A stretch of 64,000 bases of DNA. Origin: Arthrobacter sp. U41. GTDB taxonomy: Bacteria; Actinomycetota; Actinomycetes; Actinomycetales; Micrococcaceae. The notes under the pieces are model-generated. The model saw nothing but the letters and a program-made list of their open reading frames with translations, was not told the origin of the DNA and did no database searches. The stretch is taken from the NCBI RefSeq assembly GCF_007679325.1, contig NZ_VEGI01000003.1, forward strand, positions 136,242 through 200,241. Direction: 5' to 3'. The stretch's first letter is position 1; each line of letters starts with the position of its first letter. Shown one piece after another: positions 1 to 64,000 of this stretch. Position numbers and translations under genes: made by a program.

Positions 1-303
1 CCGACGCCTTCTGAGCCGGGCACAGCAACGCCGACCCCGACGCCGACTCCCTCAGAGCCCGGCGCAGCAACGCCGACGCCGACATTGACCCCAACACCGA
101 CCCCGACGGCGCCGACGGCGCCGTCACTTCCCCCGATCGTGGAACCGGTGCCGACCTCGTTGGAGCCCACAGGGGCTCCGGCGCTGCCAACTTCGGCGCC
201 CGCAACGGCAACGGCGACGGGTGAACCGGCGCCGGCCAGTGACCCAAAGCCGACCAGTGACCCGACGGGGACCGCGACCCCGTCGTCGTCTCCCGGACCG
301 TAG
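1..303 (+). CDS. C-terminal tail of a Pro/Thr-rich protein (5' end outside window)
   Basis: Frame 1 is open from the first base to a TAG at 301-303, so this is the end of a gene that begins upstream. All roughly 100 visible residues are low complexity, dominated by Pro, Thr, Ala, Ser and Glu. A short unit of the type PSEPG-(T/A)-ATPTPTPT occurs twice near the edge. No domain is visible. Such tails occur as wall-spanning linkers or as the intrinsically disordered ends of secreted or membrane proteins and kinases; the function of the main body cannot be read here. The internal TTG at 85 is not a believable start because the frame continues upstream. Confidence 0.6.
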   Translation, partial: PTPSEPGTATPTPTPTPSEPGAATPTPTLTPTPTPTAPTAPSLPPIVEPVPTSLEPTGAPALPTSAPATATATGEPAPASDPKPTSDPTGTATPSSSPGP

Positions 304-414
304 CAGGAACAGAGACCCATACCCGCGCGTTTTGGTATCGAATGACTGTCGTGACCACTTCCGGAACACACGCCGGACACGATTTTCATTGCCGACTTCG
401 CGAGGAACCCGCCC

Positions 415-900
415 ATGACCTCTTTGCACAGCATCCCGCTCACCCTGATCGACGGCACGGACACTGACTTCGGCCGCTTCAAGGGGGAGGTGGTCCTGGT
501 GGTGAACGTGGCGTCGCAGTGCGGGTTCACGCCGCAGTACGCGGGACTCCAGGCGCTGCACGACAAGTTCCGCGATCAGGGCTTCCAGGTCCTCGGCGTC
601 CCCTGCAACCAGTTCGCGGGCCAGGAGCCTGCTGCCGACTCCGAGATTGTGGAATTCTGCGAACGGAACTTCGGCGTGACCTTCCCGCTGACTGCCAAAT
701 CCCATGTCCGCGGCAAGAAGCAGCATCCGCTCTATGCCGAGCTCACGAAGTTCAAGAACGGGGTCCTGCCCGGTCTTGTTAAATGGAACTTTGAGAAGTT
801 CCTGGTGAACCGCGACGGCGAGGTAGTGGCCCGGTTCGCACCCACGGTGGAACCGGACTCGCCCGAGGTCATCGAAGCGGTTGAGTCGGCGCTCAGCTGA
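415..900 (+). CDS. Glutathione-peroxidase-family thiol peroxidase (Cys type)
   Basis: 161 aa, the full length of a bacterial GPx-like peroxidase. It should reduce hydrogen peroxide and organic hydroperoxides in the cytoplasm. Cys36 lies in NVASQCGFT (peroxidatic, Cys rather than selenocysteine), with Gln70 in NQFAGQEP and Trp124-Asn125 in KWNFEKF completing the tetrad. Cys64 and Cys82 match the positions of yeast Gpx3, where Cys82 is the resolving cysteine. As actinobacteria usually make mycothiol and not glutathione, thioredoxin is the likely electron donor (inference). GAGGA lies 7-8 nt before the ATG. The gene stands alone, convergent to nothing and about 110 bp after the preceding stop. 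Confidence 0.93.
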   Translation: MTSLHSIPLTLIDGTDTDFGRFKGEVVLVVNVASQCGFTPQYAGLQALHDKFRDQGFQVLGVPCNQFAGQEPAADSEIVEFCERNFGVTFPLTAKSHVRGKKQHPLYAELTKFKNGVLPGLVKWNFEKFLVNRDGEVVARFAPTVEPDSPEVIEAVESALS

Positions 901-1126
901 GAGCCCACTCCCAAGACCACAAGGGGACAACGGCCCCTATCCCTAAGCATACTTACCGCCTAGACTGGCCGGACCGTCCCAAAAAACCGGGTTCTTCCAT
1001 GGCGCCGACGTGTGTCAAGGCGGCGGCAGATCCGTCGTCGGGTGCCCGGGGGACGGTGCATCAGCACGCTTCGTGAATCACAACTGGACACTCCTATCGG
1101 AGGTCCGTGAAACCAGGAGGAAAGTG

Positions 1127-2338
1127 ATGACAGGGAACAAAGCCGTTGCCTACAAGGGGCCAGGCAAGGTCGAACTGATCGACATTGACTACCCCACCTT
1201 CGAACTCAAAGACGGTCCGGGGGTCAACCCCGCCAACGTGGGCCGTTCGGTGCGCCATGGCGTAATCCTCAAAACCGTTGCCACGAACATTTGCGGGTCC
1301 GACCAGCACATGGTCCGCGGCCGCACAACAGCACCCTCGGACCTGGTGCTGGGCCACGAAATCACCGGCGAAGTGGTGGAAGTGGGGCCCGACGTCGAAT
1401 TCATCAAGGTGGGGGACATCTGCTCCGTCCCCTTCAACATCGCCTGCGGCCGCTGCCGTAACTGCAAGGAACGCAAGACGGGCATCTGCCTCAACGTCAA
1501 CCCCGACCGCCCGGGCAGCGCCTACGGCTACGTGGACATGGGCGGCTGGGTGGGCGGCCAGGCGAATTACGTGCTGGTGCCCTACGCGGACTGGAATCTC
1601 CTGAAGTTCCCGGACAAGGACCAGGCCCTGGAGAAGATGATGGACCTGACAATGCTGTCGGACATCTTCCCCACGGGCTTCCATGGTGCGGTCTCCGCCG
1701 GGGTGGGAGTCGGCTCCACGGTCTACATCGCAGGAGCCGGCCCGGTGGGACTGGCAGCGGCGACCAGTGCGCAGTTGCTGGGGGCCGCCGTCGTGATTGT
1801 CGGGGACCTCAACGCGGACCGGCTGGCGCAGGCCCGCAGCTTCGGCTGTGAAACTGTGGACCTGACCCAGGGCGGTCCGGCCGAGCAGATCGAACAGCTC
1901 CTGGGTGTTCCCGAAGTCGACTGCGGCGTCGATGCGGTCGGCTTCGAGGCCAGGGGTCACGGCCACGATTCCAAGGAAGCGCCGGCAACAGTGCTCAACT
2001 CTCTGATGGATATCACCGCCGCCGGCGGCGCCCTAGGCATCCCGGGACTCTATGTCACGGGGGATCCGGGCGGCGTGGACGAAGCTGCCAAGAAGGGCGC
2101 CCTCTCCCTCAGCCTCGGCACCGGCTGGGCCAAGTCGCTGAGCTTCACCACCGGCCAGTGTCCGGTGATGAAGTACAACCGCCAGCTGATGATGGCGATC
2201 CTGCATGACAGGGTCCACATCGCCAAGAACGTGAACGCGAAGGCAATCACGCTGGAGGAAGCACCCAAGGGCTACGCGGAGTTCGACGCCGGCGCGGCAA
2301 CGAAGTACGTGCTGAATCCTAACGGCTACCTGAGCTGA
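1127..2338 (+). CDS. fdhA: Glutathione-independent formaldehyde dehydrogenase (zinc MDR family)
   Basis: 403 aa. A zinc alcohol-dehydrogenase-superfamily enzyme resembling Pseudomonas putida formaldehyde dismutase/dehydrogenase, which oxidises formaldehyde with tightly bound NAD. Visible: catalytic zinc ligand Cys56 in NICGSDQHM, the His-Glu pair in GHEITGEV, four structural-zinc cysteines in [15 protein letters not shown], and a Rossmann [11 protein letters not shown] short insertion near residues 27-41 is longer than in P. putida as I recall it. The start is set by AGGAGG at 1116-1121, six bases before ATG 1127; the frame stays open upstream but without a comparable ribosome site. A strong hairpin follows at 2362-2401, so the gene is probably monocistronic. 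Confidence 0.9.
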
Positions 2339-2361
2339 CCGCCGGGTACCTGAGTAGGGCT

Positions 2362-2401
2362 TCCGGCGGACACATACCGAAGCAAGTATGTGTCCGCCGG
2401 A
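2362..2401 (+). terminator. Perfect 16-bp stem-loop after the formaldehyde dehydrogenase gene
   Basis: Arms 2362-2377 and 2386-2401 are exactly complementary, with an 8-base loop. It starts 24 bases after the stop codon. No T-run follows, as is common for actinobacterial intrinsic terminators. Seen directly; the terminator role is inferred. Confidence 0.75.
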
Positions 2402-2496
2402 TTACCCGTTGTTGCCCTATTTTCAAACATGCCTACTGGAGTTTGCACATTGTTGGCCGGATGTCTGGTTGGATAGACATTACTGAGAGGGAAGTC

Positions 2497-2512
2497 GGGG
2501 GCTACCGCCCCC
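2497..2512 (+). promoter_or_regulatory. Small GC hairpin in the leader of the phosphoesterase gene
   Basis: GGGGGC-TACC-GCCCCC forms a 6-bp stem with a 4-base loop, 21 bases upstream of the ATG at 2533. It lies just before the AGGAAGG ribosome site and could shape translation, or could be incidental. Confidence 0.3.
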
Positions 2513-2532
2513 ACCCAACCAGGAAGGTTGCA

Positions 2533-3474
2533 ATGGAGCTCATCGAGGCCGAGCACCCCCGGCCACGTCATTTCCTACTCCACCTGAGTGACCCCCACCT
2601 GCTGGGAGGTTCCGCACCGCTGCACGGCAAGGTCGACAGCGACGCCCTGCTCCAGCAGCTTTTCGACGAAGTGCGGGCTTCCGGCGCGCGTCCCGAAGCC
2701 GTGATTTTCACCGGCGACCTTGCTGACCGGGGCGAACCCGAGGCCTACGCGAAACTTCGGGCCATCGTTGAACCCGCCTGCAAGGCCCTGGGCGCGAAAG
2801 TCATCTGGGCGATGGGAAACCACGACAACCGCGCCAACTTCCGCACCGGCCTGCTGGACCTGCCGGCCGACGACGCCCCCGTGGACCATACGTACTTCAT
2901 CAACGGCCTGCGGATCATCACCCTTGACACCTCGGTCCCGGGCTTCCACCACGGTGAGTTGAGCCCCGACCAGCTGGAGTGGCTCGCGGCCGAACTTGCC
3001 ACCCCCGCCCCGGACGGAACCATTCTGGCGCTGCATCATCCGCCGGTGCCATCGGTCCTGGACCTCGCCGTCCTGGTGGAGCTGCGGGACCAGGCGGCCT
3101 TGGCCGGGGTGCTGCGTAATTCAGACGTCCGGGCCATTCTGGGCGGCCATCTGCATTACTCGACCACCGGGACCTTCGCCGGGATCCCAGTCTCGGTGGC
3201 GTCAGCCACGTGCTACACGCAGGACCTCAACGTCCCGGTGGGCGGGACCCGCGGCCGCGACGGTGGCCAGGCGTTCAATCTCGTGCACGTTTACGAGCAC
3301 ACGATCGTGCACTCCGTGGTTCTGCTGGGCGACACCCCGGCAGTCGGCGAGCTGGTCTCGGCCGCGGAAACCCAGCGGCGGATCTCGGCGGCCGGGATCC
3401 GTATCCCCAGCAAAGCGAAGCTCGAGGACCCGGCCAGGACACCCGGCCACCGCCGGCTGACCGCCAGCAACTAG
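2533..3474 (+). CDS. CpdA-like cyclic-nucleotide phosphodiesterase / metallophosphoesterase
   Basis: 313 aa. Calcineurin-like metallophosphoesterase carrying the family motifs in order: D-x-H (LSDPHL, about residues 20-22), GD (FTGDLAD, about 62-66), GNHD (MGNHDNR), a central HHPPVP, and GGHLH near residue 200. These bind a two-metal centre. The overall look is that of the class III 3',5'-cyclic nucleotide phosphodiesterases (CpdA/Rv0805), so cAMP turnover is the best guess, but substrate is not decided by these motifs. Start chosen at ATG 2533 because AGGAAGG precedes it by 6 nt; the frame is open further upstream to 2443 without a ribosome site. It converges with the Stealth gene on the other strand. 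Confidence 0.85.
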
Positions 3475-3497
3475 CGGCCGGCCGCCCGCAGAACTGC

Positions 3498-5132
3498 CTA
3501 CTTCTCCCAGGGCGCCTTGATCGGGTAGTACTTCTCCAGGAAGTCGGTCACCAGCTCGGCCCGTTCCTCGGCCGGGACCTCGGGGAAACTGCCGTCATTG
3601 AGGCAGAAGAAGTCCATGTTCCGCTTGGCGAGCAGCTTGGGCAGGTAGTTGAGGCCCGCCCTGGCCGTGGTGTCCACATAACGCACCTTGGCCGCCGTCT
3701 GGGTGACGGCCCGGCCGGTCAGCAGCGCGTAGTAGTGGTAGAACGAATTGGTCACCGAGATGTTGTCGGCCGCGCGGAAGGTGCTGGCTGCCGTCTTGGC
3801 GAACTCCGCCGGGAACTCCTGCTCCATCGTGGCCACCACGCTGCGGCGCAGCGGCGCGGCCGTGTGTTCCAGGTGCCGGGTGGTGATCCGGCCGAAACGG
3901 TCCCACAGCAGTTTCCGGTTCACCCGGGCGGCGTTCTCGAAACCGCTGCGTTCCGCGTCGTTGTCCCCGAGGCCGATGCGGGTTTCCGCCTCGATGAACT
4001 TGGTGATGCCGCCCGGCGTGAAGAACATATCCGGTCCGACGGCGCGGCCGAAGAACATGTCGTCGTTCGAGTACAGGAAGTGCTCGGACAAGCCCTCAAT
4101 GTGGTGGAGCTGGCATTCCACGGCCTGCGAGTTGTGGGTGGGCAGCACGGAGGGGTCGGCGAAGAATTCCTCGCTGCGGACAATCGTCACTGCCGGATGA
4201 TCAGCCAGCCAGGCGGGCGCGGGGGAGTCCGTGGCGATGAAGATCCGGCGGATCCAGGGCGCGAACATGTACACCGAGCGGAGCGCGTACTTGAGTTCGT
4301 CAATCTGGCGGAACCGGGCTTCGTGGTCGTCGCCCTCACCCACCACGACGCCGGCCATCCTCGCGCGCCGGGCGGCGATGTATTCCGGGGAGCTGCCGTC
4401 CACCCAGGAGAACACCAGATCCACATCGAAGCTGATGTCGCTGGCGTGGTCGGCGAACATGTTCTCGATGGTGGGCCACGTGTGGCCGTATCGCTCCACC
4501 GTGCCGCGGACGGCATCCTGGGCCAGCAGCGTGCGGCGGGTCAGCGAGTTTTCGATCGGGAGGATCAGCTGGTCGCCCTCGAAACTCCACAGTTCCAGCT
4601 GCACCCCGGCCGAGGCGCCGAATTCGAAGCCGCCCTCCGGCTCCACCCGGGGACGGTAGAGACGGAAGATCCGCGCCTGCCGGTTGGGCGAGAGCTCCCC
4701 GTCGGCCACCAGCACTGCGGACTTCTTCTTGGCGTCGACGCTCATGGAGTAGAACGGCTCGTCGTGGCAGGCCGCTACCAGGGCGGCACGGAGTTCCTTG
4801 CGGTCCTTCCAGTCCACGGCAATGACCGGACGGTGGTTGTTGCCACGGACTAGAAGGTAGTCCAGCCCGGCGCCGTCCAGCACCGAGCGGATGAACATCA
4901 GGTCTTCGACCATGGCCTGGTATGGCGTCCGGTTCTCGTTGACCAGCCCGTACCGGCCGCGCCGGCGCACAACGTCCTGGCGGGTCCGGAACCTCGCGAC
5001 GGCTGCCGCTGAGGTGACCTCTTCGTGGGCGTCGACCGATGCCTGGCTGCCGTAATAGATCTCGTCCTGGACCAATGAGTCTGTAATTTCGGTTCTCCGT
5101 GAATGTTTGCGTGAATGTGTGCCTACCTGCAT
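3498..5132 (-). CDS. Stealth-family sugar-phosphate transferase
   Basis: 544 aa. The conserved Stealth regions are visible in order: CR1 as DLVFSWVDGSS (about residue 237), CR2 as RFRQIDELKYALRSVYMFAPW followed at once by IFIATD, CR3 around HFLYSNDDMFFG and CR4 near the C terminus before the Tyr/Trp-rich end. This family includes capsule hexose-1-phosphate transferases and the catalytic subunit of lysosomal GlcNAc-phosphotransferase. It should transfer a sugar phosphate onto a cell-surface polymer at the cytoplasmic face. The first 190 or so residues are a non-Stealth N-terminal region typical of long actinobacterial members. It lies 54 bp downstream of the HAD gene on the same strand, suggesting co-transcription. 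Confidence 0.85.
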   Translation of the reverse strand: MQVGTHSRKHSRRTEITDSLVQDEIYYGSQASVDAHEEVTSAAAVARFRTRQDVVRRRGRYGLVNENRTPYQAMVEDLMFIRSVLDGAGLDYLLVRGNNHRPVIAVDWKDRKELRAALVAACHDEPFYSMSVDAKKKSAVLVADGELSPNRQARIFRLYRPRVEPEGGFEFGASAGVQLELWSFEGDQLILPIENSLTRRTLLAQDAVRGTVERYGHTWPTIENMFADHASDISFDVDLVFSWVDGSSPEYIAARRARMAGVVVGEGDDHEARFRQIDELKYALRSVYMFAPWIRRIFIATDSPAPAWLADHPAVTIVRSEEFFADPSVLPTHNSQAVECQLHHIEGLSEHFLYSNDDMFFGRAVGPDMFFTPGGITKFIEAETRIGLGDNDAERSGFENAARVNRKLLWDRFGRITTRHLEHTAAPLRRSVVATMEQEFPAEFAKTAASTFRAADNISVTNSFYHYYALLTGRAVTQTAAKVRYVDTTARAGLNYLPKLLAKRNMDFFCLNDGSFPEVPAEERAELVTDFLEKYYPIKAPWEK

Positions 5133-5186
5133 AATAACGCCCGCCCTAAAATCGCCCGAAATTCCCGCGGTTTCAACGCCGTTGGT

Positions 5187-6101
5187 TCAGTCGAGCAGTG
5201 CCGTGCGCCAGCTGCGCAGGAAGGCGGCCCCGGCGTCGTCGTGGATGACGTCAGCGCCCAGCCCCAGGTCCGCCGCGGTGAGTACCTCGTACGGCTTGAC
5301 GGGGACGCCGTCGGCGGGCCGGACGTCAACGTGTTTGACCGGGTGGTCGTTGTGGTGCAGCCAGTCGGCCATGGCGTAATCCGTGCGGGAATCGCCCACC
5401 GTCCGCCAGGCCTGAGGGGTAACCCCTTGGGCCGCCAGGAGCTCCACGGCCCGGCTGGCGCCCAGATCCTTGCCGAGCCGGACCGACTCGATGTCCGTCG
5501 AGATGATGGTGGGATCAACCCGGTAGTCGATCCGGTCATCGGAATCGGGGGCGTGGTGGTCCAGCCGCACCACCCCGAGGCCGTGCCGGCCCATCAGGTC
5601 CATGGCATCGGCGTCGAACAGCTGCTGTTCGGCCCGGTAGTCGGAGTTATCCACCGAGATGTGCTGCTCCACGGAGACCATCGCCATTTTGGTTTCGTCG
5701 AAAAACATGTGGCTGGCGTAGTCCTCGGCGACCAGCCGGCGGACGTCGTCGCCGAAAGCGCCGGGGATGGCCAGATCGTGATCGACGTGGACGGCCCCGG
5801 GCCCGGTGGAGGTGTAGCTGAACCAGACGGCGCCCTTCTCGCAAATGGCGTGGATGAGGATGCTGGAGGGCATCCCGGCGGCGATCATCGGCTCCATGAC
5901 CTGCTCGCGTATGAAGGCCGCCGAACGGCCGGTGTTGAAAATGACCGGGATCCCCGCCTCAGCCAGCGCCAGCAGGTCCGCGATGATCTCCGGTTGTACC
6001 GCGCGGGTGACGGGACTCGCCACGGGGCCGTCGACGTCGAGCAGCAGCGCCAGCGGGGGAGTCGACGGCGAGTGGGAAGCTGAAGTCTCGGGAGTTGTCA
6101 T
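5187..6101 (-). CDS. HAD-superfamily hydrolase (Cof/sucrose-phosphatase-like), substrate unknown
   Basis: 304 aa. Motif I is LLLDVDGPV with Asp22 and Asp24; motif II is probably NTGRS; motif IV is GDSRTDYAMAD near residue 236, spaced by a large C2-type cap. This is the layout of sugar-phosphate phosphatases. ATG 6101 is preferred, with GGGAGA about 8 bases upstream; a longer frame to 6200 has no family-like sequence. It sits directly upstream of the Stealth transferase on the same strand, so a phosphosugar role in surface polysaccharide is reasonable but inferred. Confidence 0.75.
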   Translation of the reverse strand: MTTPETSASHSPSTPPLALLLDVDGPVASPVTRAVQPEIIADLLALAEAGIPVIFNTGRSAAFIREQVMEPMIAAGMPSSILIHAICEKGAVWFSYTSTGPGAVHVDHDLAIPGAFGDDVRRLVAEDYASHMFFDETKMAMVSVEQHISVDNSDYRAEQQLFDADAMDLMGRHGLGVVRLDHHAPDSDDRIDYRVDPTIISTDIESVRLGKDLGASRAVELLAAQGVTPQAWRTVGDSRTDYAMADWLHHNDHPVKHVDVRPADGVPVKPYEVLTAADLGLGADVIHDDAGAAFLRSWRTALLD

Positions 6102-6277
6102 GGTCCCATTCTCCCAGCCGGCGGGCATCTTTGCATGCGTCGTGGACTGTGCCGCAGGCGCGGTGTTGGCCGTGACAGCCCGGGGCGCACCATGTGACAA
6201 ATGGTTACCGTTTGGCTACAACCTCCCGCCGCCGGGGAGTCTGGATTCCTTTGGCAGTCCAAGTTCCTTAGGCTGGC

Positions 6278-6580
6278 ATGGTGATATTCAAAGCCGTGGG
6301 CGAGGGACGCCCGTACCCCGACCATGGTTACAACACGCCCAAGGACTGGGCAGCCCTGCCGCCGCGGCCTGTCCGGCTGGATGAGCTGGTGACCACCAAG
6401 CGCACGCTGGACCTCGAGGCCTTGCTGGCAGAGGACTCGACATTCTTCGGCGACCTCTTCCCGCACGTCGTGGAATACCGGGGCGTCCTGTATCTGGAGG
6501 ACGGCCTGCACCGGGCTGTCCGGACGGCGTTGCACCAGCGCACGGCCATCCACGCGCGTGTTCTGGTGATAAATGGCTAG
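6278..6580 (+). CDS. Small conserved actinobacterial protein, possibly VapB-like
   Basis: 100 aa, ATG start with a weak AGG upstream. It overlaps the next gene by 8 bp, so the two are translationally coupled. The sequence contains a basic/acidic middle (DELVTTKRTLDLEALL) and an aromatic patch (HVVEYRGVLYLEDGLHR). I recognise it as the kind of protein found next to LytR-C genes in Arthrobacter-type genomes; some automatic annotations call it a VapB-type antitoxin, but no toxin partner is present and no DNA-binding motif is evident. Function unknown. Confidence 0.7.
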   Translation: MVIFKAVGEGRPYPDHGYNTPKDWAALPPRPVRLDELVTTKRTLDLEALLAEDSTFFGDLFPHVVEYRGVLYLEDGLHRAVRTALHQRTAIHARVLVING

Positions 6581-7250
6581 AAGGCCAAAGGACCTCACCG
6601 TCCTGCATGGACACAATGTCATTTCCGGCTCGGATTTGCGCGCCACCTTCGTTGACGATGACGAACTGCAGGCACACCCCGGCAGGATGCGGCGCCGCAT
6701 CCTGCATGGCGTCGTCCTGGTGCTCCTCGTGGGGCTGGTGGCCGCGGCGATTGTGGTTGCCCTGGCCATCATGAACGGCCAGATCAGGATCCCGACGGCG
6801 GAGCGCAGCCAAGCCGCTGCGTCCGTCTGCCCGGAGGCGATCTACGACTATACGCCGCCGGAGAAGATCAATCTGAACGTGTTCAACTCCACGTCCCGGC
6901 CGGGGCTCGCCCGGTCCGTGGCCGGCGAGTTCGCCGCCCGCAAGTTCAAGGTCGGGGCCGTGGCCAATACGACGTCAGGCTACCGGGGCGTGGCGCTGAT
7001 CGTTTCGGGCGCCGCGGGACAGTCGGCCGCGTTCACTGTGCAGCGCAACCTGCCCGGCTCGGACTATTTCCAGGACGGCCGCACGGACCCAAGTGTGGAT
7101 GTCATCCTCACCGGGGACTTCGAGGGGCTGGCGAAACCCGAGCTGGTTGACCAGACGCCGGGGCAACTCAGCTGCCCGCGCGAGGAACGGCGGATTGTGG
7201 ATGAATCGGCGTGGCCCGTGACCCCGACAGTGACGCCGACGGCGGGCTAG
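6573..7250 (+). CDS. Membrane-anchored LytR C-terminal domain protein
   Basis: 225 aa. A cytoplasmic N terminus of about 42 residues is followed by one strong membrane helix (about 43-66) and an extracytoplasmic LytR_C-like domain (about 88-185) with NLNVFNST and repeated GLA/VA pattern. The tail is Thr/Pro-rich. LytR_C domains accompany wall-polymer ligases of the LCP family, but the catalytic LCP domain is missing here, so it may be a partner or regulator in wall-glycan attachment (inference). Its ATG overlaps the upstream stop by 8 nt, making a two-gene unit. Confidence 0.8.
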   Translation: MARRPKDLTVLHGHNVISGSDLRATFVDDDELQAHPGRMRRRILHGVVLVLLVGLVAAAIVVALAIMNGQIRIPTAERSQAAASVCPEAIYDYTPPEKINLNVFNSTSRPGLARSVAGEFAARKFKVGAVANTTSGYRGVALIVSGAAGQSAAFTVQRNLPGSDYFQDGRTDPSVDVILTGDFEGLAKPELVDQTPGQLSCPREERRIVDESAWPVTPTVTPTAG

Positions 7251-7342
7251 GACGGACTGGTACGGACGCCTGCCGCGGAGGCTTGATGCGGACGCCCCGG
7301 CGGGGCGCTGCTGCGGCGGCACGCTGCGGCGGTCGCGGGAGC

Positions 7343-7981
7343 CTACGGGTTCACGTGGACGGGACGGCCGGCGTCGTCGAAGCACGCCCCCGCGCCGAGC
7401 TGGACGAACCGCACGGTGCGGGCCAGCCGGGCCTCCGCGTCAGCATCCTGACCTGCGCCGTCTCCGCGGGCCGCGCTGGAGGACAGCGTGCCGTGGATGA
7501 GCTGCGCGAGCTGGGTGATGTCCGCCTCCGGCAGGTAGCCCTGGGCAATGCCGTCCCGCAGTATGCCCTGCAGGAGAACACTAAGCTCCCCGACGTGGTC
7601 CGCCAGTTTCGCGAACGACGCCGGCGAAAGTACGGCCCCCATGGCGGGACCCGGCGGCAGGTGCCGCCGGCTGAGGTCCTCGACCTGGGCGCGGACGTAA
7701 AGGGCCAGCCGGTCCACGGGATTGTCCAGCGAATCCAGGGATTCGCGCAGGTCAACCAGGAACCGCTCGGTCTCGTCCAGCGCGTAGGCGATCAGGAGCT
7801 CTTCGATGTCCGCGTAGTAGTTGTACACGGCGGTCCGGCCGATCCGGGCGTGGCGTGCGACGTCGGTCATGGTCAGCCCCGGAAGGCCGTGGGTGAAGAG
7901 GAGTTCGCCGAACGCCGTCAGGATGCGGTGCTGGGTCTCGGCGCGTTGGGCGGCGTTGCTCGCGGCCGAAATCCTGGGCAT
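7343..7981 (-). CDS. TetR-family transcriptional regulator
   Basis: 212 aa. An N-terminal helix-turn-helix of TetR type covers about residues 15-62 (ILTAFGELLFTHGLPGLTM ... GRTAVYNYYADIEELL). The remainder is an all-helical ligand domain without recognisable specificity. It is convergent with the LytR-C gene and lies downstream of the DsbA-type gene with a hairpin between them. A short inverted repeat directly upstream of its start could be its operator. The regulated gene is not known; the DsbA-like gene or the TetR gene itself are the nearest candidates. Confidence 0.88.
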   Translation of the reverse strand: MPRISAASNAAQRAETQHRILTAFGELLFTHGLPGLTMTDVARHARIGRTAVYNYYADIEELLIAYALDETERFLVDLRESLDSLDNPVDRLALYVRAQVEDLSRRHLPPGPAMGAVLSPASFAKLADHVGELSVLLQGILRDGIAQGYLPEADITQLAQLIHGTLSSSAARGDGAGQDADAEARLARTVRFVQLGAGACFDDAGRPVHVNP

Positions 7982-8004
7982 ACAGACACTTTAGCCCTAT
8001 CTGT
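7982..8004. promoter_or_regulatory. Candidate operator upstream of the TetR gene
   Basis: ACAGA (7982-7986) and TCTGT (8000-8004) form a short inverted repeat abutting the TetR start codon. Position fits autoregulation; the repeat is short, so this is weak. Confidence 0.25.
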
Positions 8005-8071
8005 CAGCAAACGCGGGCTCCGGCGGCGGCCACGTTCCGGGTTCGCCGGAAACCCGCCCCGTCGCAGTAAA

Positions 8072-8090
8072 CTTCCGGCGACCCCGGAAG
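8072..8090 (-). terminator. Stem-loop after the DsbA-like gene
   Basis: CTTCCGG (8072-8078) pairs with CCGGAAG (8084-8090) around a 5-base loop. Read on the minus strand it lies 28 bases after the stop of the DsbA-type gene and is followed by TTTA. Confidence 0.5.
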
Positions 8091-8117
8091 ATTCCGGCGA
8101 ACTCGACGCGGCGGGGC

Positions 8118-8840
8118 TCAGCTCGCGCAGCCGTCCGGGCCGCAGGCCTCGCCGGTGCCGGTGGCGGCGCCGGTGCTGCCAGCCGTTCCCACCATGACCA
8201 GCGGCTGGCTTTCCTGCCAGGCCTGCTCGAGGGCCGCGGCAAACGTCTCGGCCGGCTGGGCGCCGGAGAGCCCGAACTTGCGGTCAATCACGAAGAACGG
8301 GACACCGCTGACCCCGAGGGCGCGGCCTTCCTCGAAGTCCATCCGGACGTCGTCGGCGTATTTGTCCGTGGTGAACAGTTCTTCCAGTTCGGCCGCGGCG
8401 ATCCCAAGGTCCGTGCCCAGGGACGTCAGGTACTCCCGGCTGCCGATGTCCCGGCCGTGCTCGAAGTGGTCGCTGAGCAGGCGTTCCTTGGCGGCGTCCT
8501 GCTGCCCGTGCGCGGCGGCGAGGTGGATCAGCCGGTGGGCGGTGAAGCTGTTGGCCACCACCACGTCGTCGAAGCGGTAGTTGAGGCCTTCACCCTTGGC
8601 CTGCTCCGCCACGTGCGCGAACATTCCGGCGACCTGGGCCGGGGCCATCCCCTTGCGGGTGCTCAGGTAGTCCAGTTCGGTGCCGTCGTAGTGCTCCGGC
8701 AACGACGGGTCCAGCTGGTAGCTGCGCCACTGCACCTCCACGGACTCCCGGTGCGGGAAAGCCGCGAGGGCGGTTTCAAAGCGGCGTTTGCCGATGTAGC
8801 ACCAGGGGCAGGCCACGTCGGACCAGATCTCAATCTTCAT
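8118..8840 (-). CDS. DsbA-family oxidoreductase (FrnE type)
   Basis: 240 aa. Thioredoxin-fold protein with the active site Cys11-Pro-Trp-Cys14 in DVACPWCY, a long helical insertion, and the cis-proline loop SGVPFFVI. This is the cytoplasmic FrnE-like branch of DsbA proteins (2-hydroxychromene-2-carboxylate isomerase relatives), with no signal peptide. A C-terminal extension ends CGPDGC, a second Cys pair that resembles the additional cysteines of Deinococcus FrnE. ATG 8840 is preferred over an in-frame GTG at 8849 because family members begin at this MKIEIWSD. Probably a disulfide isomerase in stress response; substrate unknown. Confidence 0.85.
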   Translation of the reverse strand: MKIEIWSDVACPWCYIGKRRFETALAAFPHRESVEVQWRSYQLDPSLPEHYDGTELDYLSTRKGMAPAQVAGMFAHVAEQAKGEGLNYRFDDVVVANSFTAHRLIHLAAAHGQQDAAKERLLSDHFEHGRDIGSREYLTSLGTDLGIAAAELEELFTTDKYADDVRMDFEEGRALGVSGVPFFVIDRKFGLSGAQPAETFAAALEQAWQESQPLVMVGTAGSTGAATGTGEACGPDGCAS

Positions 8841-8895
8841 GCTCGCCACAACCCCCAGCAGGCCGGCCGCATTCCCCTGCGGGCTGTCGGGTTGG

Positions 8896-9432
8896 TCACG
8901 GCGTGACCGGGCGCTCCATCACGAAGTCGTGTTCCACCGTGCTGCCGAGCATAAAGGACTTGGTACCGACTTTCCGGAAGCCGGATTTTTCGTAGAAGCG
9001 GATGGCGCGGGCATTCTGTTCGTTCACGCCGAGCCAGAGCCCGCGGGCGCCGGCCGCCGCGGCCGCTGCGACGCTGGCATGCATCAGTTCGGCGGCGGCG
9101 CCGAGCCCGTGATGGTCCGGGTGGACGTAACACTTGCTGAGTTCCGTCGACGGCAGGATGGTCAGGGCGGAGGCCACGTCCGGGTCCCGGGCAGGCCGGG
9201 CAACGAGCAGGCTGTAGCCGCGGAGGTCGCCGTCGACGTCGATCACCAGGACGGTGATCTGCGGATCGGCCAGATAGGCGCGGAAGTTGCCCTCGCTGAG
9301 GGTGGCCGCCAGATGAGCGGCGATGTCCGCGGCCGTCGAACTGGGCGGGCAGGCCAGCGGAAAGGTGACGGCAGCCAGCGCAGCCAGCCCGCCGGCATCG
9401 TCCGCGGTTGCCATCCGGATGATGTGGGTCAT
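8896..9432 (-). CDS. GNAT-family N-acetyltransferase
   Basis: 178 aa. Motif A of the GNAT fold (acetyl-CoA pyrophosphate loop) is YVHPDHHGLGAAAE at about 102-115, followed by LWLGVNEQNARAIRFYEKSGF, the typical last strands and helix. Substrate unknown. Its start overlaps the stop of the epimerase-like gene by 4 nt, so it is the last gene of the sugar operon by position; whether it belongs to that pathway is open. Confidence 0.85.
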   Translation of the reverse strand: MTHIIRMATADDAGGLAALAAVTFPLACPPSSTAADIAAHLAATLSEGNFRAYLADPQITVLVIDVDGDLRGYSLLVARPARDPDVASALTILPSTELSKCYVHPDHHGLGAAAELMHASVAAAAAAGARGLWLGVNEQNARAIRFYEKSGFRKVGTKSFMLGSTVEHDFVMERPVTP

Positions 9433-10295
9433 GGCTGGTTCCCACGGCGCAGGCTGCGCAGGAACGCCAGGCCCGTTTCGGCCAGCCGGTCCTGGCTCGG
9501 AGCCAGCGGCCGCCAGATCGATGCCGCCACGGCAATGGCGGCATTGTCCACCGTGAAACTTTCAATGTTCAGCGGTCCTGCGTAGCCCACCTCATCCAGG
9601 ACTTGCAGGAAGCCGTTCCAATCGGTCTGGTCCCCGCCCGGGGCGCCGCGGTCGTTACCGCAGACCTGCACGTGCACCAGGTGCTCGCCGGCGGCCCGGA
9701 CGGCCGCCGCCACGGAACGCTCCTCGATGTGAAGGTGATAGCTGTCCAGCGCGAGGCCCACGCCGTTTCCGAGCAGCGGTCCCAGGGCATCCAGCGCCTG
9801 GTCCACCGTGTTGACCAGTGATGTTTCGTACCGGTTCAAGGGCTCGATGCCCAGCACCACGTTCGCTTCCTGGGCCAGATCGGCGACCGGCCGGAGGTTC
9901 CGGCGCAGCTCCGCGTAGGCGTCCCGCCGCTGCTCCGTCGACATCCGCCAGGTCCGGCCGGTTTGGGCATAGAAGGGTCCGCAGACCGTGGGCGAGCCGA
10001 TGCTGCCGGCAAGGGTGATGCAGGCTGAGAGGTAGGTTTGGGTCCTTTCCACGGAAGCCGGATCCGCGGCCACCAGGTCCCGTCCCGGTGCCATGGCCCC
10101 CACCACGAAGGGTTTCAGCCCGGTGCCCGCGAGGGATTCCAGTACCGTGCCGGCGGTGAAGTCGCCGACGTTCTCGAGCGGGAGTTCGACGGCGTCAAAG
10201 CCCAGGGCGGCAATTTTCCCGAGCAGCCCGGGGAGGTTGGAGTCGGTCAGCGGGGACTCCCAGACCCAGGTGCTGATCCCGATGGGACGCTCCAC
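9429..10295 (-). CDS. Ketose 3-epimerase-like TIM-barrel protein (sugar isomerase/epimerase)
   Basis: 288 aa from a GTG start with a clear GGAAGG upstream. It resembles the D-tagatose/D-allulose 3-epimerase family. Of the four metal ligands expected, Glu151 (GIEPLNRYE), Asp184 (LALDSYHLHIEE) and Glu245 (NIESF) are present, but the position of the third ligand, normally the second His of an HxH, is Gln210 (HVQVCGNDRG). Gln can ligate metal, so the protein may still be active with altered chemistry. It is part of the minus-strand sugar operon, 124 bp after the binding-protein gene and beyond a strong hairpin, so it may be expressed at a lower level than the genes before it. Confidence 0.8.
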   Translation of the reverse strand: MERPIGISTWVWESPLTDSNLPGLLGKIAALGFDAVELPLENVGDFTAGTVLESLAGTGLKPFVVGAMAPGRDLVAADPASVERTQTYLSACITLAGSIGSPTVCGPFYAQTGRTWRMSTEQRRDAYAELRRNLRPVADLAQEANVVLGIEPLNRYETSLVNTVDQALDALGPLLGNGVGLALDSYHLHIEERSVAAAVRAAGEHLVHVQVCGNDRGAPGGDQTDWNGFLQVLDEVGYAGPLNIESFTVDNAAIAVAASIWRPLAPSQDRLAETGLAFLRSLRRGNQP

Positions 10296-10329
10296 GCTGC
10301 CTTCCTTCCTGTTGGTTCCGCTGCCGGCA

Positions 10330-10374
10330 TGTCCTGCCACTTCTTGTCCTGCCGCTGCTTGTCCTGCCGCACGG
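10330..10374. repeat. Three tandem 15-bp repeats in the operon spacer
   Basis: TGTCCTGCC starts at 10330, 10345 and 10360, so three imperfect 15-bp units are in tandem between the binding-protein and epimerase genes. No function is apparent; they lie immediately beside the hairpin at 10382-10414. Confidence 0.6.
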
Positions 10375-10381
10375 GCGCATG

Positions 10382-10414
10382 CGGCGGTCCCGCGGGAAGT
10401 CCGCGGGACCGCCG
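10382..10414 (-). terminator. 14-bp GC stem-loop inside the sugar operon
   Basis: Arms 10382-10395 and 10401-10414 are perfectly complementary with loop GAAGT. It begins 5 bases after the stop of the solute-binding protein gene on the minus strand. No T-run follows. Such hairpins after binding-protein genes often act as partial terminators or 3' stabilisers, keeping binding protein in excess. Confidence 0.7.
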
Positions 10415-10419
10415 GGCCG

Positions 10420-11643
10420 TCAGGGCATCTGCCGCTGCTGCCAGACCTCCGGATAGCCGGCCAGGTCCTCGCCGCCGAACTTGGCGTAGTGCCCGCCCGG
10501 CATGCCCTCGTTACTCTTCAGCCACGCATCCAGTTCGTCAACCAGGATGGGCTTCTGCGGGAGGACCCATTCCGTGGGAATCTCCTCACCCTTGAAGATC
10601 TTTTCCAGCGCCAGCAGCGGGGTCCGCCACTGGAAATTGGAGTAGACCGGGGCCATGGCGTCAATCCCCGTTTCTTTCCACTTGGTCAGAAAGCTCATCT
10701 CATCCTCGCCGGTCATAATGGGGAGATCCTTGCCGGCGTCCTCGAAAGCTTCAAGTGCGGCCACCGCACCGTCTCCGGCGTCCATCCAGACGCCCTTGAC
10801 GTCACCCGTGGCCAGTTCGTCGGAGATGATTTTCTTGATCTCGGTGGGGTCGGCGCCGGTGAAGTAGTCCTTGGCCTCGATTCCCTTCTCCTCGAAGATC
10901 TTCTTGGCGGCCGCCCAGCGGTGCTCCAGCACGTCCACACCCGGGAGGATGCGCAGGGCCACCACCTTGTCGCCCGATTGGAGTTTTTCGCTCAGGAACG
11001 TGGCCGTGTCGATGCCCCAGGCGAAGCCTCCGATCGGGTGGATGAACGTGGTGGCGCAGTCCGTCTCCACACCGCGGTCGAAGACCACCACGGGCTTGCC
11101 GGTCTCGCAGGCACGTTCCACGGCCTGGGTGAGCGCCGCGGTGGAGTTGGGCGAAATGACGAACGCGCCGCAGTTGCCCTCGGCGATGAAGTAGTCGATG
11201 TCCGCGATCTGGGTGTTGTCATTGTCTTTGGCGTCCCGGGTTTCCATTTCGGAAATGACCCCGGTTCCCTGCAGCGCCTTGAGCTGTTCGTTCATGGTGA
11301 TCCAACCGGTCTGCCGCCACGGGTTGGAGATGGAGGCGTTGGCGAAGCAGACCTTCTGCGCTCCCTGGGCCGCGAACTTCGACGTGTCCGTCATGGGACC
11401 GGCGATGTACTGCAGGTAGGGCTTCTCCGGGTCCCCTTCGAAGGTGGCCGAGCGTTGCTGGTTCTGGGTGTCGTAAAGCGCTTGGTCAAACCAGTCCTGG
11501 CTTGCCGGACTGCTTGCCGCCGGAGAGCCGGAGCCGGCCCCCGTCGTTTCGGTGACGGACGGGTCAGTAGTGGTACATGCGGTCAGGGCCGCCAGCGGCA
11601 ATGCTGCGGCCAGGGCGATCACGCGGACAGATTTTTTGCGCAT
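10420..11643 (-). CDS. Sugar ABC transporter solute-binding lipoprotein
   Basis: 407 aa. A lipoprotein signal (basic start, hydrophobic stretch, lipobox LTAC with Cys23) is followed by a Ser/Thr-rich spacer and a type I periplasmic-binding fold (ribose-binding-like, Peripla_BP_4). It should sit on the outer face of the membrane and deliver a sugar to the two permeases encoded directly upstream, whose last stop overlaps its start by one base. The ligand cannot be read from the sequence; the surrounding enzymes suggest a modified or anhydro-sugar. Confidence 0.9.
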   Translation of the reverse strand: MRKKSVRVIALAAALPLAALTACTTTDPSVTETTGAGSGSPAASSPASQDWFDQALYDTQNQQRSATFEGDPEKPYLQYIAGPMTDTSKFAAQGAQKVCFANASISNPWRQTGWITMNEQLKALQGTGVISEMETRDAKDNDNTQIADIDYFIAEGNCGAFVISPNSTAALTQAVERACETGKPVVVFDRGVETDCATTFIHPIGGFAWGIDTATFLSEKLQSGDKVVALRILPGVDVLEHRWAAAKKIFEEKGIEAKDYFTGADPTEIKKIISDELATGDVKGVWMDAGDGAVAALEAFEDAGKDLPIMTGEDEMSFLTKWKETGIDAMAPVYSNFQWRTPLLALEKIFKGEEIPTEWVLPQKPILVDELDAWLKSNEGMPGGHYAKFGGEDLAGYPEVWQQRQMP

Positions 11644-12755
11644 TAGACTCTTTCTCCTCCTTGTACGGTGCCCTCGGCGGGCGTGGATGCTGCGGCCAAC
11701 TGGTGCTGTTCGTCATGGGCAGCGGAACTGGCCCCCTTGCGCTTGCGTTGCCAGGACCGGGAAGCCGCGGCAACCGCGATGATGATGATTGCCCCCTGAA
11801 CGGTGTCCCGCCACGTCGCCTGGACCCCCATGAAGTTCAGGAGGGTGAACAGAGACTCGAGGGCGAAGGCGCCGGCCGCGGCGGACAGGACCCAGCCGCG
11901 CCCGCCGCCCAGCACAACGCCGCCAAGAACGACGGCGGTGATCGCCGTGAACTCGTACCCGCGCCCTACCGACGGGTGCACTCCCGCGTAGCCCACGAGC
12001 AGGATGCCGGCCACGGTGGCGGACAGCGAGGACATCATGAAGGCGCGTGTCCGCACCCACCAGACCCGCGAACCGGCGAGGGCGGCGGCCGCAGGATTGT
12101 CACCGACGGCGATGAGCGTGCGGCCGAAGGGACGGCGCATCAGAACAAACGCCGCGGCGGCCACTGCCGTCAGGATGATGACCGGGTACGGAATGATGTC
12201 CAGGACCGGAACGTCCTGGATGCCGCCGCGCCCGATCTGCCGGAAGCTGTCCGCGGGGTTTCCCTGCGCAGCGCCGCCGGTCCAGTACAGGACCAGCCCC
12301 AGCAGCGCCAGCATCATGCCCAGCGTGACAATGAAACTGGGGACCTGCAGCAGGGTGGTGATCAGTCCGTTCACCAGCCCGATGAAGGCGCCCAGCACAA
12401 ACATCAGGGCCAGCACGGGAATGACCTTGGAGTCGTCCTGCCCGATCAGGTTGCCAGCCACGATGACCTGCATCGTCACCACCGATCCCATCGACAGGTC
12501 GAATTCCCCGCCGACAATAACGAAGTACTGGCCGATGGCGGCGATGGCGATGGGGGCAGTCCTGCCGATAAACCGGATGAAGGAGCTCGGCTCCCCAAAG
12601 GACGGATTCAAGACGATGACGGCCGCCAGGAGACCGATCAGCAGGACGAAGACGGCGCCGCCGGGGGTGCGCAGGGCCCGCAGTAGGCGCTCGGACCGGC
12701 TGGCACGGTTCTGCTGGAGAATCGCGCTGCGCCCGGAATTCAGTGCTGTGCTCAT
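11643..12755 (-). CDS. Ribose-type ABC transporter permease 2
   Basis: 370 aa. A BPD_transp_2 (RbsC-like) integral membrane protein with about ten hydrophobic segments, the first at residues 30-55, and the conserved cytoplasmic region AGSRVWWVRTRAFMMSS plus the AVVLGGVVLGGGRG motif shared with RbsC. The C terminus adds a charged tail. Its start overlaps the preceding permease by 4 nt and its end overlaps the binding-protein start by 1 nt. Two different permeases imply a heterodimeric channel. Confidence 0.9.
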   Translation of the reverse strand: MSTALNSGRSAILQQNRASRSERLLRALRTPGGAVFVLLIGLLAAVIVLNPSFGEPSSFIRFIGRTAPIAIAAIGQYFVIVGGEFDLSMGSVVTMQVIVAGNLIGQDDSKVIPVLALMFVLGAFIGLVNGLITTLLQVPSFIVTLGMMLALLGLVLYWTGGAAQGNPADSFRQIGRGGIQDVPVLDIIPYPVIILTAVAAAAFVLMRRPFGRTLIAVGDNPAAAALAGSRVWWVRTRAFMMSSLSATVAGILLVGYAGVHPSVGRGYEFTAITAVVLGGVVLGGGRGWVLSAAAGAFALESLFTLLNFMGVQATWRDTVQGAIIIIAVAAASRSWQRKRKGASSAAHDEQHQLAAASTPAEGTVQGGERV

Positions 12756-13789
12756 GGCCCCTCCGCCGGCACGGGCTGGGGGGCGGGCGCTGCCGCCGGA
12801 CCCTTCGCGGGGAACCGGTCCGGTCTGCTGACGATGCGCCGCCGGGCATAGACGGCGACGGCGGCGACGATGACGACGCCCCTGACCACGTCTTTCAGGA
12901 ATGGGTTGACCTGCATGACGGACATAATGTTGTCCAGCATGGCGAAGATCAGGACACCGCCGAGTGTGCCGGTGATGGTCCCCTTGCCCCCGGACAGCAG
13001 CGTGCCGCCGAGCACAACTGCGGCGATGGAGAGCAGATCATAGCCGCCCTGGGAACCCACGGTGGGGCTGCCCACGCCCAGCCTGCTGGCAAGGAGCAGC
13101 CCTGCCATCCCTGCCAGGACGGAACAGATGACGTGCGCCGTGATGACCGGAACGTCAACGCGGATTCCGGATGTACGGGCCACGGCGATGTCGCCGCCGA
13201 CGGCGTACAGGTGATGCCCGACGCGGGTGCGGTGCAGCAGCAGCATGGCCAGTCCCGCGCAGGCCAGCATAATGAGCGTGGAGATCGGAACCGGACCGAG
13301 CCCCGTTGCTCCGACCATGCGGAACGCAAGGGGTGTCTGGCCGAAGCTGCCCTTGAAGTTGGTGGCGAGATAGCCGCTGATGATCAGGCCCACGCCCAGC
13401 GTGGCGATGAATCCGTGCACGTTCAGGCGGGCGACGATCAGCCCGTTCGCGAGTCCAATGACTGCTGCCGTCCCGAGCGTCAACAGGACGGCGGACAGGA
13501 TGTTGCTGGGGTTGTTGGCCATGACGCCCGCGGCAATGAGGCTGGCCAGGCTGGTGACGTAGGGAACTGAGAGATCCAGGCTTCCTGCCAGGATGACCAG
13601 TGTCTGGCCGATCGCGATGAAGCCCAGAACGCTGGTTCCGGTCAGGATGCTCGAAATATTGCCGGGGCTGAAGAAACTCCGTCCGATGGAGTTCACCAGC
13701 AGCGCGCCCAGGATGAGCGTCATCAGCGCCACAAGGTAGACGATCTGGGTGGAGGACAGCCGCTCGAAGAAGCCCGCCCGCTGTTTCAT
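12752..13789 (-). CDS. Ribose-type ABC transporter permease 1
   Basis: 345 aa. RbsC-like permease with about ten membrane segments, an IGQTLVILAGSLDLSV motif typical of this family, and AAVVLGGTLLSGGKGTITGTL in the second half. Overlaps the ATPase gene by 4 nt at its start and the second permease by 4 nt at its end, so the four importer genes are translationally coupled. Confidence 0.9.
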   Translation of the reverse strand: MKQRAGFFERLSSTQIVYLVALMTLILGALLVNSIGRSFFSPGNISSILTGTSVLGFIAIGQTLVILAGSLDLSVPYVTSLASLIAAGVMANNPSNILSAVLLTLGTAAVIGLANGLIVARLNVHGFIATLGVGLIISGYLATNFKGSFGQTPLAFRMVGATGLGPVPISTLIMLACAGLAMLLLHRTRVGHHLYAVGGDIAVARTSGIRVDVPVITAHVICSVLAGMAGLLLASRLGVGSPTVGSQGGYDLLSIAAVVLGGTLLSGGKGTITGTLGGVLIFAMLDNIMSVMQVNPFLKDVVRGVVIVAAVAVYARRRIVSRPDRFPAKGPAAAPAPQPVPAEGP

Positions 13790-15378
13790 GCCTCTCCTTC
13801 CTGTGCCGTCCTGGCGCCGGTTCCCAGCTGGAGGATGGCTTCTTCTGAGGTTCCGGCAGGCAGTTCACCCACGAGCCGGCCGTCACGCATCACAAGGATC
13901 CGGTCCGACATGCCGATGACTTCCGGGAGTTCGCTGGACACCATGAGGATGGCCTTGCCCTCGGCCGCGAGCTGGCGCATCAGCCGGTAGACCGCCACCT
14001 TGGCGCCCACATCAATGCCGCGGGTGGGTTCATCCAGCAAGACGAGCCTGGGCCGGATAGCCAGCCACTTGGCGAGAACCACCTTTTGCTGGTTGCCGCC
14101 GGACAGGTACTGCACTTCCTGGTCCAGGTCACGGGCTATGACCTCGAGGGAGGAAAAGACGCCCGGGATTTCTGTCCTGACTTCTGCTGTGCGGCGGGGA
14201 AAGACGGACCTGATCACACTGAGTGCGTTGTCCAGGATGGACTGGTTCAGGCTCAATCCCTCGGCCTTGCGGTCCTCCGTGATCAGCGCCATCCGCGCCT
14301 GCACGCCCTGCCGCGGTGATGTGGGCAGCAGCTCCACGCCGGCCATCTTCATCGCTCCGCGGGTGAAGGGTGCGGCGCCAAAGATGCCGTGCAGCAACTC
14401 CGTGCGGCCGGACCCCTGGAGCCCGGCCACGCCCACAATCTCGCCGGGCCGGATGCTGAGGTTTATCCCGTCCAGCTGGCCGTTCCCGGCGTCCCGCAAC
14501 TCAAGGATCGGCTCCTCGGCGCGGTCGGCGGCCGCGTCCTCGCGGGGCAGTTTGTCCGGGAAGAACGCCGAGATGGGGCGGCCCACCATGAGCCGGACCA
14601 GCCGGGCGTCGTCGAGTTCGGCGGCGGGCTGGGTGCTGACCACCTTGCCGTCCTTTAGGACGGTGATGACATCGCAGAGGTCGAACACTTCGCGGAGCCG
14701 GTGGGATACGTAGAGGACGGCCGTTCCGCGTTCACGCAGCCGTGCCACGATCTGGTAGAGAAGTTCAACTTCGGCGCCGGCCAGCGCGGCCGTGGGCTCG
14801 TCCATGGAGATGATCCGGGCGTTGTAGCTGACCGCCTTCGCGATCTCCACGACCTGTTGCTCGGCCACCGTCAGGCTCCGCACTTCCATGGTGGGCCGGA
14901 TGGCGGTGATCCCGAGGGACTCGAGCAACTCCGCCGTTTTCGAGTTCATCAGGGTCTTGTTCACCAGCAGTCCGCGGCGGGGCTCCCGGCCCAGGTAGAT
15001 GTTCTCGGCCACCGTTCGGTCGGGCAGAAGGTTGAACTCCTGGAACACCGATGACAGCCCGGCTTCGTGGGCCTTGGTGGGGTGGCTGAACGTGACTTCC
15101 CGCCCCTCAAGGAGCATTGTCCCGGCGTCGGGCTGGTACACCCCGGCCAATACCTTCATCAGGGTGGATTTTCCGGCGCCGTTTTCCCCCATGAGCCCGT
15201 GCACCTGGCCGCGGTGCAGGCTCAGCTTGGCGTCCTCCAGTACGGGGATGCCGAAAAAACTCTTGGTCAGGCCGCGGACTTCCAGGATGGGCGGCGGTCC
15301 CGGGGAGCCGGAGGGGAGCGCCCCGGAGGCGGGCACGGCATCAGTTTCGTTGTGGTTCTCCATCGATGCGTCCTCCAC
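13786..15378 (-). CDS. Ribose-type ABC transporter ATP-binding protein (double NBD)
   Basis: 530 aa. Two fused nucleotide-binding domains as in RbsA/MglA. The first has a full Walker A (GENGAGKST, about residue 60), signature region LTVAEQQ and Walker B IISMDEPT. The second has the degenerate Walker A GLQGSGRTE, then LSGGNQQK and LVLLDEPT. Such asymmetry is normal for the family. Energises the importer encoded by the following genes. A 51-bp gap separates it from the isomerase gene upstream in the same operon. Confidence 0.93.
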   Translation of the reverse strand: MEDASMENHNETDAVPASGALPSGSPGPPPILEVRGLTKSFFGIPVLEDAKLSLHRGQVHGLMGENGAGKSTLMKVLAGVYQPDAGTMLLEGREVTFSHPTKAHEAGLSSVFQEFNLLPDRTVAENIYLGREPRRGLLVNKTLMNSKTAELLESLGITAIRPTMEVRSLTVAEQQVVEIAKAVSYNARIISMDEPTAALAGAEVELLYQIVARLRERGTAVLYVSHRLREVFDLCDVITVLKDGKVVSTQPAAELDDARLVRLMVGRPISAFFPDKLPREDAAADRAEEPILELRDAGNGQLDGINLSIRPGEIVGVAGLQGSGRTELLHGIFGAAPFTRGAMKMAGVELLPTSPRQGVQARMALITEDRKAEGLSLNQSILDNALSVIRSVFPRRTAEVRTEIPGVFSSLEVIARDLDQEVQYLSGGNQQKVVLAKWLAIRPRLVLLDEPTRGIDVGAKVAVYRLMRQLAAEGKAILMVSSELPEVIGMSDRILVMRDGRLVGELPAGTSEEAILQLGTGARTAQEGEA

Positions 15379-15429
15379 GCGCTAACTGTTGCAGGGGCGA
15401 TTCCGGTCCGTCAAGGAATAAGCGATCGT

Positions 15430-16452
15430 TCACTCTTGCTGCTTTGGGCTCCGGTCCTTGGTGCTGAAGGCGGCGTCGAACGAGGTGTTCGACGGCGCGA
15501 AGTCGAACTTTTTGAGGGCGGCGAGAGCCTCCGGGGCGCCGTGAAGACGGTCCATCCCGGCGTCTTCCCATTCCACGGAGATGGGGCCGTCGTAGCCGAT
15601 CGCGGTGAGGGCCCGGAAGGACGATTCCCAGGGCACGTCGCCGCGGCCGGCGGAGACGAAGTCCCAGCCGCGGCGCGGGTCGCCCCAGGCCAGATGGGAA
15701 CCGAGGACGGTGTTCCGGCCGGTGGGCCGGAGCTTGGTGTCCTTGCAGTCGACGTGGTAGATCCGGTCCTTGAAATCCCAGATGAAGGAGACCGGGTCGA
15801 TGCCCTGCCACATGAAGTGGGAGGGGTCCCAGTTCAGCCCGAAGGCCTCGCGGTGGCCGATCGCCTCCAGGGTGCGGACGGTGGTCCAGTAGTCGTAGGC
15901 GATCTCGGAGGGGTGGACCTCATGGGCGAACCGCACCCCGCACTCATCGAAGACGTCCAGGATCGGGTTCCACCGGTCGGCGAAGTCGTGGTAGCCGGCG
16001 TCGAGCACGGCGGCCGGGACGGGCGGGAACATCGCGACGTACTGCCAGATCGAGGAGCCGGTGAACCCGACCACGGTGTCCACGCCCAGGGCCTTGGCGA
16101 GCCGGGCGGTGTGCCGCATTTCCTCAGCGGCACGCTGTCGGACGCCTTCGGGATCACCGTCGCCCCAGACCCGCGGCCCGACGATGGCCTCGTGGCGGAA
16201 ATCGATGGGGTCATCGCAGACGGCCTGGCCCTTGAGGTGGTTGGAGATGGCCCAGACTTTGAGGTTGTACTTGTCCAGGACGGCGAGTTTGGATTCGACG
16301 TAGCCGGGTTCGTCCCAGCGCCAGGCGTCCAGGTGGTCGCCGGAGACGGCGATTTCCAGGCCGTCGTAGCCCCAGCCGGAGGCAAGGCGCGCGACTTCCT
16401 CGAAGGGGAGGTCGGCCCACTGGCCGGTGAACAGGGTGTAGGGGCGGGGCAT
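15430..16452 (-). CDS. Sugar-phosphate isomerase/epimerase-family TIM barrel protein
   Basis: 340 aa. Xylose-isomerase-like barrel with likely metal ligands Glu in AHEVHP, Asp in NWDPSH, His in YHVDCKD and Glu in SVEWED. AAGGAG lies 6 nt before ATG 16452, which decides the start over an upstream in-frame ATG. The stop of the Gfo/Idh gene is 1 nt away. In this operon setting it could be an epimerase, or a keto-sugar eliminase/hydratase like LgdB1/LgdB2 of levoglucosan degradation, which belong to the same fold (inference). Confidence 0.87.
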   Translation of the reverse strand: MPRPYTLFTGQWADLPFEEVARLASGWGYDGLEIAVSGDHLDAWRWDEPGYVESKLAVLDKYNLKVWAISNHLKGQAVCDDPIDFRHEAIVGPRVWGDGDPEGVRQRAAEEMRHTARLAKALGVDTVVGFTGSSIWQYVAMFPPVPAAVLDAGYHDFADRWNPILDVFDECGVRFAHEVHPSEIAYDYWTTVRTLEAIGHREAFGLNWDPSHFMWQGIDPVSFIWDFKDRIYHVDCKDTKLRPTGRNTVLGSHLAWGDPRRGWDFVSAGRGDVPWESSFRALTAIGYDGPISVEWEDAGMDRLHGAPEALAALKKFDFAPSNTSFDAAFSTKDRSPKQQE

Positions 16453-16453
16453 G

Positions 16454-17662
16454 TCAGGCTCCTTCAGTAACGGTGGCGGGGGCGGCATCAGCCCGGGAAT
16501 TATGGAGCTGGACCCGGGCGCCGCCGGTCGCGGCGCTGTCTTCCACCGCGGCCAGGATGCGCTGGACAGCTAGCCCGTCCTGGAACGACGGCGATGGCGG
16601 TATCCCGGCGTCGATCGCCACGAGGAAGTCGCGGATTTCGTGCGTAAACGTGTGCTCCCAGCCGATGACATGGCCCTGCGGCCACCAGGCGCCCACGTAC
16701 GGGTGCTCGGGTTCGTTGACCAGGATGCGGCGGAAGCCCTGCTCCCGGACAGGGAGTGTGGCGTCCAGGAAATCGAGTTCGTTCAGGTTCTCAAGGTCAA
16801 ACAGGATGGAGCCCTTGTCGCCGTAGATTTCGAGTTTGAGCGAGTTCTTCTTTCCCGTGGCCACGCGGGAGGCCTCAATAGAGGCGACGGCCCCGGACGC
16901 TAGCGTCAGCGTCGCCCAGGCGGCGTCGTCGACCGTCACTTTTTCAGGTCCTCGGGGGCCGGGCCGGTCCGGGGTGAACGTGTGCAGCTGCCCGGAGGCC
17001 TCGGTGACCCGGTCTGCGAGAAGGAACAACACCTGGTCGATGGCGTGTGAGGCGATGTCGCCCAGCGCCCCGGAGCCTGCGGTGTCCTTGCGCAGCCGCC
17101 ACGTCATGGGCGTTTCCGGGTTCATCAGCCAGTCCTGCAGATAGGCGGCGCGGAACTGCTTGACGGCGCCCAGCCGGCCCTCCGCAATCAGCTCGCGGGC
17201 CAGGGCCAGGGCGGGGACCCGGCGGTAGTTGAACCCGATCATCGACTGGACTCCGCGGGACTGCGCGTCGCGGGCAGCCGTGGCCATGGCCTCCGCCTCG
17301 GCCACAGTGTTGGCCAGCGGCTTCTCCACGAGGACATGCTTGCCCGCGGCGAGGGCGGCGATGGCGATCTCAGCGTGCATAAAGCCGGGGGCGCAGATGT
17401 CCACGATCTGGATGTCGTCGCGGGCAATGACGGAGCGCCAGTCCGTGGCGGACTCCGCCCAGCCGTACCTCGCCGCGGCTGCAGCGACTCCCTCCGGGTC
17501 CCGCCCGACGAGGACCCGCCGCTCGAAGGCCGGAACGTCGAAATAGCTGGCGACATTGCGCCAGGCATTGGAGTGGGCCTTGCCCATAAACGCGTAGCCG
17601 ATCATCGCTACCCCCAGGGCGCGGCCCGGGCGCGGTCCGAGAGGTGAGCCCTGGGGATCCAT
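16454..17662 (-). CDS. Gfo/Idh/MocA oxidoreductase resembling levoglucosan dehydrogenase
   Basis: 402 aa. N-terminal Rossmann domain (AMIGYAFMGKAHS), the family Lys114 in EKPLA, FNYRRVPALALA, and a C-terminal substrate domain with GSGALGDIASHAID supplying Asp202 and His206. The stretch from FMGKAHS to GALGDI resembles my memory of Pseudarthrobacter phenanthrenivorans levoglucosan dehydrogenase, which oxidises the C3 hydroxyl with NAD. The first 15 residues precede the fold and the start could be later. It lies 3 nt after the other oxidoreductase gene and 1 nt before the isomerase gene. Confidence 0.85.
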   Translation of the reverse strand: MDPQGSPLGPRPGRALGVAMIGYAFMGKAHSNAWRNVASYFDVPAFERRVLVGRDPEGVAAAAARYGWAESATDWRSVIARDDIQIVDICAPGFMHAEIAIAALAAGKHVLVEKPLANTVAEAEAMATAARDAQSRGVQSMIGFNYRRVPALALARELIAEGRLGAVKQFRAAYLQDWLMNPETPMTWRLRKDTAGSGALGDIASHAIDQVLFLLADRVTEASGQLHTFTPDRPGPRGPEKVTVDDAAWATLTLASGAVASIEASRVATGKKNSLKLEIYGDKGSILFDLENLNELDFLDATLPVREQGFRRILVNEPEHPYVGAWWPQGHVIGWEHTFTHEIRDFLVAIDAGIPPSPSFQDGLAVQRILAAVEDSAATGGARVQLHNSRADAAPATVTEGA

Positions 17663-17665
17663 GGT

Positions 17666-18805
17666 TCAGCCCTGAAGAGTAGCGGCTGTGGGGTCCCAGT
17701 CCTCGGGGAGGGCCGCTGACCGCGGGGCGGAGCTTTCAACATCCACGAACGCGCGGGTGTCGATCGACTCGGAGATGGAGGCCATGGTGTCGAGGATGTG
17801 GAACGCCAGCTCACCCTGGGCCCGGTGCGGCCGGCCCTCGCGGATGGCGCGGGCCATTTCCAGCACGCCGGCGCCGCGGCTGGCGGTGGAGCCGCGGGAC
17901 GGAACGGTGGTCCAGTCATCGGAGCCGAGCGCGCAGATCCGGATGTCGCCGTCGAAATTGTTTGGGTCCGGCAGCGCGATGGTGGCGTCAGAGCCGGTGA
18001 TTTCCACGAAGCCGGCGCGTTGGAACGGCGAATCGAAGCTGAAGATGCTCTGCCCGGACTGGCCGCCTTCGAACTCCAGGATGGAGCTGACGTGCGTCGG
18101 GACAGTGACGGGGAATTCCTCGCCGGCGTTGGGGCCTGATCCGATGACGCGGGTTTCGCGGGATTTGGAGCCGAACGCTGCCACCCGGCGGATGCTGCCG
18201 AACGTCTGGACCAGGGTGGTCAGGTAGTACGGGCCAATGTCGTACAGCGGGCCGGCGCCGTCCTGGAACAGGAATGCCGGGTTCGGATGCCAGGACTCCG
18301 GACCGGGCGACTGCATCAGCGTCAGGGCAGTCAGCGGCGTGCCGATGTCGCCGCGTTCGATCATCCGGCGCGCGGTCTGCAACCCGGCGCCGAGGAAGGT
18401 GTCCGGGGCGCAGCCGAGGCGGACCCCGGCGGCGTCGGCTGCTTTGAGCAGCCCGCGGCCGCTTTCCCGGTCCAGCGAGAACGGTTTTTCGCTCCAGACG
18501 TGCTTGCCGGCGTGGACGGCTTGGGTGGCCACCTCGACGTGGGCCGCCGGGATGGTCAGGTTGATGACGATCTCGACGTCGGGGTTCCCCAGGACGGCAT
18601 CGACTCCGCCGTGGTTGGCAACCCCGTACTCCGCGGCGCGGGCGGCGGCGGCGTCCTCGAAGAGGTCTCCGATCGCCACGACCCTCACGTCCGGGAAGCT
18701 CGTCAGGTTGGCCAGGTACTCCCTGCTGATGACACCGGCGCCGATGATGCCTAGGCCCACGGGGCCCGCGCTGCGGGGGCCGGAGGCTCCTGCCGCGGGG
18801 CTCAT
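17666..18805 (-). CDS. Gfo/Idh/MocA oxidoreductase (second of the operon)
   Basis: 379 aa. Rossmann start GLGIIGAGVIS at about 17-27 and SEKPFS with the family lysine. The active-site Asp is in GPLYDIGPYY, where a Tyr replaces the His seen in the neighbouring paralogue. The two paralogues are therefore diverged and likely catalyse different steps, for example oxidation at the start and reduction at the end of a keto-sugar route. Its ATG overlaps the stop of the first isomerase gene by 4 nt. Confidence 0.88.
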   Translation of the reverse strand: MSPAAGASGPRSAGPVGLGIIGAGVISREYLANLTSFPDVRVVAIGDLFEDAAAARAAEYGVANHGGVDAVLGNPDVEIVINLTIPAAHVEVATQAVHAGKHVWSEKPFSLDRESGRGLLKAADAAGVRLGCAPDTFLGAGLQTARRMIERGDIGTPLTALTLMQSPGPESWHPNPAFLFQDGAGPLYDIGPYYLTTLVQTFGSIRRVAAFGSKSRETRVIGSGPNAGEEFPVTVPTHVSSILEFEGGQSGQSIFSFDSPFQRAGFVEITGSDATIALPDPNNFDGDIRICALGSDDWTTVPSRGSTASRGAGVLEMARAIREGRPHRAQGELAFHILDTMASISESIDTRAFVDVESSAPRSAALPEDWDPTAATLQG

Positions 18806-19542
18806 ACGGAGGCCTTCCCGGCGCTGAGGTATCTGAAGCTGTCGGTGACGGCGTCGAACATGTCGCCGTGGAATTCGTCGAGTTCGATCACGCCGACCTC
18901 AAGGGACCCGGCGGCGTCCAGGACATCCCAGATGGGCATCTTGCCGTCGCCCACGGCGAGCTGGCCGGACGGGTCAGCGGTGACGGGGCCGTCCTTGATG
19001 TGGATAAACTTCACCCGGTCACCCAGGCGGGCAAGGAATTCGGCCGGGTTCTGTCCGCCCACGGCGGCCCAGTACGTGTCGAGTTCCAGGACGATCCCGG
19101 GGTCAAGATGGTCCGCGAGGTGCTCCAGCGCGGTCTTGCCGTTGATCACGGACTCAACTTCCCACCAGTGGTTGTGGTAGCCGACGCGGACGCCGTAGCC
19201 GGCTCCCTTGGCGGACGCGGCGTTGAGCCGGTCAGCCGTGTCCTTGACGTCCTCGAGGGTGTTCCAGCGCTCCTCCGGAACAAAGGGCTCGATCACGGTT
19301 CCGATGCCCAGCTGCCGGGCGGCGGCAAAGATGGCGTCCTGGTCATCGCTCAGCAGGGGTGCGTGGCCGGACGGGGCGGTGATGTTGTTCTCTGCCATGG
19401 CCTGCTGCAGTTCAGCGGCTTTTGCGACGAAATGGTAGGGCTCAACCATGGTGAAGCCGATCCCGGCCAGGCGCTCAATCGTTCCGGCCAGGTCCTCTTC
19501 CAGGGCCGTCCGGACCGTGTAGAGCTGGATCGAGTATGGCAC
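18802..19542 (-). CDS. Sugar-phosphate isomerase/epimerase-family protein, first gene of the sugar operon
   Basis: 246 aa, short for a xylose-isomerase-like barrel. Possible metal ligands: His-Asn-His in VGYHNHWWEVE, Asp in LELDTYW, His in FIHIKDG and Glu in GVIELDEFHG. This pattern is like IolE/hydroxypyruvate-isomerase relatives. It is the promoter-proximal gene of the minus-strand operon, divergent from the ROK regulator. GAGAGAC lies a few bases before the ATG. Substrate unknown. Confidence 0.87.
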   Translation of the reverse strand: MPYSIQLYTVRTALEEDLAGTIERLAGIGFTMVEPYHFVAKAAELQQAMAENNITAPSGHAPLLSDDQDAIFAAARQLGIGTVIEPFVPEERWNTLEDVKDTADRLNAASAKGAGYGVRVGYHNHWWEVESVINGKTALEHLADHLDPGIVLELDTYWAAVGGQNPAEFLARLGDRVKFIHIKDGPVTADPSGQLAVGDGKMPIWDVLDAAGSLEVGVIELDEFHGDMFDAVTDSFRYLSAGKASV

Positions 19543-19628
19543 TGTCTCTCCTCGTCGTTGGGGTTGAGCTGCAGCGGACCCGAGGGGCGACCCTGATAGC
19601 TGGGCTGCCCTAGACCCAAGCTAGGACG

Positions 19629-19654
19629 ACTTTTGCCGAGCGTCAAGCAAAAGT
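19629..19654. promoter_or_regulatory. Candidate ROK operator between the sugar operon and its regulator
   Basis: ACTTTTGC (19629-19636) and GCAAAAGT (19647-19654) are a perfect inverted repeat with a 10-base spacer. It lies in the 176-bp divergent region, 87 bases upstream of the operon's first ATG and 65 bases before the ROK start. AT-rich palindromes of this kind are typical of ROK repressors. Regulation is inferred from position. Confidence 0.6.
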
Positions 19655-19718
19655 TGAAACGCCGGTTCCAGTTTCTTCGGGCGTGACATGCAGAAGTGAC
19701 GCGTGCTATCACTGACTC

Positions 19719-20930
19719 ATGACCCCACCCGCCGGCGCCGAACCTGCCGCCCCCGAGGCCGCCGGCAGTCTGTCCCGGGCCGGTGACCTGTTCCAGTTGT
19801 TGCGCGACGGCAAGGCCCGCACGCGCGCCGAGCTGGCCCTCACCACCGGCCTGGCGCGCTCCACCGTCGCCTCCCGGATTGACGCGCTGATTCACTCGGG
19901 ACTGGTCGGACCGGCCGGCGAGGCCAGTTCCAGCGGCGGCCGGCCGCCGTCGCGCTTTGCCTTTAACCCCGCCGCCCGTGTGGTGCTGGCGGTGGACGTC
20001 GGCGCCACCCACGTGATCATCGCCGTCACCGACCTGGGCGGATCGGTGCTCGCGGAACGCCGCCTGAGCCAGGACATCGCCGATGGCCCGGAGCCCGTGC
20101 TGGACCGCGTCGTGGCGGAAGGGACCAAACTGCTCAGCCAGTCCGGCCGTGGCCTAGACGACCTCGCCGGCATCGGCATCGGCCTGCCTGGACCCGTGGA
20201 GCACGCCAGCGGGATGCCGGTGAAGCCACCCATCATGCCCGGCTGGGACGGATTCGACGTCGTCGGGCGCGTCCGGCGCTCGCTGCCGGTCCCGGTGCTG
20301 GTGGACAACGATGTCAACATCATGGCCCTGGGCGAACAGACGTCCTATTGGCCGGAACACGACAACTTCCTGTTCATCAAAGTCGCCACCGGAATCGGCG
20401 CGGGCATCATCAGCAGCGGCCAGCTCCAGCGCGGCGCGAACGGCACAGCTGGGGACCTCGGCCATGTCCGGGTGCCGCGCGGCGACGACGTACTCTGCCG
20501 GTGCGGCAACTTCGGCTGCCTCGAGGCGCTCGCCTCCGGCCCCGCCGTCGCGCACACCCTGACCCTTCAGGGCCTGAACGCGGACAATGGTGGCGACGTG
20601 CTGCGCCTCGTGGCCGCAGGAAACCTGCAGGCCATCCAGGCGCTGCGCCAGGCGGGCCGCGACCTCGGGGACGTGCTGGCCACCGTGGTGAATCTGCTCA
20701 ACCCGTCCGTGATCGTGATCGGCGGAAGCCTGGGCCAGGCCGGCGAGCACCTTATGGCAGGGGTCCGTGAGGTGGTCTACCGGCGCTCGCTGCCGCTTGC
20801 CACCACCCACCTGCGGATCGGTCTGTCCATGGCGGGGGACCAGGCCGCCATCCTGGGCGCCAGCCAGATGGTGACGCAGTATGTGCTTTCGCCCGCGGTG
20901 ATCGAGGCGACGCTGCAGGCCACGGGCTGA
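19719..20930 (+). CDS. ROK-family transcriptional regulator
   Basis: 403 aa. An N-terminal winged helix (about residues 20-75, LTTGLARSTVASRIDAL) is fused to a ROK sugar-kinase-like domain starting at VLAVDVGATH. The ROK zinc motif is CRCGNFGCLE. The kinase motif VDNDVN is also visible. Such proteins repress nearby sugar genes until a sugar binds. It is divergent from the ten-gene sugar operon and is the obvious controller of it. The start ATG at 19719 has no strong ribosome site. Confidence 0.92.
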   Translation: MTPPAGAEPAAPEAAGSLSRAGDLFQLLRDGKARTRAELALTTGLARSTVASRIDALIHSGLVGPAGEASSSGGRPPSRFAFNPAARVVLAVDVGATHVIIAVTDLGGSVLAERRLSQDIADGPEPVLDRVVAEGTKLLSQSGRGLDDLAGIGIGLPGPVEHASGMPVKPPIMPGWDGFDVVGRVRRSLPVPVLVDNDVNIMALGEQTSYWPEHDNFLFIKVATGIGAGIISSGQLQRGANGTAGDLGHVRVPRGDDVLCRCGNFGCLEALASGPAVAHTLTLQGLNADNGGDVLRLVAAGNLQAIQALRQAGRDLGDVLATVVNLLNPSVIVIGGSLGQAGEHLMAGVREVVYRRSLPLATTHLRIGLSMAGDQAAILGASQMVTQYVLSPAVIEATLQATG

Positions 20931-21041
20931 CGACGGCTGGGAGCCCCGCGGGTGTCATAATCGGCGGCTCCGGCGGGGGCGCGTGATAGCAATGGGACTG
21001 ATGAAAGCATATTTCTGCCCGCCGGCCGAGCCGCGGCACCC

Positions 21042-22235
21042 GTGAGCGCACGCGTCCTGGCCAAGGTGCCGCGCAGCTGGATCCTGCTGGCCGCCATCGG
21101 GCTCATTGCCCTGAACATGCGCGGCCCGTTCGTGGCCGTGGCGCCTGTGGTCGGCCTGATGCAGCAGGAACTCGGCTTCACCCCGGTTGAACTGGGACTC
21201 CTGACCGGCATCCCGGTGCTGTGCTTCGCCCTTGCTTCCCCGCTCGCCTCGCTGGCAGGGCGCAAACTCGGCGCGGAAGTCGCCATCACGCTCACCCTCC
21301 TGGGCGTGCTGCTGGGGGTGATCGTGCGCTCGGCGGGCAACGGCGCCGTCGTTATGCTCGGCACGGTGATTCTGGGCGTCGCCATCACGATCGGCAACAT
21401 CGCCGTACCGCTGATCATCCGGCGCGACTTCGCGCCGGCCCGGCAGGGCACGGCGATGGGCATCTACACCGCCGCCCTCAACATCGGCTCGTTCATCACC
21501 GCCATGGTGATGGCGCCGCTGGCCGAGCTGTTCGGCTGGCGGCTGGCCCTGGCCGCCTGCGGACTTTTCGCCCTCGCAGCCTTGGTTGTCTGGGTTTTCG
21601 CGTTCGGCCGCCGGGCGTTCCGCCCCGAACCGGTCCCCGGACCGGAGCCCGCCCGCGCCGGGATCAAGCGGGCGTCGCGCTGGATCACGGTGGGGCTCAC
21701 CGCGGGCTTCGCCGGGCAGGCGTTTTCCTACTACGGAGTGACCGCCTGGCTGCCCAGCATCCTCGCGGACGAACTCGGCATGACGGCCGCACAGGCCGGG
21801 GCCGGGTCCTCGCTGTTCCAGATCCTGGCCATCGTGGGCGGGCTGGGCGTCCCGCTGGCGGCCCGTTTCGCCAGTACGACGGCGGTCGGCCTCACCCTCG
21901 GAGCGCTCTGGGTCACCGTTCCCGCGGGCCTGCTGCTGGCGCCGGAGCTGTGGTGGCTGTGGTCCTCGTTTGGCGGCGTTGCCCAGGGCGGCGGCATCAC
22001 GCTGATCTTCATCGCCATCATCCGGCTGGCCCGGGACCAGGCCTCGGCTGGCCGGATGTCCGCCGTCGTACAGGGGGTGGGCTACTCCTTCGGTGCCCTG
22101 GCGCCGACCCTGCTGGGCTACGTCAACGGCATCACCGGATCCTGGACCGGCCCGCTGCTGATGGTGCTCGGATCGGTGGCGCTGTTCGTTGTCGGGACCG
22201 GGTTCTCGCTGCGCCACGTCCCGAAAGTGCACTGA
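21042..22235 (+). CDS. CynX/NimT-type MFS transporter
   Basis: 397 aa with about 12 hydrophobic segments. It begins with a GTG. The sequence features LNMRGPFVAVAPV near the start and PLIIRRDF in the middle, seen in the cyanate/nitroimidazole (CynX/NimT) branch of MFS. Substrate unknown. It follows the ROK gene by 111 bp on the same strand but is not evidently tied to the sugar operon. Its last codons lie inside the first unit of a 20-bp triple repeat. Confidence 0.87.
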   Translation: MSARVLAKVPRSWILLAAIGLIALNMRGPFVAVAPVVGLMQQELGFTPVELGLLTGIPVLCFALASPLASLAGRKLGAEVAITLTLLGVLLGVIVRSAGNGAVVMLGTVILGVAITIGNIAVPLIIRRDFAPARQGTAMGIYTAALNIGSFITAMVMAPLAELFGWRLALAACGLFALAALVVWVFAFGRRAFRPEPVPGPEPARAGIKRASRWITVGLTAGFAGQAFSYYGVTAWLPSILADELGMTAAQAGAGSSLFQILAIVGGLGVPLAARFASTTAVGLTLGALWVTVPAGLLLAPELWWLWSSFGGVAQGGGITLIFIAIIRLARDQASAGRMSAVVQGVGYSFGALAPTLLGYVNGITGSWTGPLLMVLGSVALFVVGTGFSLRHVPKVH

Positions 22236-22276
22236 CCGTCCCGGAAGTGCACTGACCGTTCTGAAAGCGCACTGAC
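22217..22276 (+). repeat. Three tandem 20-bp repeats spanning the stop codon of the MFS gene
   Basis: Units 22217-22236, 22237-22256 and 22257-22276 are near identical (CGTCCCGAAAGTGCACTGAC type). Unit 1 contains the true stop codon, and units 2 and 3 carry extra copies of the GTG/GCG-CAC-TGA ending, as expected from recent slippage or unequal duplication at the gene's end. Confidence 0.85.
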
Positions 22277-22312
22277 CGGCGTCGGGGGTCTGCAGGGGCG
22301 GGGGCCAACCGC

Positions 22313-22369
22313 CGAGGTGACAGTTAAAGCCCATGCTCGCGCGGAACATGGGCTCTAACTGTCACCTCG
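22313..22369. repeat. Large intergenic palindrome (23-bp arms)
   Basis: Arms 22313-22335 and 22347-22369 are complementary apart from one mismatch, around an 11-base GC-rich loop. It lies between the convergent MFS and malate synthase genes and could be a two-way terminator or a palindromic repeat family member. Confidence 0.75.
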
Positions 22370-22473
22370 ACGCCGTTGTCGATTCAGAGGGTTTTCCGTC
22401 GCCGGGCCGCCGCCCCGGATCTCGGGGTGCCTGTTGCGAAGGGCATGGCAGCCCAGCGAACGGAATTCCGTAG

Positions 22474-22492
22474 GGTCCGGTCCTCCCGGACC
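22474..22492 (-). terminator. Terminator hairpin of malate synthase
   Basis: GGTCCGG (22474-22480) pairs with CCGGACC (22486-22492) around TCCTC, 4 bases after the malate synthase stop on the minus strand. Confidence 0.6.
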
Positions 22493-22496
22493 GGCC

Positions 22497-24161
<1,665 letters not shown>

Positions 24162-24377
24162 TTCAAATCTCTCCTCGGAGAAGCAAATGTTCGACGGCGG
24201 GGTGCGGTTTGGGGCCGAAAAAGGCAATCCTCCGCGTGCTATTCCCCGTCCCCGCCGTGGGCCTCGCTGAGCTCGGCCGGGCGGGGACAGGGCCCCTTTT
24301 ACGCACGCTTCCGGATCACCTTTCCCGGCCCCCGGTGGCATCGGCACCATGGGTGCCGGCCGCCGTCGTGCCTTCGG

Positions 24378-24401
24378 GTGAGCGGAATCAACCGCTCACC
24401 T
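24378..24401 (-). terminator. Stem-loop after isocitrate lyase
   Basis: GGTGAGCGG (24378-24386) pairs with CCGCTCACC (24393-24401), loop AATCAA, 15 bases after the aceA stop on the minus strand. It separates the transcripts of aceA and aceB, at least in part. Confidence 0.6.
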
Positions 24402-24416
24402 GGGGCGGGCTGGGGA

Positions 24417-25730
24417 CTAGTGGAACTGGCCTTCTTCGGTGGATCCCACCAGGGCCAGGGTGGATGCGTTCGGGTTGAGCGCGGTGGCGATGTCGTCGAA
24501 GTAGCCGGTGCCGACTTCGCGCTGGTGCTTGGTGGCGGTGTAGCCGCGGGATTCTGAGGCGAATTCCTTCTCCTGCAGCTCGACGTAGGCGCTCATGCCT
24601 TCACGGGCGTAGCCGTGGGCAAGGTCGAACATCGAGTAGTTCAGGGCGTGGAAGCCGGCCAGGGTGATGAACTGGAAGGTGAAGCCCATGGCGCCGAGTT
24701 CGCGCTGGAACTTGGCGATCGTGGCGTCGTCGAGGTGCTTCTTCCAGTTGAACGACGGGGAGCAGTTGTAGGAGAGCATCTGGTCCGGGAACTCGGCCTT
24801 GACGGCTTCGGCGAACTTGCGGGCCAGCTCCAGGTCCGGGGTGCCCGTCTCCATCCAGATGAGGTCGGAGTACGGGGCGTAGGCCTTGGCGCGGGCGATG
24901 CACGGTTCGATCCCGTTGCGGACCTTGTAGAAGCCCTCCGCCGTGCGCTCGCCGGTGATGAATTCCTGGTCCCGCTCGTCGACGTCGGACGTGATCAGCG
25001 TGGCTGCTTCGGCGTCGGTGCGGGCGATGATGACCGACGGCGTGCCGGCAACGTCGGCTGCCAGGCGGGCGGCGTTCAGGGTGCGGACGTGCTGCTGGCT
25101 GGGGATGAGGACCTTGCCGCCGAGATGGCCGCACTTCTTCTCCGAGGCGAGCTGGTCTTCCCAGTGCACGCCCGAGGCGCCGGCCTGGATCATGGACTTC
25201 ATGAGCTCGTAGGCGTTGAGCGGGCCGCCGAAGCCGGCCTCGGCATCGGCGACGATCGGGACCATCCAGTCCTCGACGGTCTGGACGCCCTCGGAGAACT
25301 CGATCTGGTCGGCGCGGAGCAGGGCGTTGTTGATGCGGCGGACCACGGTGGGCACCGAGTTGGCCGGGTACAGGGACTGGTCCGGGTAGGTGTGGCCGGA
25401 GTTGTTGGCGTCGGCGGCGACCTGCCAGCCGGAAAGGTAGATGGCGCGGAGGCCGGCCTTGACCTGCTGCACGGCCTGGTTGCCGGTGAGGGCGCCGAGG
25501 GCGTTGGTGTACTTGCCTTCCTGGTGCTCTTCGGTGAGCTGCTTCCACAGCTTCTCGGAACCGCGGCGGGCCAGGGTGTGCTCCTCGGAGACGCGGCCGC
25601 GGAGGCGGACGACGTCGGAGGCCTTGTAGTCCCGGGTGACACCTTCCCAGCGCGGGTTGGCAGCCCACTCGAGCTCCAGTGCGGCGGCCTGCTGTTCGGG
25701 CGTCTGGGTGGGCTCAAATGCTGCAGTCAT
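24417..25730 (-). CDS. aceA: Isocitrate lyase
   Basis: 437 aa. Splits isocitrate to succinate and glyoxylate. The active-site loop [11 protein letters not shown] contains the family KKCGH with the catalytic cysteine. Also visible: [19 protein letters not shown] and the C-terminal [20 protein letters not shown] lies 6 nt before ATG 25730. It is divergent from a RamB-type regulator with 142 bp between starts, the arrangement known in other actinobacteria where RamB controls aceA and aceB by carbon source. Confidence 0.96.
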
Positions 25731-25833
25731 TGTTGTCTCCTTGGTGGGGTCCGGGCCGGCCAGTCTGCTTCTCTGCACGTCCTGGCTGGTTGTTCCCGGA
25801 TGGTGAATCTTTCCGTGAGATCTACTTTTCTTT

Positions 25834-25843
25834 ACTTTCCAAG
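25834..25843. promoter_or_regulatory. RamB-like binding site candidate near aceA
   Basis: ACTTTCCAAG matches 8 of 10 bases of the ACTTTGCAAA core I recall for Corynebacterium RamB sites. It lies 104 bases upstream of the aceA start. Weak on its own but well placed. Confidence 0.3.
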
Positions 25844-25867
25844 GAGTTTCTAGACCAAAAGTATGGA

Positions 25868-25906
25868 AAGAAATGCACTTCTTCGCGTATTCTCAAGAAA
25901 TGCACT
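25868..25906 (+). promoter_or_regulatory. Exact 12-bp direct repeat over the start region of the RamB-like gene
   Basis: AAGAAATGCACT occurs at 25868-25879 and 25895-25906, 27 bp apart, close to 2.5 helix turns. Each copy contains one candidate ATG of the regulator gene. This may be an autoregulatory operator, which would imply translation really starts further downstream, or a leaderless start duplicated with its flank. Confidence 0.4.
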
Positions 25907-27384
25907 CAACCAGCTGGAACCGCCCCGTCTCCTCGCCCTCCGCACCGGCCGGTCCGGAGGTGGACGTCATCAGCATGGGCCGCCGCGTCCGCCACCTCCG
26001 CAAAGCCGCCGGGCTCACGCTCGATGACCTCAGCGCCACGGTGGGAACTGCTCCCAGCCAGCTGAGCCTGATCGAGAACGGCAAACGCGAGCCGAAGCTG
26101 GGCCTGCTCCAGCAGCTGGCGGCGGCCCTCGGCGTGAGCATCGACGAGCTTCTTGGTGCGGAGCCGCCCAACCGCAGGGCAGCCCTTGAAATCGAGTTGG
26201 AACGCTACCAGCGCAGCCCCATTTACGAGTCCCTGAACCTGCCCAAGATCCGCATCAGCTCGCGGCTTCCGATGGATGTGCTCGAGTCCATGGTGGGGCT
26301 GCAGCACGAGCTGGAGCGCCGGCTCAACGAGCAGGTCGCGACGCCGGAAGAGGCCCGCCGCGCGAACGGCGAACTGCGCGCGATGATGCGTGAACGGAAC
26401 AACTATTTTCCGGAGTACGAGGCCGAGGCCCAGAAGGTCCTGGCGTCCGTGGGGCACACGAGCGGCCCGCTGTCCCACCATGTCATCGCGGACATCGCCG
26501 GGCACCTCGGGTTCAGCCTCCACCACGTGGGCGACCTGCCGCACTCCACCCGCTCGGTGACCGATCTGAAGAACCGCCGGATTTATCTCACGCAGAACGC
26601 ACGGAGCGACCACGACCCCCGGTCGGTGCTGCTGCAGGCGCTGGGCCACTACGTCCTGGGCCACCAGACCCCCACCAACTACGGTGATTTCCTGATGCAG
26701 CGCGTGGCCACGAACTACTTCGCCGCCGCGCTCATGCTGCCGGAGCAGGCCACGGTGGAATTCCTGCAGAGAGCCAAACAGGCGAAGGAAATTGCGGTGG
26801 AGGACATCCGCGACGCCTTCGCCGTGTCCTACGAGACGGCCGCGCACCGCTTCACCAACCTCGCCACCCAGCACCTGGACATCCGCACGCACTTCCAGAA
26901 GACGCATAAGAGCGGCATCATCTACAAGGCGTACGAGAACGACGGCGTGACGTTCCCGCAGGACCACACCGGCGCCATTGAGGGCCAGCCGTCGTGCAAG
27001 AACTGGACGTCCCGGGTGGTGTTCGACGTGCCGGACAAGTTCAGCGCCTACAACCAGTACACGGACACCCCGGCGGGGACCTACTGGTGTACGGCGCGGA
27101 CCGAGCGCTCGGCCAACGGCGAGTTCTCGCTCTCCGTTGGCGTGCCGTATGCGCAGGTCAAGTGGTTCCGCGGCCGCGACACCACGGAGCGGTCCAAATC
27201 CACCTGCCCCGACGAGAGCTGCTGCCGGCGGCCGCCGGTCGCCCTGACCGCCGAGTGGGCCGGAAACGCCTGGCCCTCGGCGCGGGCGCATTCGCATCTG
27301 CTGGCCGCGATGCCGCCGGGTGCCTTCCCCGGCGTGGACGAGACCGAGGTTTACTCCTTCCTGCAGGCACACTCCGGGAACTGA
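25873..27384 (+). CDS. ramB: RamB-like regulator of acetate/glyoxylate metabolism (XRE + IrrE-like + short-chain-fatty-acid regulator domain)
   Basis: 503 aa from the first ATG. An XRE helix-turn-helix ([35 protein letters not shown], about residues 38-75) is followed by an ImmA/IrrE-like region (about 180-320) lacking a clean HExxH (LGHYVLG) and a C-terminal domain with Cys residues around CPDESCC, the layout of Corynebacterium RamB. It should control aceA, aceB and acetate genes. The start is uncertain: ATG 25873, 25900 and 25975 are all possible, none with a good ribosome site; the fold begins near 25975. Confidence 0.85.
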
Positions 27385-27420
27385 GTTGACTCGCGTTTCG
27401 CCCTTTGCAGGCTCACTGCT

Positions 27421-27855
27421 CTACGGCGGAATATTTTCCCCGAGTGCCCCCCGACACACGACGCGGTGCAAATCCCGATAGCGTACTTCGCTCCCGGACC
27501 AGCGACCCGTGTCCGTGAGGAAACGCAGGTATTCATGAAGGGAGGCGCAGAAAAAGGATGCGAAGTCGGCATTACGTTTATCGAGCGCCTCGACGAACCT
27601 GGCTATGGGTACGGGGTCCATTGCGGTTACTTGTCCGCCGGTGGTTTCGGTATAAATCGGGAGGAATGCTGTCAACTGTGCCAGAACGGGAAGTTCCGGC
27701 AAGATCCCGTGTTCGCGATGCCAACCCACAAATGCGATCAGGGAACCCATGGCTTGGTCGTGGCGTGGCGCACGGGAAACAGGTCTGCCCGATTTCCCGG
27801 CCTGGTACCCGCTGGTGCTTCGCCTCGCCGGCCGACGGCGGGATTTCTTGGCCAA
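27421..27855 (-). CDS. Conserved-looking hypothetical protein, 144 aa
   Basis: Not recognised to family. TTG start with AAGGA 6 bases upstream. The N terminus is very basic (KKSRRRPARRS), followed by a compact acidic/aromatic region with repeated patterns such as PELPVLAQLTAFLPIY and HEYLRFLTDTGRW, which look like packed amphipathic helices. No membrane segment or catalytic motif. Codon use is somewhat less GC-biased than its neighbours. The frame holds coding-like composition while the opposite strand is only a fortuitous extension of the PoxB frame. It sits alone between the regulator and poxB. Confidence 0.55.
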   Translation of the reverse strand: MAKKSRRRPARRSTSGYQAGKSGRPVSRAPRHDQAMGSLIAFVGWHREHGILPELPVLAQLTAFLPIYTETTGGQVTAMDPVPIARFVEALDKRNADFASFFCASLHEYLRFLTDTGRWSGSEVRYRDLHRVVCRGALGENIPP

Positions 27856-28074
27856 GATCGATCCTTACGGTGGAAGTGCGGCGGACTGCCTACCGAAAAC
27901 GCTACGAGTGGGAACCCAGGGCCTCAATGGTGCGCCAGCCGTATGTGGAAAACGGCCCCCTCCGGGCGACCTGCAGGACGCTGCCACCCTTCACCCTTGG
28001 AACCCGCGCCAACGGCGGGCGGACTATATTGGCCAGTGTCAGTTCATCGACCCACCTCGCGGGAGCGTGCACCC

Positions 28075-29823
28075 ATGGCCAAGGAACTTGCGACCCAGCT
28101 CATCGAACAACTTCAAGCCGCCGGCGTACAACGGATCTACGGGATTGTCGGCGACAGTCTCAACCCGATTGTGGACGCCGTCCGGAAGACGGGTGGTGCC
28201 GCCAAGGGCGGGATCGACTGGATTCACGTCCGGCATGAGGAGGCCGCGGCGTTTGCGGCCGCGGCGGAGGCGCAGCTGACCGGCCGTCTGGCGGTGTGCG
28301 CCGGCTCTTGCGGGCCGGGGAACCTGCACCTGATCAACGGACTGTATGACGCCAACCGCTCCGGAGCCCCGGTGCTGGCCATCGCCTCGCACATACCCAG
28401 CAAACAAATCGGCAGCAGTTTCTTCCAGGAAACCCACCCGGACCGCCTCTTCAACGAGTGTTCGGTGTACTCAGAGCTGATCAGCACCGCCGAACAGGCC
28501 CCGAGGGTCATGCACAGCGCCATCCAGCACGCTGTCGCCCTCCGGGGCGTCGCCGTCGTGACCCTTCCCGGTGACATCGCGGACCTGGAGGCGGCAGCTC
28601 CAACCCCTGCCCCCGCAGCGTTCCGCCCGGCGGTGCTGGTGCCGGACCCCGCCAGCGTTCGGGAACTGGCCGAGGCCATCAACGCTGCGGACAAGGTGGC
28701 GATCTTCGCCGGTGCCGGCGTCGAGGGGGCGCACGGCGAGGTCATTGCACTGGCGGAAGCCGTGAACGCCCCGATCGGGCATTCGCTTCGCGGCAAGGAC
28801 TTTATGCAGTACGACAACCCCTATGACATCGGCATGACGGGGCTGCTGGGCTACGGCGCAGCCGCCGAGGGGATCGAGGACGCCGATCTGCTGATCCTGC
28901 TCGGCACGGATTTCCCCTACGACCAGTTCCTGCCGGGAACCCGCACGGCGCAGGTGGACCGGGCCGCGCAGAAACTGGGCCGCCGGACCGACGTCGACGT
29001 CGCGGTCCACGGCGACGTGCTGCCCACCCTCGCGGCCCTGATGCCCTTGATCCAGCCGAAGAAAAGCCGCCGCTTCCTCGATGCGATGCTTAAGAAGCAC
29101 GACCGGCTGATGAACAAGGCCGTCGGCGCCTACACGCGCAAAGTGGAAACCAAAGAGCCGATCCACCCCGAATACGCGGCGTCGGTGCTTGACCAGGTGG
29201 CGGCGAAAGACGCGATCTTCACCGCGGACACGGGCATGTGCAATGTCTGGACCGCCCGGTACATCAATCCGCTGGGAACCCGGCGGCTGATCGGGTCCTA
29301 CCTGCATGGTTCCATGGCGAACGCGCTTCCCCATGCGATCGGCGCCCAACTGGCTTACCCCGGACGCCAGGTGGTGTCGGTCTCGGGCGACGGCGGACTG
29401 TCGATGCTGCTGGGGGAGCTGATCACCGTTGCCGCGCACCGGCTCCCGGTCAACGTGGTGGTGTTCAACAACTCCACCCTGGGTATGGTCAAGCTGGAGA
29501 TGCTGGTGGACGGGCTCCCGGACTTCGGTGTGGACGTGCCCGACGCCAACTATGCCGCGGTGGCCCGCGCCCTCGGCTTCCACGCGGTCCGCGTCACCGA
29601 CCCGTCCCGCATCGAGGCCGCGTACCGGGAAGCCTTCGCGCACCCCGGACCGTCGCTCGTGGAGCTCATCACGGACCCCAAGGCGCTGTCCCTCCCGCCG
29701 AAGATCAAGGGCGCCCAGGTCCTGGGCTTCGCGACGGCGATGTCCAAGGTGGTCCTCAACCGCGGCACCGGCGAGGCCGTCAGCATGGCGCGGAGCAACC
29801 TGCGCAACATCCCGCGACGCTGA
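28075..29823 (+). CDS. poxB: Pyruvate:quinone oxidoreductase (pyruvate dehydrogenase, cytochrome/ubiquinone type)
   Basis: 582 aa. ThDP/FAD enzyme that decarboxylates pyruvate to acetate and CO2 and passes electrons to the membrane quinone pool. The catalytic Glu is in VRHEEAAAFAA, the FAD domain spans about 190-330, and the ThDP motif SGDGGLSML ... VVFNNSTLGM is near 435-470. The C-terminal region (FATAMSKVVLNRGTGEAVSMARSNLR) is like the membrane-binding tail of PoxB. ATG 28075 is chosen because the family begins here (AKELATQLIEQL); about 200 in-frame codons upstream are not PoxB-like. Confidence 0.92.
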   Translation: MAKELATQLIEQLQAAGVQRIYGIVGDSLNPIVDAVRKTGGAAKGGIDWIHVRHEEAAAFAAAAEAQLTGRLAVCAGSCGPGNLHLINGLYDANRSGAPVLAIASHIPSKQIGSSFFQETHPDRLFNECSVYSELISTAEQAPRVMHSAIQHAVALRGVAVVTLPGDIADLEAAAPTPAPAAFRPAVLVPDPASVRELAEAINAADKVAIFAGAGVEGAHGEVIALAEAVNAPIGHSLRGKDFMQYDNPYDIGMTGLLGYGAAAEGIEDADLLILLGTDFPYDQFLPGTRTAQVDRAAQKLGRRTDVDVAVHGDVLPTLAALMPLIQPKKSRRFLDAMLKKHDRLMNKAVGAYTRKVETKEPIHPEYAASVLDQVAAKDAIFTADTGMCNVWTARYINPLGTRRLIGSYLHGSMANALPHAIGAQLAYPGRQVVSVSGDGGLSMLLGELITVAAHRLPVNVVVFNNSTLGMVKLEMLVDGLPDFGVDVPDANYAAVARALGFHAVRVTDPSRIEAAYREAFAHPGPSLVELITDPKALSLPPKIKGAQVLGFATAMSKVVLNRGTGEAVSMARSNLRNIPRR

Positions 29824-29856
29824 CAGCCGGTCCCACGGTCCTCGCCGGGTCCGCCT

Positions 29857-29924
29857 CCGATTCGACGGTTCCGTGCGCGTTCGACGGCGGGATGCGTCGA
29901 ACGGGCAGGGAACCGTCGAAACGG
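29857..29924. repeat. 68-bp palindromic element, copy A
   Basis: Two 30-bp arms (29857-29886 and 29895-29924) pair with three mismatches around an 8-base loop. The outer arm sequence CCG(A/T)TTCGACGGTT recurs in two other 68-bp elements at 36598 and 37664. It lies 33 bp after the poxB stop, so it may also end that transcript. Confidence 0.85.
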
Positions 29925-30059
29925 TCGGGCGGCACCCTCAACAATCGGCGTCAAATCGTAACCTGTGCGTGGTCGCTCTTTTCCGGGCCCGCTGGTTGAC
30001 TGGCCCTAGGCGGATCCCCGCCCTTCCACTATCGCTGTTGTGCGGGTCTCGGGGGCGCG

Positions 30060-31334
30060 ATGAAACAGAGGATCTCGGCGCGGTTCGTCGCCGCGGGTGC
30101 GGCCATTGTGCTGGCCTTGACGGCCTGTTCCTCTTCGCCGCCGGCGATGTTGAAGGCCGACGGCGTCGAGCGCGTTTCGGCGGAAGGGTCCGCCTACCCG
30201 GCCGAGTTTGCCCAGCTTAGGGCGTCGGCGCGGATGCTGGGCGCCGCGCTTCTGGCAGACGGCGGGAATGCCGGAAACGGAAACGTGGTTTCGTCCCCGG
30301 GCAGCCTGCTGATCGCCCTGGCCTTGCTGCGGGCCGGCGCATCCGGCCCAACCGCTGCCGAGATGGACAGCGTGCTGGGCCTCCCCGCGGAGCATCGCGA
30401 CGAAGCCCTGAACGCGCTGTTGGCATCCTTGGAAACCTTCGACGGCGACCCCGGCTCGGTGGATGAAAAGAACCCTCCGCGCCGGCCGGTCCTGCACACG
30501 GCAAACGGCTTGTTCGTGGACAAGGGCGAGCCTACGGGGGAGGGCTATCTGCAGTCCCTGGCCCGCTTTTACGGAACCGGTGTGTACCCGGTGGACTTCC
30601 AGGATGAGGCGGCCACCAAACCGGCGATCGACGCTTGGGTGAACCAGAACACCGGCGGACGGATCAAGAGAGGGCCCGCGAAGTATGACCGTAGAGACAC
30701 GTTCAGCGTGCTCAACGCCGTGTACTTCGCCTCGGCGTGGAAGGTCCCCTTCGACCCGGCCGACACCGCCGATCTGCCCTTCACCACGCCCGACGGCGGG
30801 CAGGTTTCCGTCCCCACCATGTCGGGCGTTCAGGACCTTGCCTTCGCCCAGAGTGCAGGCTGGCAGGCGGCGGAGCTGCCCTATGCCGAGGGGTTCGTGA
30901 TGCGGCTCGTGCTGCCGGATGCCGGGGCCTCCATGCCCGGACCGCAGGAAGCCGCCGACGCCGCCCTGGCCCTTGACGCCGCCGCCCCGGCTCCCGTGCA
31001 GATCTTCTTGCCACGGTGGGACCACAAGAACGACTTTGAACTGCGTAAAGTCTTCACTGACCTGGGCCTGCAGGAAATGCTCCACACCGAGACCGACTTC
31101 AACGCAATCCAGCGCGGCCTCAAGATCCAAGCGGCAGGGCAGTCCGCCACGATCACAGTGGCGGAGAAAGGCACGGTTGCCGCTGCCGTGACCCAGATCA
31201 ACGCGCGGGCCGTCAGCGGCGTGGCAGCGACGACGGTGATCCATTTTGACCGGCCGTTTCAGTACGAAATCATCCATGCCGAGACCGGGCTGCCCCTATT
31301 TATGGGCAGGGTGTCCGATCCCCGCTCATCTTGA
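30060..31334 (+). CDS. Secreted serpin-family lipoprotein
   Basis: 424 aa. Lipoprotein signal with lipobox ALTAC, Cys23. The mature part has the serpin fold landmarks: NVVSSPGSLLIALALL near the start, TANGLFVD, LNAVYFASAWK, and the reactive-centre hinge EKGTVAAAVT beginning at Glu369, followed by an exposed loop and the C-terminal FDRPFQYEIIHAETGLPLFMGRVSDP. Small Ala/Val residues in the hinge fit an inhibitory serpin that inserts its loop after cleavage. It would act outside the membrane against extracellular or surface serine proteases. No partner protease is adjacent. Confidence 0.9.
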   Translation: MKQRISARFVAAGAAIVLALTACSSSPPAMLKADGVERVSAEGSAYPAEFAQLRASARMLGAALLADGGNAGNGNVVSSPGSLLIALALLRAGASGPTAAEMDSVLGLPAEHRDEALNALLASLETFDGDPGSVDEKNPPRRPVLHTANGLFVDKGEPTGEGYLQSLARFYGTGVYPVDFQDEAATKPAIDAWVNQNTGGRIKRGPAKYDRRDTFSVLNAVYFASAWKVPFDPADTADLPFTTPDGGQVSVPTMSGVQDLAFAQSAGWQAAELPYAEGFVMRLVLPDAGASMPGPQEAADAALALDAAAPAPVQIFLPRWDHKNDFELRKVFTDLGLQEMLHTETDFNAIQRGLKIQAAGQSATITVAEKGTVAAAVTQINARAVSGVAATTVIHFDRPFQYEIIHAETGLPLFMGRVSDPRSS

Positions 31335-31336
31335 GA

Positions 31337-31457
31337 CGCTCCCTCAGATTCTGCAGGGAAAAACCCAACGCTGCCTCAGCACGTGCGGGGGCGTCCGTAC
31401 AGCACCTGCCAGACCTGAGGGAGCGCCCGGACGGTAGCTGCCAGACCTGAGGGAGCG
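31337..31457. repeat. Intergenic repeat: exact 20-bp direct repeat with an inverted partner
   Basis: CTGCCAGACCTGAGGGAGCG occurs at 31406-31425 and again at 31438-31457. The reverse complement of its last 11 bases is at 31337-31347, so either copy can pair with the left arm. Lies between the convergent serpin and kinase genes. Confidence 0.75.
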
Positions 31458-31476
31458 ACTGGGGGAGGGATGAGGG

Positions 31477-32358
31477 TTAGCGCGGGCCGCCCTGCCAGAG
31501 CGCGTCGAACGGCGCGCCCGAGGCCACCCGGTTGCGGATTCCCGCGGTCACAAACGTCTTGGCCGTCCGGGCAGCCTCGAGCGGCGTCGCACCCTTGGCC
31601 AGCTCGGCGGTCACGGCGGCCGCCAGCGAGCAGCCGGCACCGGACACCGCCACGTCGCCCACCTTCGGGGCGGACAGGACCTCCAGCGTCTCGCCGTCGT
31701 AGTAGACGTCGACGGCGTCCGGCCCGGCCAGGCGCACGCCGCCCTTGGCGAGCACCGCGGCACCGCTGAGCTCGTGGATCCGGACCGCGGCGGCCTTGAG
31801 CGATTCGAGGTCGGTGATTTCAAGTCCGGAGAGGGACTCTGCCTCGAAATGGTTCGGTGTCACGAACGTGGCCAGCGGCAGGATCTGCGCTTTAAGGGCC
31901 TGGTCCGTGTCCAGTGCGTGGCCGGGCTCCTGGCCCTTGCAGATCAGCACCGGATCCAGGACCACATTCTCGAAGGCGGAGCGGGCCAGCGCCTCGGCGA
32001 CGGTGGAAATCGTCGCCGGACTGCCCAGCATGCCGATCTTCACGGTGTCCAGAACCGACGGTGCGCCGGACGCGGCACCGTAGGCCGCCGTCGTTGCCTC
32101 CAGCTGGTGGGCGATGACCTGCTGGTCGACCGGGACGAAGCGGTGGTTCCAGTTGTCCTGCGGATCGAAGGACACGATGCAGGTCAAGTTGGCGATGCCG
32201 AACACGCCCAGCTCCTGGAAGGTCTTCAGATCGGCCTGCGCGCCGGCGCCGCCGGTCGCTTCGGAGCCGGCGATGGTCAGGGCGACGGCGGGACCGGCCG
32301 CGGCGTCGTTGTGGGCGGGGGCCGCCAAGGCGGCGGAGTCAGAGGCGGTGGAAGTCAT
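31477..32358 (-). CDS. pdxK: Pyridoxine/pyridoxal kinase (PdxK, ThiD-like ribokinase fold)
   Basis: 293 aa. Ribokinase-fold kinase with TIAGSEATGGAGAQADLKTF and C-terminal SGAGCSLAAAV that holds the anion hole and catalytic base region. Details such as DPQDNWNHRFVPV, DPVLICKG and TAGIRNRV follow Bacillus PdxK more than ThiD, so vitamin B6 salvage (pyridoxine and related vitamers to 5'-phosphates) is preferred over hydroxymethylpyrimidine phosphorylation. The first 25 residues are a low-complexity N-terminal extension. Single gene between serpin and a transporter. Confidence 0.8.
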   Translation of the reverse strand: MTSTASDSAALAAPAHNDAAAGPAVALTIAGSEATGGAGAQADLKTFQELGVFGIANLTCIVSFDPQDNWNHRFVPVDQQVIAHQLEATTAAYGAASGAPSVLDTVKIGMLGSPATISTVAEALARSAFENVVLDPVLICKGQEPGHALDTDQALKAQILPLATFVTPNHFEAESLSGLEITDLESLKAAAVRIHELSGAAVLAKGGVRLAGPDAVDVYYDGETLEVLSAPKVGDVAVSGAGCSLAAAVTAELAKGATPLEAARTAKTFVTAGIRNRVASGAPFDALWQGGPR

Positions 32359-32500
32359 GGTCCCATCCTGCCACTACCGGAAAACCGCCCGCATTGTGCG
32401 GATGACCAATATGAACAAAACGCAAGTGTTCCGGATCACCGCTAATAAGGTGGCGGACGGTGTTGCTTTCTTGCGGCGCCGGATCCAGGAAGGTTCATTG

Positions 32501-33913
32501 ATGAGCACCCAGCTGTCCGAATCGGCACAGACCAGACGAGCCGTAAGCAATATTCTCAAAGGCTCCGCCGGCAATCTCGTTGAGTGGTTCGACGTCTATA
32601 TCTACACGGCATTCTCCGCCTACTTTGCCGTCCACTTCTTCAGCTCCAAGGACCCGCTGCAGAGCAATCTGGAAGCGATGGCCGTTTTCGCCGTTACGTT
32701 CCTGATGCGCCCGATTGGAGCGTGGTTCTTTGGTCGCTACGCGGACCGCAACGGCCGGAAGGCCGCGCTGACACTGAGTGTCACCATGATGTCGGCAGGC
32801 TCCTTCGCGATTGCCCTCCTCCCCACCAAAGATGTCATCGGCATCTGGGCTTTGGTCCTTCTAGTACTCATCCGACTGCTGCAGGGGTTCTCAGTCGGCG
32901 GAGAGTACGGTACGAGTGCCACGTACATGTCAGAAGCCGCTACCGCCAAGCGCCGCGGCTTTTTCTCCAGTTTCCAGTACGTCACCCTCATCGGCGGGCA
33001 GATGTTGGCGTTGCTGGTGCTCGTTGTCCTGGAGCAGACCCTCGGCAAGGACGTCCTGAGTGAATGGGGCTGGCGGATTCCGTTCGCAATCGGCGGCGTT
33101 GCTGCGCTCGTGGTCTTCTGGATCCGCCGGTCCATGGAGGAAACAATCTCTGTGGAGCAGGCTGCCGCCGCCAAGGCCGGGGCGGCCGGAGGTGAAGCCC
33201 AGCCGGGAACCTTGAAGCTGCTGTTCACACAACACTGGAAGTCCCTGCTGATCTGCATCGGCGTCACGTTGGGCGGCACGATGGCGTTCTACACCTATAC
33301 CAACTTCACGCTGTCTTTCATGCAGAACACGAGCGGTATTCCCAAAGAAAGCACCTCCGTTATCAGCTTCTGGGCACTGTTCATCTTCATGCTCCTGCAG
33401 CCGATATACGGCATGATTTCGGACCGCGTTGGCCGTAGGCCGCTGCTGCTCTGGTTTGGAATCAGCGGCGTGCTGCTGACCTGGCCGCTGCTGTCCGCGC
33501 TGGCCGGGACCAAGGACCCGTTCACCGCGTTCCTGCTCATGATGGGCGGCCTACTCATTGTCGGCGGCTATACGTCGATCAACGCCCTTGTGAAGGCCGA
33601 ACTGTTCCCGGCCTCCATTCGTGCCCTCGGCGTTGGCCTCGGCTACGCCATTGCCAACTCGCTATTCGGCGGCACCACGCCACTGGTGGGGGCGGCGTTC
33701 CAGAAAGCCGGTCAGGTGGAAGTCTTCTTCACCTACATCACTGTGGGCATCGGCATTTCGCTGCTCGTTTACATCTTCGCGCTGAAGAACAAGAAGTCCA
33801 CGCACTTGGACCACGAACAGGGCCACGCCTGGGCGCCCGCGGTTTCCCCGGTTTCCCCGGGCGACGGTCGCCTGGACGACGACAAGGACCTCGTCGACGC
33901 CTCGCGCCGCTAG
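32501..33913 (+). CDS. MHS-family (metabolite:H+ symporter) MFS transporter, alpha-ketoglutarate-permease-like
   Basis: 470 aa, about 12 membrane segments. MHS hallmarks: GNLVEWFDVYIYTAF near the start and RPIGAWFFGRYADRNGRK between helices 2 and 3, then QGFSVGGEYGTSATYMSE. This pattern is closest to KgtP-type dicarboxylate transporters. The AGGAAGG ribosome site supports ATG 32501; the open frame to 32114 is inside the divergent kinase gene. Substrate probably a small organic acid. Confidence 0.88.
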   Translation: MSTQLSESAQTRRAVSNILKGSAGNLVEWFDVYIYTAFSAYFAVHFFSSKDPLQSNLEAMAVFAVTFLMRPIGAWFFGRYADRNGRKAALTLSVTMMSAGSFAIALLPTKDVIGIWALVLLVLIRLLQGFSVGGEYGTSATYMSEAATAKRRGFFSSFQYVTLIGGQMLALLVLVVLEQTLGKDVLSEWGWRIPFAIGGVAALVVFWIRRSMEETISVEQAAAAKAGAAGGEAQPGTLKLLFTQHWKSLLICIGVTLGGTMAFYTYTNFTLSFMQNTSGIPKESTSVISFWALFIFMLLQPIYGMISDRVGRRPLLLWFGISGVLLTWPLLSALAGTKDPFTAFLLMMGGLLIVGGYTSINALVKAELFPASIRALGVGLGYAIANSLFGGTTPLVGAAFQKAGQVEVFFTYITVGIGISLLVYIFALKNKKSTHLDHEQGHAWAPAVSPVSPGDGRLDDDKDLVDASRR

Positions 33914-33945
33914 GGCCACCGGCCGCTCGCGAACGGGCGGCGCTT

Positions 33946-34005
33946 ACGACGGCGGGTTGGCCGGCTACGGAACGCACGTTCCGGGAGCCGGCGGCCCGCC
34001 GTCGT
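33946..34005. terminator. Compound hairpin between convergent transporter genes
   Basis: Outer arms around 33946-33966 and 33986-34005 pair almost fully (ACGACGGCGGG with CCCGCCGTCGT at the ends), and an inner perfect 6-bp stem CGGAAC/GTTCCG at 33968-33983 sits in the loop. Suited to stop transcription from both sides. Confidence 0.65.
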
Positions 34006-34064
34006 CGTTAATGCGGGCGGTGCCGGGGCGGCGCTGCTGCTGGGCTGCTGCCGTTCAGCGGGAG

Positions 34065-34847
34065 CTACTGGGCGTTGTCTGCGAACCGCAACTGCAGGAT
34101 CGTCGCGGTGGTGCCTGCCATGAACGTCCCCGCCAGCACCACGTAGCTGCCGGCCGTGAGCGTGTCGACCGGGTCCGCCACCATTCCGATCAGCAGCGGG
34201 ACGATCGAGTAGGGGAACCACTCGGCCCAGCCGGTTCTGCCGAACAGGTTTCCCAGGGCGAGCATCACAAGGGAGAAGGCAATGGGGGCCACCTCACCGC
34301 GGCTCAACACGGCGATCCAGGCAACCACGGGAGCGAGCAGGAAGGATATCGACGCTGCGAGCAGCACGTTTGCCAGGCCGGTAGCTGCCAGCTCGGCAGA
34401 GAATTTCGGCAGCCCCATCGCAAATCCGATCGCCATCGCCTCGGCGAGGACGAGGACGATGAGGGCCATCCACCACACAGCCGCGACCGCAAGCTTGGCG
34501 ACGGCGAACCAGTGACGGGCCACGGGCAGCGCGAGCATGTTCTTGGCGGTGGCGTCGCTGTACTCCCGGCCGAACAAGTAGGCGACGATGAACGCCAGCA
34601 GGAGCATCCCGCCAATGCCAAAGATCAGGGTGAGCATGTAGAAGTATTCGGGCCACGTTGCCTCGAGGCCAGCGAGGCTCGCTTTGGTGCCTACAAGCCC
34701 CAGCTGGGCCGCCCGCCCTGGCTCGCGCACGATCCACATGAACAGCGCTATGCCGAGCGGCATCATCGCGAGCACCGCCAGGGTGGCCCAGGTCGCCTTG
34801 GCACGGTGGAGCTTCATGAATTCGGTGGCGAGAACCTGGCCGAACAT
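34065..34847 (-). CDS. ABC-2-type permease
   Basis: 260 aa with about six membrane segments. Start LATEFMKLHRAKATW is typical of ABC-2 / bacitracin- or lantibiotic-immunity permeases (BcrB-like), as is GREYSDATAKNMLALPVARH. It pairs with the ATPase encoded just upstream, with 1-nt overlap. Exported substrate unknown; families of this kind often protect against membrane-active peptides. Confidence 0.87.
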   Translation of the reverse strand: MFGQVLATEFMKLHRAKATWATLAVLAMMPLGIALFMWIVREPGRAAQLGLVGTKASLAGLEATWPEYFYMLTLIFGIGGMLLLAFIVAYLFGREYSDATAKNMLALPVARHWFAVAKLAVAAVWWMALIVLVLAEAMAIGFAMGLPKFSAELAATGLANVLLAASISFLLAPVVAWIAVLSRGEVAPIAFSLVMLALGNLFGRTGWAEWFPYSIVPLLIGMVADPVDTLTAGSYVVLAGTFMAGTTATILQLRFADNAQ

Positions 34848-35650
34848 CAGGCCACCGGACCCTTGGCTGCCTCGCCCGTGCGCGCGAGGAAATACCGCTC
34901 CAGGTCCAGCGTCAGCAGCGCCTGTTCGCGTTCTTCCGGGGTGTAGGCGTCGGCGGCGAAGGAGCGTGCCTTCGCCGCGAGGTCCTCGCGCGACGACTCC
35001 TCGATGAGGCGGCCGTTGTGGATGATGCCGATACGGTCGGCAAGATGGGCCACCTCGGCAAGGATGTGGCTCGACATAAAGACGGTGACGCCGCGTTCGC
35101 CGGCGAGTGAGCGAAGGAGATCGCGGATCTCGACGATGCCGGCCGGGTCGAGGCCGTTGGCGGGCTCGTCGAGCACCAGCAGTTCGGGGGAGTGCAGCAG
35201 CGCGCGGGCGAGCGAGAGGCGCTGCTTGTTGCCGAGCGAGAGCTGCCCGGCGCGCCGCCCGGCGTACGGGCCCAGGCGGAGCAGCGTGATCGAGTCCTCC
35301 ACCGACCCCGGCGGTGAGCCGGTGAGGCGGCGCTGAATGTCGAGGTTTTCGCGCACAGTGAGGTTGGGGTAGGCGGTGGCCGTCTCGACAAGGAATCCGA
35401 CGCGCGAGAACATGTTCGTCTCACCGGGGACCATGCGCTGGCCGAGTACGGTTACTTCTCCGCCGCTCGGTCGGATCAGACCGAGCAACATACGGATTGT
35501 GGTGGTCTTTCCCGCCCCGTTCCTGCCAAGGAATCCGTAAATTTCTCCGCGGCGGACGTCGAGGTTCAGCGAGTCGACGGCGGTGACGTCGCGGTACCGC
35601 TTGACGAGGGCGCGCGTGGAAACTGCGGTGGCAGGATGGGTCTCCTCCAT
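34847..35650 (-). CDS. ABC transporter ATP-binding protein (BcrA/CcmA type)
   Basis: 267 aa. Walker A GRNGAGKTTT, signature LSLGNKQRLSLA, Walker B LLVLDEPANGLDPAG and H-loop MSSHILAEV. Pairs with the ABC-2 permease. Resembles the drug/antibiotic-peptide exporters of the BcrA class. No regulator or two-component system is adjacent. Confidence 0.9.
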   Translation of the reverse strand: MEETHPATAVSTRALVKRYRDVTAVDSLNLDVRRGEIYGFLGRNGAGKTTTIRMLLGLIRPSGGEVTVLGQRMVPGETNMFSRVGFLVETATAYPNLTVRENLDIQRRLTGSPPGSVEDSITLLRLGPYAGRRAGQLSLGNKQRLSLARALLHSPELLVLDEPANGLDPAGIVEIRDLLRSLAGERGVTVFMSSHILAEVAHLADRIGIIHNGRLIEESSREDLAAKARSFAADAYTPEEREQALLTLDLERYFLARTGEAAKGPVA

Positions 35651-35883
35651 GGCCCCATCCTGCCACCACGCCCGGAGCGTTCACAGAGCGGGTATTCACA
35701 GCCGGCCGAGGACGGGTTCGGGTTCTGGCGGCAGCCGGTTCGTGTGCCTGCGCGGGGTGAGAGAATGGAAGACGGTTCCCGCGGCCAGCCCGCCAGGAAC
35801 CATCCAGTGCTAATACAGCCGGCCGCCGTGTTGTCCTCCATGAGGATCCGGGCGCCGAGCGAACCACTACGAATGGAACACCC

Positions 35884-36579
35884 ATGACTTCCGCCAAAAC
35901 CATGCCGGCCGCAGCCCCGCCAAAGTTCGCTTCCATCGGCTCCCCGTACTTCGGCATCATGCTCGCTGCCATGGCCGTGGTGCTGATCCTGTCCAACATC
36001 GGGGCATCGAAAGGCGTCGCAATCGGCCCGATCATCACCGACGGCGGCTTCTTCCTCTTCCCGCTGGCCTACATCCTGGGCGATGTCATCAGCGAGGTCT
36101 ATGGCTTCAAGGTGGCGCGCAAGGCTATTTTCACCACGTTCGCGCTGTCCGTCTTCGCGTCGCTCTGCTACTGGGTCATCATCGCGCTGCCGGGCTTCGA
36201 CGACGATTTCGGCGCCGCCAAGCAGTCCGCTCTGGAAGGCGCCCTGGGCCCGGTCCCGCAGATTGTGCTCGCCTCGCTGCTGGCGTTCCTGGCCGGACAG
36301 ACGATCAACGCCTGGATCCTGGTGAAGATGAAGGCGCGCACGGGGGAGAAGTCCCTCTGGGCACGCATCATGGGTTCGTCAGTGGCCGGTGAGTTCGTGG
36401 ATACCCTGATTTTCTGCAGCATCGCGGCTTCCGTTATCGGAATTACCGACGTCGGCACGTTCGTGAATTACGTCGCTGTGGGCTTCCTCTACAAGACCCT
36501 CGTGGAGTTCCTCTTCGTCCCGGTCACGGCGGGCGCGATCGGCTGGATCAAGAAGCGCGAACCGAGCTACGGGGCGTAG
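35884..36579 (+). CDS. yhhQ: Queuosine-precursor transporter (VUT/YhhQ family)
   Basis: 231 aa. About six membrane segments with the family's conserved LSNIGASKG, TDGGFFLFPLAYILGDVISEVYGF and SVAGEFVDTLIFCSIA. This family takes up preQ0/preQ1 or related bases. The tgt gene lies 1.2 kb away on the other strand, and both fit salvage of queuosine precursors. A 233-bp region upstream contains no riboswitch I can identify. Confidence 0.9.
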   Translation: MTSAKTMPAAAPPKFASIGSPYFGIMLAAMAVVLILSNIGASKGVAIGPIITDGGFFLFPLAYILGDVISEVYGFKVARKAIFTTFALSVFASLCYWVIIALPGFDDDFGAAKQSALEGALGPVPQIVLASLLAFLAGQTINAWILVKMKARTGEKSLWARIMGSSVAGEFVDTLIFCSIAASVIGITDVGTFVNYVAVGFLYKTLVEFLFVPVTAGAIGWIKKREPSYGA

Positions 36580-36597
36580 GGGTTCCTTGTACCTCCG

Positions 36598-36665
36598 CCG
36601 TTTCGACGGTTCCGTGCCCACTCGACGCGGCCAACCGTCTAGCCGCCGCGGAACCGTCGAAACGG
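36598..36665. repeat. 68-bp palindromic element, copy B
   Basis: Outer arms 36598-36614 and 36649-36665 pair perfectly over 17 bp; the centre is less symmetric. Same outer motif and same exact length as copies A and C. It begins 19 bp after the yhhQ stop, and its right part encodes the last eight codons and stop of the AbiEi-like gene. Confidence 0.85.
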
Positions 36666-37601
36666 CGGGCTGTCGGCCGCCGAGCCCCGGCTCAAGGCCC
36701 GCAGCACCCGGTACTTGAACTCCACTTCGTTAAACAAGTCCCGCCACTCGATCCGGATGAACGTCCAGCCCTGTTCCATCAGTGCTTTCTCGCGGCGCCG
36801 CTCGGCGAACAGGACGTCGCCCGTGGGACGGTAGTCGAAGTACTTGGTCCTGCCGTCGAACTCGAGGGCAACCATTCGCTCCGGCCACGCAAAGTCCAGC
36901 CGGTGCTCCCCGAGCGGCGTCCGGACCACGAACTGCACCTCGGGCGGCGTGACCCTGAGCCTGTGCAGCAGTTCCCTTGTCAGGCTCTCGCCGGCAGACT
37001 CGGAGCGGGGGTCAGCCAGTTCGAGGGCCCGCCGCAAGGCGACCACTCCGTTGCGGCCTGCGAGATCGGTGCACCGGGCCCGGACGAGGCCAAGGTCAGC
37101 GCCCATCCGGGCGGCGTGATCCATCAGAATTACGGCTTGCGGCACGGTGAACATCAGGCAGCAATCCACCACGGTGCGTTCCAGCGAGGTGCAGGGAAGC
37201 CCGTCCACGAAGCACACCTCGTGGCTGCCCAGAGGCCGGGTGTGCGCCACGACGTCGCGCCCATGCGATATCCCGGAGGGGCATTTCTCCTGGGTCAGGT
37301 GCACCCGGTCGTCGACTTTCCACAGCTGGAGGTCATGCAGGCTGGCACCCGAGACGTGGCTGTAGACAAAGCGCCCCGGCGACGTCCTTAGCGTCCCGAG
37401 CGAATGGGCGAAGACCAGCTGCCGCCGTCGGACGGTGGAGTTCAGCCCCCGCCACCACTCTGCACGCGCGTAAGTGCCCCGGCGCAATCGGATGAGCTCC
37501 GCCCCTTGCACCAGCTGTGCAATGGCCCGGGAGTTCAGTCCGGATGCCAGGAGCTGGTCCGTGCGCCAGAGGTCCGCGGTTGCGGGGAGTTCGAGGGTCA
37601 T
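36639..37601 (-). CDS. AbiEi-like N-terminal domain fused to DUF559 / Vsr-like PD-(D/E)xK nuclease domain
   Basis: 320 aa. The N-terminal half begins with a winged-helix-like region (TDQLLASGLNSRAIAQLVQGAELIRLRRGTY) seen in AbiEi-type antitoxins of type IV toxin-antitoxin systems. The C-terminal half (about 200-310) is DUF559-like, with possible nuclease residues Glu in ESLTRELL, Asp in HRLDFAWP and Glu-Phe-Asp in ALEFDGRTKYF, then FIRIEWRDL. No AbiEii nucleotidyltransferase toxin is adjacent, which is common for these orphan fusions. Its final residues PFRRFRGG are encoded by palindrome copy B, and copy C lies 63 bp upstream of its start. Function unknown; defence or DNA repair is possible. 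Confidence 0.8.
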   Translation of the reverse strand: MTLELPATADLWRTDQLLASGLNSRAIAQLVQGAELIRLRRGTYARAEWWRGLNSTVRRRQLVFAHSLGTLRTSPGRFVYSHVSGASLHDLQLWKVDDRVHLTQEKCPSGISHGRDVVAHTRPLGSHEVCFVDGLPCTSLERTVVDCCLMFTVPQAVILMDHAARMGADLGLVRARCTDLAGRNGVVALRRALELADPRSESAGESLTRELLHRLRVTPPEVQFVVRTPLGEHRLDFAWPERMVALEFDGRTKYFDYRPTGDVLFAERRREKALMEQGWTFIRIEWRDLFNEVEFKYRVLRALSRGSAADSPPFRRFRGG

Positions 37602-37663
37602 GGAACCAGCGTCACGCGCGCGTACTCCTCCGCCCAGAGACTTGGGCGGGTATGTGGAAAGCC

Positions 37664-37731
37664 CCGATTCGACGGTTGCCTGCCTGCTCGACGTTTCCCG
37701 ACGTCGTGGGCGCAGGGAACCGTCGAATCGG
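37664..37731. repeat. 68-bp palindromic element, copy C
   Basis: Arms 37664-37693 and 37702-37731 (30 bp each) pair with a few mismatches around an 8-base loop, the same size and layout as copy A. It sits 28 bp after the tgt stop and 63 bp before the AbiEi-like start on the minus strand, and may serve as the tgt terminator. Confidence 0.85.
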
Positions 37732-37758
37732 CGGCGACCCCGACGCCGGCCGTGGAAC

Positions 37759-39057
37759 CTAGGAGTAGTAGTTCCGCAGGGTCTCGGTCTTGAACTCGAA
37801 GAAGTTGCCGGCCTCGATGGCGAGACGGGCGTCGTCGACCATTTTCACCACAAAGCGCTCGTTGTGGATCGAGATCAGCGTGGCGGAGACCATTTCCTTG
37901 GCTTTGAACAGGTGGTGGATGTAGGCCCGCGAATAGTTCAGGCAGGCGTAGCAGTCGCAGCCTTCCTGCAGCGGGCCGAAGTCGCGCTTGTACATGGCGC
38001 CGGAGAGGTTGTACCGGCCGGTGGGGTGGTAGAACGCCGAGTTCCGGGCCACCCGGGTGGGGGAGACACAGTCGAAGGTGTCCGCGCCGTTCTCGATCGC
38101 GGTGAAAATATCGTCCGGCTCGGAGATGCCGAGGAGGTGCCGGGGTTTGTTCTCCGGCAGTTCCTCGTTGCACCAGCGCACGATGGTGCCCAGGTTCTCC
38201 TTCTCCAGGGCGCCGCCGATGCCGAAGCCGTCGAAGTTCATGGCGCCCAGGTCCCGGCAGGCCTTCCGGCGCAGGTCCTCGTACTGCGCGCCCTGGATGA
38301 CCCCGAACAGGGCCTGGTAGGGCTTGCCCGCCCGTTCAGCGGTCAGCCGGAAATGCTCGGCAATGCAGCGCTCGGCCCAGCGGCGCGTGCGCTCCAGTGA
38401 CTCCTCCTGGTAGCCGCGGGAATTCTGCAGCGTGGTGAGCTCATCGAAGGCGAACATGATGTCCGCGCCGATCTGGTGCTGGACGTTCATGGAGATCTCA
38501 GGGCTGAAGCGGTGCCGGTCGCCGTTGAGGTGGCTTTTAAACCACACGCCTTCCTCGTCCACGTGGGCCAGGCGCTCCTTGCCGGGGGCGACGGCGTCAT
38601 CGGGCCCCGAATTGTCCACCGACTTCATGTCGATGACCTTCTTGAACCCCGAGCCCAGGCTCATCACCTGGAACCCGCCGGAGTCGGTGAAGGTGGGCCC
38701 GCGCCAGTTCATGAACGCGCCCAGCCCGCCGGCCTCATCCAGGATGTCTGCGCCGGGCTGCAGGTACAGGTGGTAGGCGTTGGCCAGCACGGCCTGCGCG
38801 CCCAGCTCGGCAACAGACTCCGGGAGCACCGACTTGACGGTGGCCTTGGTGCCGACGGCGATGAACGCGGGGGTCTGGATCTCGCCGTGCGGTGTGGTGA
38901 TGGTGCCGGTGCGGCCCAGGAACTCCCCGCCGTTGGCCGCAATTTGCGCCTCCGACGGCGCGCAACTTTCGCTCAGGCGTTTGCCCACGCGGAAGGAAAA
39001 CTCGGACTGCTGGGCCGGCAGGAGCGGCGGCACGGGTGATTCAGGATTGGCTGGCAC
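37759..39057 (-). CDS. tgt: Queuine/preQ tRNA-guanine transglycosylase
   Basis: 432 aa. Exchanges guanine at the wobble position of GUN-anticodon tRNAs for a queuine-type base. Catalytic Asp residues are in TFTDSGGFQVMSLG and in DTFDCVSPTR; zinc ligands are the CDCYAC cluster and a His in YIHHLF near the C terminus. An N-terminal extension of about 40 residues precedes the fold. With yhhQ nearby it gives a minimal salvage route. No queuosine biosynthesis genes occur in this window. Confidence 0.94.
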   Translation of the reverse strand: MPANPESPVPPLLPAQQSEFSFRVGKRLSESCAPSEAQIAANGGEFLGRTGTITTPHGEIQTPAFIAVGTKATVKSVLPESVAELGAQAVLANAYHLYLQPGADILDEAGGLGAFMNWRGPTFTDSGGFQVMSLGSGFKKVIDMKSVDNSGPDDAVAPGKERLAHVDEEGVWFKSHLNGDRHRFSPEISMNVQHQIGADIMFAFDELTTLQNSRGYQEESLERTRRWAERCIAEHFRLTAERAGKPYQALFGVIQGAQYEDLRRKACRDLGAMNFDGFGIGGALEKENLGTIVRWCNEELPENKPRHLLGISEPDDIFTAIENGADTFDCVSPTRVARNSAFYHPTGRYNLSGAMYKRDFGPLQEGCDCYACLNYSRAYIHHLFKAKEMVSATLISIHNERFVVKMVDDARLAIEAGNFFEFKTETLRNYYS

Positions 39058-39090
39058 CGTTCAAGTGTGCCAGCTAACAGCCGCCAACCC

Positions 39091-39816
39091 TTAGTGGAGC
39101 GGATCGGATGTGGGGTAGTTCTCAGCCCGCCACTTGTCCCAGTAGCTGCGAATGGACTCCAGCTGGTGCGCCCCGAGGTCATAGGTGGAGACGATCACCA
39201 GGGACCCGCCCTCGGGCCGGATGTCCTTGATGGCCGGCTGGTCCGCCACGATCACCAGGCCCTCGCCGTGCTCGGCGTAGTGGTGGACCGTGAGCCCCAC
39301 CTGGTGGTTGCTACGGAACCAGACCCTGCCGGAGATTTCCTCGCCCGTCGCCAGGGTGAGCGAATACGGTTCACCGGGCTTGGGAACGTCCGAGAGTCCC
39401 AGCTTTTCGATGGCGGACCCGTCGTTCCCGGGGACCGAGAAGAAGAAGGTACGGCGGTTGCCGTGCGGATGCCGTTCAAGGGCAAAACGAAGCTGCTGGA
39501 TGAACGTCAGCCAGCCCTGGGTGATGTCCTCGTCCCAGGCGGCCCACTCGGAATTGTGGTCCACGGCGGCCCGAGTGACGCTGACTTCCGTGCCGGTCGG
39601 AACCGGTTTCAGGGTGAACACGTCCCCACCGTCGACCACCAGGGAGGTGTGGTCGGCGCCTTCAATGACATTGGGGCTGAAGTAGATTTCATTGATCTCT
39701 GCCGCCTGGTCGTCGGCCTCCCAGCCGTGCCACTGGGCTACCTTGGCGGGTTCGCGCAGCATTGTCCAAACCTGCTGCGCGTCGGAGTTGATCACAACGC
39801 TCAGATTGTTCGTCAT
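39091..39816 (-). CDS. SRPBCC (START/AHSA1-like) domain protein
   Basis: 241 aa. The first 150 residues have the helix-grip pattern of SRPBCC proteins (VINSDAQQVWTMLREPAKVAQWHGW ... GWLTFIQQLRFALERH). The last 90 are predicted as a second alpha/beta piece with TYDLGAHQLESIRSYWDKWR. A hydrophobic-ligand-binding or stress role is typical; ligand unknown. It is upstream of tgt on the same strand by 34 bp and could be co-transcribed. Confidence 0.7.
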   Translation of the reverse strand: MTNNLSVVINSDAQQVWTMLREPAKVAQWHGWEADDQAAEINEIYFSPNVIEGADHTSLVVDGGDVFTLKPVPTGTEVSVTRAAVDHNSEWAAWDEDITQGWLTFIQQLRFALERHPHGNRRTFFFSVPGNDGSAIEKLGLSDVPKPGEPYSLTLATGEEISGRVWFRSNHQVGLTVHHYAEHGEGLVIVADQPAIKDIRPEGGSLVIVSTYDLGAHQLESIRSYWDKWRAENYPTSDPLH

Positions 39817-39864
39817 GGGGTGAATCTACAACGGCCGGCCGTGAGGGGGTAGGGGCCAAACGCC

Positions 39865-40929
39865 TTAGGAGCGGACAGACTCGAGCTCGTTGCCGATCCG
39901 GCGGTCCAGCTCGGTGGCGCCGATGGTCTCCGATCCGCCGTGGGCGCGCAGGAACAGGAGCGTCTCGAGCCGCAGGAGCCGCCACTCGCGTTCCGCATCC
40001 GGGTTCGAGTTGTCCATCGAGCGGAAGATTTCCTTGTCGTACAGGTTCGGTTCGTTGAGCGAGCGCTGGCGGACCTTGGCGTTGATCCGGGCCTTGAACG
40101 GGTCCGTCTCCATGGCTTCGGGGGCGCGGAGGAACTTCTCGTAGACGGCGGCGCGTTCTTCCTGGCCGAGCTGGCGGCAGATGTAGCTGGACAGCGCCAG
40201 GGAGGCTTCTACCGACGACCAGCGGCCGCGGTTGCCGTCGAAGGGCAGCACATTGAGCAGATCCGCAACGGCGAGGGCGTTCTCGGGATCCTTGAGGATG
40301 ATGAACAGCTCCTGCGCGAGGTCGCTGAGGTCCTTAAGGCAGCTGCCGGACTTGGTGTTGATGCCCTTGGCCAGGCGCTCGCTGAGCAGCAGCACCCCCA
40401 CCGACTTCGGGTGCGCCCCGGCCGCCGCCTCCACCACGGACTCGGGCGTGCCCACCGGGGCAGGAATCAGGGCCAGGTCCTCTTCGCTGGGGCCGCTCAC
40501 CGCGGGCGGAGCGGGCGGCAGGGGAGGAACGACGACGGCGGCAGCGCCGCCGTCGTTCTCCCCGCGCTTGTCCTGAGCACCGGCGCCGGCCTGAACGCTG
40601 CCGGCCTCATTGCTGTCGACGTCGGCCCTGCCATCCTCCGTGGCCGCGTCGACGAGCTGCACCGGCGAGCCTTCGTCGTCCGACGGGGTTTCCGCAACCT
40701 CGGCCGCCGCCTCCAGAATCAGGACAGTGGACGCGGCCGCAATCCGGAGTCCGCCGCCGCCGGTGAGGGTCGCCAGGACCATGGCCGGGGTGCCGAAATC
40801 GTCGGTTTCGACGTCCACGCGCTGAATTTCGGCGGAGCGGTTGCCGTCGGGCAGGAGCAGATGATCGCCGCTCTGCAGAGATCCAGCCTGCTGTTCGATG
40901 TAGTTCGGGGCGGCCGGGGGGTGGGTCAT
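39865..40929 (-). CDS. Uncharacterised actinobacterial protein, possibly DUF6707
   Basis: 354 aa. A small N-terminal barrel-like section (SGDHLLLPDGNRSAEIQRVDV) is joined by an acidic, Ala/Pro-rich linker (about 80-170) to a helical C-terminal domain rich in Leu and charged residues. No catalytic motif, signal or membrane segment is visible. I associate it loosely with a domain of unknown function found in Arthrobacter. It follows the Nudix-like gene and precedes the SRPBCC gene, all on the minus strand. Confidence 0.65.
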   Translation of the reverse strand: MTHPPAAPNYIEQQAGSLQSGDHLLLPDGNRSAEIQRVDVETDDFGTPAMVLATLTGGGGLRIAAASTVLILEAAAEVAETPSDDEGSPVQLVDAATEDGRADVDSNEAGSVQAGAGAQDKRGENDGGAAAVVVPPLPPAPPAVSGPSEEDLALIPAPVGTPESVVEAAAGAHPKSVGVLLLSERLAKGINTKSGSCLKDLSDLAQELFIILKDPENALAVADLLNVLPFDGNRGRWSSVEASLALSSYICRQLGQEERAAVYEKFLRAPEAMETDPFKARINAKVRQRSLNEPNLYDKEIFRSMDNSNPDAEREWRLLRLETLLFLRAHGGSETIGATELDRRIGNELESVRS

Positions 40930-41011
40930 CTGGAGTCCTTAAATTCTTTTGCGGTCCGCCCAACAGTCTACAAAGGCACGCGCGGGATGTCGGGGATGCA
41001 GCCGGCTCCGG

Positions 41012-41551
41012 TCAGTTCCCGACGCCCGCGAAGGCCAGGGCCTGCCGGATCAGGGCCCCGCGGCCACCGCTGAATTCGAGCTGGACATCCGAGCTCATAA
41101 CTTCCTGCGGCGTCATCCACGTCAGTTCCAGCGCGTCCTGCCGCGGGGAGCATTCGCCGGTGACCGGGATGATGTACGCCAGCGCGACAGCGTGCTGGCG
41201 GTCGTCGGTGAACCCCGTGTGGGATGGGGACGGGAAGTACTCGGCCACTGTGAACGGCACCGGGCTGATAGGCAGCTGGGGGAACGCGAGGGGGCCCAGG
41301 TCCTTCTCCATGTGGCGCAGCAGGGCCGCGCGGATGGTCTCCCGGTACAGCACGCGGCCGGAAACCAGCGAGCGGATCATGTTGCCGTCCTCGTCGGCCT
41401 GCAGGAGCGTGCCGACTTCGTTCACAAACCCGAGCGGGTCCAGCCGGACCGGGACGGCCTCGACGTAGACCATGGGCAACCGGCCGCGGGCCTCGAACAA
41501 ATCATCGTCGGAGAGCCAGCCGGGGTTCGGGTCAGGGGTGCGAACGTTCAT
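41012..41551 (-). CDS. Nudix-like protein with degenerate Nudix box (DUF4916 type)
   Basis: 179 aa. A region aligning to the Nudix box reads G-x5-E-x7-RHMEKDLG at about residues 65-86. The usual REUxEExGU motif has its metal-binding glutamates changed (E to H, EE to KD), so hydrolysis of nucleoside diphosphates in the standard way is doubtful. The rest (YVEAVPVRLDPLGFVNEVGTLL at the start, ELTWMTPQEV late) keeps the Nudix fold. Likely a binding or regulatory relative. Function unknown. Confidence 0.75.
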   Translation of the reverse strand: MNVRTPDPNPGWLSDDDLFEARGRLPMVYVEAVPVRLDPLGFVNEVGTLLQADEDGNMIRSLVSGRVLYRETIRAALLRHMEKDLGPLAFPQLPISPVPFTVAEYFPSPSHTGFTDDRQHAVALAYIIPVTGECSPRQDALELTWMTPQEVMSSDVQLEFSGGRGALIRQALAFAGVGN

Positions 41552-41594
41552 GGTTAAGTTCTACCCCATCCCTGACCCGAACCCTGCGCCGCCG

Positions 41595-42266
41595 CTAGAT
41601 GGCGAGCACCGATTCCAGGGGTTCCCCGGCGGCTATCCGTGCCAGCAGCGCCGGTTCTGCGGCGTCGGACGCCAGGGCCCGCCCCAGGACTTCGGCCGCA
41701 GCCTCCGGGGACAGGACGATCACGCCGTTGTCGTCCCCCAGCACCCAGTCACCGGGCCGGACGCGGATGCCGCCGCACTGCACCGGCACGTTCACGGCGG
41801 AGCCGCCGCTGCGGACCCGTTTGGTGGTCAGGCACGAGGTCCCGCGGGCGAAAACCGGCAGGCCGGTGGCCCGAAGTTCCAGGATGTCGGTGGCCACCCC
41901 GTCGACGACGACGCCGGCGGCGCCTTGCGCCGTGGCCGCTGCCGCGGTGACCGCGCCCACGGGGGCGTGCCGGTGGTCACCGGACATGTCCACCACCAAC
42001 ACCGCTCCCGGGTACAGCTCCAGCAGGGCCCGGTTCATGGCGTAGGCATCGCACTCCGCGATGCGCACCGTAACCGCCGGGCCCGCCACCTTGACGCCGT
42101 CGAGCAGCGACCGGATGGCCGGATCCACGAACCCGTCCTCCAGGAAGTGCCCGATCGTGGGGTAACTGACGGCGGCGAGGCCCTCGCCGAGGCCCCCCTC
42201 CGGACGCTCGCCGAGGCCCTCGGGCCCCTCGGCGAGCCGGGCGCGCACGGCGTTCCCGCCGCTCAC
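41595..42266 (-). CDS. RraA-family protein (aldolase/decarboxylase-like)
   Basis: 223 aa. Belongs to the family of HMG/CHA aldolases, oxaloacetate decarboxylases and RraA. Key pieces are [35 protein letters not shown] with the catalytic Arg/Asp region, and PGDWVLGDDNGVIV near the C terminus. The GTG start at 42266 overlaps the RidA stop as GTGA, which decides the start over longer versions. Cleavage or decarboxylation of a 4-hydroxy-2-oxoacid is plausible in this operon. Confidence 0.85.
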   Translation of the reverse strand: MSGGNAVRARLAEGPEGLGERPEGGLGEGLAAVSYPTIGHFLEDGFVDPAIRSLLDGVKVAGPAVTVRIAECDAYAMNRALLELYPGAVLVVDMSGDHRHAPVGAVTAAAATAQGAAGVVVDGVATDILELRATGLPVFARGTSCLTTKRVRSGGSAVNVPVQCGGIRVRPGDWVLGDDNGVIVLSPEAAAEVLGRALASDAAEPALLARIAAGEPLESVLAI

Positions 42267-42733
42267 GGGATCCCAGCAGCGGCCGCGCCGGCCACCACGG
42301 CCACGCAGTCGATTTCCAGCGCCACGCCCCACAGGCTCACGCAGACGGTGGTCCGCGCCGGCTTGGCGGTTCCGAAGAACTCCGAGTAGACCCGGTTGTA
42401 GTCATCCAGCCGGCCGGGATCGGTGAGGTAGGCGTTGATCTTGACCACGTGATCCAGGCCCGACCCGGCGGCCTCAAGCACGGACCGGAGATTGAGGATG
42501 GTCTGGCGCACCTGGTCCTCGAACGTGTCCGGCTGGTCATCCAGCCCGCTGATCGCGGGAATCTGGCCGGCCGTGAACACGAATCCGTTGGCGACGACCG
42601 CCTGGGAGAACGGGCCGACGGCGGCCGCGCCACCGGGGATCTGTGCGATCCGGCGAACAGTCTCGTCTACGGGAGAAACAGCGGGAAGGCCGGCGGGACG
42701 GCCCGCAGGGACAACGCCGGGGGCAACGGTCAT
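42263..42733 (-). CDS. RidA-family enamine/imine deaminase
   Basis: 156 aa: about 30 extra N-terminal residues before a YjgF/RidA/UK114 domain (GPFSQAVVANGFVFTAGQIP ... NLRSVLEAAGSGLDHVVKINAYL). The conserved Arg is in ARTTVCVS. Hydrolyses reactive 2-aminoacrylate-like enamines. Overlaps both neighbours by 4 nt (ATGA with the transporter stop, GTGA with the RraA start), so the three are one operon. Confidence 0.88.
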   Translation of the reverse strand: MTVAPGVVPAGRPAGLPAVSPVDETVRRIAQIPGGAAAVGPFSQAVVANGFVFTAGQIPAISGLDDQPDTFEDQVRQTILNLRSVLEAAGSGLDHVVKINAYLTDPGRLDDYNRVYSEFFGTAKPARTTVCVSLWGVALEIDCVAVVAGAAAAGIP

Positions 42734-44091
42734 TTGGCGGCCTCCGCTTCGACGGCGTCGGCGGGGGCCATGTCGACGGCGTCGATGTTGCCGTGGCGGG
42801 TTTCCGTCAGGACGAACAAGGCACCCAGCGAGACAAGGGAGGCGGCCATGATGTACCAGGCGATGGAGGAACTCTGGTGGGTCACCCCGAGCAGCCACGT
42901 GGTGATGAACGGCGTCGCGGCGCTGCCGAGGAGCCCGGACAGCATGTAGGCGACGGACAGCCCGGAGTAGCGGACCTTGGAACCGAAGAGTTCGGCGAGG
43001 AAGGTCGCGATCGGGCCGTAATTGGCGGCGAAGGCGGTCATCATGGCCAGGTAGGCGACGAAGAGCAGCGGCACGGACTTCGTGTCCATGAGCCAGAACA
43101 TCGGGAAGGCGAACAAGGCTTCGGCGGCGACACCGGCGTAGATGATCGGTTTGCGGCCGTACTTGTCAGAAAGCTGCCCGAAGAAGGGGATCAGGACAAA
43201 GCACAGGGCGCAGGCCGCCAGCACCACCCACAGCATGAGGGCCTCGGAGTGGCCCAGTTCCTTCTTGCCGTAGGACACACCCGAGGCGACCAGCAGCGTG
43301 AACGTGCTGCCGGTGGACAGCGTGGCGACACCGCCGAGGATGACCTGCTTCCAGTACTTGGCCATGAGGGCCGCGAAGGGCAGCTTGGCTTTGGCGCCGG
43401 CTTCCTTGACCGCCTGGAAGGACGGGGTTTCCTCGATGTGCAGCCGGATGTAGATGCCCACCGCCACGAGCAGCGCGGACGCCAGGAACGGGATCCGCCA
43501 GCCCCAGGCGAGAAGGTCTTCGGTGCTCACACTTGAGGCGACGATGAGGAACGCGACGTTGGCGATCAGGGTTCCGGCGGGGACGCCCACCTGGACCAGC
43601 GAGCCGTAGAACCCGCGGCGCGACGGGGGAGCGTGCTCCACCGTCATCAGGACGGCGCCGCCCCATTCGCCGCCCAGGGCCAGGCCCTGGATGACGCGCA
43701 GGAGGAGCAGCAGCAGTGGCGCCATGATGCCGATGCTGTTGTAGTCCGGCAGCAGGCCGATCGCGAAGGTGGCTGCGCCCATGGTCAGCAGCGAAATGAG
43801 CAGCATGGACTTCCGGCCCAGCCGGTCCCCGAAGTGGCCGAAGATGATGGCGCCCACCATGCGGGCCACATAGGCGGACGCGAACGTTCCGAAGGCGAGC
43901 ATGGTGCCGACGATCGGGTCAAAGCTGGGGAAGAAGATCTTGTTGAACACCAGCGCGGAAGCGGTGCCGAACACAAAGAGGTCGTACCACTCGACGGTGG
44001 TGCCGATGACACTCGCGAGCGCGATCTTCCGCATTTTGACCAGGTCTAGCCGGGCAGACGCGGGGGAGGTGGTTTCTACTAGTTGGGCCAT
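42730..44091 (-). CDS. MHS-family MFS transporter
   Basis: 453 aa, about 12 membrane segments. MHS signature VIGTTVEWYDLFVFGTASALV, GAIIFGHFGDRLGRK between helices 2 and 3, and QGLALGGEWGGAVL. Of the ShiA/shikimate or ProP-like group. First gene of the MHS-RidA-RraA operon. GGAG lies 7 nt before ATG 44091. Likely imports the organic acid processed by RidA and RraA. Confidence 0.9.
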   Translation of the reverse strand: MAQLVETTSPASARLDLVKMRKIALASVIGTTVEWYDLFVFGTASALVFNKIFFPSFDPIVGTMLAFGTFASAYVARMVGAIIFGHFGDRLGRKSMLLISLLTMGAATFAIGLLPDYNSIGIMAPLLLLLLRVIQGLALGGEWGGAVLMTVEHAPPSRRGFYGSLVQVGVPAGTLIANVAFLIVASSVSTEDLLAWGWRIPFLASALLVAVGIYIRLHIEETPSFQAVKEAGAKAKLPFAALMAKYWKQVILGGVATLSTGSTFTLLVASGVSYGKKELGHSEALMLWVVLAACALCFVLIPFFGQLSDKYGRKPIIYAGVAAEALFAFPMFWLMDTKSVPLLFVAYLAMMTAFAANYGPIATFLAELFGSKVRYSGLSVAYMLSGLLGSAATPFITTWLLGVTHQSSSIAWYIMAASLVSLGALFVLTETRHGNIDAVDMAPADAVEAEAAK

Positions 44092-44223
44092 CAGTATCTC
44101 CAGATGGGGTGCGGGGACGAGTGTCCGGTGCAAGGTAGTAGCCCACTATTCTGTGTTGAGGATCACAGCTCAATGGCAGAAATCCCACCAAAAATCGCCC
44201 CAAAGTGTGCGTTCACACAATGC

Positions 44224-45414
44224 CTAGGCCCAGGCCACCACCAGCCGGGCCGCCTGGGCAGGGACGGTGAGGTCGATTCCGGTTAGCTCCTCGAAACGGT
44301 TGATCCGGTTCAGGATGGTGTTCCGGTGGCAGAACAGCTGTTCGGCTGTGGCCGTGACGTTGCCGGTGGACAGATAATGCCGCACAGTCTCCGTGAGGCG
44401 TTCGCGTTCCCCGCCGCGGCATTCCTCCAGCGCCTCCTCCAGCTGGGCGGCGAGATCCAGCCCGGCGTCCTGGAGGTTCTGCTGCGCCAGCCGGGTCCAC
44501 GCGGCATCTGCGGAGAGGGGCCCGGAGTCGGCCGGCCGAAGCAGGGCCGCGAGGCTTTCTGCCGTCCGGGCCGCGGCGGGGAGACCGCGCAGCCCGTACA
44601 CCTCCGGCACGTAACCGCAGGGGATGTCCGCCAGGACCGGCGGCAACTGCGGCGCCGCACCCCGCGCCGCCCGTGCCGCGCGCGGGGGGAGCGGCCAGAA
44701 CAGGTAGGTGTTTCCGCCGGATTCGTGGAGGAAGATTTTGTGGCGGCGCTGGGCGGAGCCGGCCTGCGTGGCCGCAGCACGGAGGCGTGCCCCGGCTTCG
44801 CCGCCGGCAGCGACGAGGCCGCAGCGGGCATCCGGGCCGATACCCAGGGCCGAACCGACCTGGGCGGACGTTTCGGCCGAGGGCGTGCTCTGGTTGAAGA
44901 GCCGCGCGATGAATTCGCGTTGGATGCTGGACTCTTCCTGGGCCATGCGCACCCGCTCGGTGAGGTAGCTCATGTGGGTCCGGGTGGCGAATTCGTCGAC
45001 GACCCGCCAGACCAGATCCACCCGGGACGCGAGCAGGCCCGCGTCCTCCGGCGCGGCGATCTCCAGCAGGTCCGCCCACAGGATGCTGAAGTCCAGCCGG
45101 ACAGCCGAGGTCAGGGATTCCGGCGGGATCCCGGCCCGGGCGCGCTTGGACCCGAGGTCCGAGGCAAAGGCGAGCAGCCCGTCCCGTGCCGTGTCCTCCG
45201 GGCCGCTCCGCAGCCCGTGGATGAGCCGTCGAAAAGTTTCCCGCGCCGTGTCCCGGATTTCCGGAACAGTCACCTGGCTGTCTCCGTACTCCGGGATTTG
45301 CCGCACCCGGGCGGTGAAGGTCTGGGCCAGGATGTCCAGCCGGCCTTCGAGCTGGTCCACCAGCTCACTCCAGCGGACCTCGGCGCCCGGCGACTCAAAA
45401 TTGTGCATTCTCAC
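44224..45414 (-). CDS. PucR/CdaR-like helix-turn-helix regulator
   Basis: 396 aa. The C-terminal domain holds the PucR-type HTH: VRHYLSTGNVTATAEQLFCHRNTILNRINRFEELTG. The N-terminal 170 residues are helical and the middle is a degenerate GGDEF-like/PucR sensor region. Regulators of this kind activate or repress purine, amino-acid or aromatic degradation. It is divergent from the five-gene operon starting at 45604 and lies between it and the MHS-RidA-RraA operon, so it may control either or both. Confidence 0.85.
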   Translation of the reverse strand: MRMHNFESPGAEVRWSELVDQLEGRLDILAQTFTARVRQIPEYGDSQVTVPEIRDTARETFRRLIHGLRSGPEDTARDGLLAFASDLGSKRARAGIPPESLTSAVRLDFSILWADLLEIAAPEDAGLLASRVDLVWRVVDEFATRTHMSYLTERVRMAQEESSIQREFIARLFNQSTPSAETSAQVGSALGIGPDARCGLVAAGGEAGARLRAAATQAGSAQRRHKIFLHESGGNTYLFWPLPPRAARAARGAAPQLPPVLADIPCGYVPEVYGLRGLPAAARTAESLAALLRPADSGPLSADAAWTRLAQQNLQDAGLDLAAQLEEALEECRGGERERLTETVRHYLSTGNVTATAEQLFCHRNTILNRINRFEELTGIDLTVPAQAARLVVAWA

Positions 45415-45603
45415 ATTGTAGGGTCCAGTTTACGTGACGCACTGCTAGTTATTTTGGAAAAATCTACTGGCAGAATGGAACGAAGCACACGGGTGAGCCC
45501 AATCACACCCCACGGAAGCATCCTCCCGGAGCCGGAACAATCCCCGGATGGGGGAGACCGCACCGGCAACAGCAAAGACCAGTCACATTTCTTTGGAGTA
45601 ATC
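45415..45603. promoter_or_regulatory. Divergent intergenic region, candidate PucR-like operator
   Basis: 189 bp between the regulator and transporter starts. The AT-rich part near 45450-45475 includes ATTTT-GGA-AAAAT (about 45452-45464), a small inverted repeat. GGAG lies 7 nt before the transporter ATG. No other structure was found. Confidence 0.3.
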
Positions 45604-46941
45604 ATGGCAAGTAGCGCAAGCAACGCCACCACCATCGCCAGCCCGCAGTCGCCGGGGCCCGTCGATGAGAGCGTGGCCAAGAAAGTCGCCCTCGCGGCCC
45701 TCGTGGGAACGGCGCTGGAATGGTACGACTTCTTCCTGTTCACCACCGCCGCGGCCCTGGTGTTCAACGCGCAGTACTTCGTGTCCCAGGACCCCTTCGT
45801 CTCGGCCATGAGCTCCTTCGCCACACTGGCCGTGGGCTTCGTGGCCCGCCCGATCGGCGGTTTCATCTTCGGCGCCCTCGGGGACAAGGTGGGGCGCAAG
45901 AAGATCCTCATGGTCACCATCGTGGGCATCGGCGTCGTGACCGGCCTGATCGGACTCCTGCCGAACTACATGACCATCGGCGTCGCAGCCCCCATCATCC
46001 TGGTGGCGCTGCGGATCCTGCAGGGCCTGGCCGTCGGCGGCGAGTGGAGCGGCGCGGTGATCATCGCCGTCGAAAACGCCCCGGTCGCCAAGCGGGCACG
46101 GTACGCGGCCTTGCCGCAGATCGGTTCACCGATTGGCACCATCCTTTCCTCCGGCGGCTTCTTCGGCATGCTCTACCTGGTGGGCCAGACCAACTTCGAC
46201 GCCTGGGGCTGGCGCGTCCCGTTCATTGCGGCGATCCCGTTGCTGGCCATCTCCCTGTGGATCCGCAGCAAGCTCAGCGAGTCCCCGGAATTCGAAGCGC
46301 TGATGGAATCCGGCGAGACCGAGCACGCGCCCATCCGCGGCGTGCTGACGAAGAGCTGGCGCCAGATCCTGGTCGGCATGTGCTCGGCGCTGCTCGGCAT
46401 CGGCGGTTTCTACCTCATCACCAGCTTCGTGGTCTTCTACGGCACCAAGATCCTCAAGATGCCCTACGAAACCCTGCTGCTGGGATCGCTCCTCGCCGCG
46501 GTCTTCGAGATCTTTGTCCTCATCTGGGCCGGCCGCATGGGCGAGAAGTTCGGCGCCAGCAAGGTGATCCTCTGGGGCGGCGTCGCCTCTGCGCTGGTGG
46601 CCATCCCGGTCTTCCTGGCCATCGACACCGCCATTCCGGCCCTGGTGGTCACCGCCATGATCATCGGTGTCTGCACCCTGTCCGTCCCGTACGCCGTGTC
46701 CGGCACGGCACTCACCGCGCTCTTCGCCACGAAGGTCCGGTACACCGGCGTGGCCATCACCTCCAACAGCGCCGGTGTCATTTCCGGCTTCGTGCCGCTG
46801 ATCGCGACGGCCCTGGTGGCAGCCAACGGCAACTCGTTCTGGCCCGGCGCCATCATCCTGCTGGTCGTCTCCGTGATGACGGCACTGTCCGGGATCTTCC
46901 TGCCCGCACTCAGCATTGAAGAAAAGGGCATGAAGCATTGA
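45604..46941 (+). CDS. MHS-family MFS transporter, first gene of the PucR-linked operon
   Basis: 445 aa. ALVGTALEWYDFFLFTTAAALVF, PIGGFIFGALGDKVGRKK and QGLAVGGEWSGAVI are MHS signatures. It should import a small carboxylate or zwitterion with protons. GGAG precedes ATG 45604; a much longer frame upstream lies inside the regulator gene on the other strand. Overlaps the ThDP enzyme gene by 4 nt. Confidence 0.9.
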   Translation: MASSASNATTIASPQSPGPVDESVAKKVALAALVGTALEWYDFFLFTTAAALVFNAQYFVSQDPFVSAMSSFATLAVGFVARPIGGFIFGALGDKVGRKKILMVTIVGIGVVTGLIGLLPNYMTIGVAAPIILVALRILQGLAVGGEWSGAVIIAVENAPVAKRARYAALPQIGSPIGTILSSGGFFGMLYLVGQTNFDAWGWRVPFIAAIPLLAISLWIRSKLSESPEFEALMESGETEHAPIRGVLTKSWRQILVGMCSALLGIGGFYLITSFVVFYGTKILKMPYETLLLGSLLAAVFEIFVLIWAGRMGEKFGASKVILWGGVASALVAIPVFLAIDTAIPALVVTAMIIGVCTLSVPYAVSGTALTALFATKVRYTGVAITSNSAGVISGFVPLIATALVAANGNSFWPGAIILLVVSVMTALSGIFLPALSIEEKGMKH

Positions 46942-48563
46942 GCACGCCAACCACCGCCGGGCACCTGATTGTTGCCCAGCTCGAACGGGCCGGTATCCAG
47001 CGCGTCTACGGCGTCCCCGGCGAAAGCTTCCTGGACGTGCTGGACGGCCTGCACGATTCCTCCATCGAAACTGTGGTGACGCGCCACGAGGGCGGCGCCG
47101 GGTTCATGGCCCTCGCCGAAGGCCGGCTCACGGAACTCCCCGGCGTGGCCATGGTGACCCGCGGCCCCGGCGCCGCCAATGCCTTCATCGCCATCCACAC
47201 CGCGCACCAGGATGCCACCCCAATGATCCTGTTCGTGGGCCTCATCCCGGTCGCTGACCGCGGCCGGGAATCGTTCCAGGAATTCGACATCAACGCCTGG
47301 TTCGGCAGCACAGCCAAAAAGGTGGTGACGCTCGACGACGCCGCTTCCGCCGCCCGCGTGGTGGACGACGCCATCTTCACCGCGCTCAGCGGCCGTCCCG
47401 GACCCGTGGTGATCGGCCTGCCCGAAGACGTGCTGGTCCACGCCATCGACGCGGCCACCGTGGAGCCCCGTACCGTGGCCCGGGCCGAACCGGCCCCGGC
47501 GGACCTGGCGGGCCTCGAGACGAAACTGGCCGCGGCCAGGAAGCCCCTGATCGTGGTGGGCGGCGAAGGCTGGGACCAGGCTTCCTCGGACGCGCTGGCC
47601 GGCTGGGCTTCCCGCCACGGCGTTCCCGTGCTCGCGGACTTCCGCGCCTACGACGCCGTCCCGCACGGCAGTGACTCCTACGCCGGCTACCTCGGCTACG
47701 CCCGCAGCGACGCCAACGCCCGGCGCCTCGACGACGCCGACCTGATCGTCTTCGTCGGCTGTGTCCGCGCGGACGTGCTCTCCGACGGTTACAAGCGCGG
47801 GCTGGACGCCGTCACGGTCGTCGTCCACCCCGGCGCCGATCTGCTGGGCCACTTCGGCCGCCTGGATCAACTCATTCCCGCCCACGTAACCTCCTTCGCC
47901 AGGGCCCTCGCCGCCGCGGAATCCGCCGTGGAACCCGCGGCCGGCTGGCTGGCCGGCGCCCGCGCCGACTACGAGAAGTTCTCCAGCGCCCAGCCGGACG
48001 GCGGCACCCATGTGGACCTCGCCGTCGTGATGGAAATCCTCAAGCAGGAAATGGACGACGACGCCGTCATCACCTACGGCGCCGGGAACCACTCGCTGTG
48101 GCCGGCCCGCTACCTGAAGCACAACACAGCGAACTCGCTCGCCGCGCCCCGGAACGGCGCCATGGGCATGGGGATCCCGGCGGCGGTGGCCGCCTCCCTT
48201 GCGTACCCCGGCCGCCAGGTAATCTCCGTGGCCGGCGACGGGTGCTTCCTGATGAACGGTCAGGAAATGGCCACGGCCATGGGCCACGGCGGGAAGTTCA
48301 TCGCCCTGGTGGTGGACAACGGCATCTTCGCCACCATCCGCGAGCACCAGGAAGGCCACTACCCGGGCCGCCCCTCGGGCACCCACATGACCAACCCGGA
48401 CTTCGCCGCGCTGGCCCGGTCGTACGGCGGCTACGGCGAACGCGTGGAGAAGACCGAGGACTTCGGTGCTGCTTTCCGCCGCGCCGTCGAATCCGGGCTG
48501 CCGGCGGTCCTGCACCTCCCGCAGGACCCAGCCACCCGCTCACCCAAAACCGCCAGCAACTGA
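46938..48563 (+). CDS. Thiamine-diphosphate-dependent decarboxylase/synthase-family enzyme
   Basis: 541 aa from a TTG start that overlaps the transporter stop. Three-domain ThDP enzyme (acetolactate synthase / benzoylformate decarboxylase family). Catalytic Glu51 is in TRHEGGAGFMA and the cofactor motif is Gly433-Asp-Gly with a downstream VVDNGIFATI. The FAD and acetohydroxyacid features are not evident. Decarboxylation of a 2-oxo acid is likely because an aldehyde dehydrogenase follows 13 bp later. Exact substrate not readable. Confidence 0.85.
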   Translation: MSTPTTAGHLIVAQLERAGIQRVYGVPGESFLDVLDGLHDSSIETVVTRHEGGAGFMALAEGRLTELPGVAMVTRGPGAANAFIAIHTAHQDATPMILFVGLIPVADRGRESFQEFDINAWFGSTAKKVVTLDDAASAARVVDDAIFTALSGRPGPVVIGLPEDVLVHAIDAATVEPRTVARAEPAPADLAGLETKLAAARKPLIVVGGEGWDQASSDALAGWASRHGVPVLADFRAYDAVPHGSDSYAGYLGYARSDANARRLDDADLIVFVGCVRADVLSDGYKRGLDAVTVVVHPGADLLGHFGRLDQLIPAHVTSFARALAAAESAVEPAAGWLAGARADYEKFSSAQPDGGTHVDLAVVMEILKQEMDDDAVITYGAGNHSLWPARYLKHNTANSLAAPRNGAMGMGIPAAVAASLAYPGRQVISVAGDGCFLMNGQEMATAMGHGGKFIALVVDNGIFATIREHQEGHYPGRPSGTHMTNPDFAALARSYGGYGERVEKTEDFGAAFRRAVESGLPAVLHLPQDPATRSPKTASN

Positions 48564-48575
48564 CCGGAGCCCGCC

Positions 48576-50003
48576 ATGATCACCCTGCACAACATCATCA
48601 ACGGTGAGATCGTCCCAGGCGGCGCCGCAGACGGGTCTGCCGGGCCCAGCCTGCCGTTCTTCGACCCCGCCACCGGAGTCCAGCTCGGCACCGCCCCGGA
48701 CAGCGACGCGGCCACCGTGGACCGTGCCTTCCAGGCGGCCCGCACCGCCTTCCAGAGCTACAAGCGGACCACCCCGGCCGAACGCCAGGCCATGATGCTC
48801 AGGCTCGCCGACCTCATCGAAGCCAACGCCGACAGGCTCCTGGACGCCGAGGTGGCCTGCACCGGCAAACCCCGCCCGGTCACCCGCGAGATCGAGATCC
48901 TCCGGGGAGCAGACCAGCTGCGCTTCTTTGCCGGCGCCTGCCGTGTGGTGTCCGGAACCGCGCAAACCGAATACGTCCGGGGCTTCTCCTCCACTGTCCG
49001 GCGGGAACCCCTCGGCGTGGTCGCCCAGATCACCCCGTGGAACTACCCGTTCATGATGGCCATCTGGAAGATCGGACCGGCGCTCGCCGCCGGCAACACC
49101 GTGGTGCTGAAACCGGCGGACACCACCCCCTGGTCCACCCTCATCCTGGGCGAGCTGGCGCAGGAGGCCTATCCGGCCGGCGTCGTGAACGTGATCTGCG
49201 GCGGTCGGGGGACCGGCGCCGCCATGGTGGAGCACCAGATCCCGGAAATGGTGTCCATCACCGGTTCCACCCGGGCCGGGGCGCAGGTGATGTCCGCGGC
49301 GTCGAAGACCCTCAAGGACGTCCACCTGGAACTCGGCGGCAAGGCACCCGCGATCGTCTTCGCCGACACCGACATTGACCTGGCGGCCCGGGAGATTGCG
49401 CTCGGCGCGTTCTTCAACGCCGGACAGGACTGCACCGCCGTGACCCGTGTGCTCGTGGAGGAATCCATCCACCTCAAGTTCGCCACCGCGCTCGCCGACG
49501 CGGCCGCCGCGCTGCAGGTCGGCGGCGACGCCGCGGATCTGGGACCGCTGAACAGCGCCGCGCAGCTGGACCGGGTGGAGGGCTTTATGTCCCGCCTGCC
49601 CGCGAACGCCAGGGTCCTCGCCGGGGGCAAGCGGACCGGCGCCGGTTTCCACTTCGAACCGACCGTGATCGACGGCGTATTCCAGGCCGACGAGGTGGTC
49701 TGCGAGGAGATCTTCGGACCGGTGGTCACAGTGCAGCCGTTCGCCACCGAGGAGGAGGCCATCGAGCTCGCCAACGGGACGAAGTACGCGCTCGCCTCCA
49801 GCATCTGGTCGAACAACCACGGCGTCGTCACCCGGGTGTCCAACGAGCTGGACTTCGGCGCCGTCTGGATCAACTGCCACCAGGTGATCCCCGCCGAGGC
49901 CCCGCACGGCGGGTTCAAGCACTCCGGCACCGGCAAGGACCTCTCCGTCTTTGGCCTGGAGGACTACACCCGCATCAAGTCAGTCACCACTTCCCACCGC
50001 TGA
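48576..50003 (+). CDS. NAD(P)-dependent aldehyde dehydrogenase, gamma-aminobutyraldehyde/betaine-aldehyde type
   Basis: 475 aa. ALDH fold with ITPWNYPFMMAIWKIGPALAAGNTVVLKPAD, general-base Glu252 in LELGGKAP and nucleophile Cys286 in NAGQDCTAV. The ITGSTRAG and EEIFGPV motifs are complete. It resembles gamma-aminobutyraldehyde dehydrogenases. In this operon it would oxidise the aldehyde released by the ThDP enzyme. Confidence 0.9.
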   Translation: MITLHNIINGEIVPGGAADGSAGPSLPFFDPATGVQLGTAPDSDAATVDRAFQAARTAFQSYKRTTPAERQAMMLRLADLIEANADRLLDAEVACTGKPRPVTREIEILRGADQLRFFAGACRVVSGTAQTEYVRGFSSTVRREPLGVVAQITPWNYPFMMAIWKIGPALAAGNTVVLKPADTTPWSTLILGELAQEAYPAGVVNVICGGRGTGAAMVEHQIPEMVSITGSTRAGAQVMSAASKTLKDVHLELGGKAPAIVFADTDIDLAAREIALGAFFNAGQDCTAVTRVLVEESIHLKFATALADAAAALQVGGDAADLGPLNSAAQLDRVEGFMSRLPANARVLAGGKRTGAGFHFEPTVIDGVFQADEVVCEEIFGPVVTVQPFATEEEAIELANGTKYALASSIWSNNHGVVTRVSNELDFGAVWINCHQVIPAEAPHGGFKHSGTGKDLSVFGLEDYTRIKSVTTSHR

Positions 50004-50022
50004 AAACCACGCTAGGTATCCC

Positions 50023-51789
50023 ATGAAACTCGATCTGCTGCTGCGCAACGCGGACATCATCACCATGGACGAACGCCGCCCGCACGCCACCTCGCTGGGG
50101 ATCTGGCAGGGCAGGATTGTGGGCCTCGACGATGACCTGGACGGGCTGGAAGCCGCCGAGGTCCTGGACCTCGGCGGCGCCACCGTGACCCCCGGCTTCA
50201 TTGACGCGCACTGCCACACCACCTGGTTCGGGCTCGGCCTCGCCGAACTGGACGTCTCCGCCGCGCGCGGCCTGAACCAGCTCTACGCCCTGCTGGAGGC
50301 CGGCATGGCCGCGGACGGTTCCGCAGGACAGGGAGCAGAGCCAAGCGCCGCAGAACCCGGCGCCGGATCGGCACCGGGCTGGCTTCTCGCCACGGGCTTC
50401 AGCCAGCAGCAGCACGGCGGCGAGTTCCCGGATATCACCGTGCTGGACCGGATCACGGGAAACCGGCCGCTGTTCATACGGCACAACTCCGGCCACATGG
50501 CCATCGTCAACACCGCCGCGCTCCGCCTGGCCGGCGCCGACCAAGCGTCGTTCCCGGACCCCGACGGCGGTGTCATAGTCCGTGACGCCGCCGGCCGGCC
50601 CACCGGGCTGGTCCAGGAAAGGGCCCAGCAGCTGATCCAGCAGCTGATCCTGCCGTACTCCAGTGAGGCGATCGAAGCCGCACTGGACCGGGCCACCAGC
50701 TACTACGCCGCGGAGGGCATCACCAGCTTTACCGAGGCGGGGATCGGCGGCGGCTGGATCGGCCACAGCCCGGTGGAGCTGGCCGCCTACCAGCGGGCAG
50801 CGTCGGCGGGCCGGCTCCATGCCCGGGCCCAGCTGATGCCGGTCCTGGACGTGCTGCATCCCCTGGGCGGCCAGAACCCGCCGGGCGTGGCAACGGCCGG
50901 CCTGGACCTCGGCATCACCAGCGGCTTTGGCGGCGAATTCCTGTCGCTGGGCCCGGCGAAGGTGTTCCTGGACGGCTCCCTGCTGGGCGAAACGGCCGCG
51001 GTCAGCCAGGACTACTGCAGCCACGGCGGAACGGACAACACCGGCAACACCGGCTATTTCCAGGCCGAACCGGAGGAGCTCCGGACGAAAATGGAGGCCG
51101 CCTATGCGGCGGGCTGGTCCATCGCCGCCCACGCCATCGGGGACCGCGCCGTCGATCTCGCGATCGACATCATCACCGACTGTGCCGCGAAGTACGGCCC
51201 GCGGGCCGTGCCCAACCGGATCGAACACGCCTCGATGACCCGGCCGGAGCAGCTGCACCGGCTGGCCGCCGCGGGCATCGCCGTCACCCCGCAGGCCAGC
51301 TTCTTCTTCGACGGCGGGGACGGTATGACCGCCTCGCTCGGTCCGGAACGGCTCGGCTGGGCTTATCGCGCAGCGTCCTTCCTGGCCGCCGGGGTGACGC
51401 TGGCCGGCAGCTCCGACCGGCCCGTGGCGGACGGAAACGTGCTCCGGGGCATGCAGGCCTTCGTGGACCGGCGCACCGCCTCCGGCGCCGTGTTCGGCAA
51501 CCCGGACGAACGGCTGAGCCCGTTCCAGGCCCTGGCGGCGTACACCACCGAGGCCGCGGCGGCCACCGGCGCATCGCACCTCAAAGGCTCGTTGAGCCCC
51601 GGAAAACTGGCCGACTTTACCGTCCTCTCCGGGTCCCCGCTGTCCGCCGCCAGCATCGAGGAACTCACGGTCCTGGCAACCGCCGTCGGCGGTACGTTCA
51701 CGTTCCGGATGCCTGGCGTGCCGCCCCGGCCGGCGGACGATCCCGCCGCAACCACTCCCAGCTTCAGCCCAGCCACCAACCGTTCATAG
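50023..51789 (+). CDS. YtcJ-like metal-dependent amidohydrolase
   Basis: 588 aa. Amidohydrolase_3-type: composite beta domain first, HxH in IDAHCHTTW near residue 62, later HAIGDRAVD and NRIEHASM, and Asp in GSSDRPV for the metal centre. Long central insertions are normal for the YtcJ family. It begins 20 bp after the ALDH stop at ATG 50023. Hydrolysis of an amide or N-acyl group at the front of the pathway is reasonable. Substrate unknown. Confidence 0.87.
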   Translation: MKLDLLLRNADIITMDERRPHATSLGIWQGRIVGLDDDLDGLEAAEVLDLGGATVTPGFIDAHCHTTWFGLGLAELDVSAARGLNQLYALLEAGMAADGSAGQGAEPSAAEPGAGSAPGWLLATGFSQQQHGGEFPDITVLDRITGNRPLFIRHNSGHMAIVNTAALRLAGADQASFPDPDGGVIVRDAAGRPTGLVQERAQQLIQQLILPYSSEAIEAALDRATSYYAAEGITSFTEAGIGGGWIGHSPVELAAYQRAASAGRLHARAQLMPVLDVLHPLGGQNPPGVATAGLDLGITSGFGGEFLSLGPAKVFLDGSLLGETAAVSQDYCSHGGTDNTGNTGYFQAEPEELRTKMEAAYAAGWSIAAHAIGDRAVDLAIDIITDCAAKYGPRAVPNRIEHASMTRPEQLHRLAAAGIAVTPQASFFFDGGDGMTASLGPERLGWAYRAASFLAAGVTLAGSSDRPVADGNVLRGMQAFVDRRTASGAVFGNPDERLSPFQALAAYTTEAAAATGASHLKGSLSPGKLADFTVLSGSPLSAASIEELTVLATAVGGTFTFRMPGVPPRPADDPAATTPSFSPATNRS

Positions 51790-51798
51790 GGGAACACC

Positions 51799-53061
51799 GT
51801 GACCACCCAGACCAGCTTCAGCACCCGCGACGCCGCCTTCGTGCGGGACTTCCACATCATGAGCGAATTCGGCGCTACTGCGAACGGCGGCGTGGAACGG
51901 CAGGCCGCCAGCGTGCCGGACGGCGAGCAGCGGCAATGGCTCACCGGCCTGCTGGAGGCCCGGGGGTTCACCGTCAAATTCGACCGGGCCGGCAACCAGT
52001 GGGGACTCTACGAGGCCGTGCCGGGGGCCCCGTACGTGGTGGTGGGCTCGCACATGGATTCCCAGCCGACGGCGGGACGCTACGACGGCGCGTACGGCGT
52101 GCTCGCCGCGGCCCACGCGGCGTTCCGGCTCGTGGAGCAGTGGGCCGCGGCCGGACCCGCCGGGCAGCCCCGGTTCAACATCGCGGTGGTCAACTGGTTC
52201 AACGAGGAAGGCTCCCGCTTCAAGCCGTCCATGATGGGTTCGTCCGTCTACACCGGAAAACTCGCACTCGAGACCGCGCTGGCCACCACGGACGCGGCCG
52301 GAGTCTCGGTCCGCGACGCCCTGGACGCGATCGGCTGCCGGGGCAGCTACGAGGGCCCCGAAGCAGCCTACTGCGCCGAAATCCACATCGAACAGGGCCG
52401 CAGCATGGAGCGCGAAGGGATCACGATCGGCCTGGTGAGCTCGAACTGGGCGGCCAACAAATACGAGTTCGTGGTCCACGGCGAGCAGGCCCATACGGGC
52501 TCCACCGTGATCGCGGACCGGAAAGACGCACTGCTGGGCGCCTCCATGATGGTGGTCGCCGCCCGGGAACTCGCCGACGCTTTTCCCGGTGTGCTGCACA
52601 CCTCCGTGGGGCAGCTGACCGTCTACCCCAACTCGCCCGTTGTGGTGCCGTCCCGGGTAAACCTGCTCCTGGACCTGCGCAGCGCCGATGAAGCGGTCCT
52701 TGCCGAGGCGGACGCCTTGCTGCACGCGCGGATTCCCGAGATAGAGCGGCTGGCGAACGTCACCGTCGAACGCAACCACGGCCACTCCTGGCCCGTGACG
52801 CCCTATCAGCCCGAGGGGGTGGAGCTGGCGGCCAAGGTCGCGGCGGACCTGGGCCTGTCGAACAAGCAGGTGATGACCCTGGCCGGCCACGATTCGACCA
52901 ACATGAAGGACCTCGTGCCCACCGTGATGCTCTTTGTGCCCAGTGTGGACGGGATCTCCCACAACGAGCACGAATACACCACGGATGAGGACCTCGTGGC
53001 CGGGCTGACCATGCTCACCGAAGTGGTCAACCGCCTGTGCAACGGGGCGCTTGAGGACTGA
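51799..53061 (+). CDS. M20-family Zn hydrolase (N-carbamoyl-L-amino-acid hydrolase/allantoate amidohydrolase type)
   Basis: 420 aa, GTG start 9 bp after the amidohydrolase stop. Two-metal site: His and Asp in GSHMDSQPTAGRYDGAYG, Glu-Glu in WFNEEGSRF, His in AEIHIEQG and the late His in LAGHDSTNM. This is the HyuC/AllC branch, which releases amino acids from N-carbamoyl or ureido compounds. It ends the operon. Confidence 0.9.
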   Translation: MTTQTSFSTRDAAFVRDFHIMSEFGATANGGVERQAASVPDGEQRQWLTGLLEARGFTVKFDRAGNQWGLYEAVPGAPYVVVGSHMDSQPTAGRYDGAYGVLAAAHAAFRLVEQWAAAGPAGQPRFNIAVVNWFNEEGSRFKPSMMGSSVYTGKLALETALATTDAAGVSVRDALDAIGCRGSYEGPEAAYCAEIHIEQGRSMEREGITIGLVSSNWAANKYEFVVHGEQAHTGSTVIADRKDALLGASMMVVAARELADAFPGVLHTSVGQLTVYPNSPVVVPSRVNLLLDLRSADEAVLAEADALLHARIPEIERLANVTVERNHGHSWPVTPYQPEGVELAAKVAADLGLSNKQVMTLAGHDSTNMKDLVPTVMLFVPSVDGISHNEHEYTTDEDLVAGLTMLTEVVNRLCNGALED

Positions 53062-53076
53062 CCCCGCACCGCGTCC

Positions 53077-53862
53077 TCACCCGGCAGCCGGCGCCCCGGA
53101 TATCCAGAGCGGCGGCCGGGCGGCGGTACCGCCCGCATCGGGGTTGGCCACGTGAAGGGTGGGGACGGCAGCCTCCTCGATGACCGCCGCTTCGTGCCCG
53201 GCCTCCTCAAGGCGCTGACGCAGGGCGCCAAGGTCACCGGCGTATTCGAAGCCCAGGCCCGCGCTGCCGGCCCCGGTTCCCGCGCCGACCATCAGGACCC
53301 CGCCGTTTTTCGCCGTGAAGGCCTCCGATTCGGCCGTGTCGGCATCCCCGGCGGCGGAACCGCCGCTGCCCGGGACGGGGCGGGGCCTGGCACCGATGTT
53401 GCGCAGGGTTTGCGCCGCGGCGACGGCGTCTTCGGAGAACCAGACGCCGACGACGGCGACGCCCGGGTCCGCCTCCGGTGACCCGCCCCAGCTGCCATCG
53501 GCGGCGCGGGTGGCCGGATCGGCCAGGAAACTGAAACCGTCCGCGGCCGTGATGCGGCAGGACGGACCATGGTCCGCCTCGATGAGTTCCGCGGTGGTGC
53601 CGCCGGACGTGGTGGAGCCGGCGGCCCCCGCCTCCTTGGTCCGGCGGGCGAACTCCTTCAGGTCTCCCACCTCGACGCCCAGGGAGGTGGTGCCGTCCTC
53701 GGGCGAGCCCTGTTCGGCGACGTGGAGGGCAATGCGGCCGGAGCCGGCGTCGAACTCCCGCCAGGTGGGCTCGTCAACGGTCTTGACCAGGCCCAGGCCG
53801 GTGAGTAGCCGCTCCCATTCATCAAGACGGGAGGTGAAGTGGATCGGGCGGACACGCAGCAT
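53077..53862 (-). CDS. VOC-superfamily protein (tandem glyoxalase/bleomycin-resistance-like domains)
   Basis: 261 aa. Two VOC-like halves (about 1-125 and 130-255), the first starting RVRPIHFTSRLDEWERLLTGLGL. Metal-binding positions are not well conserved, so catalysis is uncertain. Acts alone, convergent with the M20 gene. Function unknown. Confidence 0.7.
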   Translation of the reverse strand: MLRVRPIHFTSRLDEWERLLTGLGLVKTVDEPTWREFDAGSGRIALHVAEQGSPEDGTTSLGVEVGDLKEFARRTKEAGAAGSTTSGGTTAELIEADHGPSCRITAADGFSFLADPATRAADGSWGGSPEADPGVAVVGVWFSEDAVAAAQTLRNIGARPRPVPGSGGSAAGDADTAESEAFTAKNGGVLMVGAGTGAGSAGLGFEYAGDLGALRQRLEEAGHEAAVIEEAAVPTLHVANPDAGGTAARPPLWISGAPAAG

Positions 53863-53956
53863 CGTTGCTCCTCAAGGTTGGAACGGACTCAGGCTCTTAG
53901 GGATATCGTCCCACCAAAGCGGCCGGAAAGGGGCCGGTGCGGAGCACAATGGTGCC

Positions 53957-54556
53957 ATGGCTGCTGAACTCGAGGAACTGCTGGTGAAGGACGCCGCGCA
54001 GTGGCGCGCCTGGCTGGAGGAACACCACGCAGAGAGTCCCGGCGTCTGGCTGGTGCTGCACAAGAAGGGCGGTGCCGTGACGGAGCTGGATTACGAGGCC
54101 GCGCTGCAGGAAGCCCTGTGTTTCGGCTGGATCGACGGGCAGGGACGGCGTCGCGATGACGAGAGCTCGTTCCAGCGGATGACCCGCCGGGGACCCAAAA
54201 GTGTGTGGTCCGCCCGGAACGTGGAGCGGATCGGGCGACTGGAAGCCGCGGGCCGCATGGCTCCCGCGGGACGTGCCGCCGTCGACAGCGCCAAAGCGGA
54301 CGGCCGCTGGGAAGTTGCCTACTCCGGCGCGGCGGCGGCGGAAGTGCCGGCGGACCTGGCGGCGGCCATCGCGGCCGAGCCGCGGGCGCAGGCGATGTTC
54401 GACGTCCTGACTTCGGTGAACAGGTTCGCCCTGATCTACCGGACCAACGGCGTCAAGCGGGCCGCCACCCGGGAGAAGAGGATCGCGGGATTCGTCGAGA
54501 TGCTCGCCCGGCACGAGACGCCCTACCCGCAGAAGAAACGTCCCCCGGCGCCCTGA
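53957..54556 (+). CDS. YdeI/OmdA-like protein (bacteriocin-protection, DUF1801-like)
   Basis: 199 aa. WRAWLEEHHAESPGVWLVLHKKG, ALCFGWIDGQGRRRDDESSFQRMTRRGPKSVWSARNVERI and IAGFVEMLARHETPYPQ are characteristic of the YdeI/OmpD-associated family. No signal peptide; cytoplasmic. Role uncertain, sometimes linked to resistance to antimicrobial peptides. Single gene, divergent from the VOC gene with a 94-bp gap. Confidence 0.83.
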   Translation: MAAELEELLVKDAAQWRAWLEEHHAESPGVWLVLHKKGGAVTELDYEAALQEALCFGWIDGQGRRRDDESSFQRMTRRGPKSVWSARNVERIGRLEAAGRMAPAGRAAVDSAKADGRWEVAYSGAAAAEVPADLAAAIAAEPRAQAMFDVLTSVNRFALIYRTNGVKRAATREKRIAGFVEMLARHETPYPQKKRPPAP

Positions 54557-54604
54557 CCGCCCCCGTCATCCCGACCGCCGCCCGCGGCCCCTGGCCCGTG
54601 GACC

Positions 54605-56530
54605 CTAGAACCCGACGCCCATGGCCTGGGCGATCACCACGGCGGACGCTGAGGACCACGCCTGCGGATGGCACGACGCCGGATACGGCACCGCGTGCCC
54701 CGCCTCCTCCGCCGTGATACCCGCGAACAGTTCCGGCAGGCGGTGGCCGAAGGCGCCGGACGCGGCCAGCAGCCCCTCGGCGATGGTCCGGGCTTCGGCC
54801 AGGAAACCCTCCGCGAGCAGCCCCCGGACCGCGATCGCGGTGTCGTGGCTCCAGACCGAACCGCAGTGGTAACTGAAGGGCCAGAAGCCGGCGGCCCGCC
54901 GGGAAATCGTGTGCACCCCGTAGCCGGAGAACAGGTCGGGGCTCAGGAGCCGGTCCGCCACGAGGCGGGCCTCGGAGGCGTCCAGGATGCCGGTGCCGAG
55001 CAGGTGCCCCATGTTGGATCCCGGGATGTCCAGGGGATCGCCGTGCCCGTCGAGGGCCATGGCAGGGAACGGCCCGCCGTCGTCCTCCACCCAGAAGCGC
55101 TCGCGGAAATTCTGCTGCAGCGCTTCGGCAAAGTCCCGCAGCGCCTGGCCGCCGGGTTCGCCGTACGCGTCGAAGAGATCGGCCGTGTCTACGGCGGCCT
55201 GGTAAGCGTAGCCCTGAACCTCGGACAGCGCGATCGGGCCGTCCGCCTGGCGGCCGTCACGAAACTGCATGGCGTCCCCGGAATCCTTCCAGCCCTGGTT
55301 GCTGAGGCCATGGCCCGTGGCGTCCTGATAGCTGAGGAACCCGCTGTTCGGGCTGCCCGGCGCGCCTACGGCGGCCAGCAGCCATTCCACCGCATGCGCC
55401 GCGCTGGGCAGCAGCGAACGGACCGTTGCGTCGTCCAGCCCGGCCTGGCCGAGCTCGGCCAGCAGGCACAGCCATAGCGGGGTGGAATCCACCGCGCCGT
55501 AATACACCGGCGGCAGGCGCAGGCCCTGACTCTCCAGCACCAGCTCCTTGGACCGGAGCTCGTGCAGGATCTTGCCGGGTTCCTCGGCGGCGCCGAGGTC
55601 GTGGCCGGTGCCCTGGAACGCTGCCAGGGTGCGCAGCGTTCCGGCGGCGAGTCCGGCGTCGAGCGGAAGGAGCATCCGCGCGGCCCAGAGCGAGTCACGT
55701 CCGAACAAGGTGAAATACCAGGGCGCCCCCGCGGCGAGGAACGGCGCGTCGGGAAGCTTCCGGGTTGCCAGGCGGAGACCCGCGAGCTCGTCCAGGGCAT
55801 TGTCCAGCAGCAGGCCCAGGGCGCCGGACGGCTCGGCGCGGACCCGGCGCGCCGCCGGCGGCCGGGCCGCCACAACGGCGTCGTCGCTGTCGGCCAGCAC
55901 GGCCTGCCATTCCGCCTCGAACGGGCGCCCCCGCCCCGCGGTGCCGCGCCAGACGAGTTTTTCGCCGGCGGTGACGCTGCCGGGGGCCGCGACGGTCAGC
56001 GTCCGTCCGCCGTCGCGCCAGCGCAGCGTCGAATCGTCAGCCGAGAACGGCTCGGAGGGATCCCGGAAGCGGCTCAGCCGGATAGCGGCCATGTCGGTGA
56101 AGTCCGCGGCGAGCTGGATTTCTAACTCCACGTCGAGGGATTCGAGGGAGGTAGCCAGGTGCAGGGAGTGCCGGACCACGCCGGGCGTGACCGTCCAGGT
56201 CTGGACCAGTTCGACGGCGGGGTCCTCGGTGGGCCCCGGGATGCCACGGACCAGCCCACGCACGCGCAGCACGCCGCCGGCCTCTGCCTCGACCGTGGCG
56301 GGCTCGGGCTCCATGCCGTTCACCCGGACCTCCGCCCGGCACAGCATACGGGTGTCCCCATGAAGCAGGCCCGTGAACCAGCCGCCGCCCGCGGCGCTGG
56401 AGGAGCCTGCGGCGCCGGAGGAGCCCGGGGCGCCGGGGACGCCGGCCAGCCGCCCGTCGGCGTCAAGCCACAGCTGGGTGGGCGCGGCAATGGAGCAGTG
56501 CTGGCGGTGGAGCGCTGGCTGAACTGTCAT
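54605..56530 (-). CDS. Amylo-alpha-1,6-glucosidase / glycogen-debranching-type protein
   Basis: 641 aa. An N-terminal GDE_N-like beta domain (GGGWFTGLLHGDTRMLCRAEV) is joined to a C-terminal (alpha/alpha)6 glucosidase domain with FTLFGRDSLWAARMLLPL, GYAYQAAVDTADLF and FWPFSYHCGSVWSHDTAIAVRGL. Likely acids are the Asp of FGRDS and the Glu of LSEVQGYAY. Predicted to hydrolyse alpha-1,6 branches or alpha-linked oligosaccharides in the cytoplasm. No glycogen genes are adjacent. Confidence 0.85.
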   Translation of the reverse strand: MTVQPALHRQHCSIAAPTQLWLDADGRLAGVPGAPGSSGAAGSSSAAGGGWFTGLLHGDTRMLCRAEVRVNGMEPEPATVEAEAGGVLRVRGLVRGIPGPTEDPAVELVQTWTVTPGVVRHSLHLATSLESLDVELEIQLAADFTDMAAIRLSRFRDPSEPFSADDSTLRWRDGGRTLTVAAPGSVTAGEKLVWRGTAGRGRPFEAEWQAVLADSDDAVVAARPPAARRVRAEPSGALGLLLDNALDELAGLRLATRKLPDAPFLAAGAPWYFTLFGRDSLWAARMLLPLDAGLAAGTLRTLAAFQGTGHDLGAAEEPGKILHELRSKELVLESQGLRLPPVYYGAVDSTPLWLCLLAELGQAGLDDATVRSLLPSAAHAVEWLLAAVGAPGSPNSGFLSYQDATGHGLSNQGWKDSGDAMQFRDGRQADGPIALSEVQGYAYQAAVDTADLFDAYGEPGGQALRDFAEALQQNFRERFWVEDDGGPFPAMALDGHGDPLDIPGSNMGHLLGTGILDASEARLVADRLLSPDLFSGYGVHTISRRAAGFWPFSYHCGSVWSHDTAIAVRGLLAEGFLAEARTIAEGLLAASGAFGHRLPELFAGITAEEAGHAVPYPASCHPQAWSSASAVVIAQAMGVGF

Positions 56531-56611
56531 GCGCCCCACCCTATGCCGGGAGCAGGACCGGCTCAACGGACCCCGCGGGGGTGGGGCACCGGGCAAAAAA
56601 TAAAGACAACG

Positions 56612-56936
56612 TCAGGCGCGGCGCGGGGTCTTGCGGCCCGAGGTCGCCGGTTGACGGGGTTGGTCAGGTTCGACGCGGTCTTTCCAAGCCCCGTGGGAGC
56701 GGAAGCGGGAACGATGTCGCCCTGCGCTAGGCCGGGAGGTCGTCATGACGAGGGTGTCGCTATCCCATAGCGCATGGAGGGCCTGATCGAAGTGCGGGCG
56801 CGAAGCTCGGGCCCGGGGCACCGTGAGCAATCTAGAGGTCGTCGTGTCTCACGCCGGCGGCCAGAAGATCTGCCAGCTGCCGGTCAGTGGAATGCTGCCG
56901 TGTTGAAACGCGGGCATAGCCGATCAACCGCGTCAC
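56612..56936 (-). pseudogene. Decayed serine recombinase (resolvase/invertase)
   Basis: From GTG 56936 the minus strand reads a typical resolvase N terminus: TRLIGYARVST, then TDRQLADLLAAGVRHDDL, ending in a TAG at 56832-56834 after 34 codons where an aromatic residue is expected. The continuation ARASRPHFDQALHALWDSDTLVMTT is found at once in another frame (from about 56830), so at least one nonsense and one frameshift mutation are present. After that the LDRLGRS helix is lost. The nucleophilic Ser is in ARVST. A remnant, not a working enzyme. Confidence 0.85.
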
Positions 56937-57088
56937 AGCCTGCCCTCGGTGTGTCTCATAACTAACGGTGAGCATTCCGATTCGACCAGAAGGTTATGAA
57001 ACATAGTTGCGAGAATCCCCGGCCGCGGACGGACCTGCACGATCCCACGAAAGTTTGGGGGTCTGCCTTCGACAGTCATTTCGATCAG

Positions 57089-57119
57089 TGAGACGCCTCG
57101 TATCTCATGGGTTTTGAGA
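57089..57119. repeat. res-like inverted repeats upstream of the recombinase remnant
   Basis: TGAGA...TCTCA (57089-57107) and TCTCA...TGAGA (57103-57119) are interlocked inverted repeats, and another GTCTCA lies at 56953-56958. Clustered short palindromes directly upstream of a resolvase gene are where subsites of a res recombination site would be expected. Confidence 0.45.
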
Positions 57120-57163
57120 CGCCAGGAGTCAGATGGCCGCGAGGTCAGACCCGAGGCCTGCGG

Positions 57164-58132
57164 TCAGTAGCCGACGGGCATCCGGAGGGTGTAGGGCTTT
57201 TCCATGGTTTTGATCTCTTCGTCTGTCAGGTGCACGTCGAGGGCGGCGACGGCGTCGGGGAGGTGGTGTTCCTTGGTGGCGCCGACGATCGGTGCGGTTA
57301 CGACGGGGTTGTTCAGCACCCAGGCGAGGGCGACGTGTGCCATGGGGATTCCGCGTTCTTCTGCGATTTTTTGGACTGCGTCGGCGATGGGTTTGTCGGC
57401 GGCGCTGAAGCTGCGTTCGGCTACTGGGTCGTTGGCGGACCGTGTGGTGTTGCCGCCCCATGGGCGGGCGAGTCGTCCTTTGGCGAGGGGGCTGTAGGGG
57501 ATGCTGCCTACGCCTTGGTCGGTGAGGAGTCCGAACATTTCGCGTTCCTCTTCACGGTGCATGAGGCTGTATTGGTCCTGCATGGACACGAACCGGGTCC
57601 ATCCGTGCAGATCCGCGGCGTGTTGCATTTTGGCGAACTGCCAGGCCCACATCGCGGAAGCGCCGATGTAGCGGACCTTGCCAGCCTTCACAAGATCGTG
57701 CAGGGCTTCCATGGTTTCCTCGACCGGGGTCTCGGGATCGAAGCGGTGGATCTGGTAGAGATCGACGTAGTCGGTGCCTAGCCGGGTGAGGGAGGCATCG
57801 ATTTGTTCCATGATCGCTTTGCGTGAGAGGCCGGCACCGCCGGGTCCGTCGTGCATTTTGAACATCACTTTGGTGGCGAGGACGACGTCCTCGCGGCGGG
57901 TGTATTTCGTGATTGCCCGGCCCATGATTTCCTCGGCGGTACCGAATCCATAGATGTTTGCGGTGTCCCAGAACGTGATGCCCAGCTCGACCGCCTGCCG
58001 GAAGATCGGCTCGGCCGCGTCGTCATCCAGCGCCCAGTCGGTGAATCCGCGGGAGGAATCACCAAAACTCATCCCTCCAAGGGCGATGCGGCTGACTTTC
58101 AGGCCGGAATGGCCCAGACGTGTGTACTCCAT
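57164..58132 (-). CDS. Aldo/keto reductase (voltage-channel-beta / YghZ-like type)
   Basis: 322 aa. NADPH-dependent reductase with catalytic Asp and Tyr in DTANIYGFG, Lys in LATKVMF and His in YQIHRFD. SIPYSPLAKGRLARPWG and APIVGATKEHHL complete the family pattern. AAAGGA lies 6 nt before ATG 58132. Its third positions are visibly less GC-rich than the genes to the left. It follows the XRE regulator on the same strand by 124 bp. Confidence 0.9.
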   Translation of the reverse strand: MEYTRLGHSGLKVSRIALGGMSFGDSSRGFTDWALDDDAAEPIFRQAVELGITFWDTANIYGFGTAEEIMGRAITKYTRREDVVLATKVMFKMHDGPGGAGLSRKAIMEQIDASLTRLGTDYVDLYQIHRFDPETPVEETMEALHDLVKAGKVRYIGASAMWAWQFAKMQHAADLHGWTRFVSMQDQYSLMHREEEREMFGLLTDQGVGSIPYSPLAKGRLARPWGGNTTRSANDPVAERSFSAADKPIADAVQKIAEERGIPMAHVALAWVLNNPVVTAPIVGATKEHHLPDAVAALDVHLTDEEIKTMEKPYTLRMPVGY

Positions 58133-58256
58133 AATGTGTCCTTTCAACGGCGCACGAGACCCAGGGCGGGGCAGGTGCAATCGGTGGTGTGAGGCGACGG
58201 GTTCCGGCGGCGACATTCGTGGAGTCCCGCCATGGTCCTGGCGGTGCTGGGGGCAG

Positions 58257-59141
58257 CTAGGGGTTTTGGGGTGTTGCGGCCGCGGAGTCGGTGCTCTGCT
58301 GGGTTGCGGCCCAGCTGGAGAGCAGCTGCAGGGCGTCGTGGGATGGCGTTCCGGGTTCGGCGCTGAACGTGATGAGCATCAGGCCGGGATCGGCCGTGAG
58401 TTCCAGGACTTCGAAGTCCAGAGTGAGTTCTCCCACGGCGGGGAGGTGGATGCGTTTTGATCCGCTTTTGTGCTGGTGGACGTTGTGCGCTGCCCACCGC
58501 AGCCGGAATTCATCACTGCGGGTGGAAAGCTCTCCGACGAGGTCAGAGAGCTGACGGTCGTGCGGGTCTCGTCCGGCCGCGGCCCGCAGCATGGCGACGC
58601 ATTCATTCGCCGCGCGGTCCCACTCGGGTGCGAAGTCCCTCCCTCGGGGATCCAGGAAGATGAACCGGGCCTGGTTCGGCGGCAGGATCGCGGTGTCGAA
58701 CTGGGCCGCGTAGAGTGCCCGGCCCATCCGATTGGCCGCGATGATGTCAAGCCTGCCGTTCTGCACGACCGCGGGCAAGTCAGTCATGGCGTCAAGCATC
58801 CGCTGCACGGTGGGCCGGACGCGCTGCTCCGAAGCCCGGGGGCGCCGGGAGCGGACACTGTTCTCCGACGCGCGGATCAGGTCCCTTAGGTGCCGCTCCT
58901 CGACGTCGTTGAGGCGCAGGGCCTGGACCAGGGACTCGAAGATGCTCTCGGAGACGCCACTGAGGTTTCCGCGCTCGAGCCGGCTGTAGTACTCGACGCT
59001 GACCTGGGCGAGCATCGCAACCTCTTCCCGGCGCAGCCCCGGCACCCGCCGCCGGCCATAAGACTGCAGGCCAACCTGCTCGGGCGTCAGCCTGGCCCGG
59101 CGGGAGGTCAGGAACTCCTGAATGTCATCTCGGATGCTCAT
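58257..59141 (-). CDS. MmyB-like XRE transcriptional regulator
   Basis: 294 aa. An N-terminal XRE HTH (GLRREEVAMLAQVSVEYYSRLERGN, about 35-60) is followed by a PAS-like MmyB ligand domain (about 110-270) with AAPEWDRA-type positions and VHQHKSGSKRIHLPAVGELTLDFEVLEL. MmyB-like regulators of actinobacteria are known to sit beside short-chain dehydrogenase genes, exactly as here. Divergent from the MFS-SDR operon. ATG 59141 follows GAAGG. Confidence 0.9.
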   Translation of the reverse strand: MSIRDDIQEFLTSRRARLTPEQVGLQSYGRRRVPGLRREEVAMLAQVSVEYYSRLERGNLSGVSESIFESLVQALRLNDVEERHLRDLIRASENSVRSRRPRASEQRVRPTVQRMLDAMTDLPAVVQNGRLDIIAANRMGRALYAAQFDTAILPPNQARFIFLDPRGRDFAPEWDRAANECVAMLRAAAGRDPHDRQLSDLVGELSTRSDEFRLRWAAHNVHQHKSGSKRIHLPAVGELTLDFEVLELTADPGLMLITFSAEPGTPSHDALQLLSSWAATQQSTDSAAATPQNP

Positions 59142-59247
59142 GCCTTCAACGGTATGCCGGAGGGCTGGGCCGTAACCATGCCCTGTCAGTACATGGCTTA
59201 GGCGGGTCTGTTTACGCCCGTATGGAGCGTGGTCTCGTAGATATAGA

Positions 59248-59263
59248 CGGCGATCAAACGCCG
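59248..59263. promoter_or_regulatory. Candidate operator in the MmyB-regulator/MFS divergent region
   Basis: CGGCG-ATCAAA-CGCCG is a perfect 5-bp inverted repeat, 33 bases before the MFS start. A second pair, CCATG/CATGG, is at 59176-59196. Position fits binding by the divergently encoded regulator. Confidence 0.35.
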
Positions 59264-59295
59264 ACCACATCCCCCTCGAAGCGAAGGTTTACTCC

Positions 59296-60543
59296 ATGCC
59301 CTCCACCACCAAGAAAGCCAGGCTGCCGCTTGTTGTGCTGCTCCTGGCCATCGGCACGTTCCTGATGAGCACCACCGAGTTCGTCATCGCGGGCCTGCTG
59401 CCCAACATGGCCTCAGACCTCGGTGTCAGCGTCTCGCAGGCTGGGCTGCTGATTACCGCGTTTGCCATCGGCATGATCGTCGGTGCCCCCACCATCTCCG
59501 TCGCGACCATGCGCCTGCCCAAACGCCTCACCCTTATCCTGTCCCTGCTGATCTTCGCGGTCGGCCACATCGTTGCCGCCCTGAGCCCGGCGTTCGAAGT
59601 CGTGCTGATCGCCCGCGTCATTACCGCCCTGGCCACCGGTGCCTTCCTGTCCATCGCCGCTGTCGTGGCCACCTCCGCTGCCGGCCCCGCGAACGCTTCC
59701 CGCGCCATGGGCGTGATGATGAGTGGCATGGGCCTGGCGATCGTGGCAGGCGTGCCTCTGGGCTCCTTCATCGGCCAGGCCATCGGCTGGCGCGGCATCT
59801 TCTGGGCACTGGCCATCCTCGCCGCCATTGCGGCCGTGGTCATCGGCAAGTTCGCTCCCGCCGAAGACCACCAGGAAGCCATCACCCTCCGCTCCCAGCT
59901 CGGCGTGCTGCGCGAGGGCAAGCTGTGGCTCGTCCTGGCGGCGACCGCGCTGGTCTCCGGAGGATTCCTCGCCGCCTACTCCTACATCTCTCCGCTCCTG
60001 ACCGAACGCACCGGCATCTCCGAAGCGGCCGTGCCGCTGCTGCTCGTTGGCTTCGGCATCGGCGCCCTGCTCGGTACCGTTGTGGCCGGGCGGACCGGGG
60101 ACCGCAAACCGCTCGCCACGTACTTCGCCATCGGCGGCGGCTCAGCCCTGGTGCTCCTGATGCTGATCCCGCTCTCCACCTTCGTCGTGCCGACCATCGT
60201 GCTGGTCATCCTGCTCGGCTTCACCGGCATGGGCGTCACCGCCATCGCCACCCCGCTGGCCGTCCGCTTCGGGCACTCCGGCCCCTCCCTTGCCGCAGCC
60301 CTGACCGTCTCCGCGTTCAACGTCGGCATCGCCGCGGCGACCTGGTTCGCCGGCGTCGCCCTCGACTCCACCCTCGGTGCCACGGGCCCGGCAACGGTCG
60401 GCGCAGCCATGGCCATCCTTGGCCTGATCCCGCTGGTCATCCTGGCCCTCATGCGCGCCACCCGGACCACCACCCCGGCCCCGGCAGCCGAAACCGCCGG
60501 CCACGTCGCCGCCGCGGAGCTCGATCACGACGTCCTGGTCTGA
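59296..60543 (+). CDS. DHA1-type MFS efflux transporter (CmrA/AraJ-like)
   Basis: 415 aa, about 12 membrane segments. GTFLMSTTEFVIAGLLPNMASDL near the start is typical of drug:H+ antiporters of the Cmx/CmrA and AraJ type. Motif C-like GxxxGPxxGG is replaced by AGVPLGSFIGQAIGWR. GAAGG precedes the ATG. First gene of the plus-strand redox operon; probably exports a toxic compound or its products. Confidence 0.87.
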   Translation: MPSTTKKARLPLVVLLLAIGTFLMSTTEFVIAGLLPNMASDLGVSVSQAGLLITAFAIGMIVGAPTISVATMRLPKRLTLILSLLIFAVGHIVAALSPAFEVVLIARVITALATGAFLSIAAVVATSAAGPANASRAMGVMMSGMGLAIVAGVPLGSFIGQAIGWRGIFWALAILAAIAAVVIGKFAPAEDHQEAITLRSQLGVLREGKLWLVLAATALVSGGFLAAYSYISPLLTERTGISEAAVPLLLVGFGIGALLGTVVAGRTGDRKPLATYFAIGGGSALVLLMLIPLSTFVVPTIVLVILLGFTGMGVTAIATPLAVRFGHSGPSLAAALTVSAFNVGIAAATWFAGVALDSTLGATGPATVGAAMAILGLIPLVILALMRATRTTTPAPAAETAGHVAAAELDHDVLV

Positions 60544-60587
60544 GCCCGGCCATCCCAACAGCCACCCCAACCACCAGAGGAATACCA

Positions 60588-61433
60588 ATGACTGAGAACA
60601 ACCAAGTCTGGATGATCACCGGCGCGGGCCGCGGCATGGGAGTCGACATCGCCAAAGCCGCCCTCGCCGCGGGCCACCGGGTCGTCGCGACCGGCCGTAA
60701 CACCGGCGCTGTAGGGAACGCCCTCGGCACATCGGAAGACCTGCTCATTGTGAAGCTTGACCTCACGAAGCCCGAGGACGCCGAAGCAGCTACGGCCGCA
60801 GCGATCGAGCGGTTCGGACGCATCGATGTCCTGGTGAACAACGCCGCGAACTTCTACGCCGGGTACTTCGAGGAAACCAGCGACGCGCAGGTCCGCTCCC
60901 AGCTCGAAACGAACCTGTTCGGACCCATGAACGTCACCCGCGCCGTCCTGCCCGTCATGCGCAAACAGCGCAGCGGCCACATCATCACGATCTCCTCGCA
61001 GGCAGGCATCGTAGGCGGCGAGTTCATCGCCGCGTACGCCACCAGCAAGTTCGCTGTTGAAGGATGGATGGAATCGCTTCGCTACGATCTGGAACCCTAC
61101 GGGATCCGGACCACCATCGTGGAGCCCGGCTTCTTCCGCACCGAGCTTCTTGTCGAGGACGCCTCCACCATCTGGGCCGAACTTTCCATCGATGACTACG
61201 CCGCCCGCACCGCAGCGACCATCCCTGGATGGCGGGAGATGAACGGCCAACAAGCCGGTGACCCCGAAAAGCTCGGCACCGCCCTCGTCAGGATCGCCGG
61301 CGAGGACCACCCCCCGCTGCGATGGGTTGCAGGAGCCGACGCCGTTGCCGTCATCGAACAGAAAGCCCGCGACATCCTCGCCCAGATCGACGCCCACCGC
61401 GAACTCTCCATCCACCTCGCCCACGACGCCTGA
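60588..61433 (+). CDS. Short-chain dehydrogenase/reductase (first)
   Basis: 281 aa. Classical SDR: TGAGRGMG cofactor loop, NNAA, catalytic Ser in ISSQAG and Tyr-x3-Lys in YATSKFAVEG. AGAGG lies 8 nt before ATG 60588, which decides the start; a longer frame upstream overlaps the MFS gene. Substrate unknown. Followed after 10 bp by the CMD-like gene. Confidence 0.9.
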   Translation: MTENNQVWMITGAGRGMGVDIAKAALAAGHRVVATGRNTGAVGNALGTSEDLLIVKLDLTKPEDAEAATAAAIERFGRIDVLVNNAANFYAGYFEETSDAQVRSQLETNLFGPMNVTRAVLPVMRKQRSGHIITISSQAGIVGGEFIAAYATSKFAVEGWMESLRYDLEPYGIRTTIVEPGFFRTELLVEDASTIWAELSIDDYAARTAATIPGWREMNGQQAGDPEKLGTALVRIAGEDHPPLRWVAGADAVAVIEQKARDILAQIDAHRELSIHLAHDA

Positions 61434-61443
61434 GGAGTCACTC

Positions 61444-61773
61444 ATGACCGACGAGAACACGCAATCCGACATGGAAAAGATGTTCGGCGGCTTCGCCCCG
61501 AAGCTCGTCTCCCTCACCGACGACGTGCTCTTCGGGGACGTCTGGGAACGCGAGGGACTCTCTCCTCGTGATCGGAGCCTCGCCACGATCGCCGGCCTCA
61601 TCGCCGCCGGAAACATCGACCAGCTGAACTGGCACATCCCTTACGGCATCCAAAACGGCCTCACCGAGACCGAGATCAAGGAAGCCATCACCCATCTGGC
61701 GTTCTACGCGGGCTGGCCCAAGGCCGTCTCCGCGATGAACGTCGCCAAGAGCATCTTCAACAACCAGTCCTAG
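61444..61773 (+). CDS. Carboxymuconolactone-decarboxylase-like (AhpD fold) protein
   Basis: 109 aa. Matches the small CMD family: GLSPRDRSLATIAGLIAAGN, HIPYGIQNGLTETEIKEAITHLAFYAGWPKA. No CxxC pair as in AhpD, so a peroxidase role is unlikely; the His of the LNWHI segment is kept. Co-transcribed with the SDR and AKR genes. Often a partner of reductases in quinone or aromatic metabolism. Confidence 0.87.
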   Translation: MTDENTQSDMEKMFGGFAPKLVSLTDDVLFGDVWEREGLSPRDRSLATIAGLIAAGNIDQLNWHIPYGIQNGLTETEIKEAITHLAFYAGWPKAVSAMNVAKSIFNNQS

Positions 61774-61797
61774 ACGCCACGAAGGAAGAGAAGAATC

Positions 61798-62682
61798 ATG
61801 CCTGAAAAGAACCCGTACGTCACCTTGAACAATGGTGTCCAGATGCCTGCCCTGGGCCTGGGCGTTTACCAGAGCTCACCGGAAGACACCACAGCCGCGG
61901 TCGACGCCGCGCTGCGGGCCGGTTACCGTCTGATCGACACCGCCGCGGCGTACTTCAACGAACGCGAGGTCGGCGAGGGCATCCGCCAATCCGGCGTCGA
62001 CCGGTCGGAGATCTTCATCGAGACCAAGCTCTGGATCAGCGATTACGGCTACGACGAAGCCCTGCGCGGCTTCGAGAAGAGCATCGGCAAACTCGGCGAC
62101 GACCAGGTCGACCTGTTGCTGCTGCACCAGCCCCTCGCCGCAGACTTCGAGAAGACCATCGCCGCCTACCAGGCGATCGAAAAGCTCCTCACCGACGGCC
62201 GAGTCCGTGCCATCGGTGTCTCCAACCAGACCCCGGCCCAGCTCGAGGAACTCATCGCCCGCACCAGCGTGGTGCCCGCCGTGAACCAGATCCAGGTCCA
62301 CCCGTATTACTCCCAGCCTGAATGGCGGGCGGCCAACACACGCCACGGCATCCTCACCCAGTCCTGGTCACCCATCGGCGGCTCCTACATCTACGGCGAT
62401 TACGAGAAGAACCCGCTCGAGGACCCCGTCATCACAGAGATCGCCGCGAAATACGCGAAGACCCCGGCCCAGGTCATCCTCCGCTGGCACCTCGAGCACG
62501 GCTTCTCCGCCATCCCGAAGTCCGTCAAGGCCCACCGCATCGCCGAGAACTTCGACGTCTTCGACTTCACGCTCACCTCGGAGGAGGTCGCTGCCATCGA
62601 TGCACTCGACACCGGCGTGCGCGGCGGCCCTGACCCCGACTCACTGACCCTCGAGAACTACGGGTTCCCGATCCCCGCTTAA
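61798..62682 (+). CDS. Aldo/keto reductase (2,5-diketo-gluconate reductase type)
   Basis: 294 aa. Catalytic tetrad: Asp in IDTAAAYFNE with Tyr, Lys in IETKLWIS and His in LLLLHQP. NQIQVHPYYSQ and AIPKSVKAHRI are the remaining landmarks. GAAGGAAG precedes the ATG. A different AKR subfamily from the one at 57164. Confidence 0.92.
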   Translation: MPEKNPYVTLNNGVQMPALGLGVYQSSPEDTTAAVDAALRAGYRLIDTAAAYFNEREVGEGIRQSGVDRSEIFIETKLWISDYGYDEALRGFEKSIGKLGDDQVDLLLLHQPLAADFEKTIAAYQAIEKLLTDGRVRAIGVSNQTPAQLEELIARTSVVPAVNQIQVHPYYSQPEWRAANTRHGILTQSWSPIGGSYIYGDYEKNPLEDPVITEIAAKYAKTPAQVILRWHLEHGFSAIPKSVKAHRIAENFDVFDFTLTSEEVAAIDALDTGVRGGPDPDSLTLENYGFPIPA

Positions 62683-62754
62683 AACAGACGGACCCGGGCG
62701 GGGCGCTTGACCGTCCCGCCCGGGCCCGCCACCCTAAGGAAAAAGACCGCCAAC

Positions 62755-63522
62755 ATGGCCCGCATCTTCATCACCGGCTCAACCGACGGGCTCGGCCTCG
62801 CCAACGCCCGCACCCTTATCAACGCCGGCCACGAGATCCTGCTTCATGCCCGCACCCGGGAACGCGCCACAGCCCTGGATGACCTCGCCCCGCAGGCTGC
62901 CGGGATCGTGATCGGTGATCTGTCCAGCGCCGTCGAAACCCGGGACCTTGCCGGGCAGGTCAACAAGCACGGGCGGATGGACGCCATCATCCATAACGCC
63001 GGCGTCTACCTCTCACGGCAACGTATTGCCACCCCGGAGGGGCGTTCCCGGACGCTTGCCGTCAACGTGCTCGCCCCCTACATCCTCACCGCCCTGATCG
63101 AACGGCCGGACCGGTTGATCTACGTCAGCAGCGGCATGCACCACAGTGCCACCGCAGACCTGCAGGACATCGACTGGACCAGGCGGGGCTGGGACGCCGG
63201 CGCCGCCTACTCCGAGAGCAAGCTCCACGTCTCGGCACTGTCCGCCGCCGTGGCCCGCCACTGGCCCACGGTGCTCAGCAACTCGGTAGACCCTGGCTGG
63301 GTGCCCACCAAGATGGGCGGCCCCGGCGCGCCGGACGATCTGGCCATGGGCCACGACACCCAAAGCTGGCTCGCCGTCAGCAATGACCCCGCCGCCCTGG
63401 TCTCCGGCAACTACTGGCACCACCGCCGACAGCGGACGCCGGCACCGGAAGTCACAGACCCGGACTTCCAGGACAGGTTCACCGACAAACTCGCCGAACT
63501 GACCGGCATCACACTCTTCTGA
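62755..63522 (+). CDS. Short-chain dehydrogenase/reductase (second)
   Basis: 255 aa. TGSTDGLG cofactor loop, HNAG, Ser in VSSGMHH and Tyr-x3-Lys in YSESKLH. Atypical C terminus (WHHRRQRTPAPEVTDPDFQDRF). Resembles the WWOX/retinol-dehydrogenase-like SDRs. ATG 62755 begins the Rossmann fold; AAGGA is about 13 nt upstream. Confidence 0.87.
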   Translation: MARIFITGSTDGLGLANARTLINAGHEILLHARTRERATALDDLAPQAAGIVIGDLSSAVETRDLAGQVNKHGRMDAIIHNAGVYLSRQRIATPEGRSRTLAVNVLAPYILTALIERPDRLIYVSSGMHHSATADLQDIDWTRRGWDAGAAYSESKLHVSALSAAVARHWPTVLSNSVDPGWVPTKMGGPGAPDDLAMGHDTQSWLAVSNDPAALVSGNYWHHRRQRTPAPEVTDPDFQDRFTDKLAELTGITLF

Positions 63523-63551
63523 AGAACAAACCGAGCAAGAAGGAACACAGC

Positions 63552-64000
63552 ATGCAGTTGGAAGGCAAAATCGCCCTCGTCACCGGCGCCGGCACAGGCA
63601 TAGGCCGGGGCACAGCCCGACGCCTGGCCGATGAAGGCGCGTTCGTCTACGTCACAGGCCGGAACCTCGAACCCCTCGAGAAGGTGGCCGCAGACATCGG
63701 CGGACGTGCCCGCGCCGTCCGCGCGGACGTCACAAACAAAGCCGACATGGACCAGCTCGCGGAGCTCATCCGCCAGGAACATGGCGGGCTGGACACCATC
63801 TTCGCCAACGCCGGCGGCGGCCACCCCATCCCCCTGGAACAGATCACCACCGAAGACTTCGACCGGCAATTCGGCGTCAACGTCAAAGGCGTCCTGTTCA
63901 CCGTCCAGGCCATGCTGCCGATGCTGCGCGACGGAAGCTCCATCATCATCAACACCTCCATCACCGCCGACATGGGACTCAAGGACTTCAGCGTCTACGC
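63552..64000 (+). CDS. Short-chain dehydrogenase/reductase (third, cut by window end)
   Basis: About 149 codons are visible from ATG 63552, with AAGGA 8 nt upstream. TGAGTGIG cofactor loop, ANAGGG and the start of the catalytic Ser region (NTSITADMG), then the Tyr-containing segment VYA at the last bases. Typical of SDRs of the 250-aa class. 29 bp after the previous SDR. Confidence 0.88.
   Translation, partial: MQLEGKIALVTGAGTGIGRGTARRLADEGAFVYVTGRNLEPLEKVAADIGGRARAVRADVTNKADMDQLAELIRQEHGGLDTIFANAGGGHPIPLEQITTEDFDRQFGVNVKGVLFTVQAMLPMLRDGSSIIINTSITADMGLKDFSVY

Follow-up and report, generated by a model that had tools for sequence, protein, structure and literature searches.

Locus and palindromes of the window

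The DNA analysed here is a stretch of 64,000 nucleotides from Arthrobacter sp. U41, which is called the window below. A gene for a predicted nuclease-domain protein of 320 amino acids (36639–37601, minus strand; assigned with the aid of the open reading frame list, Pfam, PADLOC and the predicted fold) lies there between yhhQ (35884–36579, plus strand) and tgt (37759–39057, minus strand). It is bracketed by two palindromes of 68 bp each: copy C (37664–37731) is located upstream, 62 bp 5′ of the start codon, and copy B (36598–36665) downstream, where it covers the last 8 codons of the gene and the stop codon. The initial annotation had placed a single gene between two 68-bp palindromes at these positions and had noted that copy B encodes the end of the gene; both statements were confirmed. 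The two copies had also been described as identical in length and outer sequence, which holds for the length (68 bp); the outer arms are almost, not fully, alike (CCGTTTCGACGGTTCC vs. CCGATTCGACGGTTGC).

A solo palindrome of 68 bp (copy A, 29857–29924) lies in the gap that follows a gene whose end is at 29823, and a fourth copy lies outside the window in the same genome (G000:C25:218586–218653). The complete assembly (3.89 Mb, 31 contigs) was searched by BLAST and with sequence patterns and gave, at the cut-offs used, these 4 places, all of them within about 53 kb. The pattern TCGACGGTTN{20,50}AACCGTCGA was matched 3 times in the window and 0 times in 100 shuffles. As single strands, copies A, B and C fold far better than shuffled sequences (z from −6.3 to −9.6 in five foldings). 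Rfam gave no match in 29000–40000 at E 1 and none in the whole window at the gathering score. Scans of 35600–39100 returned no promoter-like sites and no consensus T-run terminator at the palindromes, the sole terminator site being 38115–38132.

The encoded protein

The N terminus of the window protein resembles AbiEi in sequence and the C terminus resembles MTES_1575/DUF559. Its Pfam matches (AbiEi_4 and MTES_1575) are weak and both fall below the curated cut-offs; the best AbiEi match in PADLOC has E=8e-13. An alignment of 53 sequences was prepared from the window protein and 52 proteins taken from the best 80 of 305 relatives, and among these 53 homologues MTES_1575 was matched by 53, AbiEi_4 by 46 and DUF559 by 16 at E 0.01. 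A profile search of the PDB sequences gave no match at E 0.1.

The structure was predicted with confidence (mean pLDDT 89.6, pTM 0.86). Residues 1–197 of the model were superimposed on AbiEi (6y8q; Z 11.1, rmsd 7.1, 178 residues) and on Rv2827c (1zel; Z 9.7, rmsd 4.7, 187 residues), and residues 203–308 on the catalytic domain of I-Bth0305I (3r3p; Z 12.8, rmsd 2.2 Å, 96 residues), on NGO0050 (Z 11.6) and on Vsr (Z 9.6). For both parts the fold match is clearer than the sequence match, and the fusion of an AbiEi-type N terminus to a DUF559/Vsr-like nuclease, proposed in the initial annotation, is upheld in this form: the protein is predicted to consist of an AbiEi fold (approximately residues 1–197) joined to a Vsr/I-Bth0305I-like nuclease domain (approximately residues 203–308). 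The two folds span nearly the whole protein, and an identity as a HUH (Y1) transposase was not found. Ten residues (E201, E205, D236, E247, D249, K253, E267, R268, R270 and E271) are invariant in the 53 sequences; judged from the predicted fold, they presumably have a catalytic role. Comparison of the gene with 10 homologues indicated purifying selection (dN/dS 0.13–0.23).

Flanking palindromes of related genes

The search for relatives covered 199 genomes, namely 121 of the genus (own genome included) and 78 of the order. Relatives of the protein were found at E 1e-20 in 119 of these 199 genomes. A strict pattern for the palindromes of the A type, to which copy A belongs, was matched in 24 of the 199, all within the genus, and the reversed control pattern gave no match in the same 199 genomes. 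Flanking palindromes were located with a simple script at score thresholds of 10, 12 and 14. For the genus, 110 loci were used, which were taken from the top of the list of relatives with the addition of one lower row (L144; G054:C8 and other lower rows were excluded).

At score 10, at least one flanking palindrome was found in 105 of the 110 genus copies and palindromes on both sides in 66, with a chance expectation in these loci of about 10 upstream and about 7 downstream; the other 5 copies have no flanking palindrome even at this score. At a score of at least 12, palindromes were found upstream of 65, downstream of 67 and on both sides of 41 of the 110 copies, compared with a background expectation of 4.6 upstream and 3.1 downstream in the same loci, which corresponds to an approximately 14- to 21-fold excess at this stricter threshold. 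In other genera, 30 loci from 16 genomes (obtained from 38 matches) gave 17 palindromes upstream, 21 downstream and 14 pairs. A separate subfamily (38–44% identity), consisting of 20 lower rows of the list that had been unused before, was analysed last: a palindrome was found downstream in 16/20, upstream in 8/20 and on both sides in 7/20, against a background of 1 palindrome in 60,745 bp.

The offsets are regular. The upstream palindrome is often located 130–180 bp 5′ of the start of the gene (farther in some lineages) and, in many lineages, the downstream palindrome is located around the stop codon. Judged from the sequences, the link between gene and palindrome is general, as it recurs in the genus, in the separate subfamily and in other genera with palindromes of differing sequence. 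A statistical tie between the palindromes and AbiEi/DUF559 genes, which the initial annotation had made a test of its proposal, is therefore present.

Architecture of the palindromes

A clear direct repeat was detected in 54% of 298 palindrome halves from the genus (5% of shuffles) and in 70% of 66 halves from other genera (10% of shuffles; 33 palindromes from 22 of the 30 loci, score 12, span of at least 56). The repeat period was 19 or 20 in 149 of the 161 genus halves with a clear repeat and in 44 of the 46 such halves from other genera. From this period, the commonest form can be written as a-a-a′-a′, that is, four half-sites at intervals of about two helical turns. About 46% of the halves in the genus and about 30% outside it, including those of L302, L288 and L290, are without a clear repeated half-site.

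The pairing of the spacers between the half-sites was compared in three families. In the A family (66 sequences) it is close to chance, with little or no excess; the C family (135 sequences) has a modest excess; and the family of G145 (13 sequences; L276 and L305–L321) has a large excess, with strong co-variation between the halves. Because the halves of the A family pair about as well as the conservation of the half-sites predicts, this family favours half-sites that are read in double-stranded DNA. The co-varying spacers of the G145 family favour a folded strand, or one half that was copied from the other. The C family is intermediate between the two, and the comparison favours neither the hairpin nor the double-strand reading for all families.

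Palindrome type, gene lineage and site

The outer half-sites found in the genus include CGACGGTT, CGATGGTT, CGCCGGAA, CGCTGGAA, CGCGGGAA, CGCGGGTT and CGTGGGTG, and the palindromes of other genera have still other outer sequences. A gene tree was calculated for 108 copies (L125 and L140 were dropped from the 110 as too short), of which 60 lie at the tgt site, 18 at a uricase site and 30 elsewhere. The occurrence of the gene at these other sites agrees with the proposal in the initial annotation that the gene and its two palindromes form a unit.

The tgt-site genes split into separate clades. One of them, clade A, comprises 13 tgt-site genes that adjoin the uricase-site genes in the tree, and the CGACGG arm was found in 13/13. 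Among the other 45 tgt-site copies, CGCCGG was found in 36, CGCTGG in 8 and CGCGGG in 6 (some with two of these arms), CGACGG or CGATGG in 0, and two copies have none of the five arms. The uricase-site copies are less uniform: only 9 of 19 have the CGATGG arm, the remainder having other arms or none. In the tree, two further tgt-site genes (L048 and L050) lie among the uricase-site genes, yet they carry CGACGGTT like the tgt-site genes of clade A; they may have retained an older state, and an effect of the site would fit as well. With L048 and L050 assigned to the A group, palindrome similarity scores averaged 54.5 within this group, 28.1 between it and the uricase-site genes, and 15.0 between the two tgt-site groups.

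Flanks were compared within genomes for 24 copies from 18 genomes that have several copies. For 20 of these 24, the two flanks of a copy are more alike than either is to any of the palindromes beside the other copies (sign test, p=0.0008; copies that share a genome are not independent). Four exceptions (L137, L130, L126 and L102) were kept in the count; by eye, one flank of each seems to be an unrelated sequence that the finder picked up in error. On these sequence comparisons, palindrome type largely follows the gene lineage, more than the site or the genome and with the exceptions given; since it does so even where the site or the genome is shared, the gene and its palindromes look like partners.

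Solo copies and shared gaps

Solo palindromes of the A type were found in 13 of the 16 genus genomes in which an A-type gene is present, whole or as a remnant, and in 8 of the 105 in which it is not (Fisher, p=9e-10), as tallied by hand from the coordinates and with L048 and L050 assigned to the A type through their palindromes, which is circular; 3 of the 16 have no solo A-type copy. To avoid this circularity, the count was repeated with the strict clade A of the tree plus the remnant in G046, and solo copies were then present in 11/14 genomes as compared with 10/107 (p=8e-8). An association at the level of genomes is not independent evidence, because gene and genome share ancestry; this inflates the genome-level counts, and the within-genome and same-site comparisons are least affected by it. 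C-type palindromes were found in 71 of 122 genomes (flanks of genes counted in) and TCGATGG-type palindromes in 22 of 122, although a few of the latter matches are unrelated.

The CGAGATCGAC pattern, which was derived from G145, was matched in 7 of the 18 genomes of its genus, which is a different one from that of the window, with up to 19 overlapping matches per genome. The search with this pattern, for which DNA alone was used, led to a pair of palindromes in G201; the gene between them shares 71% identity with that of G145. The place in G201 accounts for three overlapping loci among the 17 that were returned, and no such gene lies near the other places of these 17. A bracketed homologue had been predicted in this way from the palindrome and was found through it.

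Of 30 solo copies, 14 are located between tandem, 7 between convergent and 3 between divergent genes, 3 lie inside predicted open reading frames and 3 are unclear, as judged with a crude gene finder; for many, a predicted gene is no more than about 35 bp away. By eye, the gap of copy A also holds a palindrome of the A type in G044; elsewhere it holds sequence of the CGCCGGAA type, complete in G019 and in part in some other genomes. The fourth site holds the A type in G000, G046, G044 and G086 and the CGCCGGAA type in G061, G053, G117 and G088 (likewise by eye). The gaps at 29857–29924 and at L002:1501–1568 contain different palindrome families in different species, as if such gaps were recurrent landing places or as if a resident palindrome had been rewritten.

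Gain, loss and possible mobility

For the gap between tgt and yhhQ, the analysis covered 20 relatives in which the list of relatives of the protein had no entry next to tgt. In 4 of the 20 the gap is free of a gene and only about 3, 40, 44 and 49 bp long; empty sites of the kind sought in the initial annotation do exist, and its view that the block separates two genes that would otherwise be neighbours is supported. A relic resembling half a palindrome is present in the gap of G047 (49 bp) and of G119 (102 bp). Broken pieces of the gene were found in the gap of G053 and of G032 and, in the close relative G046, between two palindromes. A different open reading frame occupies the gap in eight relatives (L226, L230, L231, L232, L236, L237, L240 and L241); by eye, it resembles an enzyme of the dienelactone-hydrolase type. 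The gap of L232 also holds a CTCGCGGGTT-type palindrome.

In the gaps at the solo sites, upstream of yhhQ and between tgt and yhhQ, which are too diverged for the ends of an insertion to be read, no clean junction with a duplicated target site was recognised. Neither of the outcomes named in the initial annotation as refuting its proposal, that is, fixation of gene and repeats at the same place in all relatives and absence of a statistical link, was found. Relatives are rare in plasmids and phages: 2 of 72,556 plasmid records matched at E 1e-10 and 2 of 50,697 phage records at E 1e-5 (nuclease part only), and of the 26 stretches of viral contigs that matched the seed pattern, 0 were confirmed as relatives.

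A probable nuclease with its own target

The gene and its palindromes are probably one unit, in which a site-specific nuclease is kept together with its DNA target. At the level of sequence, this reading is supported by the own palindrome family of each gene lineage, by the frequent arrangement of four half-sites and by the solo copies elsewhere. The winged-helix/AbiEi part would bind the half-sites, two to four copies of the protein would come together over about 60 bp, and a nick or cut would be made by the Vsr-like domain within or near the palindrome. Repair of the cut could copy the palindrome, or the palindrome–gene–palindrome block, to new places or to emptied alleles; the upstream copy of the palindrome probably doubles as an autoregulatory operator. 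The pair would be inherited mostly vertically, with occasional moves and losses, like RAYT genes and REP sequences. That palindromes and gene spread in this way, or are copied through repair, is inferred from their distribution. The reading of half-sites and the cutting are plausible because known relatives carry out comparable steps: Rv2827c, a relative of AbiEi, is reported to bind four inverted repeats (PMC7319586), and I-Bth0305I is described as forming a dimer on its target, which spans nearly 60 bp (PMC3943268). Counted against this explanation were the low copy numbers (4 in the own genome), the lack of a recognisable clean insertion, the 5 of 110 genus copies that have no flanking palindrome, the 4 of 24 copies whose flanks did not match best, the arms of L048, L050 and those uricase-site copies that are without CGATGG, the halves that show no clear repeat, and the genomes in which A-type gene and solo A-type copy do not go together.

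Alternatively, the AbiEi part could be a repressor with the upstream palindrome as its operator, in which case the downstream and solo copies would be extra sites for the control of genes or the organisation of DNA, and the nuclease domain would have another role or be a relic. AbiEi-type proteins are described as autoregulating through inverted repeats in their own promoters (PMC7319586), the position of the upstream palindrome (start often 130–180 bp 5′ of the gene) would suit an operator, and half-site conservation, as for double-stranded binding sites, explains the pairing of the A-family halves. An operator with a regulon is nevertheless an unlikely explanation, given that the downstream copies of many lineages lie around the stop codon (67/110 at score 12; 16/20 in the separate subfamily), that just 3 of the 30 solo copies lie between divergent genes, and that E201, E205, D236, E247, D249 and K253 of the nuclease domain are invariant in the 53 sequences.

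The occurrence of palindromes in genomes without the gene (8/105) and of different palindrome families in one gap in different species would also be expected of REP-like or transposon-like elements of other origin, beside which the gene was often inserted or between which it rides. This is quite improbable: a chance neighbour would not match its type to the gene copy within a genome (20/24), and similar offsets are kept across several lineages and genera. The description of the gene as cargo between repeats in the initial annotation is accordingly retained for the unit and abandoned for the passenger role, as the palindrome sequence largely tracks the gene lineage. The same annotation had considered a small defence or toxin–antitoxin-like module, for which the AbiEi-type fold and the PADLOC AbiEi matches speak; we consider it highly improbable, and no support for it was found. 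As had been noted, no AbiEii partner lies beside the gene. In many cases the gene occupies a conserved site with housekeeping genes on either side, few relatives were found among the plasmid and phage records, and 0 were confirmed in viral contigs. Least probable of all are transcription terminators that were kept for termination between tightly packed genes. The window copies do form strong hairpins, and many solo copies lie no more than about 35 bp from a predicted gene, but the consensus scan of 35600–39100 found no T-run terminator at the palindromes, and termination would explain neither the lineage-specific half-sites at 19–20 bp nor the copies upstream of the gene.

Comparison with known systems

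For the predicted nuclease and its putative target, REP/RAYT (REPtrons, REPINs) is the closest working analogue. There, too, dispersed palindromes in gaps are accompanied by a cognate gene that is flanked by them, and gene and palindromes co-diverge; here the copy numbers are low, and L048, L050 and 4 of the 24 within-genome tests are exceptions to co-divergence. RAYT (TnpA_REP) is described as a protein of the HUH superfamily that processes single-stranded REP (PMC8266576), whereas the present protein, with its AbiEi fold and Vsr-like nuclease, is unrelated to HUH; since the defining HUH transposase is absent, the unit is not a member of REP/RAYT. Unlike REP, the palindrome is often an array of four half-sites of about 56–84 bp.

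The catalytic domain has its best fold match in I-Bth0305I, an EDxHD homing endonuclease (Z 12.8, 2.2 Å, 96 residues), whose dimer-bound target of nearly 60 bp (PMC3943268) is long, as is the putative target here. The I-Bth0305I family is placed among the group I homing endonucleases, whereas the present gene is free-standing in gaps between genes, contains a part of the AbiEi type and has its putative target on either side. Residues 1–197 share the fold of AbiEi and Rv2827c (Z 11.1 and 9.7) of the type IV toxin–antitoxin system AbiE, and binding to multiple inverted repeats is reported for these proteins (PMC7319586). In contrast to AbiE, no gene for an AbiEii nucleotidyltransferase toxin adjoins (the neighbours are yhhQ and tgt), a nuclease domain is added, and the repeats flank the gene on either side and recur at other places in the genome. 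The C-terminal fold is that of Vsr and the DUF559/MTES_1575 nucleases, with weak sequence similarity; unlike for Vsr, no mismatch-repair setting is apparent, and no Pfam match of the window protein reaches the cut-off.

No description of the pairing of gene and palindrome was found in searches of an open-access literature collection; the RepRanger paper (PMC12306157) mentions Arthrobacter a single time, in a table. The protein families are already known by name, and for the cognate palindromes no description was found in that collection. The sequences suggest an undescribed class of nuclease-and-target unit. A broader and more tentative proposal, to which we give slightly less than an even chance, is that many actinobacterial genes named AbiEi or DUF559 encode site-specific nucleases, each of which spreads or maintains four-half-site palindromes of its own, and that nuclease and palindromes form a new, widespread class of selfish or domesticated unit with lineage-specific targets. 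If this is true, actinobacterial genes that are named only AbiEi or DUF559 would gain a function and a readable target, the candidate recognition sequence beside each gene would provide many natural pairs of protein and DNA specificity, and cognate pairs of palindrome and nuclease would have arisen more than once from unrelated proteins (HUH for REP, Vsr-like here).

Further repeats in the window and the own genome

A near-perfect palindrome of unrelated sequence is located in a gap of the window at 22310–22372 (arms of 29 nt, 90% complementary and 5 nt apart). The own genome contains further relatives of the gene. A pair of 59-bp sequences (90% alike) flanks L007, one on each side, and L006 has a 26-nt repeat (85%) on either side. 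Another AbiEi/DUF559 relative, L008 (contig C11), has its repeats on the downstream side (L008:2185–2395); they are both direct and inverted, contain a CTGACACGAATGGCCGCTAA unit and are located immediately 3′ of the gene.
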